A stretch of DNA of 44,924 nt from Microcaldota archaeon (GTDB lineage: Archaea > Micrarchaeota > Micrarchaeia > Micrarchaeales > Micrarchaeaceae). This document shows, piece after piece, positions 1 through 44,924 of this stretch. A model generated the notes under the pieces. That model was not told the origin of the DNA. It saw nothing but the letters and a program-made list of their open reading frames with translations, and ran no database searches. Each line of letters starts with the position of its first letter. Within the stretch, counting starts at the first letter, position 1. A program made the position numbers and the translations under genes. The stretch lies in NCBI GenBank assembly GCA_021801905.1, contig JAKABJ010000002.1, forward strand, positions 1 through 44,924. The letters run 5' to 3'.

Positions 1-161
1 GCTAAGACGGATAGCGTAAACAATAAAAGCCCTCTAACGATCATTTCTACCTAGGTTTGCCTGAGTGAAAACTCAGCAAAACATCGTGCTCCTATCCTCT
101 ACTGGCGGAGATCGGCTGAGCATGGTCACATCACATAGGCTTTGCTAAAAAACTATCGTTT

Positions 162-461
162 TTATAGGACTATTTGAGTAAAGGGACTACTTTCTGAGCA
201 GAACAGGTCAACGCTTATGCCAAGCCCATACATTTCACTTATTAGAACTGTCAGATTATATGCTATTAGCTTGCAAAGTAGCTCATTGGTCTGCGCCATC
301 TTTGTCTTGCTCTTTATCATCTCACTAAACTTAGCCTTTATCATACTGAATGTCCTCCCCACATTTGAACGCGGGTGATAATGCCCCATAAATTCTTCTT
401 GATTTAGTGCAAAGTAGTTGTATGTTTTCTTCCATATTGTAGAGCCTAATCTCTTTTCCAT
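162..461 (-). pseudogene. DDE transposase, C-terminal fragment
   Basis: YHPRSNVGRTFSMIKAKF...TNELLCKLIAYNLTVLISEMYGL resembles the C-terminal end of DDE_Tnp_1-type transposases; N-terminal catalytic part is absent, stop upstream in frame. Confidence 0.8.
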
Positions 462-590
462 CTTCCTGCGCTCCCTCTGTCTAATTTGATAGTCTCCCTC
501 GTAATAATAAAACTACAAAAAGGTTAATTAAACTACATAAACTGAATTAAACTACAAAGCGTCATGCGGGCATAAAGATAAATAACCCTT

Positions 591-1079
591 ATGATAATTT
601 TCTCTATGGCAAAATTTAATTTTATAATAAAAGAGGCAAAACTGAAAGTGAGCTTAAATAGCTTGATAAAGCAGTTGGCTACGCTAAACCATTTTAAAAC
701 CGTAATCCAGGTATTTGACCCTGATTGCATCGTAAATCAGAGCCACTTGCTGGGTGCATATATGGATGCGGAGCTCGCTTTCAAGTCAGGCAGCAATATA
801 TCAAAAACTGCGGCTACAGAGATGCTGCTTTTCTTGGCCATGACGAATCAGATAGATGCTGCGATAAAAAAAGCAGGAGCCAAACCGGGCAAAAGCATTA
901 TTGTATTTGCAAACAGCTTTGCGGCGTACAAAAAAATAAAGCCAGTCCTTTGTGATGAAAAGGATTTTGATTCAAGCAAAAGCGAAATGCTATCGAAAGC
1001 CAGGAAGCTTGGGATAAAAATAAGCGGAGATTTGGATGCCTCCATATTTGAGGAAATGGCTGCCTCAAAGCTCGAGTGA
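591..1079 (+). CDS. KEOPS complex subunit Cgi121-like protein (start may be at 606)
   Basis: VFDPDCIVNQSHLLGAYMDAELAF...KTAATEMLLFLAMTNQIDAAIKKAG resembles the Cgi121/TPRKB family. Confidence 0.8.
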   Translation: MIIFSMAKFNFIIKEAKLKVSLNSLIKQLATLNHFKTVIQVFDPDCIVNQSHLLGAYMDAELAFKSGSNISKTAATEMLLFLAMTNQIDAAIKKAGAKPGKSIIVFANSFAAYKKIKPVLCDEKDFDSSKSEMLSKARKLGIKISGDLDASIFEEMAASKLE

Positions 1080-1087
1080 CAGCCCCA

Positions 1088-1735
1088 TCATGTTCTGTTC
1101 TCCATGTAAGTTTGATTTATCACGTTATGTATCAAGAATGCCTTTTTTTCGCCTATCTTCTCAACCTTCATAAGCTCATCGAGGCTGGCATTTGCCACAG
1201 ATTTTATATTTCCAAAATGCTTTAGCAAAGACCTGGCAAGTTTTGGCCCTATCCCGGGAAGATTCGCAACTATAAACTCCTGATAGTCAGAAGTGCTGTG
1301 CGCCCTCCTCCCTCCTTTTAGAGAAGGCGCCCGAACGCTGCCATCCTGCTCGTGCTTGGCTATGACTTTTATAAGCTCGTACGTCTCTTTTGGGTTTCTT
1401 GATCTTATTACTTCTATTCCGTTATCTACATAAAGCGCTACAATTGCCCCCATCACAACATTTTCGGCAAGGCCGAAACTCTCAGCATTCCCTTCAATTA
1501 TCATTATCGGATGCTCGTAATTTTCTTTCAGCCTCTTTGCCTGATCAAACAGCCTTCCATTAATCAAAGAACTTTTGAAGTCTGCCACGGTTTTCCTTTC
1601 TATGCATATCCTGTCAGATACAACATAGTCACCAACATCTATCGTCTTTCTTTCGACTAGCATGTTTTCAGCGAGCAGAGAGTTTATCTCAGAGTTCCTT
1701 TCCCTTTCATCAACTATAACCTTTAGAACCTTCAT
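1088..1735 (-). CDS. ERCC4-domain nuclease with HhH tail (XPF-type, no helicase)
   Basis: VDERERNSEI...CIERKTVADFKSSLINGRLFDQAKRL nuclease core; LPGIGPKLARSLLKHFGNIKSV helix-hairpin-helix. Confidence 0.9.
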   Translation of the reverse strand: MKVLKVIVDERERNSEINSLLAENMLVERKTIDVGDYVVSDRICIERKTVADFKSSLINGRLFDQAKRLKENYEHPIMIIEGNAESFGLAENVVMGAIVALYVDNGIEVIRSRNPKETYELIKVIAKHEQDGSVRAPSLKGGRRAHSTSDYQEFIVANLPGIGPKLARSLLKHFGNIKSVANASLDELMKVEKIGEKKAFLIHNVINQTYMENRT

Positions 1736-4062
1736 TTACTTTCACTGAATGTTATATTGGAAATTCCTACGCTTCCGGATCCCCTTGTGAGGAAAAGGAG
1801 CGGATTGCCAAGCGGTCCTGAAACCATGTCCGTGCTGAAAGAGTAAGAGGAGAGCTTGCCTGTAATGTTGAAAGTTCCAATTGTGCTAAATCCTCCAGAC
1901 GCTGTTGGTTCATCGATACTAAGCTGTGCAGATCCGCCAACTGCAATTGCAGAGAATCTTGTTGTGGTGTTGATGGCATACGGAACTCCGGAAGATATTT
2001 TCTGTAGTACGCCAGTCGTGTTAGAGTAAGGTGCAAACACGGATACCAATCCTGAGCTTATCGGCTCCCAGAGGTCTACCACGCTTCCGTTTATGAAAGT
2101 GCTGACTGGCTGCCAATCCAGCGTCAATGGATATGCCACATATTGCCTGTATATGGATTGATTTATGGCTTTCAGCGTAGAGAATGCAATTGTACTGTTG
2201 TCTTCATATACAGGTTTTCCGAAAACCTCAGCAGAGTACGCATATAGTTGAGTTAGGTCTGATGCATTCAATGTCTGCTCGTTGAGTACAACAAAAGCCG
2301 TCTCGTAATTATATAATGAAAGGAGCGTTTCTGCAGTGTAGTTTTCATTTACTGGAGATGTATAAGTAAAATTCCCGTTCTCCATGTTGTATACCGCTAC
2401 GGCAAGAGGTATCGAAAATAGAGTAAGTTCCTGAGTTGTGTTTATCCTGCCTCCATATCCTCCAAGTATGGGTTTATGCGACGCTGATGTGTAGAATGAT
2501 GCCTCTCCGGCTGCAAGGTCGGGAAATGGAATATTGTTGTTTATTATGATTGGGAGCTGCAAAATGCTGAATTGGGTTGTGGAATTTGCTATTATTTTGT
2601 AGAAGTTCGGAATTGTTACGTGCGTTGTATTTGCAGCAGCTAGTCCTGGTGTCATAATTCCTGCGCTTTCGATAATAAAGATTACGGAAATGACCCCCAA
2701 TACCCCATATGTAAGAGAATTTCTATTCTTATAATCGATTTTTGATATTTTTTCTATGAGGCTCTTCATTCCAAAAGCAGCCAACATTGCTATTGAGATG
2801 CTGAATACAACGTAGAACCTATCAGCCTCTTGCAGGATGCTGAATCCAGGTATATAATGATAAAGTTGGTATATTCCAGGTATGCCGCTGCTTACGTAAC
2901 CCCCGAATTCTATGAAAGGTCCAAGAGTGAGCCATCCGAATATGAATGCGATTATTATCCATAACCTGGCTTCTTTGTAATTCTTGAATATGCCGTAAAG
3001 GAGCAGTAATATCGCGGCATAACCTATGTATGCAATCCTCTCATTTGGATCTACCGAATATATGCTGCTGTATGCAGAAGAAATTCCTCCTATCAAACCA
3101 TTATACGGGCTTGGCAGTAAGAATGAGAGTATTGGGTCGCTCCATTCTGCATCGTTCTGCAGAGTATTTCTGCTATTTACATTACTAAGCCCGCCTTTAA
3201 CTAAGACCCCATGAATAAGCGGTATGAAGCCCCAAGATCCTATTATGAAAGTTGCTACTACTCCTATCCCCAATGCGGCAATAAACTTTCTTTTTAATAC
3301 AAGCTTTCTGGTTTTTGGATAAATAGCATAGCAGACCAGCACTACAAACAGTAGCACAATTGTCATTATTCCCTGCTCGACGTCACCCATAAACACCGCG
3401 AAGACAAAAGAGAAAGCCATGCCTATAGAGTATATGTATTTTTTATCATCCTTGAGCATCCTTATGAAGAAATAAAGGACAAGAGGCACCCAACCTATAT
3501 CCATCCAATCAAGATGGCCTATCGCAGCTGCAGTATGGTATGCGCTGAATGCAAAAATTATCCCGGCGAAGAATGCGGCATAGTGATTCTTTATGATATA
3601 GTCTGCAAGTATAAACATTCCCATTCCGGTTATTATGAAACCCGTAAAGAAGATCATATTATATGCAAAAGTAAGGCTGATTGCCTGGAATGGAATTGTA
3701 AGTATTGAAGCAAGAGGCGCTGTGGTAAAGTAGGCTATGTTGCTTCCTACAGGCCAAAATAGCAGATATGTGTACCACATGCTTGATGGAGCATGAAGGA
3801 ACGTGTAAGAAATCCACCACATCCCCCATATATTGCTGTATAGATCTCCTCCAATTCCCGGAGCTACAGATGACATGTGAAGGGTAATCGGGTAAAATAT
3901 AATCAGTGCTATTAACAAATAGATGAGCCCTGAAAGCACATGCTTGAGCCTTATTTTATTTTCAGCAATCTCCTTCAAATTACTCAAGCTTGATTTTAAT
4001 TTAGTCTGGTGCTTGGTATTTACTTCCACATTATGCTCTTTAGTCAAGTCTAATTCGCTCAT
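1732..4062 (-). CDS. Large polytopic membrane protein, GT-C/YfhO-like
   Basis: Many TM helices in the N-terminal ~450 aa, then a Ser/Thr/Asn-rich extracellular-type C-terminal region; overlaps the start of the ERCC4 gene. Confidence 0.55.
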   Translation of the reverse strand: MSELDLTKEHNVEVNTKHQTKLKSSLSNLKEIAENKIRLKHVLSGLIYLLIALIIFYPITLHMSSVAPGIGGDLYSNIWGMWWISYTFLHAPSSMWYTYLLFWPVGSNIAYFTTAPLASILTIPFQAISLTFAYNMIFFTGFIITGMGMFILADYIIKNHYAAFFAGIIFAFSAYHTAAAIGHLDWMDIGWVPLVLYFFIRMLKDDKKYIYSIGMAFSFVFAVFMGDVEQGIMTIVLLFVVLVCYAIYPKTRKLVLKRKFIAALGIGVVATFIIGSWGFIPLIHGVLVKGGLSNVNSRNTLQNDAEWSDPILSFLLPSPYNGLIGGISSAYSSIYSVDPNERIAYIGYAAILLLLYGIFKNYKEARLWIIIAFIFGWLTLGPFIEFGGYVSSGIPGIYQLYHYIPGFSILQEADRFYVVFSISIAMLAAFGMKSLIEKISKIDYKNRNSLTYGVLGVISVIFIIESAGIMTPGLAAANTTHVTIPNFYKIIANSTTQFSILQLPIIINNNIPFPDLAAGEASFYTSASHKPILGGYGGRINTTQELTLFSIPLAVAVYNMENGNFTYTSPVNENYTAETLLSLYNYETAFVVLNEQTLNASDLTQLYAYSAEVFGKPVYEDNSTIAFSTLKAINQSIYRQYVAYPLTLDWQPVSTFINGSVVDLWEPISSGLVSVFAPYSNTTGVLQKISSGVPYAINTTTRFSAIAVGGSAQLSIDEPTASGGFSTIGTFNITGKLSSYSFSTDMVSGPLGNPLLFLTRGSGSVGISNITFSESK

Positions 4063-4113
4063 CTGATGCCCCCATTATATTTAAGCTTTGACAATCATTA
4101 ATAAAAAGATGCC

Positions 4114-5262
4114 TCAAATTGCCAATTTCGCAAATCTTTTTAGTATAAGGTATACTGCGGCATATGAAGGCAGCTCCACCCTCTTCTTTGAGTATGGTCC
4201 ATATTCATTTCCCATAATTGTAAGTTTATACGGAAATTCTGCCTCTACAAAAATTTCCCCTTTATTAAATACGACAGCTGATCTCATAGGGTCGAACTTT
4301 TCCAGTTCGGATATTGAACCTATAATTTTGCCTACTAATCCCGTGTCTCCATGCAAGGTCTCTGGCATGCGTATCAGATGGTGAATGTCTTTTGTCACAT
4401 TCTTGTCTATTGCGCAGCCCAAACTCTGCGATATTTTTAAAGCTACAGCTTTCCAGAATTCATCCTTTTTAGGTATGGCCATCTTGTCCCAGTTTCCGTT
4501 GCTTATCCCAAATATTACATCGGCTTTTTTGGCATCCAACGCCTTTGCAATTTTTCTTTCGATTCCGATAGCCATAAGCGCATCTACCCCTCCATTGATG
4601 TTTTTTATAACTTCACCGGCAATCTTGCCCCCCCATCCAGGATCAGATGGTTTTGGCCCTGAGAGTTTTACAACCTTTTTCCCTATTGAGGGAAAAAATC
4701 TGTCAGGATCTATTTTCTTGCCAGATATGTAATCTGTTATTGCCTCTCTGCTCTTTGATTTTAACTGGTAAATAGGATCGCAGTTTACATGAACATGGTA
4801 TCCCCTGTTTCCGCTGAAGTTTATGGATATTTCATTGGATGAAAAACCAAAATCGGGAATTAAGAAGTCCTCAATGAGCTTGATGGTCTCCAGTTTTACT
4901 TTATCTAAGCAGTTGCCGCACACCCATGCTTTTGAATGCTGCTTCTGGCAATCCAAATGCAGGTCTCCAGCATCAAGATCGAATACAAGCTCTGCTCCAA
5001 GCCAGCCTTTTCTCTCCATAGGCCTGGCTGCAGGGGCCTGATAGAATGCAGGGGAATAGGATATGAAAGCGGGAGCATTTTCCACAAGATATTTTTTCAA
5101 CAATGCTGAGTTGCTGAAAGAGTAATGTCTAAAAGAGATCTTCTTCTCGAAATCGCCAAACCCGAACTCCCTCTCTTTAAGATGAGAGTCTTTGATATCG
5201 ATACGCTCATAATAATCCCTAAAAAGAGATGTTACCATGGCCTTTGCAGCATCGTCAAGCAT
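4114..5262 (-). CDS. priS: DNA primase small subunit PriS (ORF extends to 5316; Met at 5262 preferred)
   Basis: ELVFDLDAGDLHLDC and INFSGNRGYHVHVNC motifs of archaeo-eukaryotic primase. Confidence 0.93.
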   Translation of the reverse strand: MLDDAAKAMVTSLFRDYYERIDIKDSHLKEREFGFGDFEKKISFRHYSFSNSALLKKYLVENAPAFISYSPAFYQAPAARPMERKGWLGAELVFDLDAGDLHLDCQKQHSKAWVCGNCLDKVKLETIKLIEDFLIPDFGFSSNEISINFSGNRGYHVHVNCDPIYQLKSKSREAITDYISGKKIDPDRFFPSIGKKVVKLSGPKPSDPGWGGKIAGEVIKNINGGVDALMAIGIERKIAKALDAKKADVIFGISNGNWDKMAIPKKDEFWKAVALKISQSLGCAIDKNVTKDIHHLIRMPETLHGDTGLVGKIIGSISELEKFDPMRSAVVFNKGEIFVEAEFPYKLTIMGNEYGPYSKKRVELPSYAAVYLILKRFAKLAI

Positions 5263-5384
5263 TGAACCAAAGATATATGCACTGCAAACAATAAATATGC
5301 AATCGGTGAGCCTCAATGCATACTTATTACGTCACGCATCAAAGCATACTTCGTTATATTTAAGCATACAAATCAATTAATCCT

Positions 5385-5975
5385 ATGCACAAAAGGATTT
5401 CAATGCAGAGCGATAAAAAAGAAAAAAGGCCTTTGCCTAAGGCAATGCTGGATTTTGATGGAGTGACAATAGATGACATAACTCCTCATATAAATAAAAG
5501 GTTTCCTAACTCTGATAAAGGTTTTGCAAGGCCCTACACGGAATTGCTGTTTAATTTGCTAAGGCCGTTTAAGAATGCTGGTGCAAGACTTATTACCCCA
5601 CATGAGATACGCTTAGAAAAAAATGCAACAGAATTCATGCGAACTAGAACACCCAGCGATTTGATATTGTGTACGTCAAACACTATTTTAGAAAAAGCTA
5701 AGCTTAAACTCGCGCTCGAAAAGGAGGGTGTGCATGGAATAAGCATACACACTGTACCCAATAAGAATAAGATAGAGATAGCGAAGATGGAAGGTGCTAC
5801 GCTTGTAGAAGACGACCCTTTTGTTGCGATTGAGGCAGCTAGAAAAGGGGTCAGAGTCATACTTTTTGAAAGAAAGTACAATAAAAGCATTGGAAAGCTA
5901 TTGCCGCACATAAACAGAATGATCTCCAATGCAAATAGCTGGGATGCTGTAGCAAAAATTCTCAGCGAAAGTTAG
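5385..5975 (+). CDS. HAD-superfamily hydrolase-like protein
   Basis: MLDFDGV motif I, CTSNT motif II-like, ATLVEDDP motif IV-like. Confidence 0.6.
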   Translation: MHKRISMQSDKKEKRPLPKAMLDFDGVTIDDITPHINKRFPNSDKGFARPYTELLFNLLRPFKNAGARLITPHEIRLEKNATEFMRTRTPSDLILCTSNTILEKAKLKLALEKEGVHGISIHTVPNKNKIEIAKMEGATLVEDDPFVAIEAARKGVRVILFERKYNKSIGKLLPHINRMISNANSWDAVAKILSES

Positions 5976-6022
5976 GGAGAGCAGGCTTTCATTTCTTATA
6001 CCGCACATAATAAAAATGCTCT

Positions 6023-6406
6023 TTGCCAAAGGAGAGTATGCCAAGCTCAACTGATGAAATAAAGCAGGTAATAATACTAAGAGCAGACTTGGATATGGGT
6101 AAAGGCAAGCTTGTAGCGCAAGGCTGCCATGCTTCCCTTCTCTCATTTATCGAGACTGAGAAAATTGACAAAGAGATAGCTGAAGAATGGATAAATGCAG
6201 GACAGAAGAAAATCGTATTGAAGCTTTCTGGCGAAGAGTCTCTAAAAAAACTATATGATGCATTTAGGTTCAAGAAAGTGCCGTGCTCTCTGGTGAATGA
6301 TGCAGGGCTTACTCAACTGCCTCCTGGAACTATTACGGCTCTGGGGATAGGCCCTTGGAAGAGCGCAGATATTGATATATTTACCAGCAAACTTAAATTA
6401 TATTAG
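6023..6406 (+). CDS. pth2: Peptidyl-tRNA hydrolase, archaeal Pth2 type
   Basis: KQVIILRADLDMGKGKLVAQGCHAS...GQKKIVLKLSGEESL...DAGLTQLPPGTITALGIGP. Confidence 0.95.
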   Translation: MPKESMPSSTDEIKQVIILRADLDMGKGKLVAQGCHASLLSFIETEKIDKEIAEEWINAGQKKIVLKLSGEESLKKLYDAFRFKKVPCSLVNDAGLTQLPPGTITALGIGPWKSADIDIFTSKLKLY

Positions 6407-6484
6407 CCTCTGTTTCAAATCCTAGATAAAAATATGGCTGAAGCCATAGTATATGGGTTATCTTGCAGCATTCTCGTCCATAAT

Positions 6485-7426
6485 TCATTTGACATATGTG
6501 AGCCAGTCTACAAACTCCTCGTTCTTTCCTGTAACTATCCTCTTATAGCTGTCCGCAATCAGCTTTGTTATCGGCCCAGGCTTTCCGTTTCCTATGTTTA
6601 TCCCATCTATATTTACTACTGGCGTGATTTCTGCTGCAGTTCCGCAGAGAAATACCTCATCCGCAGAATAGAGCTCTTCTTTGTGCGTTTCCCTTTCCTC
6701 AACAACTATTCCTATGCTTTCTGAAATCTTTATTGAAGTGTCTCTTGTTACTCCTATAAGTATGTCTGCGCTCGCATTCGGAGTTATAATCCTTCCTCCT
6801 TTCACAATGAAGATATTGTCAGCTGCTCCTTCGGCAACATATCCATTGTAGGAGAGCAATATTGTCTCGTCAAAACCAGATGCCTTTGCTTCGTTGTTGG
6901 CGATTATTGAATTTATGTAATTTCCTGAGGCTTTCGCCTCGACAGGCAGTATGCTTGAATTTATTCTTCTCCATGATGATACTTTGCAGCGTATCCCTTT
7001 GGCGGTTCCGACCCCGTAGTAGTCTTCAAAAGGCACAGCTGCTATGAATATGCTTGTCTCTTTTCCGTATGTTGCCAATCCTATCTTATCCGAATTATAG
7101 AAAACAAAAGGCCTTATGTAGCAGGATTTCAAACCGTTTGCCTTTACAACCTGGACAACAGCTTTCTCGAGCTCTTTCTGAGTATATTTTGGCTGTATAG
7201 AATATATTTTCATGCTCCTCATGAACCTGGCGATATGATCAGAGAGCCTAAAGATTGCAGTGCCATTTTCTGCTTCATATGCTCTTATGCCTTCAAATAT
7301 TCCGCTTCCATACTGGAGAGAATGGGTAAGTATGGGCACTTTTGCATTGCTGTATTTGGTTATCTTGCCATCAAGCCATACTTTTAAATTGAGATTGTGA
7401 TATGCAGAAGTATTTTTTTCTACCAT
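6485..7426 (-). CDS. ilvE: Branched-chain amino acid aminotransferase (ORF track extends artifactually to 7696)
   Basis: VWLDGKITKYSNAKVPILTHSLQYGSGIFEGIRAYE; EAKASGNYINSIIANNEAKASGFDETILL; fold-type IV PLP family. Confidence 0.93.
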   Translation of the reverse strand: MVEKNTSAYHNLNLKVWLDGKITKYSNAKVPILTHSLQYGSGIFEGIRAYEAENGTAIFRLSDHIARFMRSMKIYSIQPKYTQKELEKAVVQVVKANGLKSCYIRPFVFYNSDKIGLATYGKETSIFIAAVPFEDYYGVGTAKGIRCKVSSWRRINSSILPVEAKASGNYINSIIANNEAKASGFDETILLSYNGYVAEGAADNIFIVKGGRIITPNASADILIGVTRDTSIKISESIGIVVEERETHKEELYSADEVFLCGTAAEITPVVNIDGINIGNGKPGPITKLIADSYKRIVTGKNEEFVDWLTYVK

Positions 7427-7483
7427 GATACCATAAATGCCTTCTCTCGCAAGATTAATAATATTATTAGGATAAATAAAGGC

Positions 7484-7798
7484 ATGCCTAACAAGAAAAG
7501 AATTACCAGAAGCATGCTTATTGAAAAGGGATTGACGGGATTTCAGGTTGACGTCCTCATTGCTACAATGAAGATACCGAAGGGGCAGACAAGATCGTAT
7601 AGGGAAATTGCGATAATGGCAGGCCACCCCAAGGCATACAGGGCTGTTGGAACTACTATGAAAAAGAACCCGTTTGCACCGATAATACCATGCCATAGGG
7701 TAATAAAAAGCAATGGCAAAGTGGGAAATTATTCAAGCGGAGGTCCGAAGAAAAAGATGGAGATGCTGATGAAAGAGAAGGCAATGGCTAAACCTTAA
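7484..7798 (+). CDS. ogt: Methylated-DNA-[protein]-cysteine S-methyltransferase (O6-alkylguanine-DNA alkyltransferase)
   Basis: Active-site PCHRVI and downstream GNYSSGGPKKK; ATG at 7484. Confidence 0.88.
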   Translation: MPNKKRITRSMLIEKGLTGFQVDVLIATMKIPKGQTRSYREIAIMAGHPKAYRAVGTTMKKNPFAPIIPCHRVIKSNGKVGNYSSGGPKKKMEMLMKEKAMAKP

Positions 7799-7856
7799 AC
7801 AGATATCAAAAATCTTGCACAGAATAGAGAATCGTATCTAAAAGCTAATAATTATA

Positions 7857-7881
7857 AGATGCAGGGAATTACCCTGCATCT
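7857..7881. terminator. Perfect 10-bp stem, 5-nt loop hairpin between convergent genes
   Basis: AGATGCAGGG-AATTA-CCCTGCATCT. Confidence 0.5.
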
Positions 7882-7899
7882 GTTTTCCACCTGTGGCAG

Positions 7900-8253
7900 T
7901 CATTCTGTTACCCTGATCCTGTACATATTTTCGATTACTTCTGCAGAATCCCTTGCGAAATAATTCATTATCTCGCTCTTGCTCTTCTCAACCAAGTGCA
8001 GCCGCTCTATTCCTTCTTTAGTAAGCTCAAGGCTTATTCCTGGCTCTTCGCGAGTTGCAAAATGCAGGATCTTCTTATCTTTTAGCCTTTTGAGCAAGTA
8101 CCACACAGAGCTTCTTGATATGCTATAGCTATCGCTCATGTATTGAACGAAGCTTGATGCACTGCCAATGCTATCCGACCCGATCTCTATCATTATCAGC
8201 TGCTCTTTTAAAGTAAGCAAAGAGTCAAGGCATAGCCTAACATTAGATTCCAT
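7900..8253 (-). CDS. Winged helix-turn-helix transcriptional regulator
   Basis: SISRSSVWYLLKRLKDKKILHFATREEPGISLELTKEGIERL wHTH pattern; start at MESNVR (8253). Confidence 0.7.
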   Translation of the reverse strand: MESNVRLCLDSLLTLKEQLIMIEIGSDSIGSASSFVQYMSDSYSISRSSVWYLLKRLKDKKILHFATREEPGISLELTKEGIERLHLVEKSKSEIMNYFARDSAEVIENMYRIRVTE

Positions 8254-8481
8254 TTGGACCACACAAAACACCAGAGAAATTTAAAAGAGTTTTATGCATC
8301 CAAACGGAGGTGTGGTGTATTAATATCGCACTTGGCTATAGCGCTTGCGCTGCACATGTCTACAAAGGAGAAGTACCATCTTTGCAGCGTTTGCATTTCC
8401 ATCTACACCATTTCCGTTTATTTACATATCCCAACATGCAAAATAGTTATTTAAGCCTTTTGTATAGTTGGGCTTTGCTAA

Positions 8482-8690
8482 TAAAGTCAAATTCTCGGCA
8501 GATAGAAAATCGAGACTATCAAAAAGTAAAGTTGAGGCTACGAATATAGCTATCAAAATCAAGCTTGCGTTGGATTAAAGAACAAGAATTTTGTTTCACA
8601 GACTACCGAGCTATTGTGTAAGTTGATAGCCTACAACATAAAGGTCTTAATAAATGCGATGCTTGAGTTAAAGGTAGAAACCCAATTTTC
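8482..8690 (+). pseudogene. Frameshifted transposase remnant
   Basis: Frame at 8584: KNFVSQTTELLCKLIAYNIKVLINAMLELKVE, matching TNELLCKLIAYNLTVLISEMYGL of the 162-461 fragment; upstream KSKVEATNIAIKIKLAL lies in another frame. Confidence 0.8.
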
Positions 8691-8691
8691 T

Positions 8692-9306
8692 TCAATGAAC
8701 TTTCTTATCTTGAACATTCCTTCTTAGCATAACCATCGCAATAAATCCCGAATTTGTGATAACCACAGATATTGGATAAAGAACAGTAGTAAGACTAATA
8801 GCTTGCAACGCAGAAATCGAAATCGCAAATCCTAATCCGCTTAGGAAATATGTTATCAGTGTTTCCTCTTTTGGCTTCTTATATGCTTTTCTGTATGTTG
8901 GCACAAACCCTAAGGCATCAACTATTACAGCAAGTATTACGGCGTTTAGTGGGTTGCTTGTAATAGCCCACAGCACAATGCCGATTAATGCTAAAACTAA
9001 AGATACTTTATCAAGCAAAACTATTTCTTTTTCTCCTCTAAATAATGCAAATACGAATATTGAAAGACACGCTAAACCTCCTACTCCGACTAACCATGCA
9101 CCAGCCCCACCTCCCTTCGAGATTTGAGCAAAAAATGCGATAATCTGAACTAATCCCCAGATAAGCCATGAGAATGCATGGGGCTTTGTATTCCCTTTAA
9201 GGATGTCTCTATAGTAAGGGACAAAACCTCCAAGCCCGACAATTACTGCAATTATACCAAATAAAATGTAATAGTCCATCCGAATCGAAATTAGTGAGCG
9301 TATCAT
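8692..9306 (-). CDS. PQ-loop/SemiSWEET-like membrane protein with two related halves
   Basis: GGFVPYYRDILKGNTKPHAFSWLIWGL and LGFVPTYRKAYKKPKEETLITYFLSGLGF repeats, multiple TM helices. Confidence 0.7.
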   Translation of the reverse strand: MIRSLISIRMDYYILFGIIAVIVGLGGFVPYYRDILKGNTKPHAFSWLIWGLVQIIAFFAQISKGGGAGAWLVGVGGLACLSIFVFALFRGEKEIVLLDKVSLVLALIGIVLWAITSNPLNAVILAVIVDALGFVPTYRKAYKKPKEETLITYFLSGLGFAISISALQAISLTTVLYPISVVITNSGFIAMVMLRRNVQDKKVH

Positions 9307-9551
9307 CTATAAATAGCTGTGCAAATTTAATTTCTCGTTTGCTCATAAAGAAACTTTATGAGCAAAACTGTAACCCATATTTGCTAATAAGGTAATTAAA
9401 CTGCTAATTTAGTCCGCTAATAAATTGACCATTTTAGCAAAGCTGTATAGTTGATTTTGTAGAAAGCGTGCAAACTATAGATAAAAATTTATTTTTGATC
9501 CTATAAACCTTATAGAGAGCCCCGTCTTAATAAAAATTAAGCATTTAAAAT

Positions 9552-10109
9552 TCATGTATAAGATACACTGAAAGAGAGAACCTGCTGTATAGTATGATAG
9601 GAACTCGGAAGCCCGGAATAGGTATAATTCATGAATAAATAGCCAGTGAAAGTGCTTCCAAGTGAACCCTTTGCAGGAATATTTCCTGGAGAAGAAAAAC
9701 AATACACGCTCATCTCCATTGGCCTGTTGCTAAGAAGAAGAGTCCCTGTGGAAAAGCCGTTTGTAGGGTAGTTTATTGAAGGATTTTGATTGGTCATCTG
9801 CACATTTCCAAAAGCAGGTCCGCCGCTGGTTCCATTCAGCTGACTGGAGCAACCTAGCGAGGTTATTTTTATCGTTCCGCCCAATGATTGGGTGAGAACA
9901 AACGCAAAAGTGCCGTTAGTATACATTGAATATGCTGTGCATGAAAATCCTGGTGCGGCGTTGCAGTACGATGGTGCTATAGCGGGGCTGAACACTCCGA
10001 GCTGGAGCACCGCATATATGGCTATTGTAACAACCAGTATTATGACAGCATATGATATAATGAAATCAAGCGCAGTTTGTGCATTTCTGCCCGATTTTTT
10101 AAACTGCAT
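9552..10109 (-). CDS. Class III signal peptide / type IV pilin-like protein
   Basis: MQFKKSGRNAQTALDFIISYAVIILVVTIAIYAVLQLGVFSP resembles archaeal pilin/archaellin-type N-termini (KxGQxxLEF...). Confidence 0.7.
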   Translation of the reverse strand: MQFKKSGRNAQTALDFIISYAVIILVVTIAIYAVLQLGVFSPAIAPSYCNAAPGFSCTAYSMYTNGTFAFVLTQSLGGTIKITSLGCSSQLNGTSGGPAFGNVQMTNQNPSINYPTNGFSTGTLLLSNRPMEMSVYCFSSPGNIPAKGSLGSTFTGYLFMNYTYSGLPSSYHTIQQVLSFSVSYT

Positions 10110-10113
10110 TTGA

Positions 10114-11331
10114 TCAGTCTTTTTGCTTCTTTTCCTGGCTGGGGCCCTTTCCTATGTGCAGGTGCACACCTAGGGAATCCCTTGTTATCTTTATGTCAAG
10201 CTCCTTACTTCCAAAAAGTTTTTGCAGCTCTTCGTAAGTGTAAGAACCTATGTCGCCGGGCAAGCCTCTGTTCTTAAGTATCTCATTCCTTCTTTCTTTT
10301 ATTTTGTTTCTGTCAAATTCAGTATATATCAGTGAAAGTTTTGGAACCTCGTTCGACTCAAATAGGCTGTCCACATTCAGTTCAAGAAGTTTATATCCTG
10401 CATCCTGCAATATGAACGGAATTACAGCTGAAAACTCCTGGCTTATTTCATTTACAACTGCAGATAGCTCGTCCTTTATGCCTGCAACCACGAATTCGTC
10501 AGTATTTAGAAAACCTGCAAATGCCCCTGAGCCTTTTGCCTTTATCGCATCCTGCAGTATTTGGGATATCAGCCTTAGTATCACCATGCCAGCTTGCTCT
10601 CCAAACCTTTTCGCATATGCACCAAGTCCATCTATCTTTAACGTGCCTATGGCGTATCTCTCTCCTTCCTTTATTGATTTCTCTACCTCATTTGATATCC
10701 TTTCCTCGTCTGGCAGGTCTATCAAAGGATCAAACCTCTTCCCCTTCTTCTTCAGGAAGATTGTGACCAGGCTCCTTATCTCGTTGGGGTCGAATGGCTT
10801 CTTCACATAGTAGTCAGCCCCATACTTCAGTCCTTTAAATCTATTGTTGGTGGGGTCCATCGCACTTACTAATATTACGATTGTACTGCTGGTTTCTGGA
10901 TTGGACTTTAACTCATGGCATATCTCAAGACCGTCTTTATGAGGCAGCATGAGATCTAGAATTACAAGGTCGGGCTTTGCAATCTTTATCGCTTGTATTG
11001 CCTCGCCTCCATCGTATATCTGCCCGATTTCAAAACCTTTTCCTATAGAAAGTGCCATTAATTTGTTTATGTTCTTATCATCTTCGACTATCAATATCCT
11101 TCTTAGGTTGTCCTGCTGATTAAGCAAATAATATGTGAGCACGCCTCCAGCCTTCCTTGATGCGATCATCTTTATGTCCTCCAATTCCTTCAAGGAGGCA
11201 TTTAGGTCGGCGGCATTTACCCCTCTGCTAAACATTATATCGCTAAATTCATTGAATGTAAGCTGCTGCCTATCATTTAAGATGGATATTATCTCTTCTT
11301 TAAGCGGAACACTTGCTCCCATAACTGTCAC
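10114..11331 (-). CDS. Response regulator: N-terminal wHTH, REC, C-terminal GGDEF-like domain
   Basis: REC: RRILIVEDDKN...LVILDLMLP...YYVKKPF. GGDEF-like: DPLIDLPDEERISNEVEKSIKEGERYAIGTLKIDGLGAYAKRFGEQAG...FLNTDEFVVAG. Confidence 0.8.
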   Translation of the reverse strand: MTVMGASVPLKEEIISILNDRQQLTFNEFSDIMFSRGVNAADLNASLKELEDIKMIASRKAGGVLTYYLLNQQDNLRRILIVEDDKNINKLMALSIGKGFEIGQIYDGGEAIQAIKIAKPDLVILDLMLPHKDGLEICHELKSNPETSSTIVILVSAMDPTNNRFKGLKYGADYYVKKPFDPNEIRSLVTIFLKKKGKRFDPLIDLPDEERISNEVEKSIKEGERYAIGTLKIDGLGAYAKRFGEQAGMVILRLISQILQDAIKAKGSGAFAGFLNTDEFVVAGIKDELSAVVNEISQEFSAVIPFILQDAGYKLLELNVDSLFESNEVPKLSLIYTEFDRNKIKERRNEILKNRGLPGDIGSYTYEELQKLFGSKELDIKITRDSLGVHLHIGKGPSQEKKQKD

Positions 11332-11504
11332 CTTACTAGTATCTACCGTAAGTAATATTATGCTTTCTGCAAACCGGTAAACAGATTTGAATTTTTAGAA
11401 TCACCAATAAGTGCATTTTTCTAAATCTTGCTTCTGGAAATTCTGGCGTTTTTCCAGATAGTTTTCCAAAATGCCACATTTTTGGCGAGTAGATTAGAGA
11501 TTCA

Positions 11505-11602
11505 TGAACTGCCGAAGGATTTTTGCTAGGTTCACTTAGGTGTTGGAGAGCCTACCACCCGTGAGCAGAGCGGAACATGCTCACGCTGTTAAACCTAGTT
11601 CA
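11505..11602 (+). ncRNA. Candidate structured RNA of unknown family (strand uncertain)
   Basis: Nested pairing: CTAGGTT/AACCTAG closing stem, CGTGAGCA-10 nt-TGCTCACG hairpin, TAGG/CCTA hairpin; no ORF. Confidence 0.45.
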
Positions 11603-11670
11603 GAGAATTTATTGGAATACCCTTCTAGCAAACATTATTAAGTTTTAGCTATCGCATAATAACTGATGCC

Positions 11671-12618
11671 ATGGTACAGAAGAAGCATATTCACATATCA
11701 GTAGGAATAATCATTATAATAGCGATAATTGTGGCCCTGCTCGGCCTTGCTGGAGGTGCTTTGATAATAAACAGCCCCACGCAGCTCACCCTTACTTCAA
11801 ATCCGTCCGTGATTAAGCTTGGAAATTATCAGTACACACTATACCTGCATGGAATGCAAAAGAAATCTGGCATCGCATACATATACATAGGCCGCTCTCC
11901 GGTATTCATAAACCCGATATTGAACGTCACAGTTATTCTTTACAATTATACAAAAGTAAATGCCGGAACCCAATATGCGAACATGGAAATTCGTTTGGAT
12001 TCTATGTCTAATACATCCGCAACTGTAACTATAACTCCGCTTCAAGAATATCTTGCAGAGACTCCGGACTCTAGCAGAATAATTATGATATCTGGTCCAT
12101 CACTAAACCTTGTTTCTCCAAATACAACAACTATAGCGCAGGGCAGTGCACCTGTTAGTGTTACTACAACAATACCTCAGGTCCAGAACCCGGGGCAGAA
12201 GGTTCTTAACTACCTTGCAGAGAGCGAATATTATGGACTTATGAAGAATTACAGCAATTATTATGGGAACACTGTAAACTGCACTGGAGCTTTGTATAAT
12301 AATAGCTACTTTGGCTACTACCATTCGCGCCCTTCTGGACCGACATCTTTCCAGAATGCAACCCTTATTACTCCTTATTCCCTTAATCTTTCTATAAACA
12401 AAGGGGCAAATGGAAACTATAATGCCACATACGTTACAAAATCATATTCAAGCGTAAGCACAGGAGTTGCCATGAACATAGTGATAAACTTTACATCTGG
12501 AAAAATACTGAACGTAACGTACAAAGGTGCTTTTAAGGACCAGAACTACAGCACATTGTCAGAGGGGCTTTTTGGAGCTTCTCAGATAGGCAATGCCTGC
12601 AGCATACTTATAGCTTAG
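11671..12618 (+). CDS. Membrane-anchored extracellular protein of unknown function
   Basis: N-terminal TM HISVGIIIIIAIIVALLGLAGGALII followed by Asn/Ser/Thr/Tyr-rich region. Confidence 0.7.
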   Translation: MVQKKHIHISVGIIIIIAIIVALLGLAGGALIINSPTQLTLTSNPSVIKLGNYQYTLYLHGMQKKSGIAYIYIGRSPVFINPILNVTVILYNYTKVNAGTQYANMEIRLDSMSNTSATVTITPLQEYLAETPDSSRIIMISGPSLNLVSPNTTTIAQGSAPVSVTTTIPQVQNPGQKVLNYLAESEYYGLMKNYSNYYGNTVNCTGALYNNSYFGYYHSRPSGPTSFQNATLITPYSLNLSINKGANGNYNATYVTKSYSSVSTGVAMNIVINFTSGKILNVTYKGAFKDQNYSTLSEGLFGASQIGNACSILIA

Positions 12619-12624
12619 AGCGCT

Positions 12625-14835
12625 TCATTGCTGCCTCTTTTTTCTTCTTGGCTTAATCGGCAAAGTTACTGAAAAGGTGCTCCCTTTTCCAACCTCTGAC
12701 TTTATCGAGATATCGCCTCCGTGAAGCCTTATCAGTTCCTTGGTTATTGAAAGCCCAAGTCCTGTGCCTGCGCCATCCTGCTTCACCAGCCCTTTCTGAA
12801 CCTGATAGAATTTCTTAAACAGCTTCCTCCTATCCTCTTCGTTTATCCCTATTCCGGTGTCTTTTACATCGCACTGTATCTTTCTATTTGAAGCCTTGAA
12901 TATATGAACGGTTATCCCGCCTTTACTTGTGAATTTTATTGAGTTGCCTATTAGATTCACAAATATCTGTATAAGCCGGTTTGGATCCGCAGTTATTGCT
13001 GGCACATTATAATCCACCTTCCAATCCAAAGTAAGTCCTTTCTCTGCTGCTGCTTCCCTAAGGCTGACTATGCTTGGGTTGTCCTTAAACATGTTCATGT
13101 CGACTTCCTTCATATCCAGCTTTACCTTGCTTGCCTCTAACTTAGATGCATCAAGAACTTGCTGTATGATCAGCATCAGCCTGTTTGCCTCGTCGGCTAT
13201 TGTCTTTATGTACTGTTTTTGGTCTTCATTGAGCTCTCCAAAGTCTCCAGAATATAATAGTTTCGAGAATCCATTGATGTTGGTGAGGGGGGTTTTCAGC
13301 TCGTGGGAGATGTTGTATATGAATTGGGATTTGAGATCACTCATGTTCTTCATGTCTTTCATTTCCTTGGCATTCTTGAGAAGATCCTGCTCGTACATTT
13401 CCATTATCCTCTTTGTAAGCAGCTCCTTTATTACAATAACAAATTCAATATTGCCATCGCTGTCACGAAATAATCTTGTTGATTGTGTGCCTGGCACAAT
13501 GGTTCCATCTTTCTTCAGCAGGTCGACATATGTATTGTCTGGCTTGCTGGAAGACCTTGCATAGCCTATATCTCTGTCTATTATCGAAGGGTCTTTGTAT
13601 ATTAATTTTATTTCTTTGCCTATCAGGTCAGAGATTGAAAAGCGGAGCATGCTCTCTGCTGCCATGTTGCAATATGTTATCCTGCCAGCTTCGTCCGTCT
13701 TAATCACCAGCTCGGATGCATTGTTTAGAAAATCTTGCAGGCTATCCTTAAGGCCTTCAACATATTTTTCCGCATCGGAATTTACAAATAATAACGCAAA
13801 ACCTTGCGGCATGCCTGAAACGTAAAACCTCATGTTTATAGGGTAACCAGTCAAAGAGGTGAGTTCTGTTCTCCCTTTTATTTGTTGCGTGGATTTCGAA
13901 AAAAGAACCATCTCGAATTCTTTTCTCTTTTTTTCTTGGACAAGGTCAGCAATATTCTTACCTATAAGCATATCCTCCCTATAACCCAACATTGTCTCGC
14001 AATTAGAAGTTGCGGCAGAGATATTGTAATTAAGGTCAGTGAATACTATTACAGCATAGTCGCTTTTTTCTATAGACTCTTTTGCCGCTTTTAGCAATGA
14101 GATTTCTGTATTATTTTTTAGCGACAGGTATGTAAGCGAATTTCCTGCTTTTTCTGCAATAATAGCATATGTAAGGGTGCTTCCATCAACCCGGATCGGG
14201 ATTGTTGATTGCCCTCTGCCTACATATTGAGCCAGTTGTTCGTAGTTTATACCTAATATCTCGTCTATTTTGGCATTTTGGAACATGTGGAACTCATTCA
14301 TTGCTGCTTTATTGGCTTTTGCTATTACCCCAGAGAAGGTGACTAACATCTGCGGATTGTTATCATTAAAAACTGCATCAAAATACTCGGCAAGCTTTGC
14401 GCTTCTCTGCCTTTCTGATTTGTAAGAGATAACTAGCCCAAAGAGGGTTGCAGCATTCGCTATCGCCTCTGTGGCTTCTTCTGTAAACTTGTTCTCGGTT
14501 TTTGAGAGCATTTCAACTATAGAAATAATTTTCCCATCATTCATTATAGGAACAGCGGCGTAGCTCCTGTATCCTTTATCATTGTATGATATCAAGCTTG
14601 AAAAAAGAGAGTATTCACTAAGATTATTATCAACATACGGCTTTCTGGTGCCAGATATGTGTCTTATTATTTCTAATGCCGACTCATCATCTGCCTCCTT
14701 TATTTCAACTTTATCTACTCCGTATATCTGGCTTATGGACGCTGAAAAGTCGTTTATCATATTGTCTTTAGCGGCAGGTCCTGATGCAAGTGACAGCAAA
14801 TTGAAGAATAACTTATTATGCGGAAGGTCGCTCAT
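12625..14835 (-). CDS. Histidine kinase with GAF-like and PAS domains
   Basis: FIYNISHELKTPLTNINGFSKLL H-box; NLIGNSIKFT N-box; DTGIGI and GTGLGLSI G-boxes; PAS-like CNMAAESMLRFSISDLIGKE. Confidence 0.95.
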   Translation of the reverse strand: MSDLPHNKLFFNLLSLASGPAAKDNMINDFSASISQIYGVDKVEIKEADDESALEIIRHISGTRKPYVDNNLSEYSLFSSLISYNDKGYRSYAAVPIMNDGKIISIVEMLSKTENKFTEEATEAIANAATLFGLVISYKSERQRSAKLAEYFDAVFNDNNPQMLVTFSGVIAKANKAAMNEFHMFQNAKIDEILGINYEQLAQYVGRGQSTIPIRVDGSTLTYAIIAEKAGNSLTYLSLKNNTEISLLKAAKESIEKSDYAVIVFTDLNYNISAATSNCETMLGYREDMLIGKNIADLVQEKKRKEFEMVLFSKSTQQIKGRTELTSLTGYPINMRFYVSGMPQGFALLFVNSDAEKYVEGLKDSLQDFLNNASELVIKTDEAGRITYCNMAAESMLRFSISDLIGKEIKLIYKDPSIIDRDIGYARSSSKPDNTYVDLLKKDGTIVPGTQSTRLFRDSDGNIEFVIVIKELLTKRIMEMYEQDLLKNAKEMKDMKNMSDLKSQFIYNISHELKTPLTNINGFSKLLYSGDFGELNEDQKQYIKTIADEANRLMLIIQQVLDASKLEASKVKLDMKEVDMNMFKDNPSIVSLREAAAEKGLTLDWKVDYNVPAITADPNRLIQIFVNLIGNSIKFTSKGGITVHIFKASNRKIQCDVKDTGIGINEEDRRKLFKKFYQVQKGLVKQDGAGTGLGLSITKELIRLHGGDISIKSEVGKGSTFSVTLPIKPRRKKRQQ

Positions 14836-15059
14836 TTTATCACAGCACGTGGTTTAACCACATATGTAATACTCTATATTAGATGTTTTGAAAGTATATA
14901 AATATAATTTTATTTTGTATTAGCAAAATAAAAGTTCAATGGCAAATTTCAGGTTATATGCATTATTGCAGATTTCGAGGTTTATAGATTTTTATAGAGA
15001 AAAATGCCATATTAAGACAGTGCCAAAGGTAATAAATAAGTAAGAAAGCGCATATAACA

Positions 15060-15728
15060 ATGGTGTTGATATTGCATCCTAAAAAAATATTTGAAGGAGT
15101 TTACGACGTTGATGGAAAAATCGCCACGTTGAATTCAACTCCTGGAAAGCGTGCATATAGCGAAGAATTGAAGATTGCTGACCACAAAGAATATAGGTTG
15201 TGGAACCCTTACAGAAGCAAATTATCCGCGGCAATTTCAATTGGATTAAGGAATTTTCATTTCAAAAATGATAATAAGGTAATATACATAGGAGCAGCAA
15301 CCGGGACTACTGCAAGCCATATAAGCGATATTGTGATTAACGGAAGAATATACTGCATAGAAATGTCAGAGCGAAACATGCGGGAACTTGTTAAGGTATG
15401 TGAATTAAGGCCGAACATGTTGCCGATACTTGCTGACGCATCTGAGCCAAATTCCTACTCTGACTATATAGAGACGTGCGACGTTCTTTATCAAGACGCT
15501 TCTGCAAGGGAGCAGGCAAAGATTCTGCTTAGCAATTCTAAATTTTTAAAAAAAGGAGGATATGCATATTTCGTAATAAAGTCGCAAAGCATAGACATAT
15601 CTAAAAAGCCAAAAGAGGTATTCGAAGCTGAGCTGAAGACCCTGGAAAATGATTTTGAAGTGATTGAGAGGATGGGTTTGGAACCTTATGATAGGATGCA
15701 TCTTTTCTCAGTGCTGAAAAAGAAGTGA
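15060..15728 (+). CDS. flpA: Fibrillarin-like rRNA/tRNA 2'-O-methyltransferase
   Basis: YRLWNPYRSKLSAAI...VIYIGAATGTTASHISDIV...VLYQDASAREQAKI. Confidence 0.95.
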   Translation: MVLILHPKKIFEGVYDVDGKIATLNSTPGKRAYSEELKIADHKEYRLWNPYRSKLSAAISIGLRNFHFKNDNKVIYIGAATGTTASHISDIVINGRIYCIEMSERNMRELVKVCELRPNMLPILADASEPNSYSDYIETCDVLYQDASAREQAKILLSNSKFLKKGGYAYFVIKSQSIDISKKPKEVFEAELKTLENDFEVIERMGLEPYDRMHLFSVLKKK

Positions 15729-15867
15729 TATGGCAGGGAATCGGACGGGATGGCTTAAAATAATCAGATTTCGCTTCGATTGTTTCTATACCATATTCTC
15801 CAATCAAAATAAGAGTTTTTTCTACTTACATTTATAAAAAGTACCTTGTTGAAATAGTAATGATAGT

Positions 15868-16680
15868 ATGCCATCATATCTCTCTTATCTAAAGCTCTTA
15901 GAAAAAAAGGGTGAGATGCTGCTGTGCGAGTATTGCGGATTCCAAACTCCTGCAATCGGAAATTCAGGCATATGTTCAAATTGTGAAATGCAGGTTTCTT
16001 ATAGCGATGCAGCACTTAAATCGATTAAGCCATCAGTATATTCCCATGCCCAAAATATATACAATTTTGTTTCTGCAAAAAGGTTTGACAATGCAAGAAA
16101 AGAATGCGATGCAGCATATCAGGAAACCGCAGATTTGGGATACATATATTGCAAAGGGCTTATTTCTATAAAAGCTTCTAACTCTGCACAGGCATCAATC
16201 AGGTATGACAGACAGGGATTTATGGAAGAGAATTCTGTTTTTAGGAATGCTGCTACAAAAGAAGCAGCGGCTGCGAGGGGTTATTTTAATTCCATAATAA
16301 GCACAACAAAGATGGCAGGCAAAGATGATTCAATTCCATATTATCTGATTTTCCTTTCGAATATAAAGCTTCATAACATTAAAGAAGCCTCTGAAACATT
16401 AAAAGCAATAAAAAGTCGCAACATACCTCTTTTAGAAAACTACGGGAATATGATACTGCAATTGAATTCCAATTCTCCAGAATCAACCATATTAGCTGCG
16501 AAAAAACTCCTTTCTGAAGAACTATTTTCCATAAACGCACTATACTACATTGCAGAGGCGCTTGCTGATATGGGAAATTACAAAAAATCTATAAAGCTGG
16601 CACTCGCTTTGCTTGAAAAACTTCCTAAACAGCAAATTAACAGGCTTATATGGAGGATAAATTCTGCATCATCTATTTAG
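15868..16680 (+). CDS. Zinc-ribbon protein with helical repeat-like region
   Basis: CEYCGFQTPAIGNSGICSNC N-terminal CxxC pair, then helical repeat-like sequence. Confidence 0.5.
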   Translation: MPSYLSYLKLLEKKGEMLLCEYCGFQTPAIGNSGICSNCEMQVSYSDAALKSIKPSVYSHAQNIYNFVSAKRFDNARKECDAAYQETADLGYIYCKGLISIKASNSAQASIRYDRQGFMEENSVFRNAATKEAAAARGYFNSIISTTKMAGKDDSIPYYLIFLSNIKLHNIKEASETLKAIKSRNIPLLENYGNMILQLNSNSPESTILAAKKLLSEELFSINALYYIAEALADMGNYKKSIKLALALLEKLPKQQINRLIWRINSASSI

Positions 16681-18460
16681 AGATTAGGATGAAACTCATC
16701 TTCTCCTTATTGTCAAGTATGCAATAGCCGAAACGTTCAAACTGAGCTATATCTCCTTCTTCTAGTTTTGACGCAAATGCCTCTATGTATCCGTCAACAT
16801 AAGAAAGGCTATCCGGATTTATCGTGCCGTCCTCTTTGTAAAGGTCTGATGGGATCAGCACTCTTGCTTTTATGCTGTTTTCCTTGGAGACCCACTGCAC
16901 ACTCTTGCCTGTGCCTTCTCCTGCTTTTTTAGCAAAGATTTTATCTGATGTAGACACTATGCTAGCATTAAATAGATTTTTTAGCCTGATGATGTCTCCT
17001 TCTTTAAGGTTTTCGGCATCGTCCCCAGGTATATAGAAGTCTGTTCCTGTAGAATATTTCCTAGTCTCTTTGTTTTCATAAGGATTCAGTGGAATCTCAA
17101 CCTCGGTCTTCGCCCCTTCTATAGCGATCTCTCTTGGAGACGGGACAAAGAAGAGGTGCTTTGCTATCGGATCTATTATCTTCTTGTTCTCAGCAAGCAG
17201 CATGTCTATTCCCACTATCCCGTCCGTCTTGCTCATTCCGAACCTTAAAACAAATTTTCTTATAGCATTAGGCTGTATGCCCCTTCTTCTAAGGCCTGCT
17301 ATCGTAGGTAATCTGGGGTCGTCCCACCCCATGACTATTCCATCGCTTATCAACTTTCGTATCTCTCTCTTTGCAGTGGTTGTGCCCTTTATGTTCAGCC
17401 TTGCTTCGTAGTGCATTCTTGGCGGCTTTATGCCAAGGCTTTCTAAGAGACTCTTGTTTACGTCCTCCCATATTTCATACTCTTTCCCGCGCACCACGTC
17501 TGTGACGCCATGAATGCTGTCAATTATAGGAGTGTTCATGTGATAGGTAGGCCATACTATATATTTTTCACCGTGCCTGTAATGGTTCGCCTTTTTTATT
17601 CTGAATAGAGTAGGGTCTCTGAATGACGCATTCTGGGATTTCATGTCTCCCATCATCCTTATTATCACATCAGACTCCTTATATTTGCCTGATAGCATAT
17701 CATTAAAGATGGCCATATTCTCGTCCCTGCTGCTGCCCCTGTGCTTACATTCTTCAAGCTTTTCCCTCCTCACCTTTATTTCTTCTTCACTGCACATACA
17801 GGCGTAGGCTTTGCCGGTTTCTATAAGCTTTCTTCCAGCTTTGTATATCTCATCAATGCTGTCGCTTGCATAGTATTCTTCTGCAAATTTTATTCCAAGC
17901 CAGGCAGTATCCACCTTTATTTGATCTACATACTCCTGACGGCACTTTTCAGGGTTTGTATCATCAAAATAGAGGTTTATTTTGCCATCGTAGAGCCTTG
18001 CTATCTCATCGCTCAGTATAGACTGTTTTGCATTTCCTATGTGAATGTAGCCTCCGGGCTCTGGAGGGAATCTGGTGATAACCTTTCCCTTTTCTGCACC
18101 GTCTATGCTTAGATCATGCTGTGCGCTTTTGATTGCCGTCTCTTTTGCTTTTTCCTCAAACTCTTTTTCAAATAAGGAGTACTCTTTGCTTATGCTTTCC
18201 TTTCCCATTGCATTTACCGTAGTTACCTCTTGCTCTACAATGCTTGAAATTTCTGTAATTGCAACTCCGCTGCCCTTGGCTTCCTGCATCACCTTTGCCA
18301 TAACATTTTTCGAGCTTGCCTTTCCGAAATCTGCGGCATTCTTTATGGCATATTTCCTTGCCAATACACGAAGATCCTTAATCCGTTCCGTAAAAGCGGC
18401 ATCCTCCTGCGATTGAGAATCGCTGGCTTCATCTGAATTACGCATTAGCTGCACCTTCAA
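16673..18460 (-). CDS. gltX: Glutamyl-tRNA synthetase, archaeal type
   Basis: TRFPPEPGGYIHIGNAKQSILSDEIARLYDGKINLYFDDTNPEKCRQEYVDQI; DPRLPTIAGLRRRGIQPNAIRKFVL. Confidence 0.96.
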   Translation of the reverse strand: MKVQLMRNSDEASDSQSQEDAAFTERIKDLRVLARKYAIKNAADFGKASSKNVMAKVMQEAKGSGVAITEISSIVEQEVTTVNAMGKESISKEYSLFEKEFEEKAKETAIKSAQHDLSIDGAEKGKVITRFPPEPGGYIHIGNAKQSILSDEIARLYDGKINLYFDDTNPEKCRQEYVDQIKVDTAWLGIKFAEEYYASDSIDEIYKAGRKLIETGKAYACMCSEEEIKVRREKLEECKHRGSSRDENMAIFNDMLSGKYKESDVIIRMMGDMKSQNASFRDPTLFRIKKANHYRHGEKYIVWPTYHMNTPIIDSIHGVTDVVRGKEYEIWEDVNKSLLESLGIKPPRMHYEARLNIKGTTTAKREIRKLISDGIVMGWDDPRLPTIAGLRRRGIQPNAIRKFVLRFGMSKTDGIVGIDMLLAENKKIIDPIAKHLFFVPSPREIAIEGAKTEVEIPLNPYENKETRKYSTGTDFYIPGDDAENLKEGDIIRLKNLFNASIVSTSDKIFAKKAGEGTGKSVQWVSKENSIKARVLIPSDLYKEDGTINPDSLSYVDGYIEAFASKLEEGDIAQFERFGYCILDNKEKMSFILISK

Positions 18461-18704
18461 AGTATGTTTTTAGTTCATCAAGAGCTGCACTGATTTGAGA
18501 TTTTATATGGGCTTCCCGATCCTGGCTCCCCGCATCTTCTGCCATGTCTATTTTCGGCGCACCTCTCGATGTGTTTATGCATCTCTCCTCATGGAAAGCG
18601 CATTCTTTGCATAAGTAGATTCTCTTTGATAGCTGCACAAGCTGAAGATTGCCGTAATTGCCGCATGCATTTATGCAATCCATGTTTCCAATATTGCTTT
18701 TCAT
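18438..18704 (-). CDS. Small Cys-rich protein overlapping gltX start
   Basis: CINACGN...YLCKECAFHEERC; 23-nt overlap with gltX. Confidence 0.5.
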   Translation of the reverse strand: MKSNIGNMDCINACGNYGNLQLVQLSKRIYLCKECAFHEERCINTSRGAPKIDMAEDAGSQDREAHIKSQISAALDELKTYFEGAANA

Positions 18705-18779
18705 CTTTATATACCTTAACTAACTCCCAAAACCCATCGCAGAAAATGATGGATTTGCGGGCTTTTCCATATAACAATT

Positions 18780-19367
18780 TCAAGTCAAAGTATAACTCTC
18801 AACTGTTGCATTGTTTACAAATACGAGGGCAGATATATGCACAGGCAGATTTGAACCTATAGGCGAAAACGAACTGCGGTACAATGTGGCATTTCTGGAA
18901 TAAAAATAAGCCTCTGTCTGCCTTCCAGTCTCAGGGTAAGTCATCATGACAGAAGTTGGAATGGTAACGTTTTCCGAGACGTTTGCAATAATTGAGTTTG
19001 GCGTTGTTGCCTTATTAATTAATTCGAGAAGGTAATATGGGCTCATGTTGCCCGCATATATTGTAAATGTTTTTTGGAGGCCTATGTAGCTGCTTATTGA
19101 TCCATTTAATTGCAGGTTTGAAAGCGTAGTGTTTATCGAGTTTGTGGATGCGTTTTTTGACAATGATATGACGAATTTGTTCCCATAGCCCGTTACTACA
19201 GCATTTGCGGCTCCGAATACAGGTATTGTATATCCAACTGTGGTGGTTACAGTTGTTGTTTGGGCAGAGCCATTATTGCCGAATGCCGCGTATGAACTGA
19301 CAAACATTAAAGCGACAATTATTGAACCTATTAGGAACAGAATGCGCTTTCTCTTATCGTTCTGCAT
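18780..19367 (-). CDS. Exported/membrane-anchored protein of unknown function
   Basis: KRKRILFLIGSIIVALMFVSSYAAFG N-terminal hydrophobic segment, Asn/Thr-rich remainder. Confidence 0.6.
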   Translation of the reverse strand: MQNDKRKRILFLIGSIIVALMFVSSYAAFGNNGSAQTTTVTTTVGYTIPVFGAANAVVTGYGNKFVISLSKNASTNSINTTLSNLQLNGSISSYIGLQKTFTIYAGNMSPYYLLELINKATTPNSIIANVSENVTIPTSVMMTYPETGRQTEAYFYSRNATLYRSSFSPIGSNLPVHISALVFVNNATVESYTLT

Positions 19368-19477
19368 ATTAATATTCTGATGCTAATTAATTATAATGAT
19401 TTGCTTTTTTTCAGGTAAATTTTTTAAGAAAGCTTTTATAGATATGGCATTAATATGATTACTACAACGGTAATTGC

Positions 19478-20185
19478 ATGGCTTTTAACGAAAACGATTT
19501 TATAGAGGTAGATTACACAGCAAAGGACGCGAACACTAAGGAGATTATTACAACAACTATGGAAGCGGAAGCGAAGAAGGCAGGGATTGATAACAAAGAG
19601 GCAAAATACGGCCCAACTCTTGTAGTTTTGGGGGCAAATAATGTAATAAAAGGACTTGACAGAGAACTTAGAAAGATGTCTATAGGTGAGGAGAAAAAGC
19701 TGACTTTCAAACCTGAAGACGCGTTTGGCCAAAGGGATGAGCAGCTGGTCAGGGTAATGCCGCTCTCCGAATTCAGGTCCCATGACATAAATCCATATCC
19801 AGGCATGCAGGTCCGTCTGGAAGACGTCATGGCAACCGTAAAGAGCGTCAACTCCGGTCGCGTTGTTGTGGATGCAAATCACCCTTACGCTGGAAGGGAG
19901 ATAGAATATGACATAAAAATAATCAGGCAGCTTACAGAGCCAAAAAGCAAGATAAGCGCTCTTGGCAAGGCTTACGGTGCAGATCCAACAGATGTCTCAA
20001 TCTCCGGAAAAGAGGTCTCTTTGCATTATGATTCAGGATACAAAAAAGATGCTGAATATTTTGTAAGCAAGGCAAGCCTTGTCGCTGCGATACTCACATA
20101 TATGAAAGAGTTCGAAAAAGTAGAGATAAAGGAGGACTATACAAGGCCTGAGAAAAAGAACGATGCTCCTGCAGAAAAGGCTTAG
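19478..20185 (+). CDS. FKBP-type peptidyl-prolyl isomerase, SlyD-like
   Basis: VVLGANNVIKGLDRELRKMSIGEEKKLTFKPEDAFGQRDEQLVRVMPLSEF. Confidence 0.92.
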   Translation: MAFNENDFIEVDYTAKDANTKEIITTTMEAEAKKAGIDNKEAKYGPTLVVLGANNVIKGLDRELRKMSIGEEKKLTFKPEDAFGQRDEQLVRVMPLSEFRSHDINPYPGMQVRLEDVMATVKSVNSGRVVVDANHPYAGREIEYDIKIIRQLTEPKSKISALGKAYGADPTDVSISGKEVSLHYDSGYKKDAEYFVSKASLVAAILTYMKEFEKVEIKEDYTRPEKKNDAPAEKA

Positions 20186-20373
20186 CTCTTTATGTCTAGC
20201 GCATATACGCTGTTCATCTTAAGCCCCATTTTATTTGCAACTTCTGACTTTTCTGAGTTTAGTATTATTATGTAGCCCCCAATCTTGTCGGTTAAGTCTT
20301 TTGAGCCGCATACTGGGCATGTGTCCGTATGTTTTACTATTATCCTGCAGCTCCTGCATGCTCGTTCTTCCAT
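20182..20373 (-). CDS. spt4: Transcription elongation factor Spt4 / RpoE2
   Basis: ACRSCRIIVKHTDTCPVCGSKDLTDKIGGYIIILN. Confidence 0.93.
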   Translation of the reverse strand: MEERACRSCRIIVKHTDTCPVCGSKDLTDKIGGYIIILNSEKSEVANKMGLKMNSVYALDIKS

Positions 20374-20380
20374 ATTCTCA

Positions 20381-20968
20381 CTATCTCTTCTTGGAACCCT
20401 TTGAACCTCCGGCTCTTCTTGCCTTGAATTTTGCTGCTATTCCGGCCCAGTCAGGCTTACCAAGGCCTTCAGGCTTCATTGTAAGCGCTATTTTTGAGTC
20501 TTTTGTGGTTGTCTTCATGCTTACTGTAGACACTTTTGCCATTACAAGATCCCCTTTTTTCAGGCTTATGTTGTTCTTTCTCGAAACAAATGCCTGACTC
20601 TTTTTATCGAAGGAAAGGAAATCGCTAGTAATCTGAGAGACATGTACAAGGCCGTCCATTGGCCCTATCCTTACAAAAGCTCCGAATTCCACAAGCTCGG
20701 TTACCTCTCCCTGAACAATCTCTTCTGGTTTTGGTGCAAATGTAAGAACATCGAACTCTGCGTCGTGATGTGTTGCAGGATCCCCTGGGTATATCACTCC
20801 GTCACCTATATTCCTTACGTTAAACGCTGCGACTATTACACCCATATCCTTGTCTATTTTACCCTCGTATTTCTTCTGCAGTATCTCTCCCGCTACCTTG
20901 TCAACGTCTTCTCCGAAATATTCTGGAGGGAGTTTGAAGATGTCTTTTATTGTATAGATATTGTACAT
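20381..20968 (-). CDS. rpoE1: DNA-directed RNA polymerase subunit E' (Rpo7)
   Basis: Rpb7 N-terminal domain plus S1 domain GEVTELVEFGAFVRIGPMDGLVHVSQI. Confidence 0.95.
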   Translation of the reverse strand: MYNIYTIKDIFKLPPEYFGEDVDKVAGEILQKKYEGKIDKDMGVIVAAFNVRNIGDGVIYPGDPATHHDAEFDVLTFAPKPEEIVQGEVTELVEFGAFVRIGPMDGLVHVSQITSDFLSFDKKSQAFVSRKNNISLKKGDLVMAKVSTVSMKTTTKDSKIALTMKPEGLGKPDWAGIAAKFKARRAGGSKGSKKR

Positions 20969-20972
20969 ATGC

Positions 20973-21347
20973 TTACCTTTTTAGAATACCGCTCCTGGAG
21001 AGCTTGAATGCTTTTCCCCCGGTCTTCCTTATTTGATTGAAAAGAGCCGTATCATTAGTTATTACAATAGCATTCTTATATCTTGCTGCTATATTCCGGA
21101 TCCATGCATCAGGGTAGGAGTTGTTTCTAATCACCCTAACATTGCATTTTTTTACAAATTCCAAAGATATTTTGGCGCATGCGCCCTTTTTGCCTTTGTT
21201 TTTTGCCATTCCTTCAAGCTCGTGCAATATGCCAGTAGATATGACCGCTTCTGAGCCTTGAAAGGCAGATCTTGCTATGCTAAATGCATTTCTGCGCATG
21301 CTTGCGCCGAATACAATGCTGCTTGTGTCTATTACACAATAACCCAT
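20973..21347 (-). CDS. PIN-domain protein, Fcf1/Utp24-like
   Basis: CVIDTSSIVFG...GILHELEGMAKNKGKKGACAK...NAIVITNDTALFNQI; adjacent to rpoE1/spt4. Confidence 0.85.
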   Translation of the reverse strand: MGYCVIDTSSIVFGASMRRNAFSIARSAFQGSEAVISTGILHELEGMAKNKGKKGACAKISLEFVKKCNVRVIRNNSYPDAWIRNIAARYKNAIVITNDTALFNQIRKTGGKAFKLSRSGILKR

Positions 21348-21373
21348 ATAGCTCCTCCAAATACACTATCAAC

Positions 21374-21748
21374 TCATGCAAGCCTGCTCGGGTCAATCTT
21401 CTTTATTTTTGCTTTTACTACCTCGAGAAGAACAACAGCATTGTTGTGTTTTACGTCTCTGGCAGAATAGAGAAGAGTTACCGGATCCGCATTCAGGATG
21501 ATATTGATAAGCTTATTCAGAGCGTTGTTCTCTTTAAGCTCTTTTTTGTATCTCTTTTTGAAGCCCATCCATTTCTTAGGCTCATGGTTAAACCATCTCC
21601 TTAGCTCATCGCTCGGAGCCACGTTCTTCATCCATATGTCTATATTTGAAGTACTCCTGCGTATGCCGCGGGGCCACATTCTATCTATGAGTATCCTTTC
21701 TCCGTCTTTTACCTCGACCTTTTCATAAACACGCTTTATCTGTATCAT
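21374..21748 (-). CDS. DUF488 family protein (start at MIQIKRVYE)
   Basis: RILIDRMWPRGI...WMKNVAPSDELRRWFNHEPKKWMGFKKRYKKEL. Confidence 0.9.
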   Translation of the reverse strand: MIQIKRVYEKVEVKDGERILIDRMWPRGIRRSTSNIDIWMKNVAPSDELRRWFNHEPKKWMGFKKRYKKELKENNALNKLINIILNADPVTLLYSARDVKHNNAVVLLEVVKAKIKKIDPSRLA

Positions 21749-21899
21749 TCCAACAGGAATATAACCAGTAGAAGATTTATAAAAGGTGCAGTGAAATACA
21801 GTTTGCCGGTCTGCGTGCAGGGCCATTGGCAGAAAGCCAAAGCATTTCAATCGTAAATTGATTAGGTGGATTGCAGTTTGACAGATATTTTATAGGCAA

Positions 21900-21990
21900 G
21901 CATAGCACTAAGATTATGGAGCTTTCATCTCTAACGGATGAAAGAGGGCATGATATTACTGGTTAGGCAGTAAAGCTTATCTGCTGGAGA
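21900..21990. ncRNA. Candidate structured RNA, family unknown
   Basis: CTTTCATC-TCTAACG-GATGAAAG 8-bp hairpin and GCAG/CTGC helix in a 245-nt gap. Confidence 0.25.
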
Positions 21991-21993
21991 ATG

Positions 21994-22242
21994 TCAGATT
22001 AGGCTCTCTTCCTCAACCTCTACCTCATTTACACCGTTTATCGACTTGAGCTGCTCCTCTAAAATAGAGGATTTGGTGTTCTTGTCTTCAAAAACAAAGC
22101 GCGCCTTGATTATCTTTATGCCGAAAGCAACCTCAAACTCCTGAATTGCTGCAGGGGAGAGCTTGCTCTTTATATCCTGCATAGCCTCCTCTATCTTTCC
22201 CTCTTTAGGATAAATTTTGAAGATTATCGCTACTCTTGACAT
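21994..22242 (-). CDS. Elongation factor 1-beta (aEF1B)
   Basis: MSRVAIIFKIYPKEGKIEEAMQDIK...QEFEVAFGIKIIKARFVFEDKNTKSSILEEQLKSINGVNEVEV. Confidence 0.93.
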   Translation of the reverse strand: MSRVAIIFKIYPKEGKIEEAMQDIKSKLSPAAIQEFEVAFGIKIIKARFVFEDKNTKSSILEEQLKSINGVNEVEVEEESLI

Positions 22243-22388
22243 CAAGGTCCCTCAAATTTGCACTCTATGCATTTGTACGAGTTGGTTATCTCTCTGCAAT
22301 GGTAGCATCTTATTATTGTGGATTTCCCACAGTTTGGGCATTTAAATTCCGTATACTCACTAGTTAGCCTTCCGCATGACATGCACAT
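22242..22388 (-). CDS. Small zinc-ribbon protein (48 aa), missing from the ORF track
   Basis: Translated by hand: MCMSCGRLTSEYTEFKCPNCGKSTIIRCYHCREITNSYKCIECKFEGP; TGATG overlap with aEF1B start. Confidence 0.85.
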   Translation of the reverse strand: MCMSCGRLTSEYTEFKCPNCGKSTIIRCYHCREITNSYKCIECKFEGP

Positions 22389-22454
22389 CTTTCCCGGTAA
22401 TGTCGATATTTAATCACCTTTGTTTTAGGGTTATGTTGGACAGCATTTATAATG

Positions 22455-24278
22455 TTATCTGCCCCTTGCACTTCTTTTCTGCCTTGCAGGTTCCCCTCCT
22501 TTGCGCTGTTTTACGATTTTTGATAAGTAATACAATGCTATAATATTGATTATCAGAAGGATTATTAATATAATAAGTATCGCAACCAGAAGTGCATATG
22601 AGTCCGCATATCCGGCTGGCGCTTGAGCTGCAGTTTTTGTGGTATTTGATGGAACCAAATTCTGTGATATAACAAGAGTATCGTTTGCTATAAGGCTTCC
22701 AAGCAAAGCGGTGCTATATGCCTGGTATGCATATCCATGGGCTTCTGTAACATTTTTTGCGATTTTTGATTGCTGCACGTAGAACATGGCCTCATTTTCA
22801 AATTGTGTGGGCCATGCTCCAAACAGAGAGCTTGAGTTTGTTGCAATTCTTGTTGCCATTCCGTCCAGTGTAGATGCATTCATGCCAAAATATGAATTTG
22901 CATATCCTTCAGAGTAGGAGTATTCGGAATCCAGCATTGCCAGGGCGTAGTTGCCTTGCGAATACGCTTGCTCTGCAGTGTCTAAGTAGAGGTTCCCGCC
23001 ATAGGCAGTTGCGCGTGAGATCCTTGATGACGCTATTGATTTTAAGGCAGTTGATTCTGTTACACTTATGCCAGAAGTATTAAGATTTGAGTATATGAAA
23101 TTTGCTGCGCCGCACCATGCATTAGCCTCTGCGCCCTGATATAAAGACTCGAGGACCTGATCGCTATCGTAAGAGCTCGTATTGTATATTCCAATCGTTG
23201 CTGAAGCGGCATATGAGCCCCAAAGCTGCCTCAACTCGCCTTGCAGCAGCCACTCATAATTCTGATTTGTAATCTGGGGCTGCTTAAGCGATGAGCAGGT
23301 CTGATTTATCTGGTCGAGTATTGACAATCCTTTGTATACATTTGCGCCGCTGTTTGCGAAATAGAATGCATTTATGTAATCAAGGAAGCCCTGGTCTGCG
23401 CCAGCATATAGATAGCCTTTGGCGGCAATCTCCCTGCTCTGATTCAGAACCATCTGCATCTGCTGCCTTGCATTTGAAAACTGCGGTAATGGAATCGCGT
23501 TTATCTCCTGCTGTGTTATTCCGAAAGTGAAATTTACAATGCCGGGAAAGGCCTGGTTGTAGCATTGATTGCTGCATGTAAGATTTGCATCAGTAAGCGT
23601 CCCTACGCTGAAGTTTGTATAGAATGTAAAATTGGTGGTGTGCTCCTCTGGGTTTGCAGTGCCATATGCATATTGAAGAGCATCGCTTATGTTTGCAACC
23701 TGAACCAGAGGTATGCCAAACCTGCTTTGTACAAGATAATATAGCTCTGCCTCCTGGCTGCCAGCTGGCACTGCCGGAACCATTATGAATTTCATTCCAT
23801 CCTGTTTGGCTGCAGATGCCTTGTCGTAGACGCCTCCTATCTCTCCTATGCTCCCATTATCTATAGTTCCGGTAATGGTAAAGTTATCAAGCAGGCTTCT
23901 GTGTGAGAGAGCAGAGATGCCTATAAGCGTCATGGCAGCTCCAGCACTCGGACCGGATACATTTTCGGTTATGAAGTGTATGTCGTATGTAAAATTGTAG
24001 TTTTCAAGAGAGAGGCCCATGTATCTTGAGGCGTATGATGCGGCAAGGAAAGCGGATTGCTTTGTGTCATTGGCGATATTCAATGGCCCTATTATCTTAA
24101 CAGTGCCGTTCCCTTTGGTTACTAATACTGAGATGTTTGTCAGCGTGCCTATATTTTGGGATAGGTCTACGGCAGGGGCATGTATTGATGCAGCCCCTAT
24201 TATAGTCTGCGAAAATGTAAGAGTGCTGAATAAAAGGAAAAGCGGAAGCAACATTGCAAATAAACTTTTTGTTTTCAT
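22455..24278 (-). CDS. Exported/membrane-anchored Lon-like (S16) protease
   Basis: N-terminal signal; VSGPSAGAAMTL (Ser) and GEIGGVYDKASAAKQ (Lys); C-terminal TM. Confidence 0.88.
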   Translation of the reverse strand: MKTKSLFAMLLPLFLLFSTLTFSQTIIGAASIHAPAVDLSQNIGTLTNISVLVTKGNGTVKIIGPLNIANDTKQSAFLAASYASRYMGLSLENYNFTYDIHFITENVSGPSAGAAMTLIGISALSHRSLLDNFTITGTIDNGSIGEIGGVYDKASAAKQDGMKFIMVPAVPAGSQEAELYYLVQSRFGIPLVQVANISDALQYAYGTANPEEHTTNFTFYTNFSVGTLTDANLTCSNQCYNQAFPGIVNFTFGITQQEINAIPLPQFSNARQQMQMVLNQSREIAAKGYLYAGADQGFLDYINAFYFANSGANVYKGLSILDQINQTCSSLKQPQITNQNYEWLLQGELRQLWGSYAASATIGIYNTSSYDSDQVLESLYQGAEANAWCGAANFIYSNLNTSGISVTESTALKSIASSRISRATAYGGNLYLDTAEQAYSQGNYALAMLDSEYSYSEGYANSYFGMNASTLDGMATRIATNSSSLFGAWPTQFENEAMFYVQQSKIAKNVTEAHGYAYQAYSTALLGSLIANDTLVISQNLVPSNTTKTAAQAPAGYADSYALLVAILIILIILLIINIIALYYLSKIVKQRKGGEPARQKRSARGR

Positions 24279-24322
24279 TTTACCCCTTTTATTTTATTCT
24301 TGCATCTATAAATTACTTTCTT

Positions 24323-25306
24323 TCAAATCCGCAAACCAAATATAAGCATATATGCAATAACGCCTACAAAAACTCCGAAAAGGAGCGGAGGTATTGCTGG
24401 AAGCGCCCTCTTGTACCTTCTTAATATGAATGTAGTGAGTATAAGCCCGAACACAGCCCCGCCTATTACAAAGAAGCTTAGAGTAAAATTGAGATTGAGG
24501 CTGTATGCAGAGACCGCAACCATCAAAGGTATTGCAAGGTCGCCAGTCCCAAGCTCGACTCTTGCTGCAATAGGAAGCATCCCTTGCATATATAGCCTCT
24601 TCGCAGTGCCTTTAAGCTGCCCTTTTGCCTCTTTTTCAAACTCTTTTACCTGGCTGCTTGTGAATTCGCTTTTTGGGATTGCTTCTATCTCATTCACCCC
24701 TATCAGAAATGCGAGATTTCTTGATGACATTGCTTTGGCCATGGTGACCATGTGCTTTGTTATGAATACCGCTATGAAATCGTATACTGCAATTATGGCC
24801 ATGAACAGCAATGATACTGCAAAACCAAAGCTGATCCCCAAGACGACGCCTACGCCTATGCTTGCTATTATGGCAACGCTATTGCGCAGATACTGCCATC
24901 TGTTTTTTGCAACTACAAGCGCTAGCGCTGCGGCTACGCCGATTATAAAGTTGGTTGTTATTCCTGCGCCGAATACTGTGAAGAGGGTGCTGCTCGTAAT
25001 TTCTCCAGAGATTATAAGAAAAACAAAAAATGAAGCCAGGAAGACCACTCCGCCCTCTATCAGTATAAACAGCTTGTCTCCTTTATAGACTTTTAGTATT
25101 AGCATTAGCGCAGCCGCCACTACCACTATATATATCGCATAGAAGAGCACACCTGTAGCAGAAGAAACAACTTGCGCACTCATCACCTGTTGATAAGTTG
25201 CCCCTGAAAAAAGCATGCTGGCCAGCAGCAGCCCAAAGAACTGGACGATCAGGAACATTACAAGTATCTGAAGTATCTGGCGTGTCTCTATCATTCGTAA
25301 TGGCAA
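24323..25306 (-). CDS. Presenilin/signal-peptide-peptidase-like aspartyl intramembrane protease
   Basis: AVYDFIAVF (YD) and GTGDLAIPLM (GxGD) motifs, PAIPPL near C-terminus, 9 or so TM segments. Confidence 0.88.
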   Translation of the reverse strand: MPLRMIETRQILQILVMFLIVQFFGLLLASMLFSGATYQQVMSAQVVSSATGVLFYAIYIVVVAAALMLILKVYKGDKLFILIEGGVVFLASFFVFLIISGEITSSTLFTVFGAGITTNFIIGVAAALALVVAKNRWQYLRNSVAIIASIGVGVVLGISFGFAVSLLFMAIIAVYDFIAVFITKHMVTMAKAMSSRNLAFLIGVNEIEAIPKSEFTSSQVKEFEKEAKGQLKGTAKRLYMQGMLPIAARVELGTGDLAIPLMVAVSAYSLNLNFTLSFFVIGGAVFGLILTTFILRRYKRALPAIPPLLFGVFVGVIAYMLIFGLRI

Positions 25307-25324
25307 GTTTACCCCTACTTATTA

Positions 25325-27424
25325 TTATTCGGTATCGTGGCGTATTATTTTCACTATTCCAGGCTTTGGACGGAAGATATCTCCGCTCCTCTCAAGCTCC
25401 ACAAGATACCTGTTCAGCGAATCTACGTCTATTCCAGATTTCACAGCCTCTTCAGCAAGCTTCTGCGTTTTTGCAGCTCCATCTTCAGCCTCAAGCTTCT
25501 TTATCAAGTTCAATATTATATTTATCCTGTCAACCTTCTCCCTTGGCATTCCTGTCATTATCGCATCTAGATCCATCCTGCCGGACCTGTCTACAGCAAG
25601 GGTCTTTAGCATGAACTCGTTGAGCGAGATTGCTATATCGGCATCCTCTACTTCTACAATGCCAGACAGTCTTGATTTTGCGCTCGCCTCCCCCATCCTT
25701 ATCAGGCCTTCTATCTGCCTGGGAGTAATCGGTGTAACTCCTTCCTTGGCGCCCAGCTTCCTAAGCTCCAGATAATAATTTTCTATTTTCTTGGATGCCT
25801 CCTGCGAAAGCCTAGGGTTGATATTTTTCTTAGCGTATGCTATATATTTCCTTACAATTTCGCCATCTACAGGGGGTTTCTGGACCTGTTCATAATTCTT
25901 TATATTAGAAAGCTCAGCTCCAGCTGCGCCATGCTGCACCAGTATATGCTGTGCTATGTTTCTATCCAGCTCCTCATCCATTATGTCTTTTATGGGAAAT
26001 ACTAGGTCAAATCTTGACAGCAATGTTGGAGGAATGTCGAATTGCTCTGCAGGGTATTTGTTCTGGTCAAACCTTCCGAATTTTGGGTTTGCAGCTGCCA
26101 GTACTGCGGTTTTTGCCGTGAATGTTGCTATTATTCCAGCCTTTGCAACGCTTATAGTTTGCGACTCTAGGGCTTCGTGCAGCGCAGCCTTGTCTTCATC
26201 GTTTACCTTGTCAAATTCGTCTATTGCTACAGTTCCACCGGATCCAAGAACAAGCGCTCCGGCTTTCAGGGTCCACCCTCCTTCAGAAAAGTCATCTCTT
26301 TCTGCAACTGCCGTCATTCCGCCTCCGGTCACGGATTTTCCGCTCACATATATTCCTTTTGGCACAAGCCTGGATACGGATTGCAATATTCTTGTTTTTG
26401 CGCTTCCAGGGTCTCCTATTAGCAGTATGTGCATGTCTGACCTTATCGGGCCTCCGTCTATGAGTGTCTTATTAGGAGTGCCTCCAAAAAGCTGCAATGT
26501 TACCGCCCTCTTTATCTCTTCATGGCCGAATATTGATGGCGCTATAGATTTCGAAAGCTTATCGAATATCTTTGGATCCTTCCCAAGCTCTTTAATAAGC
26601 CTCTCTTCTTCTTGGGTTATCTGAAGTTCTGCAAATTCTTTCTGCTTTGGAATAATTGAAACAGCATCCAAGTACATGGAGTATATGTCCTTTTCCAGTT
26701 TGCCTTTTGTATTCCTCCTGGGCCTTATTCTTAATATTCCTGTAAGTTCAATCCTGTCCCCGGGTATTACCGTATTTACAAGATCATCTTCCATCCAAAC
26801 TTCAAGTTGCCATGTTGGAGCGCTGCCCCTCAATTTTTCAAGCGGGTCCTGAACTGCTATTTTTTGGAGATTGATGAATTCTGATTCTTCTGCGACCTGC
26901 TTAAGCGAGCGTCTCTTGCAGCTTGGGCAAAACTCAGGCATTTCATCTTTGCCAGACCTTACCTTATAAATGGTGCTGCAATAGCTGCATTTGTAGGATC
27001 CGATCTTTACCATAGGGCTTATCTCAGACCTCTTAACTATCAGCCCGTCAAGCATTATCAATTTGTTTATCAGGGCAGATCCAACATCCTGGACGAGAGG
27101 CGCATTTACATTCTGGCCGAAAATTCGCACATTTACCTCTTTGCCGGAGAGGTCCGTATCTACCATTTTTCCCCTAAGAGATTCTGTTGCAGCCTCAAGC
27201 ACAGGATCGGGTTGTTCTATCAATGATTCTGCTATCTCTGGATCGAATTTTATTATATCTGCAAAATTTACCTGCAATGACCTCTTATCTGGAAAAGAGA
27301 TTATAAGAGACCTTATCTGATCAGAATAGTATCTCTCGAAAAAGTCGTCAAATTTTGCCTTCAGCGGCTCAAGAGCAGAATCCAAACTAACACCAAAACA
27401 ACAGAGATGAAGTACACAATGCAA
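25325..27424 (-). CDS. mcm: Replicative helicase MCM (exact start uncertain)
   Basis: LLIGDPGSAKTRILQ Walker A; VAIDEFDKVNDEDKAALHEALE Walker B; SRFDLVF Arg finger; zinc CSYC...CPSC. Confidence 0.97.
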   Translation of the reverse strand: MHCVLHLCCFGVSLDSALEPLKAKFDDFFERYYSDQIRSLIISFPDKRSLQVNFADIIKFDPEIAESLIEQPDPVLEAATESLRGKMVDTDLSGKEVNVRIFGQNVNAPLVQDVGSALINKLIMLDGLIVKRSEISPMVKIGSYKCSYCSTIYKVRSGKDEMPEFCPSCKRRSLKQVAEESEFINLQKIAVQDPLEKLRGSAPTWQLEVWMEDDLVNTVIPGDRIELTGILRIRPRRNTKGKLEKDIYSMYLDAVSIIPKQKEFAELQITQEEERLIKELGKDPKIFDKLSKSIAPSIFGHEEIKRAVTLQLFGGTPNKTLIDGGPIRSDMHILLIGDPGSAKTRILQSVSRLVPKGIYVSGKSVTGGGMTAVAERDDFSEGGWTLKAGALVLGSGGTVAIDEFDKVNDEDKAALHEALESQTISVAKAGIIATFTAKTAVLAAANPKFGRFDQNKYPAEQFDIPPTLLSRFDLVFPIKDIMDEELDRNIAQHILVQHGAAGAELSNIKNYEQVQKPPVDGEIVRKYIAYAKKNINPRLSQEASKKIENYYLELRKLGAKEGVTPITPRQIEGLIRMGEASAKSRLSGIVEVEDADIAISLNEFMLKTLAVDRSGRMDLDAIMTGMPREKVDRINIILNLIKKLEAEDGAAKTQKLAEEAVKSGIDVDSLNRYLVELERSGDIFRPKPGIVKIIRHDTE

Positions 27425-27495
27425 ATTTATAATATTGTACTATAATGTATTAATTATAATGTCGCCTTTTTATTACATATAATAGAAATTGTTTA

Positions 27496-29145
27496 GTGGT
27501 AGTAATGGAGGACCAATGCAAGATAGTGGTAACAGCGGCTCTGCCTTACTCTTATTCGATACCGCACCTGGGCAATTTTGTAGGGTCTATTTTGCCGGCA
27601 GATGTTTATTATAAGTATTTGAAGATGTCGCAAAAGGATGCAATCTTTATTTGTGGATCTGATCAGCATGGAACTTCAGGAGAAGCAACTGCAATAAAAG
27701 CGAACACTACCCCGGATATACTTTCTGAAGAGATACATTCTAGGCTTAAGGAAATATTCTCAAAATATAACTGCACATTTACTTATTACGGTAAAACCCA
27801 CACTGAACAAAATCGCAGCGTTGTCTACGAAATATTCAAGGCGCTTGATAACCATTCCTATATAGTGGAAGTCGAAAACATAATGCCGTATTGCAATAAT
27901 AATCAGATGTACCTTGCTGATACTCTTATAGAAGGCACGTGCCCTTACTGCAAATATAATGGTGCAAAGGGGAACCAGTGCGAGAATTGCGGCAGGCTTC
28001 TAGAACCGCAGCAGCTAGTAGAGCCGCATTGCACCATATGCGGAAATAAAGATCTTGTATTTAAATCTGTAAAGAGCCTTGCGCTTGCGCTGGATAAGCT
28101 CCAGGACAAGATTTTCACATTCATAAACAGCAGCTTAGGCAATCATTGGAGCAAGAATTCGGTTAATAAGCCAATATCTTACATAAAAGAAGGCCTTAAA
28201 CCTAGAGAGATAACAAGAAATACGAAGTGGGGTTTTTCTGTTCCGAAGAAAGGTTACGAAGATCAGAACATATATGTTTGGTTCGACGCGTTGATAGGGT
28301 ATATTGGCATAACCAAAGAATGGGATGAGAGCAGATGGGAGGGCTATTGGAAGGGCAGGGGCAACCGCATAATACATTTTATGGGTAAAGATAATATTGA
28401 ATTCCACACATTGGTATGGCCAGGCATACTTATAGGAGCAGACCTTGGTTTTACAATGCCGACCACAATAAGAGCTTCAGAGTACCTGCTTTCAAAGGGG
28501 CTTAAATTCTCTAAAAGCAGAGGTGCTGGATTAGATATGGAAAAAGCGATACAGATTTTGCCTGCAGATTATTGGAGGTTTATGCTGATGTACTTATACC
28601 CTGAAACCGCAGACACAGACCTTTCCGACAGCCTTGCTTTGCAGATAATAAACGGGGTAATAAATGACAATATAGGCAATTTGATAAATAGAGTTATGAA
28701 GTTTGCCAAAGAAAATTCCAAATTGCTAACTTTGGACTGCAGAGCTCCGGCAGAAATAGGGCGCGTTGGAGAGATATTTGAAAAATACATTAAGTGCTTT
28801 GATTCTTTTGCGCTTAGGGAGGCACTCCAATCCATAGTTGAGCTTTCATCGTTAGGAAATTCGCTGATCGGAAACCAAAAGCCATGGCTTCGCATAAAGG
28901 ATGCAAAAAATCATGCGGCATTGTCTGCAGAATTATCCGACTTGCTATCAATAGTCTATACTTTAGGAGTACTGCTATGGCCTTTTACCCCTAAGAAAAG
29001 CGCGGATATTCTGGCTTATTTTGGGATAGAAAAAGAGCCGAATTTTGAAATGCTGAAGGATAAGCCATTATTTAATAGGGAAAAGGAGGTTATTCCTCTT
29101 TTTGAGAAAATTGATGATAAGAAAGGCGCTTTTACTCTTGGTTAG
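27496..29145 (+). CDS. metG: Methionyl-tRNA synthetase catalytic subunit
   Basis: ALPYSYSIPHLGNFVGSILPADVY; KFSKSRGAGLDM (KMSKS equivalent); four-Cys zinc knuckles. Confidence 0.96.
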   Translation: MVVMEDQCKIVVTAALPYSYSIPHLGNFVGSILPADVYYKYLKMSQKDAIFICGSDQHGTSGEATAIKANTTPDILSEEIHSRLKEIFSKYNCTFTYYGKTHTEQNRSVVYEIFKALDNHSYIVEVENIMPYCNNNQMYLADTLIEGTCPYCKYNGAKGNQCENCGRLLEPQQLVEPHCTICGNKDLVFKSVKSLALALDKLQDKIFTFINSSLGNHWSKNSVNKPISYIKEGLKPREITRNTKWGFSVPKKGYEDQNIYVWFDALIGYIGITKEWDESRWEGYWKGRGNRIIHFMGKDNIEFHTLVWPGILIGADLGFTMPTTIRASEYLLSKGLKFSKSRGAGLDMEKAIQILPADYWRFMLMYLYPETADTDLSDSLALQIINGVINDNIGNLINRVMKFAKENSKLLTLDCRAPAEIGRVGEIFEKYIKCFDSFALREALQSIVELSSLGNSLIGNQKPWLRIKDAKNHAALSAELSDLLSIVYTLGVLLWPFTPKKSADILAYFGIEKEPNFEMLKDKPLFNREKEVIPLFEKIDDKKGAFTLG

Positions 29146-29209
29146 GTTTTTCTTGAGTGAATGCCGACTTTTGGTTTATCTTTTGTTATTTATTTTATGC
29201 ATAAGTGCA

Positions 29210-29533
29210 TCATCGCACCCTGCTGCCTGGTGGAATTTCTTTATCGCTTAAAAGCACAGATACCACAGCATCGCTCTCGGCTGCAAGAACCATTCCTTCA
29301 GATGAAAAGCCCGCTATATTTTTTGGTTCTATGTTTACCAAGACAATGACATTTTTACCTATCAGTTCGTCTTTCTGATAAGCATTCTTTATACCTGCGG
29401 CTATATTTTTTATTCCCAATTCGCCCAAGTCTATCTTTAGGCCATACATGGGTTTGCGTGATTCCAATTCCACGACTTCTATTATTTTACCAACTCTTAT
29501 GTCAAGAGATAAAAAATCGTTTATTGTTGCCAT
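29210..29533 (-). CDS. MetRS beta-type tRNA-binding (EMAPII/CsaA-like OB-fold) protein
   Basis: FLSLDIRVGKIIEVVELESRKPMYGLKIDLGELGIKNIAAGIKNAYQKDELIGKNVIVLVNIEPKNIAGFSSEGMVLAA. Confidence 0.92.
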   Translation of the reverse strand: MATINDFLSLDIRVGKIIEVVELESRKPMYGLKIDLGELGIKNIAAGIKNAYQKDELIGKNVIVLVNIEPKNIAGFSSEGMVLAAESDAVVSVLLSDKEIPPGSRVR

Positions 29534-29595
29534 TTACCCCTTCATGAGTTCTTGTTAAGGATATAAATACCTATCTAGATGAGAGTCCTGGAGCA

Positions 29596-29620
29596 GGCTT
29601 TGTTGAAAAAGTCAAATTTT
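29596..29620 (+). repeat. Solo transposon end related to the left TIR at 8471
   Basis: GGCTTTGTTGAAAAAGTCAAATTTT, 21/25 identical to 8471-8495. Confidence 0.6.
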
Positions 29621-29695
29621 GTTGATAAAGTAAGACTAAATCAAAAACCCACTGAAACAATAACATATTAATATCTTAAAAATTAAAATCCATAT

Positions 29696-30202
29696 ATGTA
29701 TATGGATGATATGCATGCGGTAGGGCCAGCTAGCCGTTTTAGTAAACTGATTGAGGGGAAATTTGAAGAGACCGCTTTCAATATTCCTGTAATTTTATGC
29801 GAAGTTGCAGAGCTAAAGGAGTACAATAAAAATCCTGGAATCAATTTCACTGTAACTCCTGCCGGTAGACTAAAGCTTATTGTAGAAGCCCCTGATAGAA
29901 AAATCGCTCCAATGAGCTTGTTTATATATGCAGAAGGGGATGAAAACCTTAGGAGATTGGAGGAGTTGCGATTGGCTCTGGAAAATGGAGGAGCTCCTCG
30001 CATATATACAATTGATAACATTACAAAAAGAGTTTCCAAAAACCCATTCTATGAATGGCATTTGAGCACCTCCATAAAAAATGGTGAAATTCCGATAAAA
30101 GGAATGAATTTGAAAACAGGAATTGCCCATATAGGAGGCATGTTGAGGAACAACCCGCATGAGCAGCATGTGCCCCCTTTGGAAACCTGGTATAGAACAT
30201 AA
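29696..30202 (+). CDS. Hypothetical protein
   Basis: 168-aa ORF, no recognised family. Confidence 0.45.
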   Translation: MYMDDMHAVGPASRFSKLIEGKFEETAFNIPVILCEVAELKEYNKNPGINFTVTPAGRLKLIVEAPDRKIAPMSLFIYAEGDENLRRLEELRLALENGGAPRIYTIDNITKRVSKNPFYEWHLSTSIKNGEIPIKGMNLKTGIAHIGGMLRNNPHEQHVPPLETWYRT

Positions 30203-30263
30203 AGGAAAACTATAAATAGTTTAATTTATTATCTAAACTACTTATTTTGTATTAGTTAGTGAT

Positions 30264-30665
30264 ATGATGAGCCAATTTGGAGTGCAAATGCACATGAAGT
30301 CCAACACCAAAGGTGCTGGAAATGGAAAAAGAGTTATAAAGTCCAGAGATAAAAGGAGGGCGGAGATAGGAAGCTATTTCTCAGCTACTAAGATGACTGA
30401 GAAGAATGTTGTAAGAGCACACAGGATGAGAGGCGGATCTGTAAGGATGGCACTAAAGGGCGCAGGATTTGTGAATCTGCTTACTGGAGAAGGCTACAAG
30501 AAAACAAAAATAACAGGAGTCCTCGAATCAAAAGACAATAGGAACTTTGCAAGGCAGAACATAATAACAAAAGGCACTATAATAAACACTGAAGCCGGAA
30601 AAGCAGAGGTAATAAACAGGCCTGGAAGAGAAGGGAGCATTAATGCAAGACTTATAAAAGCGTGA
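30264..30665 (+). CDS. rps8e: Ribosomal protein S8e
   Basis: RDKRRAEIGSYFSATKM...VRAHRMRGGSVRMAL...NRPGREGSINARLI. Confidence 0.93.
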   Translation: MMSQFGVQMHMKSNTKGAGNGKRVIKSRDKRRAEIGSYFSATKMTEKNVVRAHRMRGGSVRMALKGAGFVNLLTGEGYKKTKITGVLESKDNRNFARQNIITKGTIINTEAGKAEVINRPGREGSINARLIKA

Positions 30666-30671
30666 TTTATT

Positions 30672-31049
30672 TTGCCTGTAGCTGTATATGAGATTGATGC
30701 CTCGGAGGTTGAGTCTTTTAAGAAATTTCTAGAGTATGATCCATATCTGGATAAGGCGCTTAGCGAAGAGGAACTAAAAAAACTAAACAGCGATAAGCTT
30801 GCGAACATAATATTTGCAAGGCAGGAATATAGCTTGAGAGATGGCAGAGCTTTGGGGATGGAAGATGGGAAATATTATCTTTACCTTAAAGCTAACGATG
30901 AATTTCTAGCTCTTGCTCAAGAGAAGCTTCTAAAGAGCTTCAAGAGTATAAAAAGGGCATCGAAAGTGGCAGAAGAAAAGTTCAATGCGATAATTAAAGA
31001 AGAGGAGGACCGAGCAAATGCTGGTGTAGGGGCAATATTCGGTGGCTGA
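30672..31049 (+). CDS. Hypothetical protein (TTG start)
   Basis: 125-aa ORF tightly packed between S8e and carbamoyltransferase genes. Confidence 0.6.
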   Translation: MPVAVYEIDASEVESFKKFLEYDPYLDKALSEEELKKLNSDKLANIIFARQEYSLRDGRALGMEDGKYYLYLKANDEFLALAQEKLLKSFKSIKRASKVAEEKFNAIIKEEEDRANAGVGAIFGG

Positions 31050-31952
31050 ATGAACCTAGTGAGTTCGGAAGATCTGTCTAAAGAGGACATAAATAAGATA
31101 TTGAACATTGCCGATAGCCTTATAGAAAATCGCTCAGAGAGGGCCCTGAGAGAACACTCCACGCTTGCGCTGTTATTTGAAAAACCCTCTACTAGAACAA
31201 GAGTTTCTTTTGAAACCGCAATAATACAGCTTGGTGGCGCACCGATATACATAGATGCATCTTCATCCCAGCTGAAGCGCGGTGAAAAAATATCAGATAC
31301 TGCAAAGGTGCTTAGCGGATATTGCGATTTTATAGCAGCCAGAATGTCCAAGCATTCCGATATTTTAGAGATGGCAGGAAGCTCATCCTCCCCTGTTATA
31401 AATGCATTGAGCGACCTTGAGCATCCGACGCAGGCATTGACCGACGTATATACTATAAAACAGCACTTTGGCAACCTGCGCGACGTGAAGATTGCTTTTA
31501 TGGGAGACATCGCAACAAACACTGCAAATTCCTTGATGATAACTGCAGCAAAACTCGGGGCAGAGGTCGCCCTGATAGGACCGGCAGAACAGAGCCCTAA
31601 CGTTACCTATTTCAATAAGGCAAGAGAGTACAGCAAAGTATGGCATTATTATGACTCAATAGAGGAAGGCCTTGATGACGCCGACATAATATATACAGAC
31701 ACTTTTGTAAGCATGGGAAATGAGGATGATGCAGAAAAGAGAAGGAAGTTATTCGCCCCATATCAAGTAAATAGCAAGGCATTATCTTATGCTTCAAAAA
31801 AGGCATTGGTTATGCACTGCTTACCAGCCCACAGAGGAGAGGAGATCACTGCTGACGTGATAGACGGGGATAGGAGCATCGTATGGGAGCAGGCGAAAAA
31901 TAAGCTTCTTATTGCTAAGGCAGTCCTTCTTTTCCTATCAGAAAGAGCATAA
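31050..31952 (+). CDS. argF: Ornithine carbamoyltransferase
   Basis: FEKPSTRTRVSFE, HPTQALTD, MHCLPAHRGEEIT. Confidence 0.92.
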   Translation: MNLVSSEDLSKEDINKILNIADSLIENRSERALREHSTLALLFEKPSTRTRVSFETAIIQLGGAPIYIDASSSQLKRGEKISDTAKVLSGYCDFIAARMSKHSDILEMAGSSSSPVINALSDLEHPTQALTDVYTIKQHFGNLRDVKIAFMGDIATNTANSLMITAAKLGAEVALIGPAEQSPNVTYFNKAREYSKVWHYYDSIEEGLDDADIIYTDTFVSMGNEDDAEKRRKLFAPYQVNSKALSYASKKALVMHCLPAHRGEEITADVIDGDRSIVWEQAKNKLLIAKAVLLFLSERA

Positions 31953-32036
31953 CTGGCGTGCGGGATCTGGGAAGAGCGCTCTGAATGGATTACAGTTAGG
32001 TTTATAATATTGCATTGGGATTACTCTGCTGGTATT

Positions 32037-32678
32037 ATGGAACTGTTTGGAAGGGTAGCATTAGCAGCGCTTATCTTGATAGTCATATTCAGCTCTGCAA
32101 TAATTATTTACAAATATACGCTGGGCAAACCGGGAACGCTTAATGCTGAGCAGGCGGGACAGGCTGTCCTCAACGATCTTCAGCTCTCCTATCCGAATTC
32201 AACAGTAACTATAATTAACACGAGCAAGGAGAATTCTTCATCGTCTAGCTGGAACATATTTGTAAGCTTGGTTTATAATGCTACAAGCCCCTGCCCGACC
32301 GTCTATCTTGAAGAGTACACATATCCTGCCTTTAATTTTGTGCCCACCATAGCCAACCTATATACAAAAGACTGCATAATATATGGATTGTCCCAGACAA
32401 AGCTCCCTTATTATACTTATCTGATAACCTCTCCTGAAATAGCCATAGCTAAATCTTACAATGCATCTTTCCCATCAGTATTAAGGTATGTGCAGGAGTA
32501 CGGATACCAGAATGTTAAGGTGCATGCTGTGCACTACTCTCTTCTTGGGAATATTCCATTTACAAATGAGACTTTCAAAAACGTTTGGCTCATAAATTAT
32601 ACGGCTGCCGGGGCAAGCTCATCCCAACTACTGATAATGAATGCGACCGGGAGCATACTCTATAATTATACTAATTAA
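32037..32678 (+). CDS. Membrane-anchored exported protein of unknown function
   Basis: MELFGRVALAALILIVIFSSAIIIYKYTLG N-terminal TM. Confidence 0.6.
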   Translation: MELFGRVALAALILIVIFSSAIIIYKYTLGKPGTLNAEQAGQAVLNDLQLSYPNSTVTIINTSKENSSSSSWNIFVSLVYNATSPCPTVYLEEYTYPAFNFVPTIANLYTKDCIIYGLSQTKLPYYTYLITSPEIAIAKSYNASFPSVLRYVQEYGYQNVKVHAVHYSLLGNIPFTNETFKNVWLINYTAAGASSSQLLIMNATGSILYNYTN

Positions 32679-32736
32679 TCAGGGAAGTATTGCACGTTTT
32701 TTTAATACTTTTGTTTACTTGCATATATTTCTTATA

Positions 32737-32762
32737 TTAAAGTAAAAATAGTTATACTTTAA
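32737..32762. promoter_or_regulatory. Perfect 8-bp inverted repeat upstream of ftsZ pair
   Basis: TTAAAGTA-AAAATAGTTA-TACTTTAA about 35 bp before the ftsZ start. Confidence 0.4.
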
Positions 32763-32795
32763 TAAATAAATGTTCTTGCTTGATTTGAGGCAGTT

Positions 32796-33944
32796 ATGCC
32801 AAACTACTACTATCAAAGCAAAAAGCACAAGGCTTTTAAAGCTTATGAGAGAAGATATTTTGGCGATAAGATGAACGACCTTGTAAGCGACCTATTGGGG
32901 CAATCAAGAGAGAGCAGTGGGAATGGACAAAGCGCAGCGGATAGTTTCAGTTCTTCTGAAATAAAGATCGTAACCTGCGGTTTGGGAGGAGCTGGATGCA
33001 ATATTGTAAACAGACTACTTAAAGCTGGAGTAAAAGGGACAGAATTTATTGCGGTAAATACAGACGGCCAGCACTTTAAGATTATAGACGAAAGAATAAA
33101 GAAACTACTTATAGGAAAAGCACTCACAAGAGGCCTTGGTGCCGGAGGAGATGCATCAGTAGGTGCAAAGGCAGCTGAAGTGGACAGGCATTTGATAGAA
33201 GAGGCATTCAATGGAGCGCAGCTAGTCTTCCTTGCCGCAGGAATGGGAGGAGGAACTGGAGGCGGTGCAATACACGTAGCTGCACAGGTGGCAAAGGAGC
33301 AGGGCGCCATAGTTGTTGCGATGGTCACATATCCGTTCCAACTGGAAAGAGTCAGGATGGCAAAGGCGGAAGACGCAATACAGAAACTAAGAAATTACTG
33401 CGACAGCGTAATAATACTTGACAACAACCAGCTGGTAAAGCTAGTGCCTAACCTTCCAATGAACGAGGCTTTTGCACTTGCAGATTCTGTGCTTGCAAAG
33501 GCGATAGGAGGACTTGTGTGGACAATAACACAACCAAGCATGATAAACATAGACTTTGCTGACGTAAAATCCATAATGGTCGGAGGCGGAGTAGGATTCA
33601 TAGCTGTTGGAACTGGAAACGGAGCGAACAAGGTAGATGCCGCTGCGGAAGGTGTCTTGAAGAACAAGCTTCTTGATGTAGACTTCGAAGGCGCATCTGG
33701 TGCACTGGTACACATATCCGGAGGAGCCTCTCTTTCAATAGGAGATGCTGTAAAGGCAGGTGAGATAATTACCGAAAGAATGGCACAGACCGCAAATGTA
33801 AAATGGGGTGCCAGGATAATACCAGGGTACGAAGACAAGCTCGAGATAGTCGCCATAGTTACAGGAGTAAAGGGCTCAAGCGTGGTAGGCAGGCTCGAGC
33901 AGAAGAAGGCGGAAGCCTATTCTGACCTTGAGACCATCGGTTGA
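32796..33944 (+). CDS. ftsZ: Cell division protein FtsZ, paralog 1
   Basis: CGLGGAGCNIVNRL, AAGMGGGTGGGA, INIDFADV T7 loop. Confidence 0.97.
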   Translation: MPNYYYQSKKHKAFKAYERRYFGDKMNDLVSDLLGQSRESSGNGQSAADSFSSSEIKIVTCGLGGAGCNIVNRLLKAGVKGTEFIAVNTDGQHFKIIDERIKKLLIGKALTRGLGAGGDASVGAKAAEVDRHLIEEAFNGAQLVFLAAGMGGGTGGGAIHVAAQVAKEQGAIVVAMVTYPFQLERVRMAKAEDAIQKLRNYCDSVIILDNNQLVKLVPNLPMNEAFALADSVLAKAIGGLVWTITQPSMINIDFADVKSIMVGGGVGFIAVGTGNGANKVDAAAEGVLKNKLLDVDFEGASGALVHISGGASLSIGDAVKAGEIITERMAQTANVKWGARIIPGYEDKLEIVAIVTGVKGSSVVGRLEQKKAEAYSDLETIG

Positions 33945-33962
33945 CCTTTAATATTAAGTGAT

Positions 33963-34976
33963 TTGATGTTGGCAGGGAATCTTGAAGAGGAATACCTAGC
34001 AAAGCTTGCTGTTGTAGGAGTAGGAGGACAGGGCTCAAACCTTGTAAACAGACTTTACAACCAAGGGATGCGAAGCGCTTCCACAGTTGTGATAAACACA
34101 GATGCGAAGCACCTCAACATAGTCAATGCCAGCAGAAAATTGCTAATAGGAAAGGAGATAACACATGGACTGGGGGCCGGAGGCTTCCCTGAAGTTGCAG
34201 AGAAATGCGCAGAGGCAAACAAGAACGAGATAGCCAGCTCTATAGAGGGCAGCGACATAGTCTTCATTGCTGCAGGAATGGGAGGAGGAACTGGAGGCGG
34301 AGCTGCTCCTGTGGTAGCCAAATTGGCCAGGGAGATGGGTGCGCTTGTAGTTGCTTTTGTAACTTATCCGTTTGCAGTAGAAAGAAGCAGAAAGAACAAG
34401 GCGGATTGGTCATTGCAGCAGCTTCAAAAGTATGCTGATACAACTGTAGTCATAGAAAATGATAGGCTGCTAAGCTATGCCCCTAACCTTCCAATGGACA
34501 GAGCATTCGAACTGATAGACTCTGTAGCTTGCAATGCAGTTAGAGGAATATCTGACACCCTTATGCTCCCAAGCCTGATAAACCTGGATTTTGCCGATGT
34601 AAGGGCTGTGATGCACGATGCTGGCACAGCAGTGATAAATATTGGCTCAGGAAGCGGGCATGACAAGGTTGAGGCTGCTATAAAATCCACACTGAGCCAT
34701 CCAATGCTGAACGTGGACATGGCTGGAGGCAAAAGCGCGCTTGTGCATGTCACTGGAGGCAGCTCCCTAACAATACAGGAGGCAACAGAGATAGGGGCAG
34801 GAGTAACAGAAGGACTGGATGCAAAAGCCAACGTAATATTCGGAGCAAGACTGGTGCCTGAACTTAACGACAGCATAAGGGTAATGTCAATAGTCACAGG
34901 AGTGACTCCACGATTCGGGGTTGGAATAAAGAAAGATGTTGAAAGAGGCACAGAATTCAACCTTGACAGAGTTTGA
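33963..34976 (+). CDS. ftsZ: Cell division protein FtsZ, paralog 2
   Basis: VGVGGQGSNLVNRL, AAGMGGGTGGGA, INLDFADV T7 loop. Confidence 0.97.
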   Translation: MMLAGNLEEEYLAKLAVVGVGGQGSNLVNRLYNQGMRSASTVVINTDAKHLNIVNASRKLLIGKEITHGLGAGGFPEVAEKCAEANKNEIASSIEGSDIVFIAAGMGGGTGGGAAPVVAKLAREMGALVVAFVTYPFAVERSRKNKADWSLQQLQKYADTTVVIENDRLLSYAPNLPMDRAFELIDSVACNAVRGISDTLMLPSLINLDFADVRAVMHDAGTAVINIGSGSGHDKVEAAIKSTLSHPMLNVDMAGGKSALVHVTGGSSLTIQEATEIGAGVTEGLDAKANVIFGARLVPELNDSIRVMSIVTGVTPRFGVGIKKDVERGTEFNLDRV

Positions 34977-35066
34977 TGATTTTCAAAGGATTCCGAATAT
35001 AGCAATAGCCTTTATAAACTCTTTGCAGCCTAACTAAAATATTCTAAAGTATGAAGGCGAGTTACA

Positions 35067-35471
35067 ATGAGCGATGAGATAGCAATTATTTCAATGAAAG
35101 ATGTGAAGATAGGCAGGTATATAATAATAGACGGAGTGCCTTGCAAAGTAGTTGACATAGAGACAAGCTCTCCGGGAAAGCACGGCTCTGCCAAGATGAG
35201 AGTTACTGCGATGGGCATGTTCGAGGGCCAAAAGAAAACATTGCTGAAGCCCAGCAGCGGAACTGTAGAGGCGCCGGTTGTAACTAAGAAGAAGGCGCAG
35301 GTGGTATCAGTAGGAGAATCCTCTATGCAATTGATGGACTCCCAGACTTATGAAGTATATGAGCTTCCATTGACAGATGAATTTAGAGGAAAGATGAAAC
35401 CCGGAATGGAGGTGGAGGTTATGGAAGCCATGGGAAGGAAAGCCTTTTCAAGAATACTGACAAACGAGTGA
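35067..35471 (+). CDS. Translation initiation factor aIF5A
   Basis: SSPGKHGSAKMRV hypusination loop; OB-fold C-terminal domain. Confidence 0.96.
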   Translation: MSDEIAIISMKDVKIGRYIIIDGVPCKVVDIETSSPGKHGSAKMRVTAMGMFEGQKKTLLKPSSGTVEAPVVTKKKAQVVSVGESSMQLMDSQTYEVYELPLTDEFRGKMKPGMEVEVMEAMGRKAFSRILTNE

Positions 35472-35475
35472 TTGC

Positions 35476-35805
35476 TTGGACATAAATATATTATCAGATG
35501 TGGAAAACAAGACGCTCAATAGGAGAGAGATAGAATTTGCTGTTGTGCAGGATGCAAGCACAGAAAGAAGCGATAATATCAAGGTTGAACTCTGCAAGAA
35601 GCTAAACCTAAACCCTGATTGCACATTAATAAGCAAGATCCACCAGGAGTTCGGCATGCGAAGGAGCAGGGGATTTGCGCATTCATACAAATCGAAAGAG
35701 GAGATGGCAAACGCAGAACCAAAATACCTGCTGGAGAGGCTTTCCAAGAAGAGCAAGAAGGATAACAAGGAAAAGCCGGGCGATGCTGCTGCAGAGATAA
35801 AGTGA
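35476..35805 (+). CDS. rps24e: Ribosomal protein S24e (TTG start)
   Basis: ENKTLNRREIEFAV...FGMRRSRGFAHSYKSKEEM. Confidence 0.92.
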   Translation: MDINILSDVENKTLNRREIEFAVVQDASTERSDNIKVELCKKLNLNPDCTLISKIHQEFGMRRSRGFAHSYKSKEEMANAEPKYLLERLSKKSKKDNKEKPGDAAAEIK

Positions 35806-35809
35806 ATTT

Positions 35810-35956
35810 ATGGCCGATAAAAAAACTGCAAGAAAGGAATACAAGCCAGGAAGGCAGTGCCAGAAATGCGGCTGCAGGCTTGCTCAGCACAAAAACAGGG
35901 TTTCTTGCGGCAGATGCGGATACACCGAATTTATTGGACATGGGGAGAAGGTGTGA
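35810..35956 (+). CDS. rps27ae: Ribosomal protein S27ae (48 aa), missing from the ORF track
   Basis: Translated by hand: MADKKTARKEYKPGRQCQKCGCRLAQHKNRVSCGRCGYTEFIGHGEKV. Confidence 0.92.
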   Translation: MADKKTARKEYKPGRQCQKCGCRLAQHKNRVSCGRCGYTEFIGHGEKV

Positions 35957-35959
35957 TTT

Positions 35960-36640
35960 TTGGCTAAGAGGCGCAGGATAAGCAAGGCGGTGCCTGAAAG
36001 AAAAGCTGTTAGATATGCAATATATTCCTTATTTTTGATTCTTATATTAATAATCGGAATCTCAACTTGGTACTATTCTGTAGGAGGCATTAGCCAGGCT
36101 TATTTCATAGTTGTTGCATCTATCGCGCAATCTTTTGCATTCTCTATGCTTGCTATCGCATGGATGACATTTAAGGGAAACAACCTTAAGCAGATAATTG
36201 CAGGGCTTGGGCTGTGGAAGAAGATAACATGGAAGAAAGCCGCAGCTTTAGGGATCTCTGCGTTTCTTCTGATATTTGTTCTTGAGATAGGGCTTAGCCT
36301 TTTCGAAAGCTTGACAGGAATCCAGCTTCCTACGAATGTCCAGCAGATTTTTAGCGGGCTGCCTTTGTATTTTATAGTGTTTTCAACAATATTGGCACCG
36401 ATTAATGAGGAGATACTCTTCAGGGGTTTTCTTGTGCCAAGGATAGGGATAATAGCAAGCGCGGTAATCTTTGGCTTCCTGCATTACCTTTCCTATGCAT
36501 CCATATCAGAATTTATAGCCGCATTTGCATTTGGAATAATAGCAGGGTATATAAGAAAGAGGTATTCCTCGTTGTACCCGTCAATACTAGCGCATGTGCT
36601 GGTTAATGCGCTGGGCTTCCTTTTAATATTTGCAATATAG
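35960..36640 (+). CDS. CPBP (CAAX/Abi) family intramembrane metalloprotease
   Basis: NEEILFRGFLVPR, FGFLHYLSY, ILAHVLVNALG. Confidence 0.92.
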   Translation: MAKRRRISKAVPERKAVRYAIYSLFLILILIIGISTWYYSVGGISQAYFIVVASIAQSFAFSMLAIAWMTFKGNNLKQIIAGLGLWKKITWKKAAALGISAFLLIFVLEIGLSLFESLTGIQLPTNVQQIFSGLPLYFIVFSTILAPINEEILFRGFLVPRIGIIASAVIFGFLHYLSYASISEFIAAFAFGIIAGYIRKRYSSLYPSILAHVLVNALGFLLIFAI

Positions 36641-36648
36641 GTAAAACC

Positions 36649-37344
36649 ATGAATCTTAGAGTAATAATAGTAGAGCCGCTTTACCAGATAAACCTTGGGT
36701 ATATTGCAAGGATTGCAAAGAACTTCGGCGTAAGAGAGCTTATAATAATAAAACCAAGGTGCCAGGTTAAAGGAAAAGAGGCATTGAAATACTCTAAACA
36801 CGCTGCAGATTTGCTATCCAATGCCAAGGTAACAGAGAGCCTTTCCGATGCCATTGCAGGGACTTTTGTAATAGGAACCACTGCCCTGCCTGAAAAAACA
36901 GGCTCTGCGTTTCACAATATTTTCACAGTAGATGAGACAATAAAAATGCTTGAGAAAAACAAGGCTAAAGCAGCCTCTCTTCTTATAGGGAGGGATGACA
37001 CAGGGCTATCTAAAGACGAAATAAAAAAATGCGATGCGGTAATAAGCATAGAAACGCCAGGAGAATATTCTTCTTTGAATATATCACACGCGCTTGCGAT
37101 ATTGCTTTATGAATTTACAAATAAGCTAGGCGTCAATAAAAAGTATCTAAAAAGAAGCGCAGAAAACGAGGATGTAGAACAGGTAATCAGGCTGTTTAGA
37201 AAATTAATATCAGGCAGAAAAGACATACGGAAGAAAAAAGATGTCGAAATGGCATTTAGTCATGTAGTAAAAAGGGCTTGCCCTACCAAAAAGGAGCTGG
37301 CAGCCATATCTATAGCAATTTCATTCAGAAGGAATAGGAAGTGA
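36649..37344 (+). CDS. SpoU-type RNA 2'-O-methyltransferase, TrmJ-like
   Basis: VEPLYQINLGYIARIAKNFGV; LLIGRDDTGLSKDEI; SSLNISHALAILLYE. Confidence 0.92.
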   Translation: MNLRVIIVEPLYQINLGYIARIAKNFGVRELIIIKPRCQVKGKEALKYSKHAADLLSNAKVTESLSDAIAGTFVIGTTALPEKTGSAFHNIFTVDETIKMLEKNKAKAASLLIGRDDTGLSKDEIKKCDAVISIETPGEYSSLNISHALAILLYEFTNKLGVNKKYLKRSAENEDVEQVIRLFRKLISGRKDIRKKKDVEMAFSHVVKRACPTKKELAAISIAISFRRNRK

Positions 37345-37434
37345 CACCCTCACACCGGTAAACGGCGCTGGCTTTATTTGCATCATTTAACAATGCTAAA
37401 GGTAATGCCCAGTTGTATAAGTATGAGCGCAGGT

Positions 37435-37824
37435 TTATACTTTTGCTCCGGATGGTGCTGATGGCTTCCTGCTCTTTATTATCTTTACCTTTGTAGGAGT
37501 CAGCATTATCTTGTTCTCGTCAAGCCTTGCAATGTCGCCATTGGTCTTGGCTATATATTCCTTCAGCTTATCAACTATTCCCTTGAGTGTATTTGGCCTC
37601 TTAGCCATCTCAGATATGTTGAGCAGTATTATGTTCTTCTTTTGAAGCTCTGCTTCTATAAGACCGAGATCATTTTCGTCATGCAATGCTACGGGCTTTA
37701 TGTAAAAGTCTGCCGGTTCATTCATTACGTCTACGTTCTCCATCTCTGCAGAATTCATATATTCTTCAACATCAAGTTCCTTGGAACCGCCAAGCGCGCT
37801 TCCCAGCCTGTTAAAGATGCTCAT
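37435..37824 (-). CDS. sepF: SepF-like FtsZ anchor
   Basis: DFYIKPVALHDENDLGLIEAELQKKNIILLNISEMAKRPNTLKGIVDKLKEYIAKTNGDIARLDENKIMLTP. Confidence 0.85.
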   Translation of the reverse strand: MSIFNRLGSALGGSKELDVEEYMNSAEMENVDVMNEPADFYIKPVALHDENDLGLIEAELQKKNIILLNISEMAKRPNTLKGIVDKLKEYIAKTNGDIARLDENKIMLTPTKVKIIKSRKPSAPSGAKV

Positions 37825-37971
37825 TCTATCACCATGTCGCCATTAGATTATATGTAGTGCTCTTTTTTAATACTTTCTGTTTTGCAGAGTTTTGTGGAAT
37901 TGAATTTTATGCGAGAAAATTTGAAAATTTTACAGATAATATTAATTAATCGAAAAAGAAATTGATGAAGT

Positions 37972-39123
37972 TCAGGGCTGCATCCAATCTATTTCATAGT
38001 ATTCATAATTGCTGCCAGGAATCTCTATCCTCCTTACTTTATAGTATGTTACAGCCGTCTCTCTGTCGGCTATTGCTATAATGAGTTCGAGTTTCCTCTC
38101 CTTTGCGCTGTTGATTATCGCAGAAAGTTCGCTGCCTCCGATATACTCCTCTTCACCTATCGAAAGCATTCCAAATCTCGGGGCGTCGTTCTTTGGATTT
38201 TCCGTGTCTTTGCCCTTTCTATGATATAGTGCGAAGTCTATCTCCATGTTTTTCTTCCTGCTCGTTCCAGGGATTGCCAGTATGAAGGTCTTCCTTACCG
38301 AATGGGCTACTCTTATGGCCCTTGCCCATTCAGATATTAGAAGCTTTGAATCTCTTGGGAAGACGTGTATAACATGCTTTGAATGCATCCATGAGGGATC
38401 GTCCTTTATTGGCCTTGCGCCTGGGAAATATATCCTGAAATGGGTGCCGAACTTAAACCCGGTTTTTACGACGTATCCTTTCCCCCTCCAGTCCGCGTAT
38501 ACCTGATATAGTTTCTGGAAGTCCTTCCTTCTCCTTGATGCTATTTTGATTATCTCAGATTTTGAGATGTTATTCAGGTTGAGCACCCCCTTATCTATAA
38601 GAAAAAGGGTTTCGTATATGTCTAACTTGTTCAGCATGCCATGCTCGTCCATCTTGTATGTCCCATATTGCCCGAACCACAGTTCGTTATATATTCTTTT
38701 GCTATACTCATTTTCATCTGCTATTGTAATAAGATCGTCTGTAAAAAATTCTCCGGTTATTCTATAGTTTGACAAATTGAGTTTTCCTGCAGGGTATTTT
38801 TTAACAATAGACTTGCCGTTTTCCTTTACTGTGAACGATGCGGGCTTTATTATTAGCCCCCTGTCTCTCCAGTCCTTATAAGTAAAATACCTTGCGATTA
38901 TTTTTCTGGGATATTTTTCTGCAAGCTGGTTAAAAGAAATTTTCTCCCCATGAGAGTTGAGGCATTCTGCCTTTCTTACATCCATCAAGTACATTGCTTC
39001 CTCAGGGCAGAGATAAAGCCTGCCGTTCTCAAATACGCCTATAAACCCATCTTTAAGTATGTCCATTGTTGATTGGTCTGCGGCGAGTATGAGGCCTTTC
39101 TCCTGTACGAGTTTCAATGCCAT
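37972..39123 (-). CDS. endA: tRNA-splicing endonuclease, long multi-unit form
   Basis: GYVVKTGFKFGTHFRIYFPGARP...HSKHVIHVF...HSVRKTFILAI carries Y/H/K catalytic residues; 383 aa with extra N- and C-terminal endonuclease-like units. Confidence 0.92.
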   Translation of the reverse strand: MALKLVQEKGLILAADQSTMDILKDGFIGVFENGRLYLCPEEAMYLMDVRKAECLNSHGEKISFNQLAEKYPRKIIARYFTYKDWRDRGLIIKPASFTVKENGKSIVKKYPAGKLNLSNYRITGEFFTDDLITIADENEYSKRIYNELWFGQYGTYKMDEHGMLNKLDIYETLFLIDKGVLNLNNISKSEIIKIASRRRKDFQKLYQVYADWRGKGYVVKTGFKFGTHFRIYFPGARPIKDDPSWMHSKHVIHVFPRDSKLLISEWARAIRVAHSVRKTFILAIPGTSRKKNMEIDFALYHRKGKDTENPKNDAPRFGMLSIGEEEYIGGSELSAIINSAKERKLELIIAIADRETAVTYYKVRRIEIPGSNYEYYEIDWMQP

Positions 39124-39124
39124 A

Positions 39125-39886
39125 TTATTTCCCTTTCATGGATTCTACTGTCTCCTTTTCTATTTCTGTAAGCGGTGCGGCTATTATTAAGCATGCCATG
39201 CCCGTTTGCTCTATTGCTCTTGCTTCTGATAGCTCCATCAGCTCTGCCTTCTCCTCTTCGCCCCCTAAGTTGATCAATATAACAATCTTGCTTGCATTTG
39301 AGATTATCCCTTTGCGATAATGCGCTTCCGCTTTTTCAAGAATCTCTAAAGCATCTTTTATATGTATTGAACTTTCTCCCTCTTCTTTATAATCGAGAAG
39401 CACCAAAGAATGATTATTATTAGAATAATTTTTTTCTATTGTCTCATAGAATGAGACGGGTTTGTATTTGTCGGTCCATTTTGGTATTGTGCACACAGAG
39501 CCAAACCTATAAAAATCAAGCCCGCTCCTTCCTATTGCGGCAGTAAATATGCTTGATGCATGCAATACCTTTACCTGAATTGCTTGCTTTTTTGCCTCTA
39601 TGAAAAGAATCTTGTGGGTTGTTGCAATAAGCGGATCGCCGCCAATTAGCACCGATATGTCTGAAGTTTTCGCCTCGCTTACAATTATTGAGGCGCTCTC
39701 CTCCAAGTCTTTCCTTTTCAGCAGTGTTATTTTCTTGCCTGTCGTATTCGATAGATGTTCTATTTTTTTATTATCCATGCGACTTGTATAGGCTTCAGCA
39801 TAAATCTTAATTGAAGATTTTGCAGCCTTTACCCCTCCCATCGAAATGTCATCGTAAGACAATCCCGTGCCTATAAGGAATAGCAT
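39125..39886 (-). CDS. dph5: Diphthine synthase
   Basis: MLFLIGTGLSYDDISMGGVKAAKSS...LIGGDPLIATTH...DYKEEGE. Confidence 0.94.
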   Translation of the reverse strand: MLFLIGTGLSYDDISMGGVKAAKSSIKIYAEAYTSRMDNKKIEHLSNTTGKKITLLKRKDLEESASIIVSEAKTSDISVLIGGDPLIATTHKILFIEAKKQAIQVKVLHASSIFTAAIGRSGLDFYRFGSVCTIPKWTDKYKPVSFYETIEKNYSNNNHSLVLLDYKEEGESSIHIKDALEILEKAEAHYRKGIISNASKIVILINLGGEEEKAELMELSEARAIEQTGMACLIIAAPLTEIEKETVESMKGK

Positions 39887-39898
39887 TTAACCACATAC

Positions 39899-40861
39899 CT
39901 ATGCTATACCGTCAGGAGTTATCTTTATTATGCATTCCCCCTCTGGCATGTTGGGCGAATCTACAAGCCTTACTATTCTCTTCTCCTCTTTACTTTTTCT
40001 CATGTAAAGCCTAGTAGTAGCAGCATGGGCTATTACATTGCCGCCTATCGGCACTGTAGGGTCTCCAAACATTATTCCAGGATTATCCATCACCTGGTTG
40101 GTTATATAAGCTGCAAGATTGTATTTGTCGGTTAGGGTCTGCAGCCTGTGTATGTGCTGGTTAAGTTTTTGCTGCCTCTCTCCAAGGGAGCCCCTGCCTA
40201 CGAATTCTGACCTGAAAAGGGATGTCAGAGAATCTATTATTATGAGTTTTATGTTCTTTTCCTGTATCAGCTTGTCGGCTCTTTCTAGCGATAGAATCTG
40301 CTGCTCTGTGGTCAGGGTCCTAACAAGCATTATGTTCTCCAGCACCTTTTCAGGGTTCATGCCTGCTGCTTTTGCAATAGATTCTATCCTTTCAGGTCGG
40401 AAGGTTCCCTCTGTGTCCAGGAAGAGCACGGAACCGTCAAGCCCTCCTTTTCCCCTTGGAAGCTGCGCATTTACGGCTATCTGGAAGCCTACCTGAGTCT
40501 TTCCGCTTGCAAACCTCCCATATGATTCGGTTATCCCATTTGTTTCTATTCCTCCCCCTATCAGCTCGTCAAAATCCTTTGATCCTGTGCTTATCTTTCC
40601 GATTTGCTTCCTTTTCTCAAAGAATTGTTCTCCAGTCTCGTATGCCAGAGTTGTTGATTCCTGTGCTGCCTGAACCGCCTTTTTAGCTGCATCTACGCTT
40701 ATTCCGGATATCTCTGCAAGTTCATGCGGAGCGGTTATTGCAACTTTGTCAAGATCATCTATCCCTGCCGCCTTGAGTTTGGCAGCCGTTGTTGGACCTA
40801 TGCCTGGAAGGTCCTCAAGTTCGTGTATTGCTTTTTCCTTTGGCATTGAAACACGCAACAT
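39899..40861 (-). CDS. radA: DNA repair and recombination protein RadA
   Basis: HhH LPGIGPTTAAKLKAAG; ESYGRFASGKTQVGFQ; LIIIDSLTSLFRSEFVGRG. Confidence 0.97.
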   Translation of the reverse strand: MLRVSMPKEKAIHELEDLPGIGPTTAAKLKAAGIDDLDKVAITAPHELAEISGISVDAAKKAVQAAQESTTLAYETGEQFFEKRKQIGKISTGSKDFDELIGGGIETNGITESYGRFASGKTQVGFQIAVNAQLPRGKGGLDGSVLFLDTEGTFRPERIESIAKAAGMNPEKVLENIMLVRTLTTEQQILSLERADKLIQEKNIKLIIIDSLTSLFRSEFVGRGSLGERQQKLNQHIHRLQTLTDKYNLAAYITNQVMDNPGIMFGDPTVPIGGNVIAHAATTRLYMRKSKEEKRIVRLVDSPNMPEGECIIKITPDGIA

Positions 40862-40983
40862 TATCGCATTTTATATTTTTAGCTGTTTGTATTGCTGGCA
40901 TCGCCAAGCAATAAATGCTGTAAGGTTTCAAACATACAGTACTAAATAGCTCTGTAATGATAAAGCAAGAAAAGAAGAAATAG

Positions 40984-41095
40984 TGCCAGCGTGGTTAACA
41001 CGCTGGCAAGGCGACCAGTTCTTCACGACCTTCCTACAGTAGAGAACCCGTAATAGACTATCCAAGTATAGGCTTAAAAAGCTTTCTTGTATCAT
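40984..41095 (+). ncRNA. Candidate structured RNA or regulatory leader
   Basis: TGCCAGCGTG-GTTAA-CACGCTGGCA perfect 10-bp hairpin followed by AGTTCT...AGAAC and CTAT...ATAG pairings in a 270-nt gap. Confidence 0.4.
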
Positions 41096-41130
41096 AAAAT
41101 AGTGGAATAATTTTCCAAAAAGATGGATGT

Positions 41131-41832
41131 ATGACTTTCCTTACTTTGGACCGGAATGGGATAATTGCAGCATTGATATTGGGGGCTCTGTTGCTCGTAT
41201 TCGGAGGCTTCAGCCCGATATTTGTGATGTTCATGCTTTATTTCCTTGTGCTCTCAGCGATAGTCACAGCTGCAGGCAAACATTACAAAAAAAAGATAAA
41301 AGTTTATGAGAAATCCAGAGGCGTATGGAATGTTCTATCAAATGGATTGGGTCCGCTGATCTTTACTGTGGCTTTCTTTATTTTATTCGAGGTATTTGGC
41401 CTAAATGTTGCAGCGTATCTTGCCATTGTTGGATTTGGCGCAAGCGTGGCTTCGATAACTGCAGATAAGTTTAGCAGCGAGATAGGAGTGCTGGACGGCA
41501 CTCCGCGCGATATTTTTACATATAAAAAGCTTAAAAAAGGCATGTCAGGCGGAATAACATCTTTTGGACTTTTAGCAGGCTTGATAGGATCAATTCTGAT
41601 ATCTGTGCCATTTGTTTATTTCTCTTTTTACAGCGCAGTATTTAGCCAGGGCATAACGTATATTGCCATTTTGGCGGCCTCAATCATAATAGGAGGCTTT
41701 GCAGGAACCATTGTAGATTCGGCCATGGGGCACTTCGAAGAGCTAGGCATTGGTAATAAATTTACCTCAAATTTCGTGTGCAGCATCTGCGGAGGGATTA
41801 TAGGGATCATAGTATTGCTTCTCTTATTGTGA
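41131..41832 (+). CDS. DUF92 family integral membrane protein
   Basis: FGASVASITADKFSSEIGVLDGTPRDIFTYKKLKKGMSGGITSFGLLAGLIGS. Confidence 0.88.
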   Translation: MTFLTLDRNGIIAALILGALLLVFGGFSPIFVMFMLYFLVLSAIVTAAGKHYKKKIKVYEKSRGVWNVLSNGLGPLIFTVAFFILFEVFGLNVAAYLAIVGFGASVASITADKFSSEIGVLDGTPRDIFTYKKLKKGMSGGITSFGLLAGLIGSILISVPFVYFSFYSAVFSQGITYIAILAASIIIGGFAGTIVDSAMGHFEELGIGNKFTSNFVCSICGGIIGIIVLLLLL

Positions 41833-41891
41833 CAGCCCAAATAGCGAATAGGACTTGATTTCCAGCTCAGTTTGTTAGCATCTTGCAATAT

Positions 41892-44066
41892 TCAAACATC
41901 GATGCTTCTGCTGCCCGGTGAGATTATTCTTTTGACGGGCTTGCCTTTTTGGCCAAGGAGTTCTATCAAATACTGTGCGCCCATTATCATCCTCTGGTTC
42001 ACTGTAGCTGGAAGAGAGCTCAGCCAGAACGTTGCCACCTCCTCTTCCATAAAGGAGATTTTTATTCCTGAAGGCTTTTCTGCAGAGTCAGCAATATTTA
42101 TTTTGCAAATTGCAGTTTTAGGAGCGGAAACCTTTCTCATTGGAACAGGCTTGGATGCCGCGTCTGCATATTTATCCGTATTATTATACTCAATTGTTTT
42201 TACGAAGAGGGTGTCTGGAGAAACTTTGACCTTCTTTTCCTTAGTAACATAGGAGAGCGCGACTATACGAGAATCAAGGTGTTTTAATTTGGATACAATT
42301 AAATCATTTTCAACATTGGTAAATACAAGGTCATTAGCTGCATCTTCTGCAACATCAGGAGCCTGCTTAAGATAGAGTTTTATCTGGCAGAGCCTTCTTA
42401 TGCTCTTATCTATGTCTATTATGTTATGGGCCAGGAGCATAAGCCCTATGCCTTTCTTCCTAAAGTCCTGGATTCTGTACCGCATGTCCTCCACAATTGA
42501 GGATCTGCTATCCTTAAGCAGCATCTGCGCCTCCTCCAGGCAGATTACTAGCCTGAGATCGTCCTCACCGTTTGAATCGAAAAGAGAGGATATGGAATAT
42601 GCAATGTTAAGCGTCAATGCATATAGGTGCTCCCTTGTGCCTGCTCCGGCGCCTGAGATATCAAACACTATTCCCTCGTTTATCATCTCTTCTATGCAGA
42701 CGCTTTTCCTTGTCGAATATTCTGGCATAGACAGCACCGATTTCAGGTTTTCAAGAGATGCCTTTATGTTCTCCCCGTGCTTTGTATATTTTACCCCGGC
42801 ATTTGTGCGCTTCCCATGCATTGCTATTATTGACTCGTTTATTTCGCGAAATATTTCTGAAGGGTCAGGCTCTCTCGTCTTCGAATAAACCTTTCTAAAT
42901 GCATTCAAAAGGCATTTCTCTATAGGGTTTCTATAAGGCCCAGCAGCTGCAGCAGATGCAAGTATAACTGCCAAGGACTCGTAGAAGCCGGAAAGAGAGA
43001 CTTTGTCAGGGCACCTAAAAAAGTTAATAGGCGTGCTGCCATCACACAGCTTTATGAGGTTCATCTTGTGTGAAGCGGCAAAATCTTGCCATTCATCTGT
43101 AGGAGATATTATCAGCATTTTTGGCCTGCCTGTTTTTAGTATCGAATCCAATATCGACATTGCTGCCCTTGTCTTTCCAGACCCTGGAAGGCCGCTTATT
43201 ATTGTTCCAAGGTTCATCACATTCTTTCCTATCTTTACAACTTTTCCAGAATCATAAACTGAGCCCTTCATGAAACTGCCTAATTCTACATCTCCGTTAC
43301 TGAAAGGCTCGCTTGTGTTTATCACATGCCTTATCGAATGCGCGCCTCTGATGCAGATAAGGCGGAGCGCCAAGTCAGAGCTGAATGGAGCCGCACCTAT
43401 AGAATCCATATGCCTGAAAGCATCCCCAATGCTCCCAGAAAAACTGTGCGATTCAATAAGGAGCATCTTCATGGAGATATAGTCCTTTACGGCCTTGTTT
43501 GTGGCAATAAAAAGTATGCGGTATGCGAATCCATTCCTCAACAAAGAAATGTTAAGCGATTCCAACATCTCGGATAGGAATGCCTCTTCGCTTGATGAAA
43601 CGAAATCCTTTCCTTGCACGGATCTGTTGACTCTTTTGCCAAAGCCTGCGTCAGAGATAGAATATCCTACATTTCTGCTTATCTCTCCCAGCCTTTTTTC
43701 TATATGGTGCATGCGCTGTGCTATTTTGTCATAGCTCTCCTTTGAGAAAAGCACAGCAAGATACCCGTTGGTTATCCCAAAGTCAAAAATATCCGAGATA
43801 AAACTGTTCCCTATGCTTTCTGGGCTCCTGTAAAGCGAAAGAGCATCACCTTCAAGAAAAATGTCATTTCGTGTTTCTTCTCCAAAGGAAATGCCTGGCA
43901 ATATTTCAGGAATTTTTTTAGCAACATCCTCATCTGAGGCTATGCTGCACTTTCTCTGAGCAAAATCATATATTATGCAGAAGGGTTTGCTGCTCAAAGC
44001 GTCTAAAATAATTCCCTGGTCTATTGGGGCGTCTGGAAGAGCGATAATATCGAAAATTCTTGTCAT
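41892..44066 (-). CDS. HerA/VirB4-like P-loop ATPase
   Basis: LGTIISGLPGSGKTRAAMSILDS Walker A; LRLVICLEEAQMLL Walker B; IGLMLLAHN sensor-like region. Confidence 0.85.
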   Translation of the reverse strand: MTRIFDIIALPDAPIDQGIILDALSSKPFCIIYDFAQRKCSIASDEDVAKKIPEILPGISFGEETRNDIFLEGDALSLYRSPESIGNSFISDIFDFGITNGYLAVLFSKESYDKIAQRMHHIEKRLGEISRNVGYSISDAGFGKRVNRSVQGKDFVSSSEEAFLSEMLESLNISLLRNGFAYRILFIATNKAVKDYISMKMLLIESHSFSGSIGDAFRHMDSIGAAPFSSDLALRLICIRGAHSIRHVINTSEPFSNGDVELGSFMKGSVYDSGKVVKIGKNVMNLGTIISGLPGSGKTRAAMSILDSILKTGRPKMLIISPTDEWQDFAASHKMNLIKLCDGSTPINFFRCPDKVSLSGFYESLAVILASAAAAGPYRNPIEKCLLNAFRKVYSKTREPDPSEIFREINESIIAMHGKRTNAGVKYTKHGENIKASLENLKSVLSMPEYSTRKSVCIEEMINEGIVFDISGAGAGTREHLYALTLNIAYSISSLFDSNGEDDLRLVICLEEAQMLLKDSRSSIVEDMRYRIQDFRKKGIGLMLLAHNIIDIDKSIRRLCQIKLYLKQAPDVAEDAANDLVFTNVENDLIVSKLKHLDSRIVALSYVTKEKKVKVSPDTLFVKTIEYNNTDKYADAASKPVPMRKVSAPKTAICKINIADSAEKPSGIKISFMEEEVATFWLSSLPATVNQRMIMGAQYLIELLGQKGKPVKRIISPGSRSIDV

Positions 44067-44353
44067 AGCATCGTAATATATAGGATTAAAGAGGCAGTCA
44101 GGATTCCGACCAGAAAAAGCCTTTCGGTTCTATCAAACTCAAAAACCCACATTGCTGCTGGAAAAGCAATTGCAGCGGCAGAGCATGCCAGGATCCCGAT
44201 AGAAATAGATAGCCAAAAAGGAGAGAGAGAATGTTGCAAAAGGATGGCAAAACCTAAAACCGACATGCAGAGCAGTCCCAGCAGGATTAGGAAGTTGAAG
44301 AAAGCGGCAAACCTTTTTCTTTTAACATATAGCATGCGGATAGATTTTAGCAC
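44063..44353 (-). CDS. Small membrane protein, overlapping the ATPase start
   Basis: Three hydrophobic segments; 4-nt overlap with the ATPase ORF. Confidence 0.6.
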   Translation of the reverse strand: MLKSIRMLYVKRKRFAAFFNFLILLGLLCMSVLGFAILLQHSLSPFWLSISIGILACSAAAIAFPAAMWVFEFDRTERLFLVGILTASLILYITML

Positions 44354-44363
44354 AAATTCACCC

Positions 44364-44382
44364 GAGGCCCTAAAAGGGCCTC
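44364..44382. promoter_or_regulatory. Perfect 8-bp GC-rich hairpin in leader
   Basis: GAGGCCCT-AAA-AGGGCCTC. Confidence 0.5.
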
Positions 44383-44574
44383 AGTTCTGGGGGCCGCATA
44401 TGACCACAAGCAGCAGCCACATCCGGTAAATTAATAACAGCATAAAAATATATAAATGTTTACTAAATTATTTAAAAGTATAGTAAAGTATATATAATTT
44501 TACTTGTATAAATAATCAAGCGAATTGCGCAAGATCGGCGCTATACAAGCAGGTCGTCTGATTCTGGTGGCAGC

Positions 44575-44874
44575 ATGAGGTACACAAGCACGGAAGAGCG
44601 CGAGCTCTACACAGCCATAACGAACTATCTTGAAAAGATGGACAGAATGTACGCACCACAGTGCCTAGATGAGCAGAAGGCAATAGAGATGCAGTTGCGA
44701 GGGGCGAGAAGAGCGGCAGGCATAGCAGACCTCGTAATAAATCTCGCAAGGCTGGGCAACCTTCAGGAAAGGTTCCCTGAAGAGGCAGGCAAAGAAATCT
44801 CGCACACCATAGAGATAATGATGTGCAGGGATAGATTGGAACATAGCATAAAGGAGCAGCGTACTCCGCAATAA
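44575..44874 (+). CDS. Small helical hypothetical protein
   Basis: 99-aa ORF with upstream GGTGG and AT-rich promoter-like region. Confidence 0.5.
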   Translation: MRYTSTEERELYTAITNYLEKMDRMYAPQCLDEQKAIEMQLRGARRAAGIADLVINLARLGNLQERFPEEAGKEISHTIEIMMCRDRLEHSIKEQRTPQ

Positions 44875-44883
44875 ATAGACAGT

Positions 44884-44924
44884 TTTTTTCTTTTTCTTTT
44901 TCTTTTTTTTCTTTTTTATATTTC
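44884..44924 (+). terminator. T-rich tract, likely archaeal transcription termination
   Basis: Runs of T interrupted by single C directly after the 44874 stop. Confidence 0.5.

Follow-up and report, generated by a model that had tools for sequence, protein, structure and literature searches.

A passenger-gene element from a Micrarchaeaceae archaeon and an archaeal IS903-like transposon family that appears to insert at the upstream edge of host promoters

A 974-bp element in the genome of a Micrarchaeaceae archaeon very probably represents the passenger type of an archaeal IS903-type branch that inserts at promoter edges, with a precision that would come from the TBP/TFB complex or from promoter DNA for which this complex has a preference. 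The element lies in the 44,924-nucleotide stretch analyzed here (the window). In 48 of 59 archaeal elements bounded by duplications, a core promoter (BRE and TATA box) directly abuts one side of the duplication and points away from the element, and about 11 elements have no clear TATA box at the right place. From these flanks, the archaeal family appears to insert at one precise base just before host promoters; open-access papers yielded no earlier description of a family or target rule of this kind.

The 59 elements were gathered by paired ends and duplications only, with the flanks unseen, from loci in public assemblies that are mostly metagenomic. In the discovery set (n = 27), one flank starts at the duplication with RAAAKSTWTAWATA, an archaeal BRE and TATA box reading outward, and a TATA match of 7/8 or better at offsets 5 to 8 from the duplication was present in 23 of the 27 elements, 20 of them at offset 6, compared with 8.3% of random intergenic sites. 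A motif matrix was built from these 27 elements and fixed before its use on a test set of 32 other archaeal elements, of which 31 came from searches beyond the first set, mostly in other orders and phyla, and one from a congener. With intergenic sites of the same loci as the null, 26 of the 32 test elements exceeded the 95th percentile and 21 exceeded the 99th; among the bacterial relatives, a small sample in which two of the seven look nested, 0 of 7 rose above the null. A register scan placed 21 hits at offset 0 and no more than 2 at any other offset, and a slide of one base removed the signal. Furthermore, a start codon lay 22 to 52 nt past the TATA box in 24 of the 43 elements with enough flank, compared with 19.5% in the null, an excess that real leaderless archaeal promoters would be expected to give.

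The features of the window element are listed in Table 1. The locus had been described in an earlier note as a complete small transposon with terminal inverted repeats and a target-site duplication, a reading that is confirmed, with the ends and the repeat where they had been placed. A scan for paired ends with duplications recovered the window pair with 0 mismatches in both the ends and the repeat, and a shuffled-sequence control yielded 2.85 pairs per pass under far looser criteria (up to five end mismatches and up to one repeat mismatch). A search for further copies of the ends found GGCTTTGCTAATAAAGTC elsewhere in the genome exactly once, on contig C18, and nearly exactly on contig C6; because it recurs there, the window ends are family ends rather than chance matches. 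The target-site duplication GTATAGTTG is exact at 9 of 9 bp. A duplication of 9 to 10 bp had been proposed, and a ten-base direct repeat, TGTATAGTTG, does occur at the element margins (8461-8470 and 9444-9453). The 9 bp are real, and a 10-bp duplication was ruled out by fully symmetrical sister elements, which show 9 bp with GG...CC ends; the limit was set by comparison with about 58 other archaeal elements, and the tenth matching base is due to chance. Across the archaeal set, the 9-bp duplications are exact in 58 of the 59 elements, with one mismatch in the remaining one. The subterminal GCTNATAA repeats, which include a perfect 13-bp inverted pair at 9338-9366, are candidate transposase-binding sites.

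Table 1. Features of the passenger element and of its target site in the window
Feature	Position	Strand	Remarks
Whole element, non-autonomous, cargo-bearing, 974 bp	8471..9444	.	Ends and exact 9-bp duplication
Left terminal inverted repeat GGCTTTGCTAATAAAGTC	8471..8488	+	Same as left end of complete element at G000:C18:15290
Right terminal inverted repeat AGCTTTGCTAAAATGGTC	9427..9444	-	84% identical over 63 bp to C6 element end
Left target-site duplication copy GTATAGTTG	8462..8470	.	
Right target-site duplication copy GTATAGTTG	9445..9453	.	
Subterminal GCTNATAA repeats	9338..9423	.	9341, 9383 and 9416 on +; 9356 on -
Transposase-gene 3' end remnant, 39 codons	8572..8688	+	Encodes GLKNKNFVSQTTELLCKLIAYNIKVLINAMLELKVETQF; model positions 363-401
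Intact cargo gene, 204-aa seven-TM membrane protein of predicted PQ-loop fold	8692..9306	-	
Host core promoter abutting the duplication, AAAAGGCTTAAATAA (BRE-like, then TATA)	8440..8461	-	Points to gene 7900-8271, away from element

Two further family ends were observed in the window. The end GGCTTTGCTAAAAAACTA is accompanied, on the minus strand, by a 3' transposase remnant of 86 codons (138-461), and GGCTTTGTTGAAAAAGTC lies at 29596-29613; for neither the end at 138 nor that at 29596 was a partner end with a duplication found.

Inside the element, the broken transposase piece noticed earlier is genuine, if short: its 39 codons match the end of a 403-position transposase model with an E value of 3e-14. 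It lies tail to tail with the convergent cargo gene, whose open frame likewise upholds the earlier description of an intact membrane gene on the opposite strand. Eight other genomes of the order encode homologues with 43 to 51% identity to the cargo protein, and nine encode more distant homologues, with none in other genomes of the window's genus, and no family ends with duplications were found around the PQ-loop homologues in other genomes. Comparison with Pfam, NCBIfam, and PADLOC gave no family match, defence families included. The structure predicted for the protein (pLDDT 91) most closely matched, among PDB entries, the KDEL receptor and SWEET13, both of PQ-loop fold, at a modest level (TM about 0.55, E values of 0.006 to 0.08). 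Like a mobile insertion cassette, the element has insertion-sequence ends around a passenger gene and lacks a functional transposase. Among matches across the order, truncated transposase copies were mostly 3' ends and N-terminal remnants were rare; this excess is partly a bias, as detection favors C-terminal pieces, although 85-aa N-terminal pieces would still exceed 30 bits.

The same genome holds two sister elements. On contig C18, a 2.6-kb element with the exact duplication CAACCATAC has a left end identical to that of the window element at 18 of 18 positions and encodes an intact transposase of 410 aa, whose domains are SWIM and DDE_Tnp_1. Because it combines this intact transposase with the same 18-bp left end, the C18 copy is a plausible helper, from which the window element may have been mobilized in trans; the earlier view of a non-autonomous, cargo-bearing DDE element is supported, with a plausible trans-acting source. 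On contig C6, a 1.5-kb element with the duplication ATACACAAG/ATGCACAAG carries as cargo a second polyprenyl synthetase gene (another lies on C20), and its transposase gene is reduced to a tail facing the cargo, as in the window element. Related genomes also contain full elements with ends of this kind, which the earlier note had suggested looking for. In addition, a tRNA-like sequence (L008, 7883-7960; anticodon undetermined by ARAGORN) lies inside the complete C18 element, beside the transposase start.

The target promoter could be followed in congeners. On the minus strand, the flank to the left of the window element reads CAACTATAC|AAAAGGCTTAAATAACT, and a TATA box at this promoter position, upstream of the same gene, is conserved in seven congeners. 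The promoter site is empty in four of them (G001, G005, G006, and G007). In G003, the very same base of this promoter holds a distinct element of 1.3 kb, which carries another cargo gene and has an exact duplication of its own, GTACAGGTT; in G004, an element-like end begins at that base, and then the contig stops; and in G008, the site shows GGCTTGGGATAAAA, possibly an eroded element end. An empty site joining the two flanks was sought and not found in the congeners, because the genes that border the window element on the right occupy other places in those genomes; orthology is confined to the left half of the target, the promoter, which is present and empty in the four congeners named. The displaced right-hand genes point to a rearrangement nearby, and the intact duplication indicates that the element arrived after it. 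The leader between the targeted promoter and its gene (8272-8450) is conserved in eight genomes, with no Rfam match and no covariation in a search for structured RNA. In G003, a gene for a ThyX-like 601-aa protein (L170, 2369-4174) lies between the element and a pelota-like gene.

By its transposase and ends, the family is best classed as IS903-like (IS5 family), with an added SWIM domain and cargo. The best NCBIfam model for the transposase, scored on the C18 copy, of which the window element keeps only a remnant, was IS5_2, at 139.9 bits against a cut-off of 140; DDE_Tnp_1 scored well above its cut-off, and the inverted ends are of the GGCTTTGNNNAWWAA type, as in the IS903 group. The element had earlier been taken to fit IS4-like DDE elements, with the promoter-adjacent target rule missed, and the reading of an IS4-like, cargo-bearing element without target preference is one that we now regard as highly improbable even though the C18 transposase contains a Y(2)R(3)E(6)K signature (YREK; Y350, R353, E357, and K364) and 9-bp duplications are known in the IS10 group. 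The second D (D292) is separated from E357 by about 65 residues, the IS4_1 model reached 28.8 bits against a cut-off of 115 (28.8 to 37.4 bits for the curated IS4 model against 115), the ends and 9-bp duplication are of the IS903/ISVa2 type, and the target rule is strong. The IS4 family rule is a D(100-150)E spacing (PMC2266710), and IS4 membership was ruled out by this spacing together with the model scores.

As for how the target is chosen, the proposed course is that a SWIM-domain DDE transposase, probably supplied in trans by the C18 copy, recognizes GGCTTTG ends and places the element such that the end of the 9-bp duplicated target coincides exactly with the start of the host core promoter, BRE and then TATA. 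The promoter would be left intact and pointing outward, and the transposase would be steered by the upstream edge of the promoter-bound TBP/TFB or by DNA that this complex prefers; the window member has lost most of its transposase gene, keeps the 3' tail, and carries the membrane-protein gene. An account without any targeting, in which only intergenic insertions survive in compact genomes whose intergenic DNA is mostly promoter, is highly improbable. About 15% of the studied loci lie outside long open reading frames, so survival must favor intergenic sites, but the null already consists of intergenic sites of the same loci, and survival could not fix the register to one base (one offset accounts for 21 of 32 elements) or explain why several species share one base of one promoter. 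A transposase that itself reads the BRE/TATA sequence or its bendability, with no need of TBP and TFB, is a more serious contender, if still the less likely one: the motif in the flank is sharply defined, and the same data fit an account based purely on sequence. However, the motif is one-sided though the ends are nearly symmetrical, the promoter is found at similar frequency on the two sides of the transposase gene (25 to 19), and the motif is not shared by the bacterial relatives. Transposase dimers alone usually give palindromic target preferences, the bacterial relatives have neither TBP nor TFB, and a TATA center near -27 would make the duplication span roughly -46 to -38, where the TBP/TFB footprint has its upstream edge. 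Because the motif is one-sided, is absent in the bacterial relatives, and has its register at the expected footprint edge, insertion was most likely guided by the TBP/TFB-bound promoter, by analogy with the guidance of Ty3 by TFIIIB.

Relatives were found in Micrarchaeota, Woesearchaeota, Aenigmarchaeota, Nanohaloarchaeota, Altiarchaeota, Diapherotrites, Pacearchaeota, Methanomicrobia, and Thermoplasmata, as well as in several bacterial phyla; among relatives carried on plasmids, those with names are IS903B and ISVa2. In some copies the SWIM domain is weak or escaped detection, yet these copies are still located at promoters. Two acidobacterial copies, L272 and L276, have nine bases in common, ACACTTCGT, next to ends that resemble those of the family (GGCAAAAAAGCC-ACACTTCGT), which suggests nested or tandem elements. 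The cargo of complete members frequently includes genes for restriction-modification and other defence-like functions: among 131 cargo proteins of archaeal elements, scanned against families that overlap, there were 17 matches to N6_Mtase, 14 to Eco57I, 9 to N6_N4_Mtase, 6 to Methylase_S, 4 to MethyltransfD12, 3 to DNA_methylase, and 3 to MamI, with single cases of DruA, AIPR, EcoRI methylase, and NgoPII. The PQ-loop cargo of the window element, unlike that of many complete members, is not defence-like. A survey of archaeal immunity (PMC12988326) contains no passage describing such a vehicle.

Taken as a whole, it is somewhat more probable than otherwise that the family uses the TBP/TFB promoter complex as an address, inserts at its upstream edge, and so moves defence and other genes to safe sites of compact genomes. 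If so, it would be a prokaryotic parallel to Ty3 and TFIIIB. An archaeal transposon family would gain a target rule readable to the single base, which suggests that archaeal transcription factors may serve as integration addresses, and a vehicle would be named that carries restriction-modification and defence-like genes through DPANN and other archaea. The family could also provide natural promoter-aware insertion tools for archaea.

Among known systems, the closest are IS903 and ISVa2 of the IS903 group (IS5 family), which share with the archaeal elements their ends (GGCTTTGTTGAATAAATC and GGCTTTGTTGCTTAAATC), the 9-bp duplication (seen at the ISVa2 flanks), and a related transposase (23 to 29% identity, E values of 1e-9 to 3e-13). 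Members of that group are short single-gene insertion sequences of about 1 kb without cargo, whereas the archaeal copies possess a SWIM zinc finger at the N terminus, extend over 0.6 to 9.3 kb with passenger genes, and abut BRE/TATA promoters. Plant Pack-MULEs are likewise non-autonomous DNA elements with captured genes and 9-bp duplications but depend on a Mutator transposase and have different ends. MIC231 of Bacillus, which is mobilized in trans with IS231 (cited in PMC2266710), resembles the window element in combining insertion-sequence-type ends and a passenger gene with the lack of a transposase; it differs in the CAT... ends of IS231, its duplications of 10 to 12 bp, and its transposase group and host domain, and it has no known promoter rule. 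Ty3 integrates within a span of a few bases that is set by a TBP/B-factor complex, a behavior that has been called harmless targeted integration (PMC8632968), and the archaeal elements share with it insertion at a fixed distance from a core promoter. Ty3, however, is a retroelement of eukaryotic Pol III genes with a 5-bp duplication at -6 to -2, whereas the archaeal family consists of DNA transposons located upstream of BRE/TATA, mostly at protein genes, with a putative contact between transposase and TBP/TFB.
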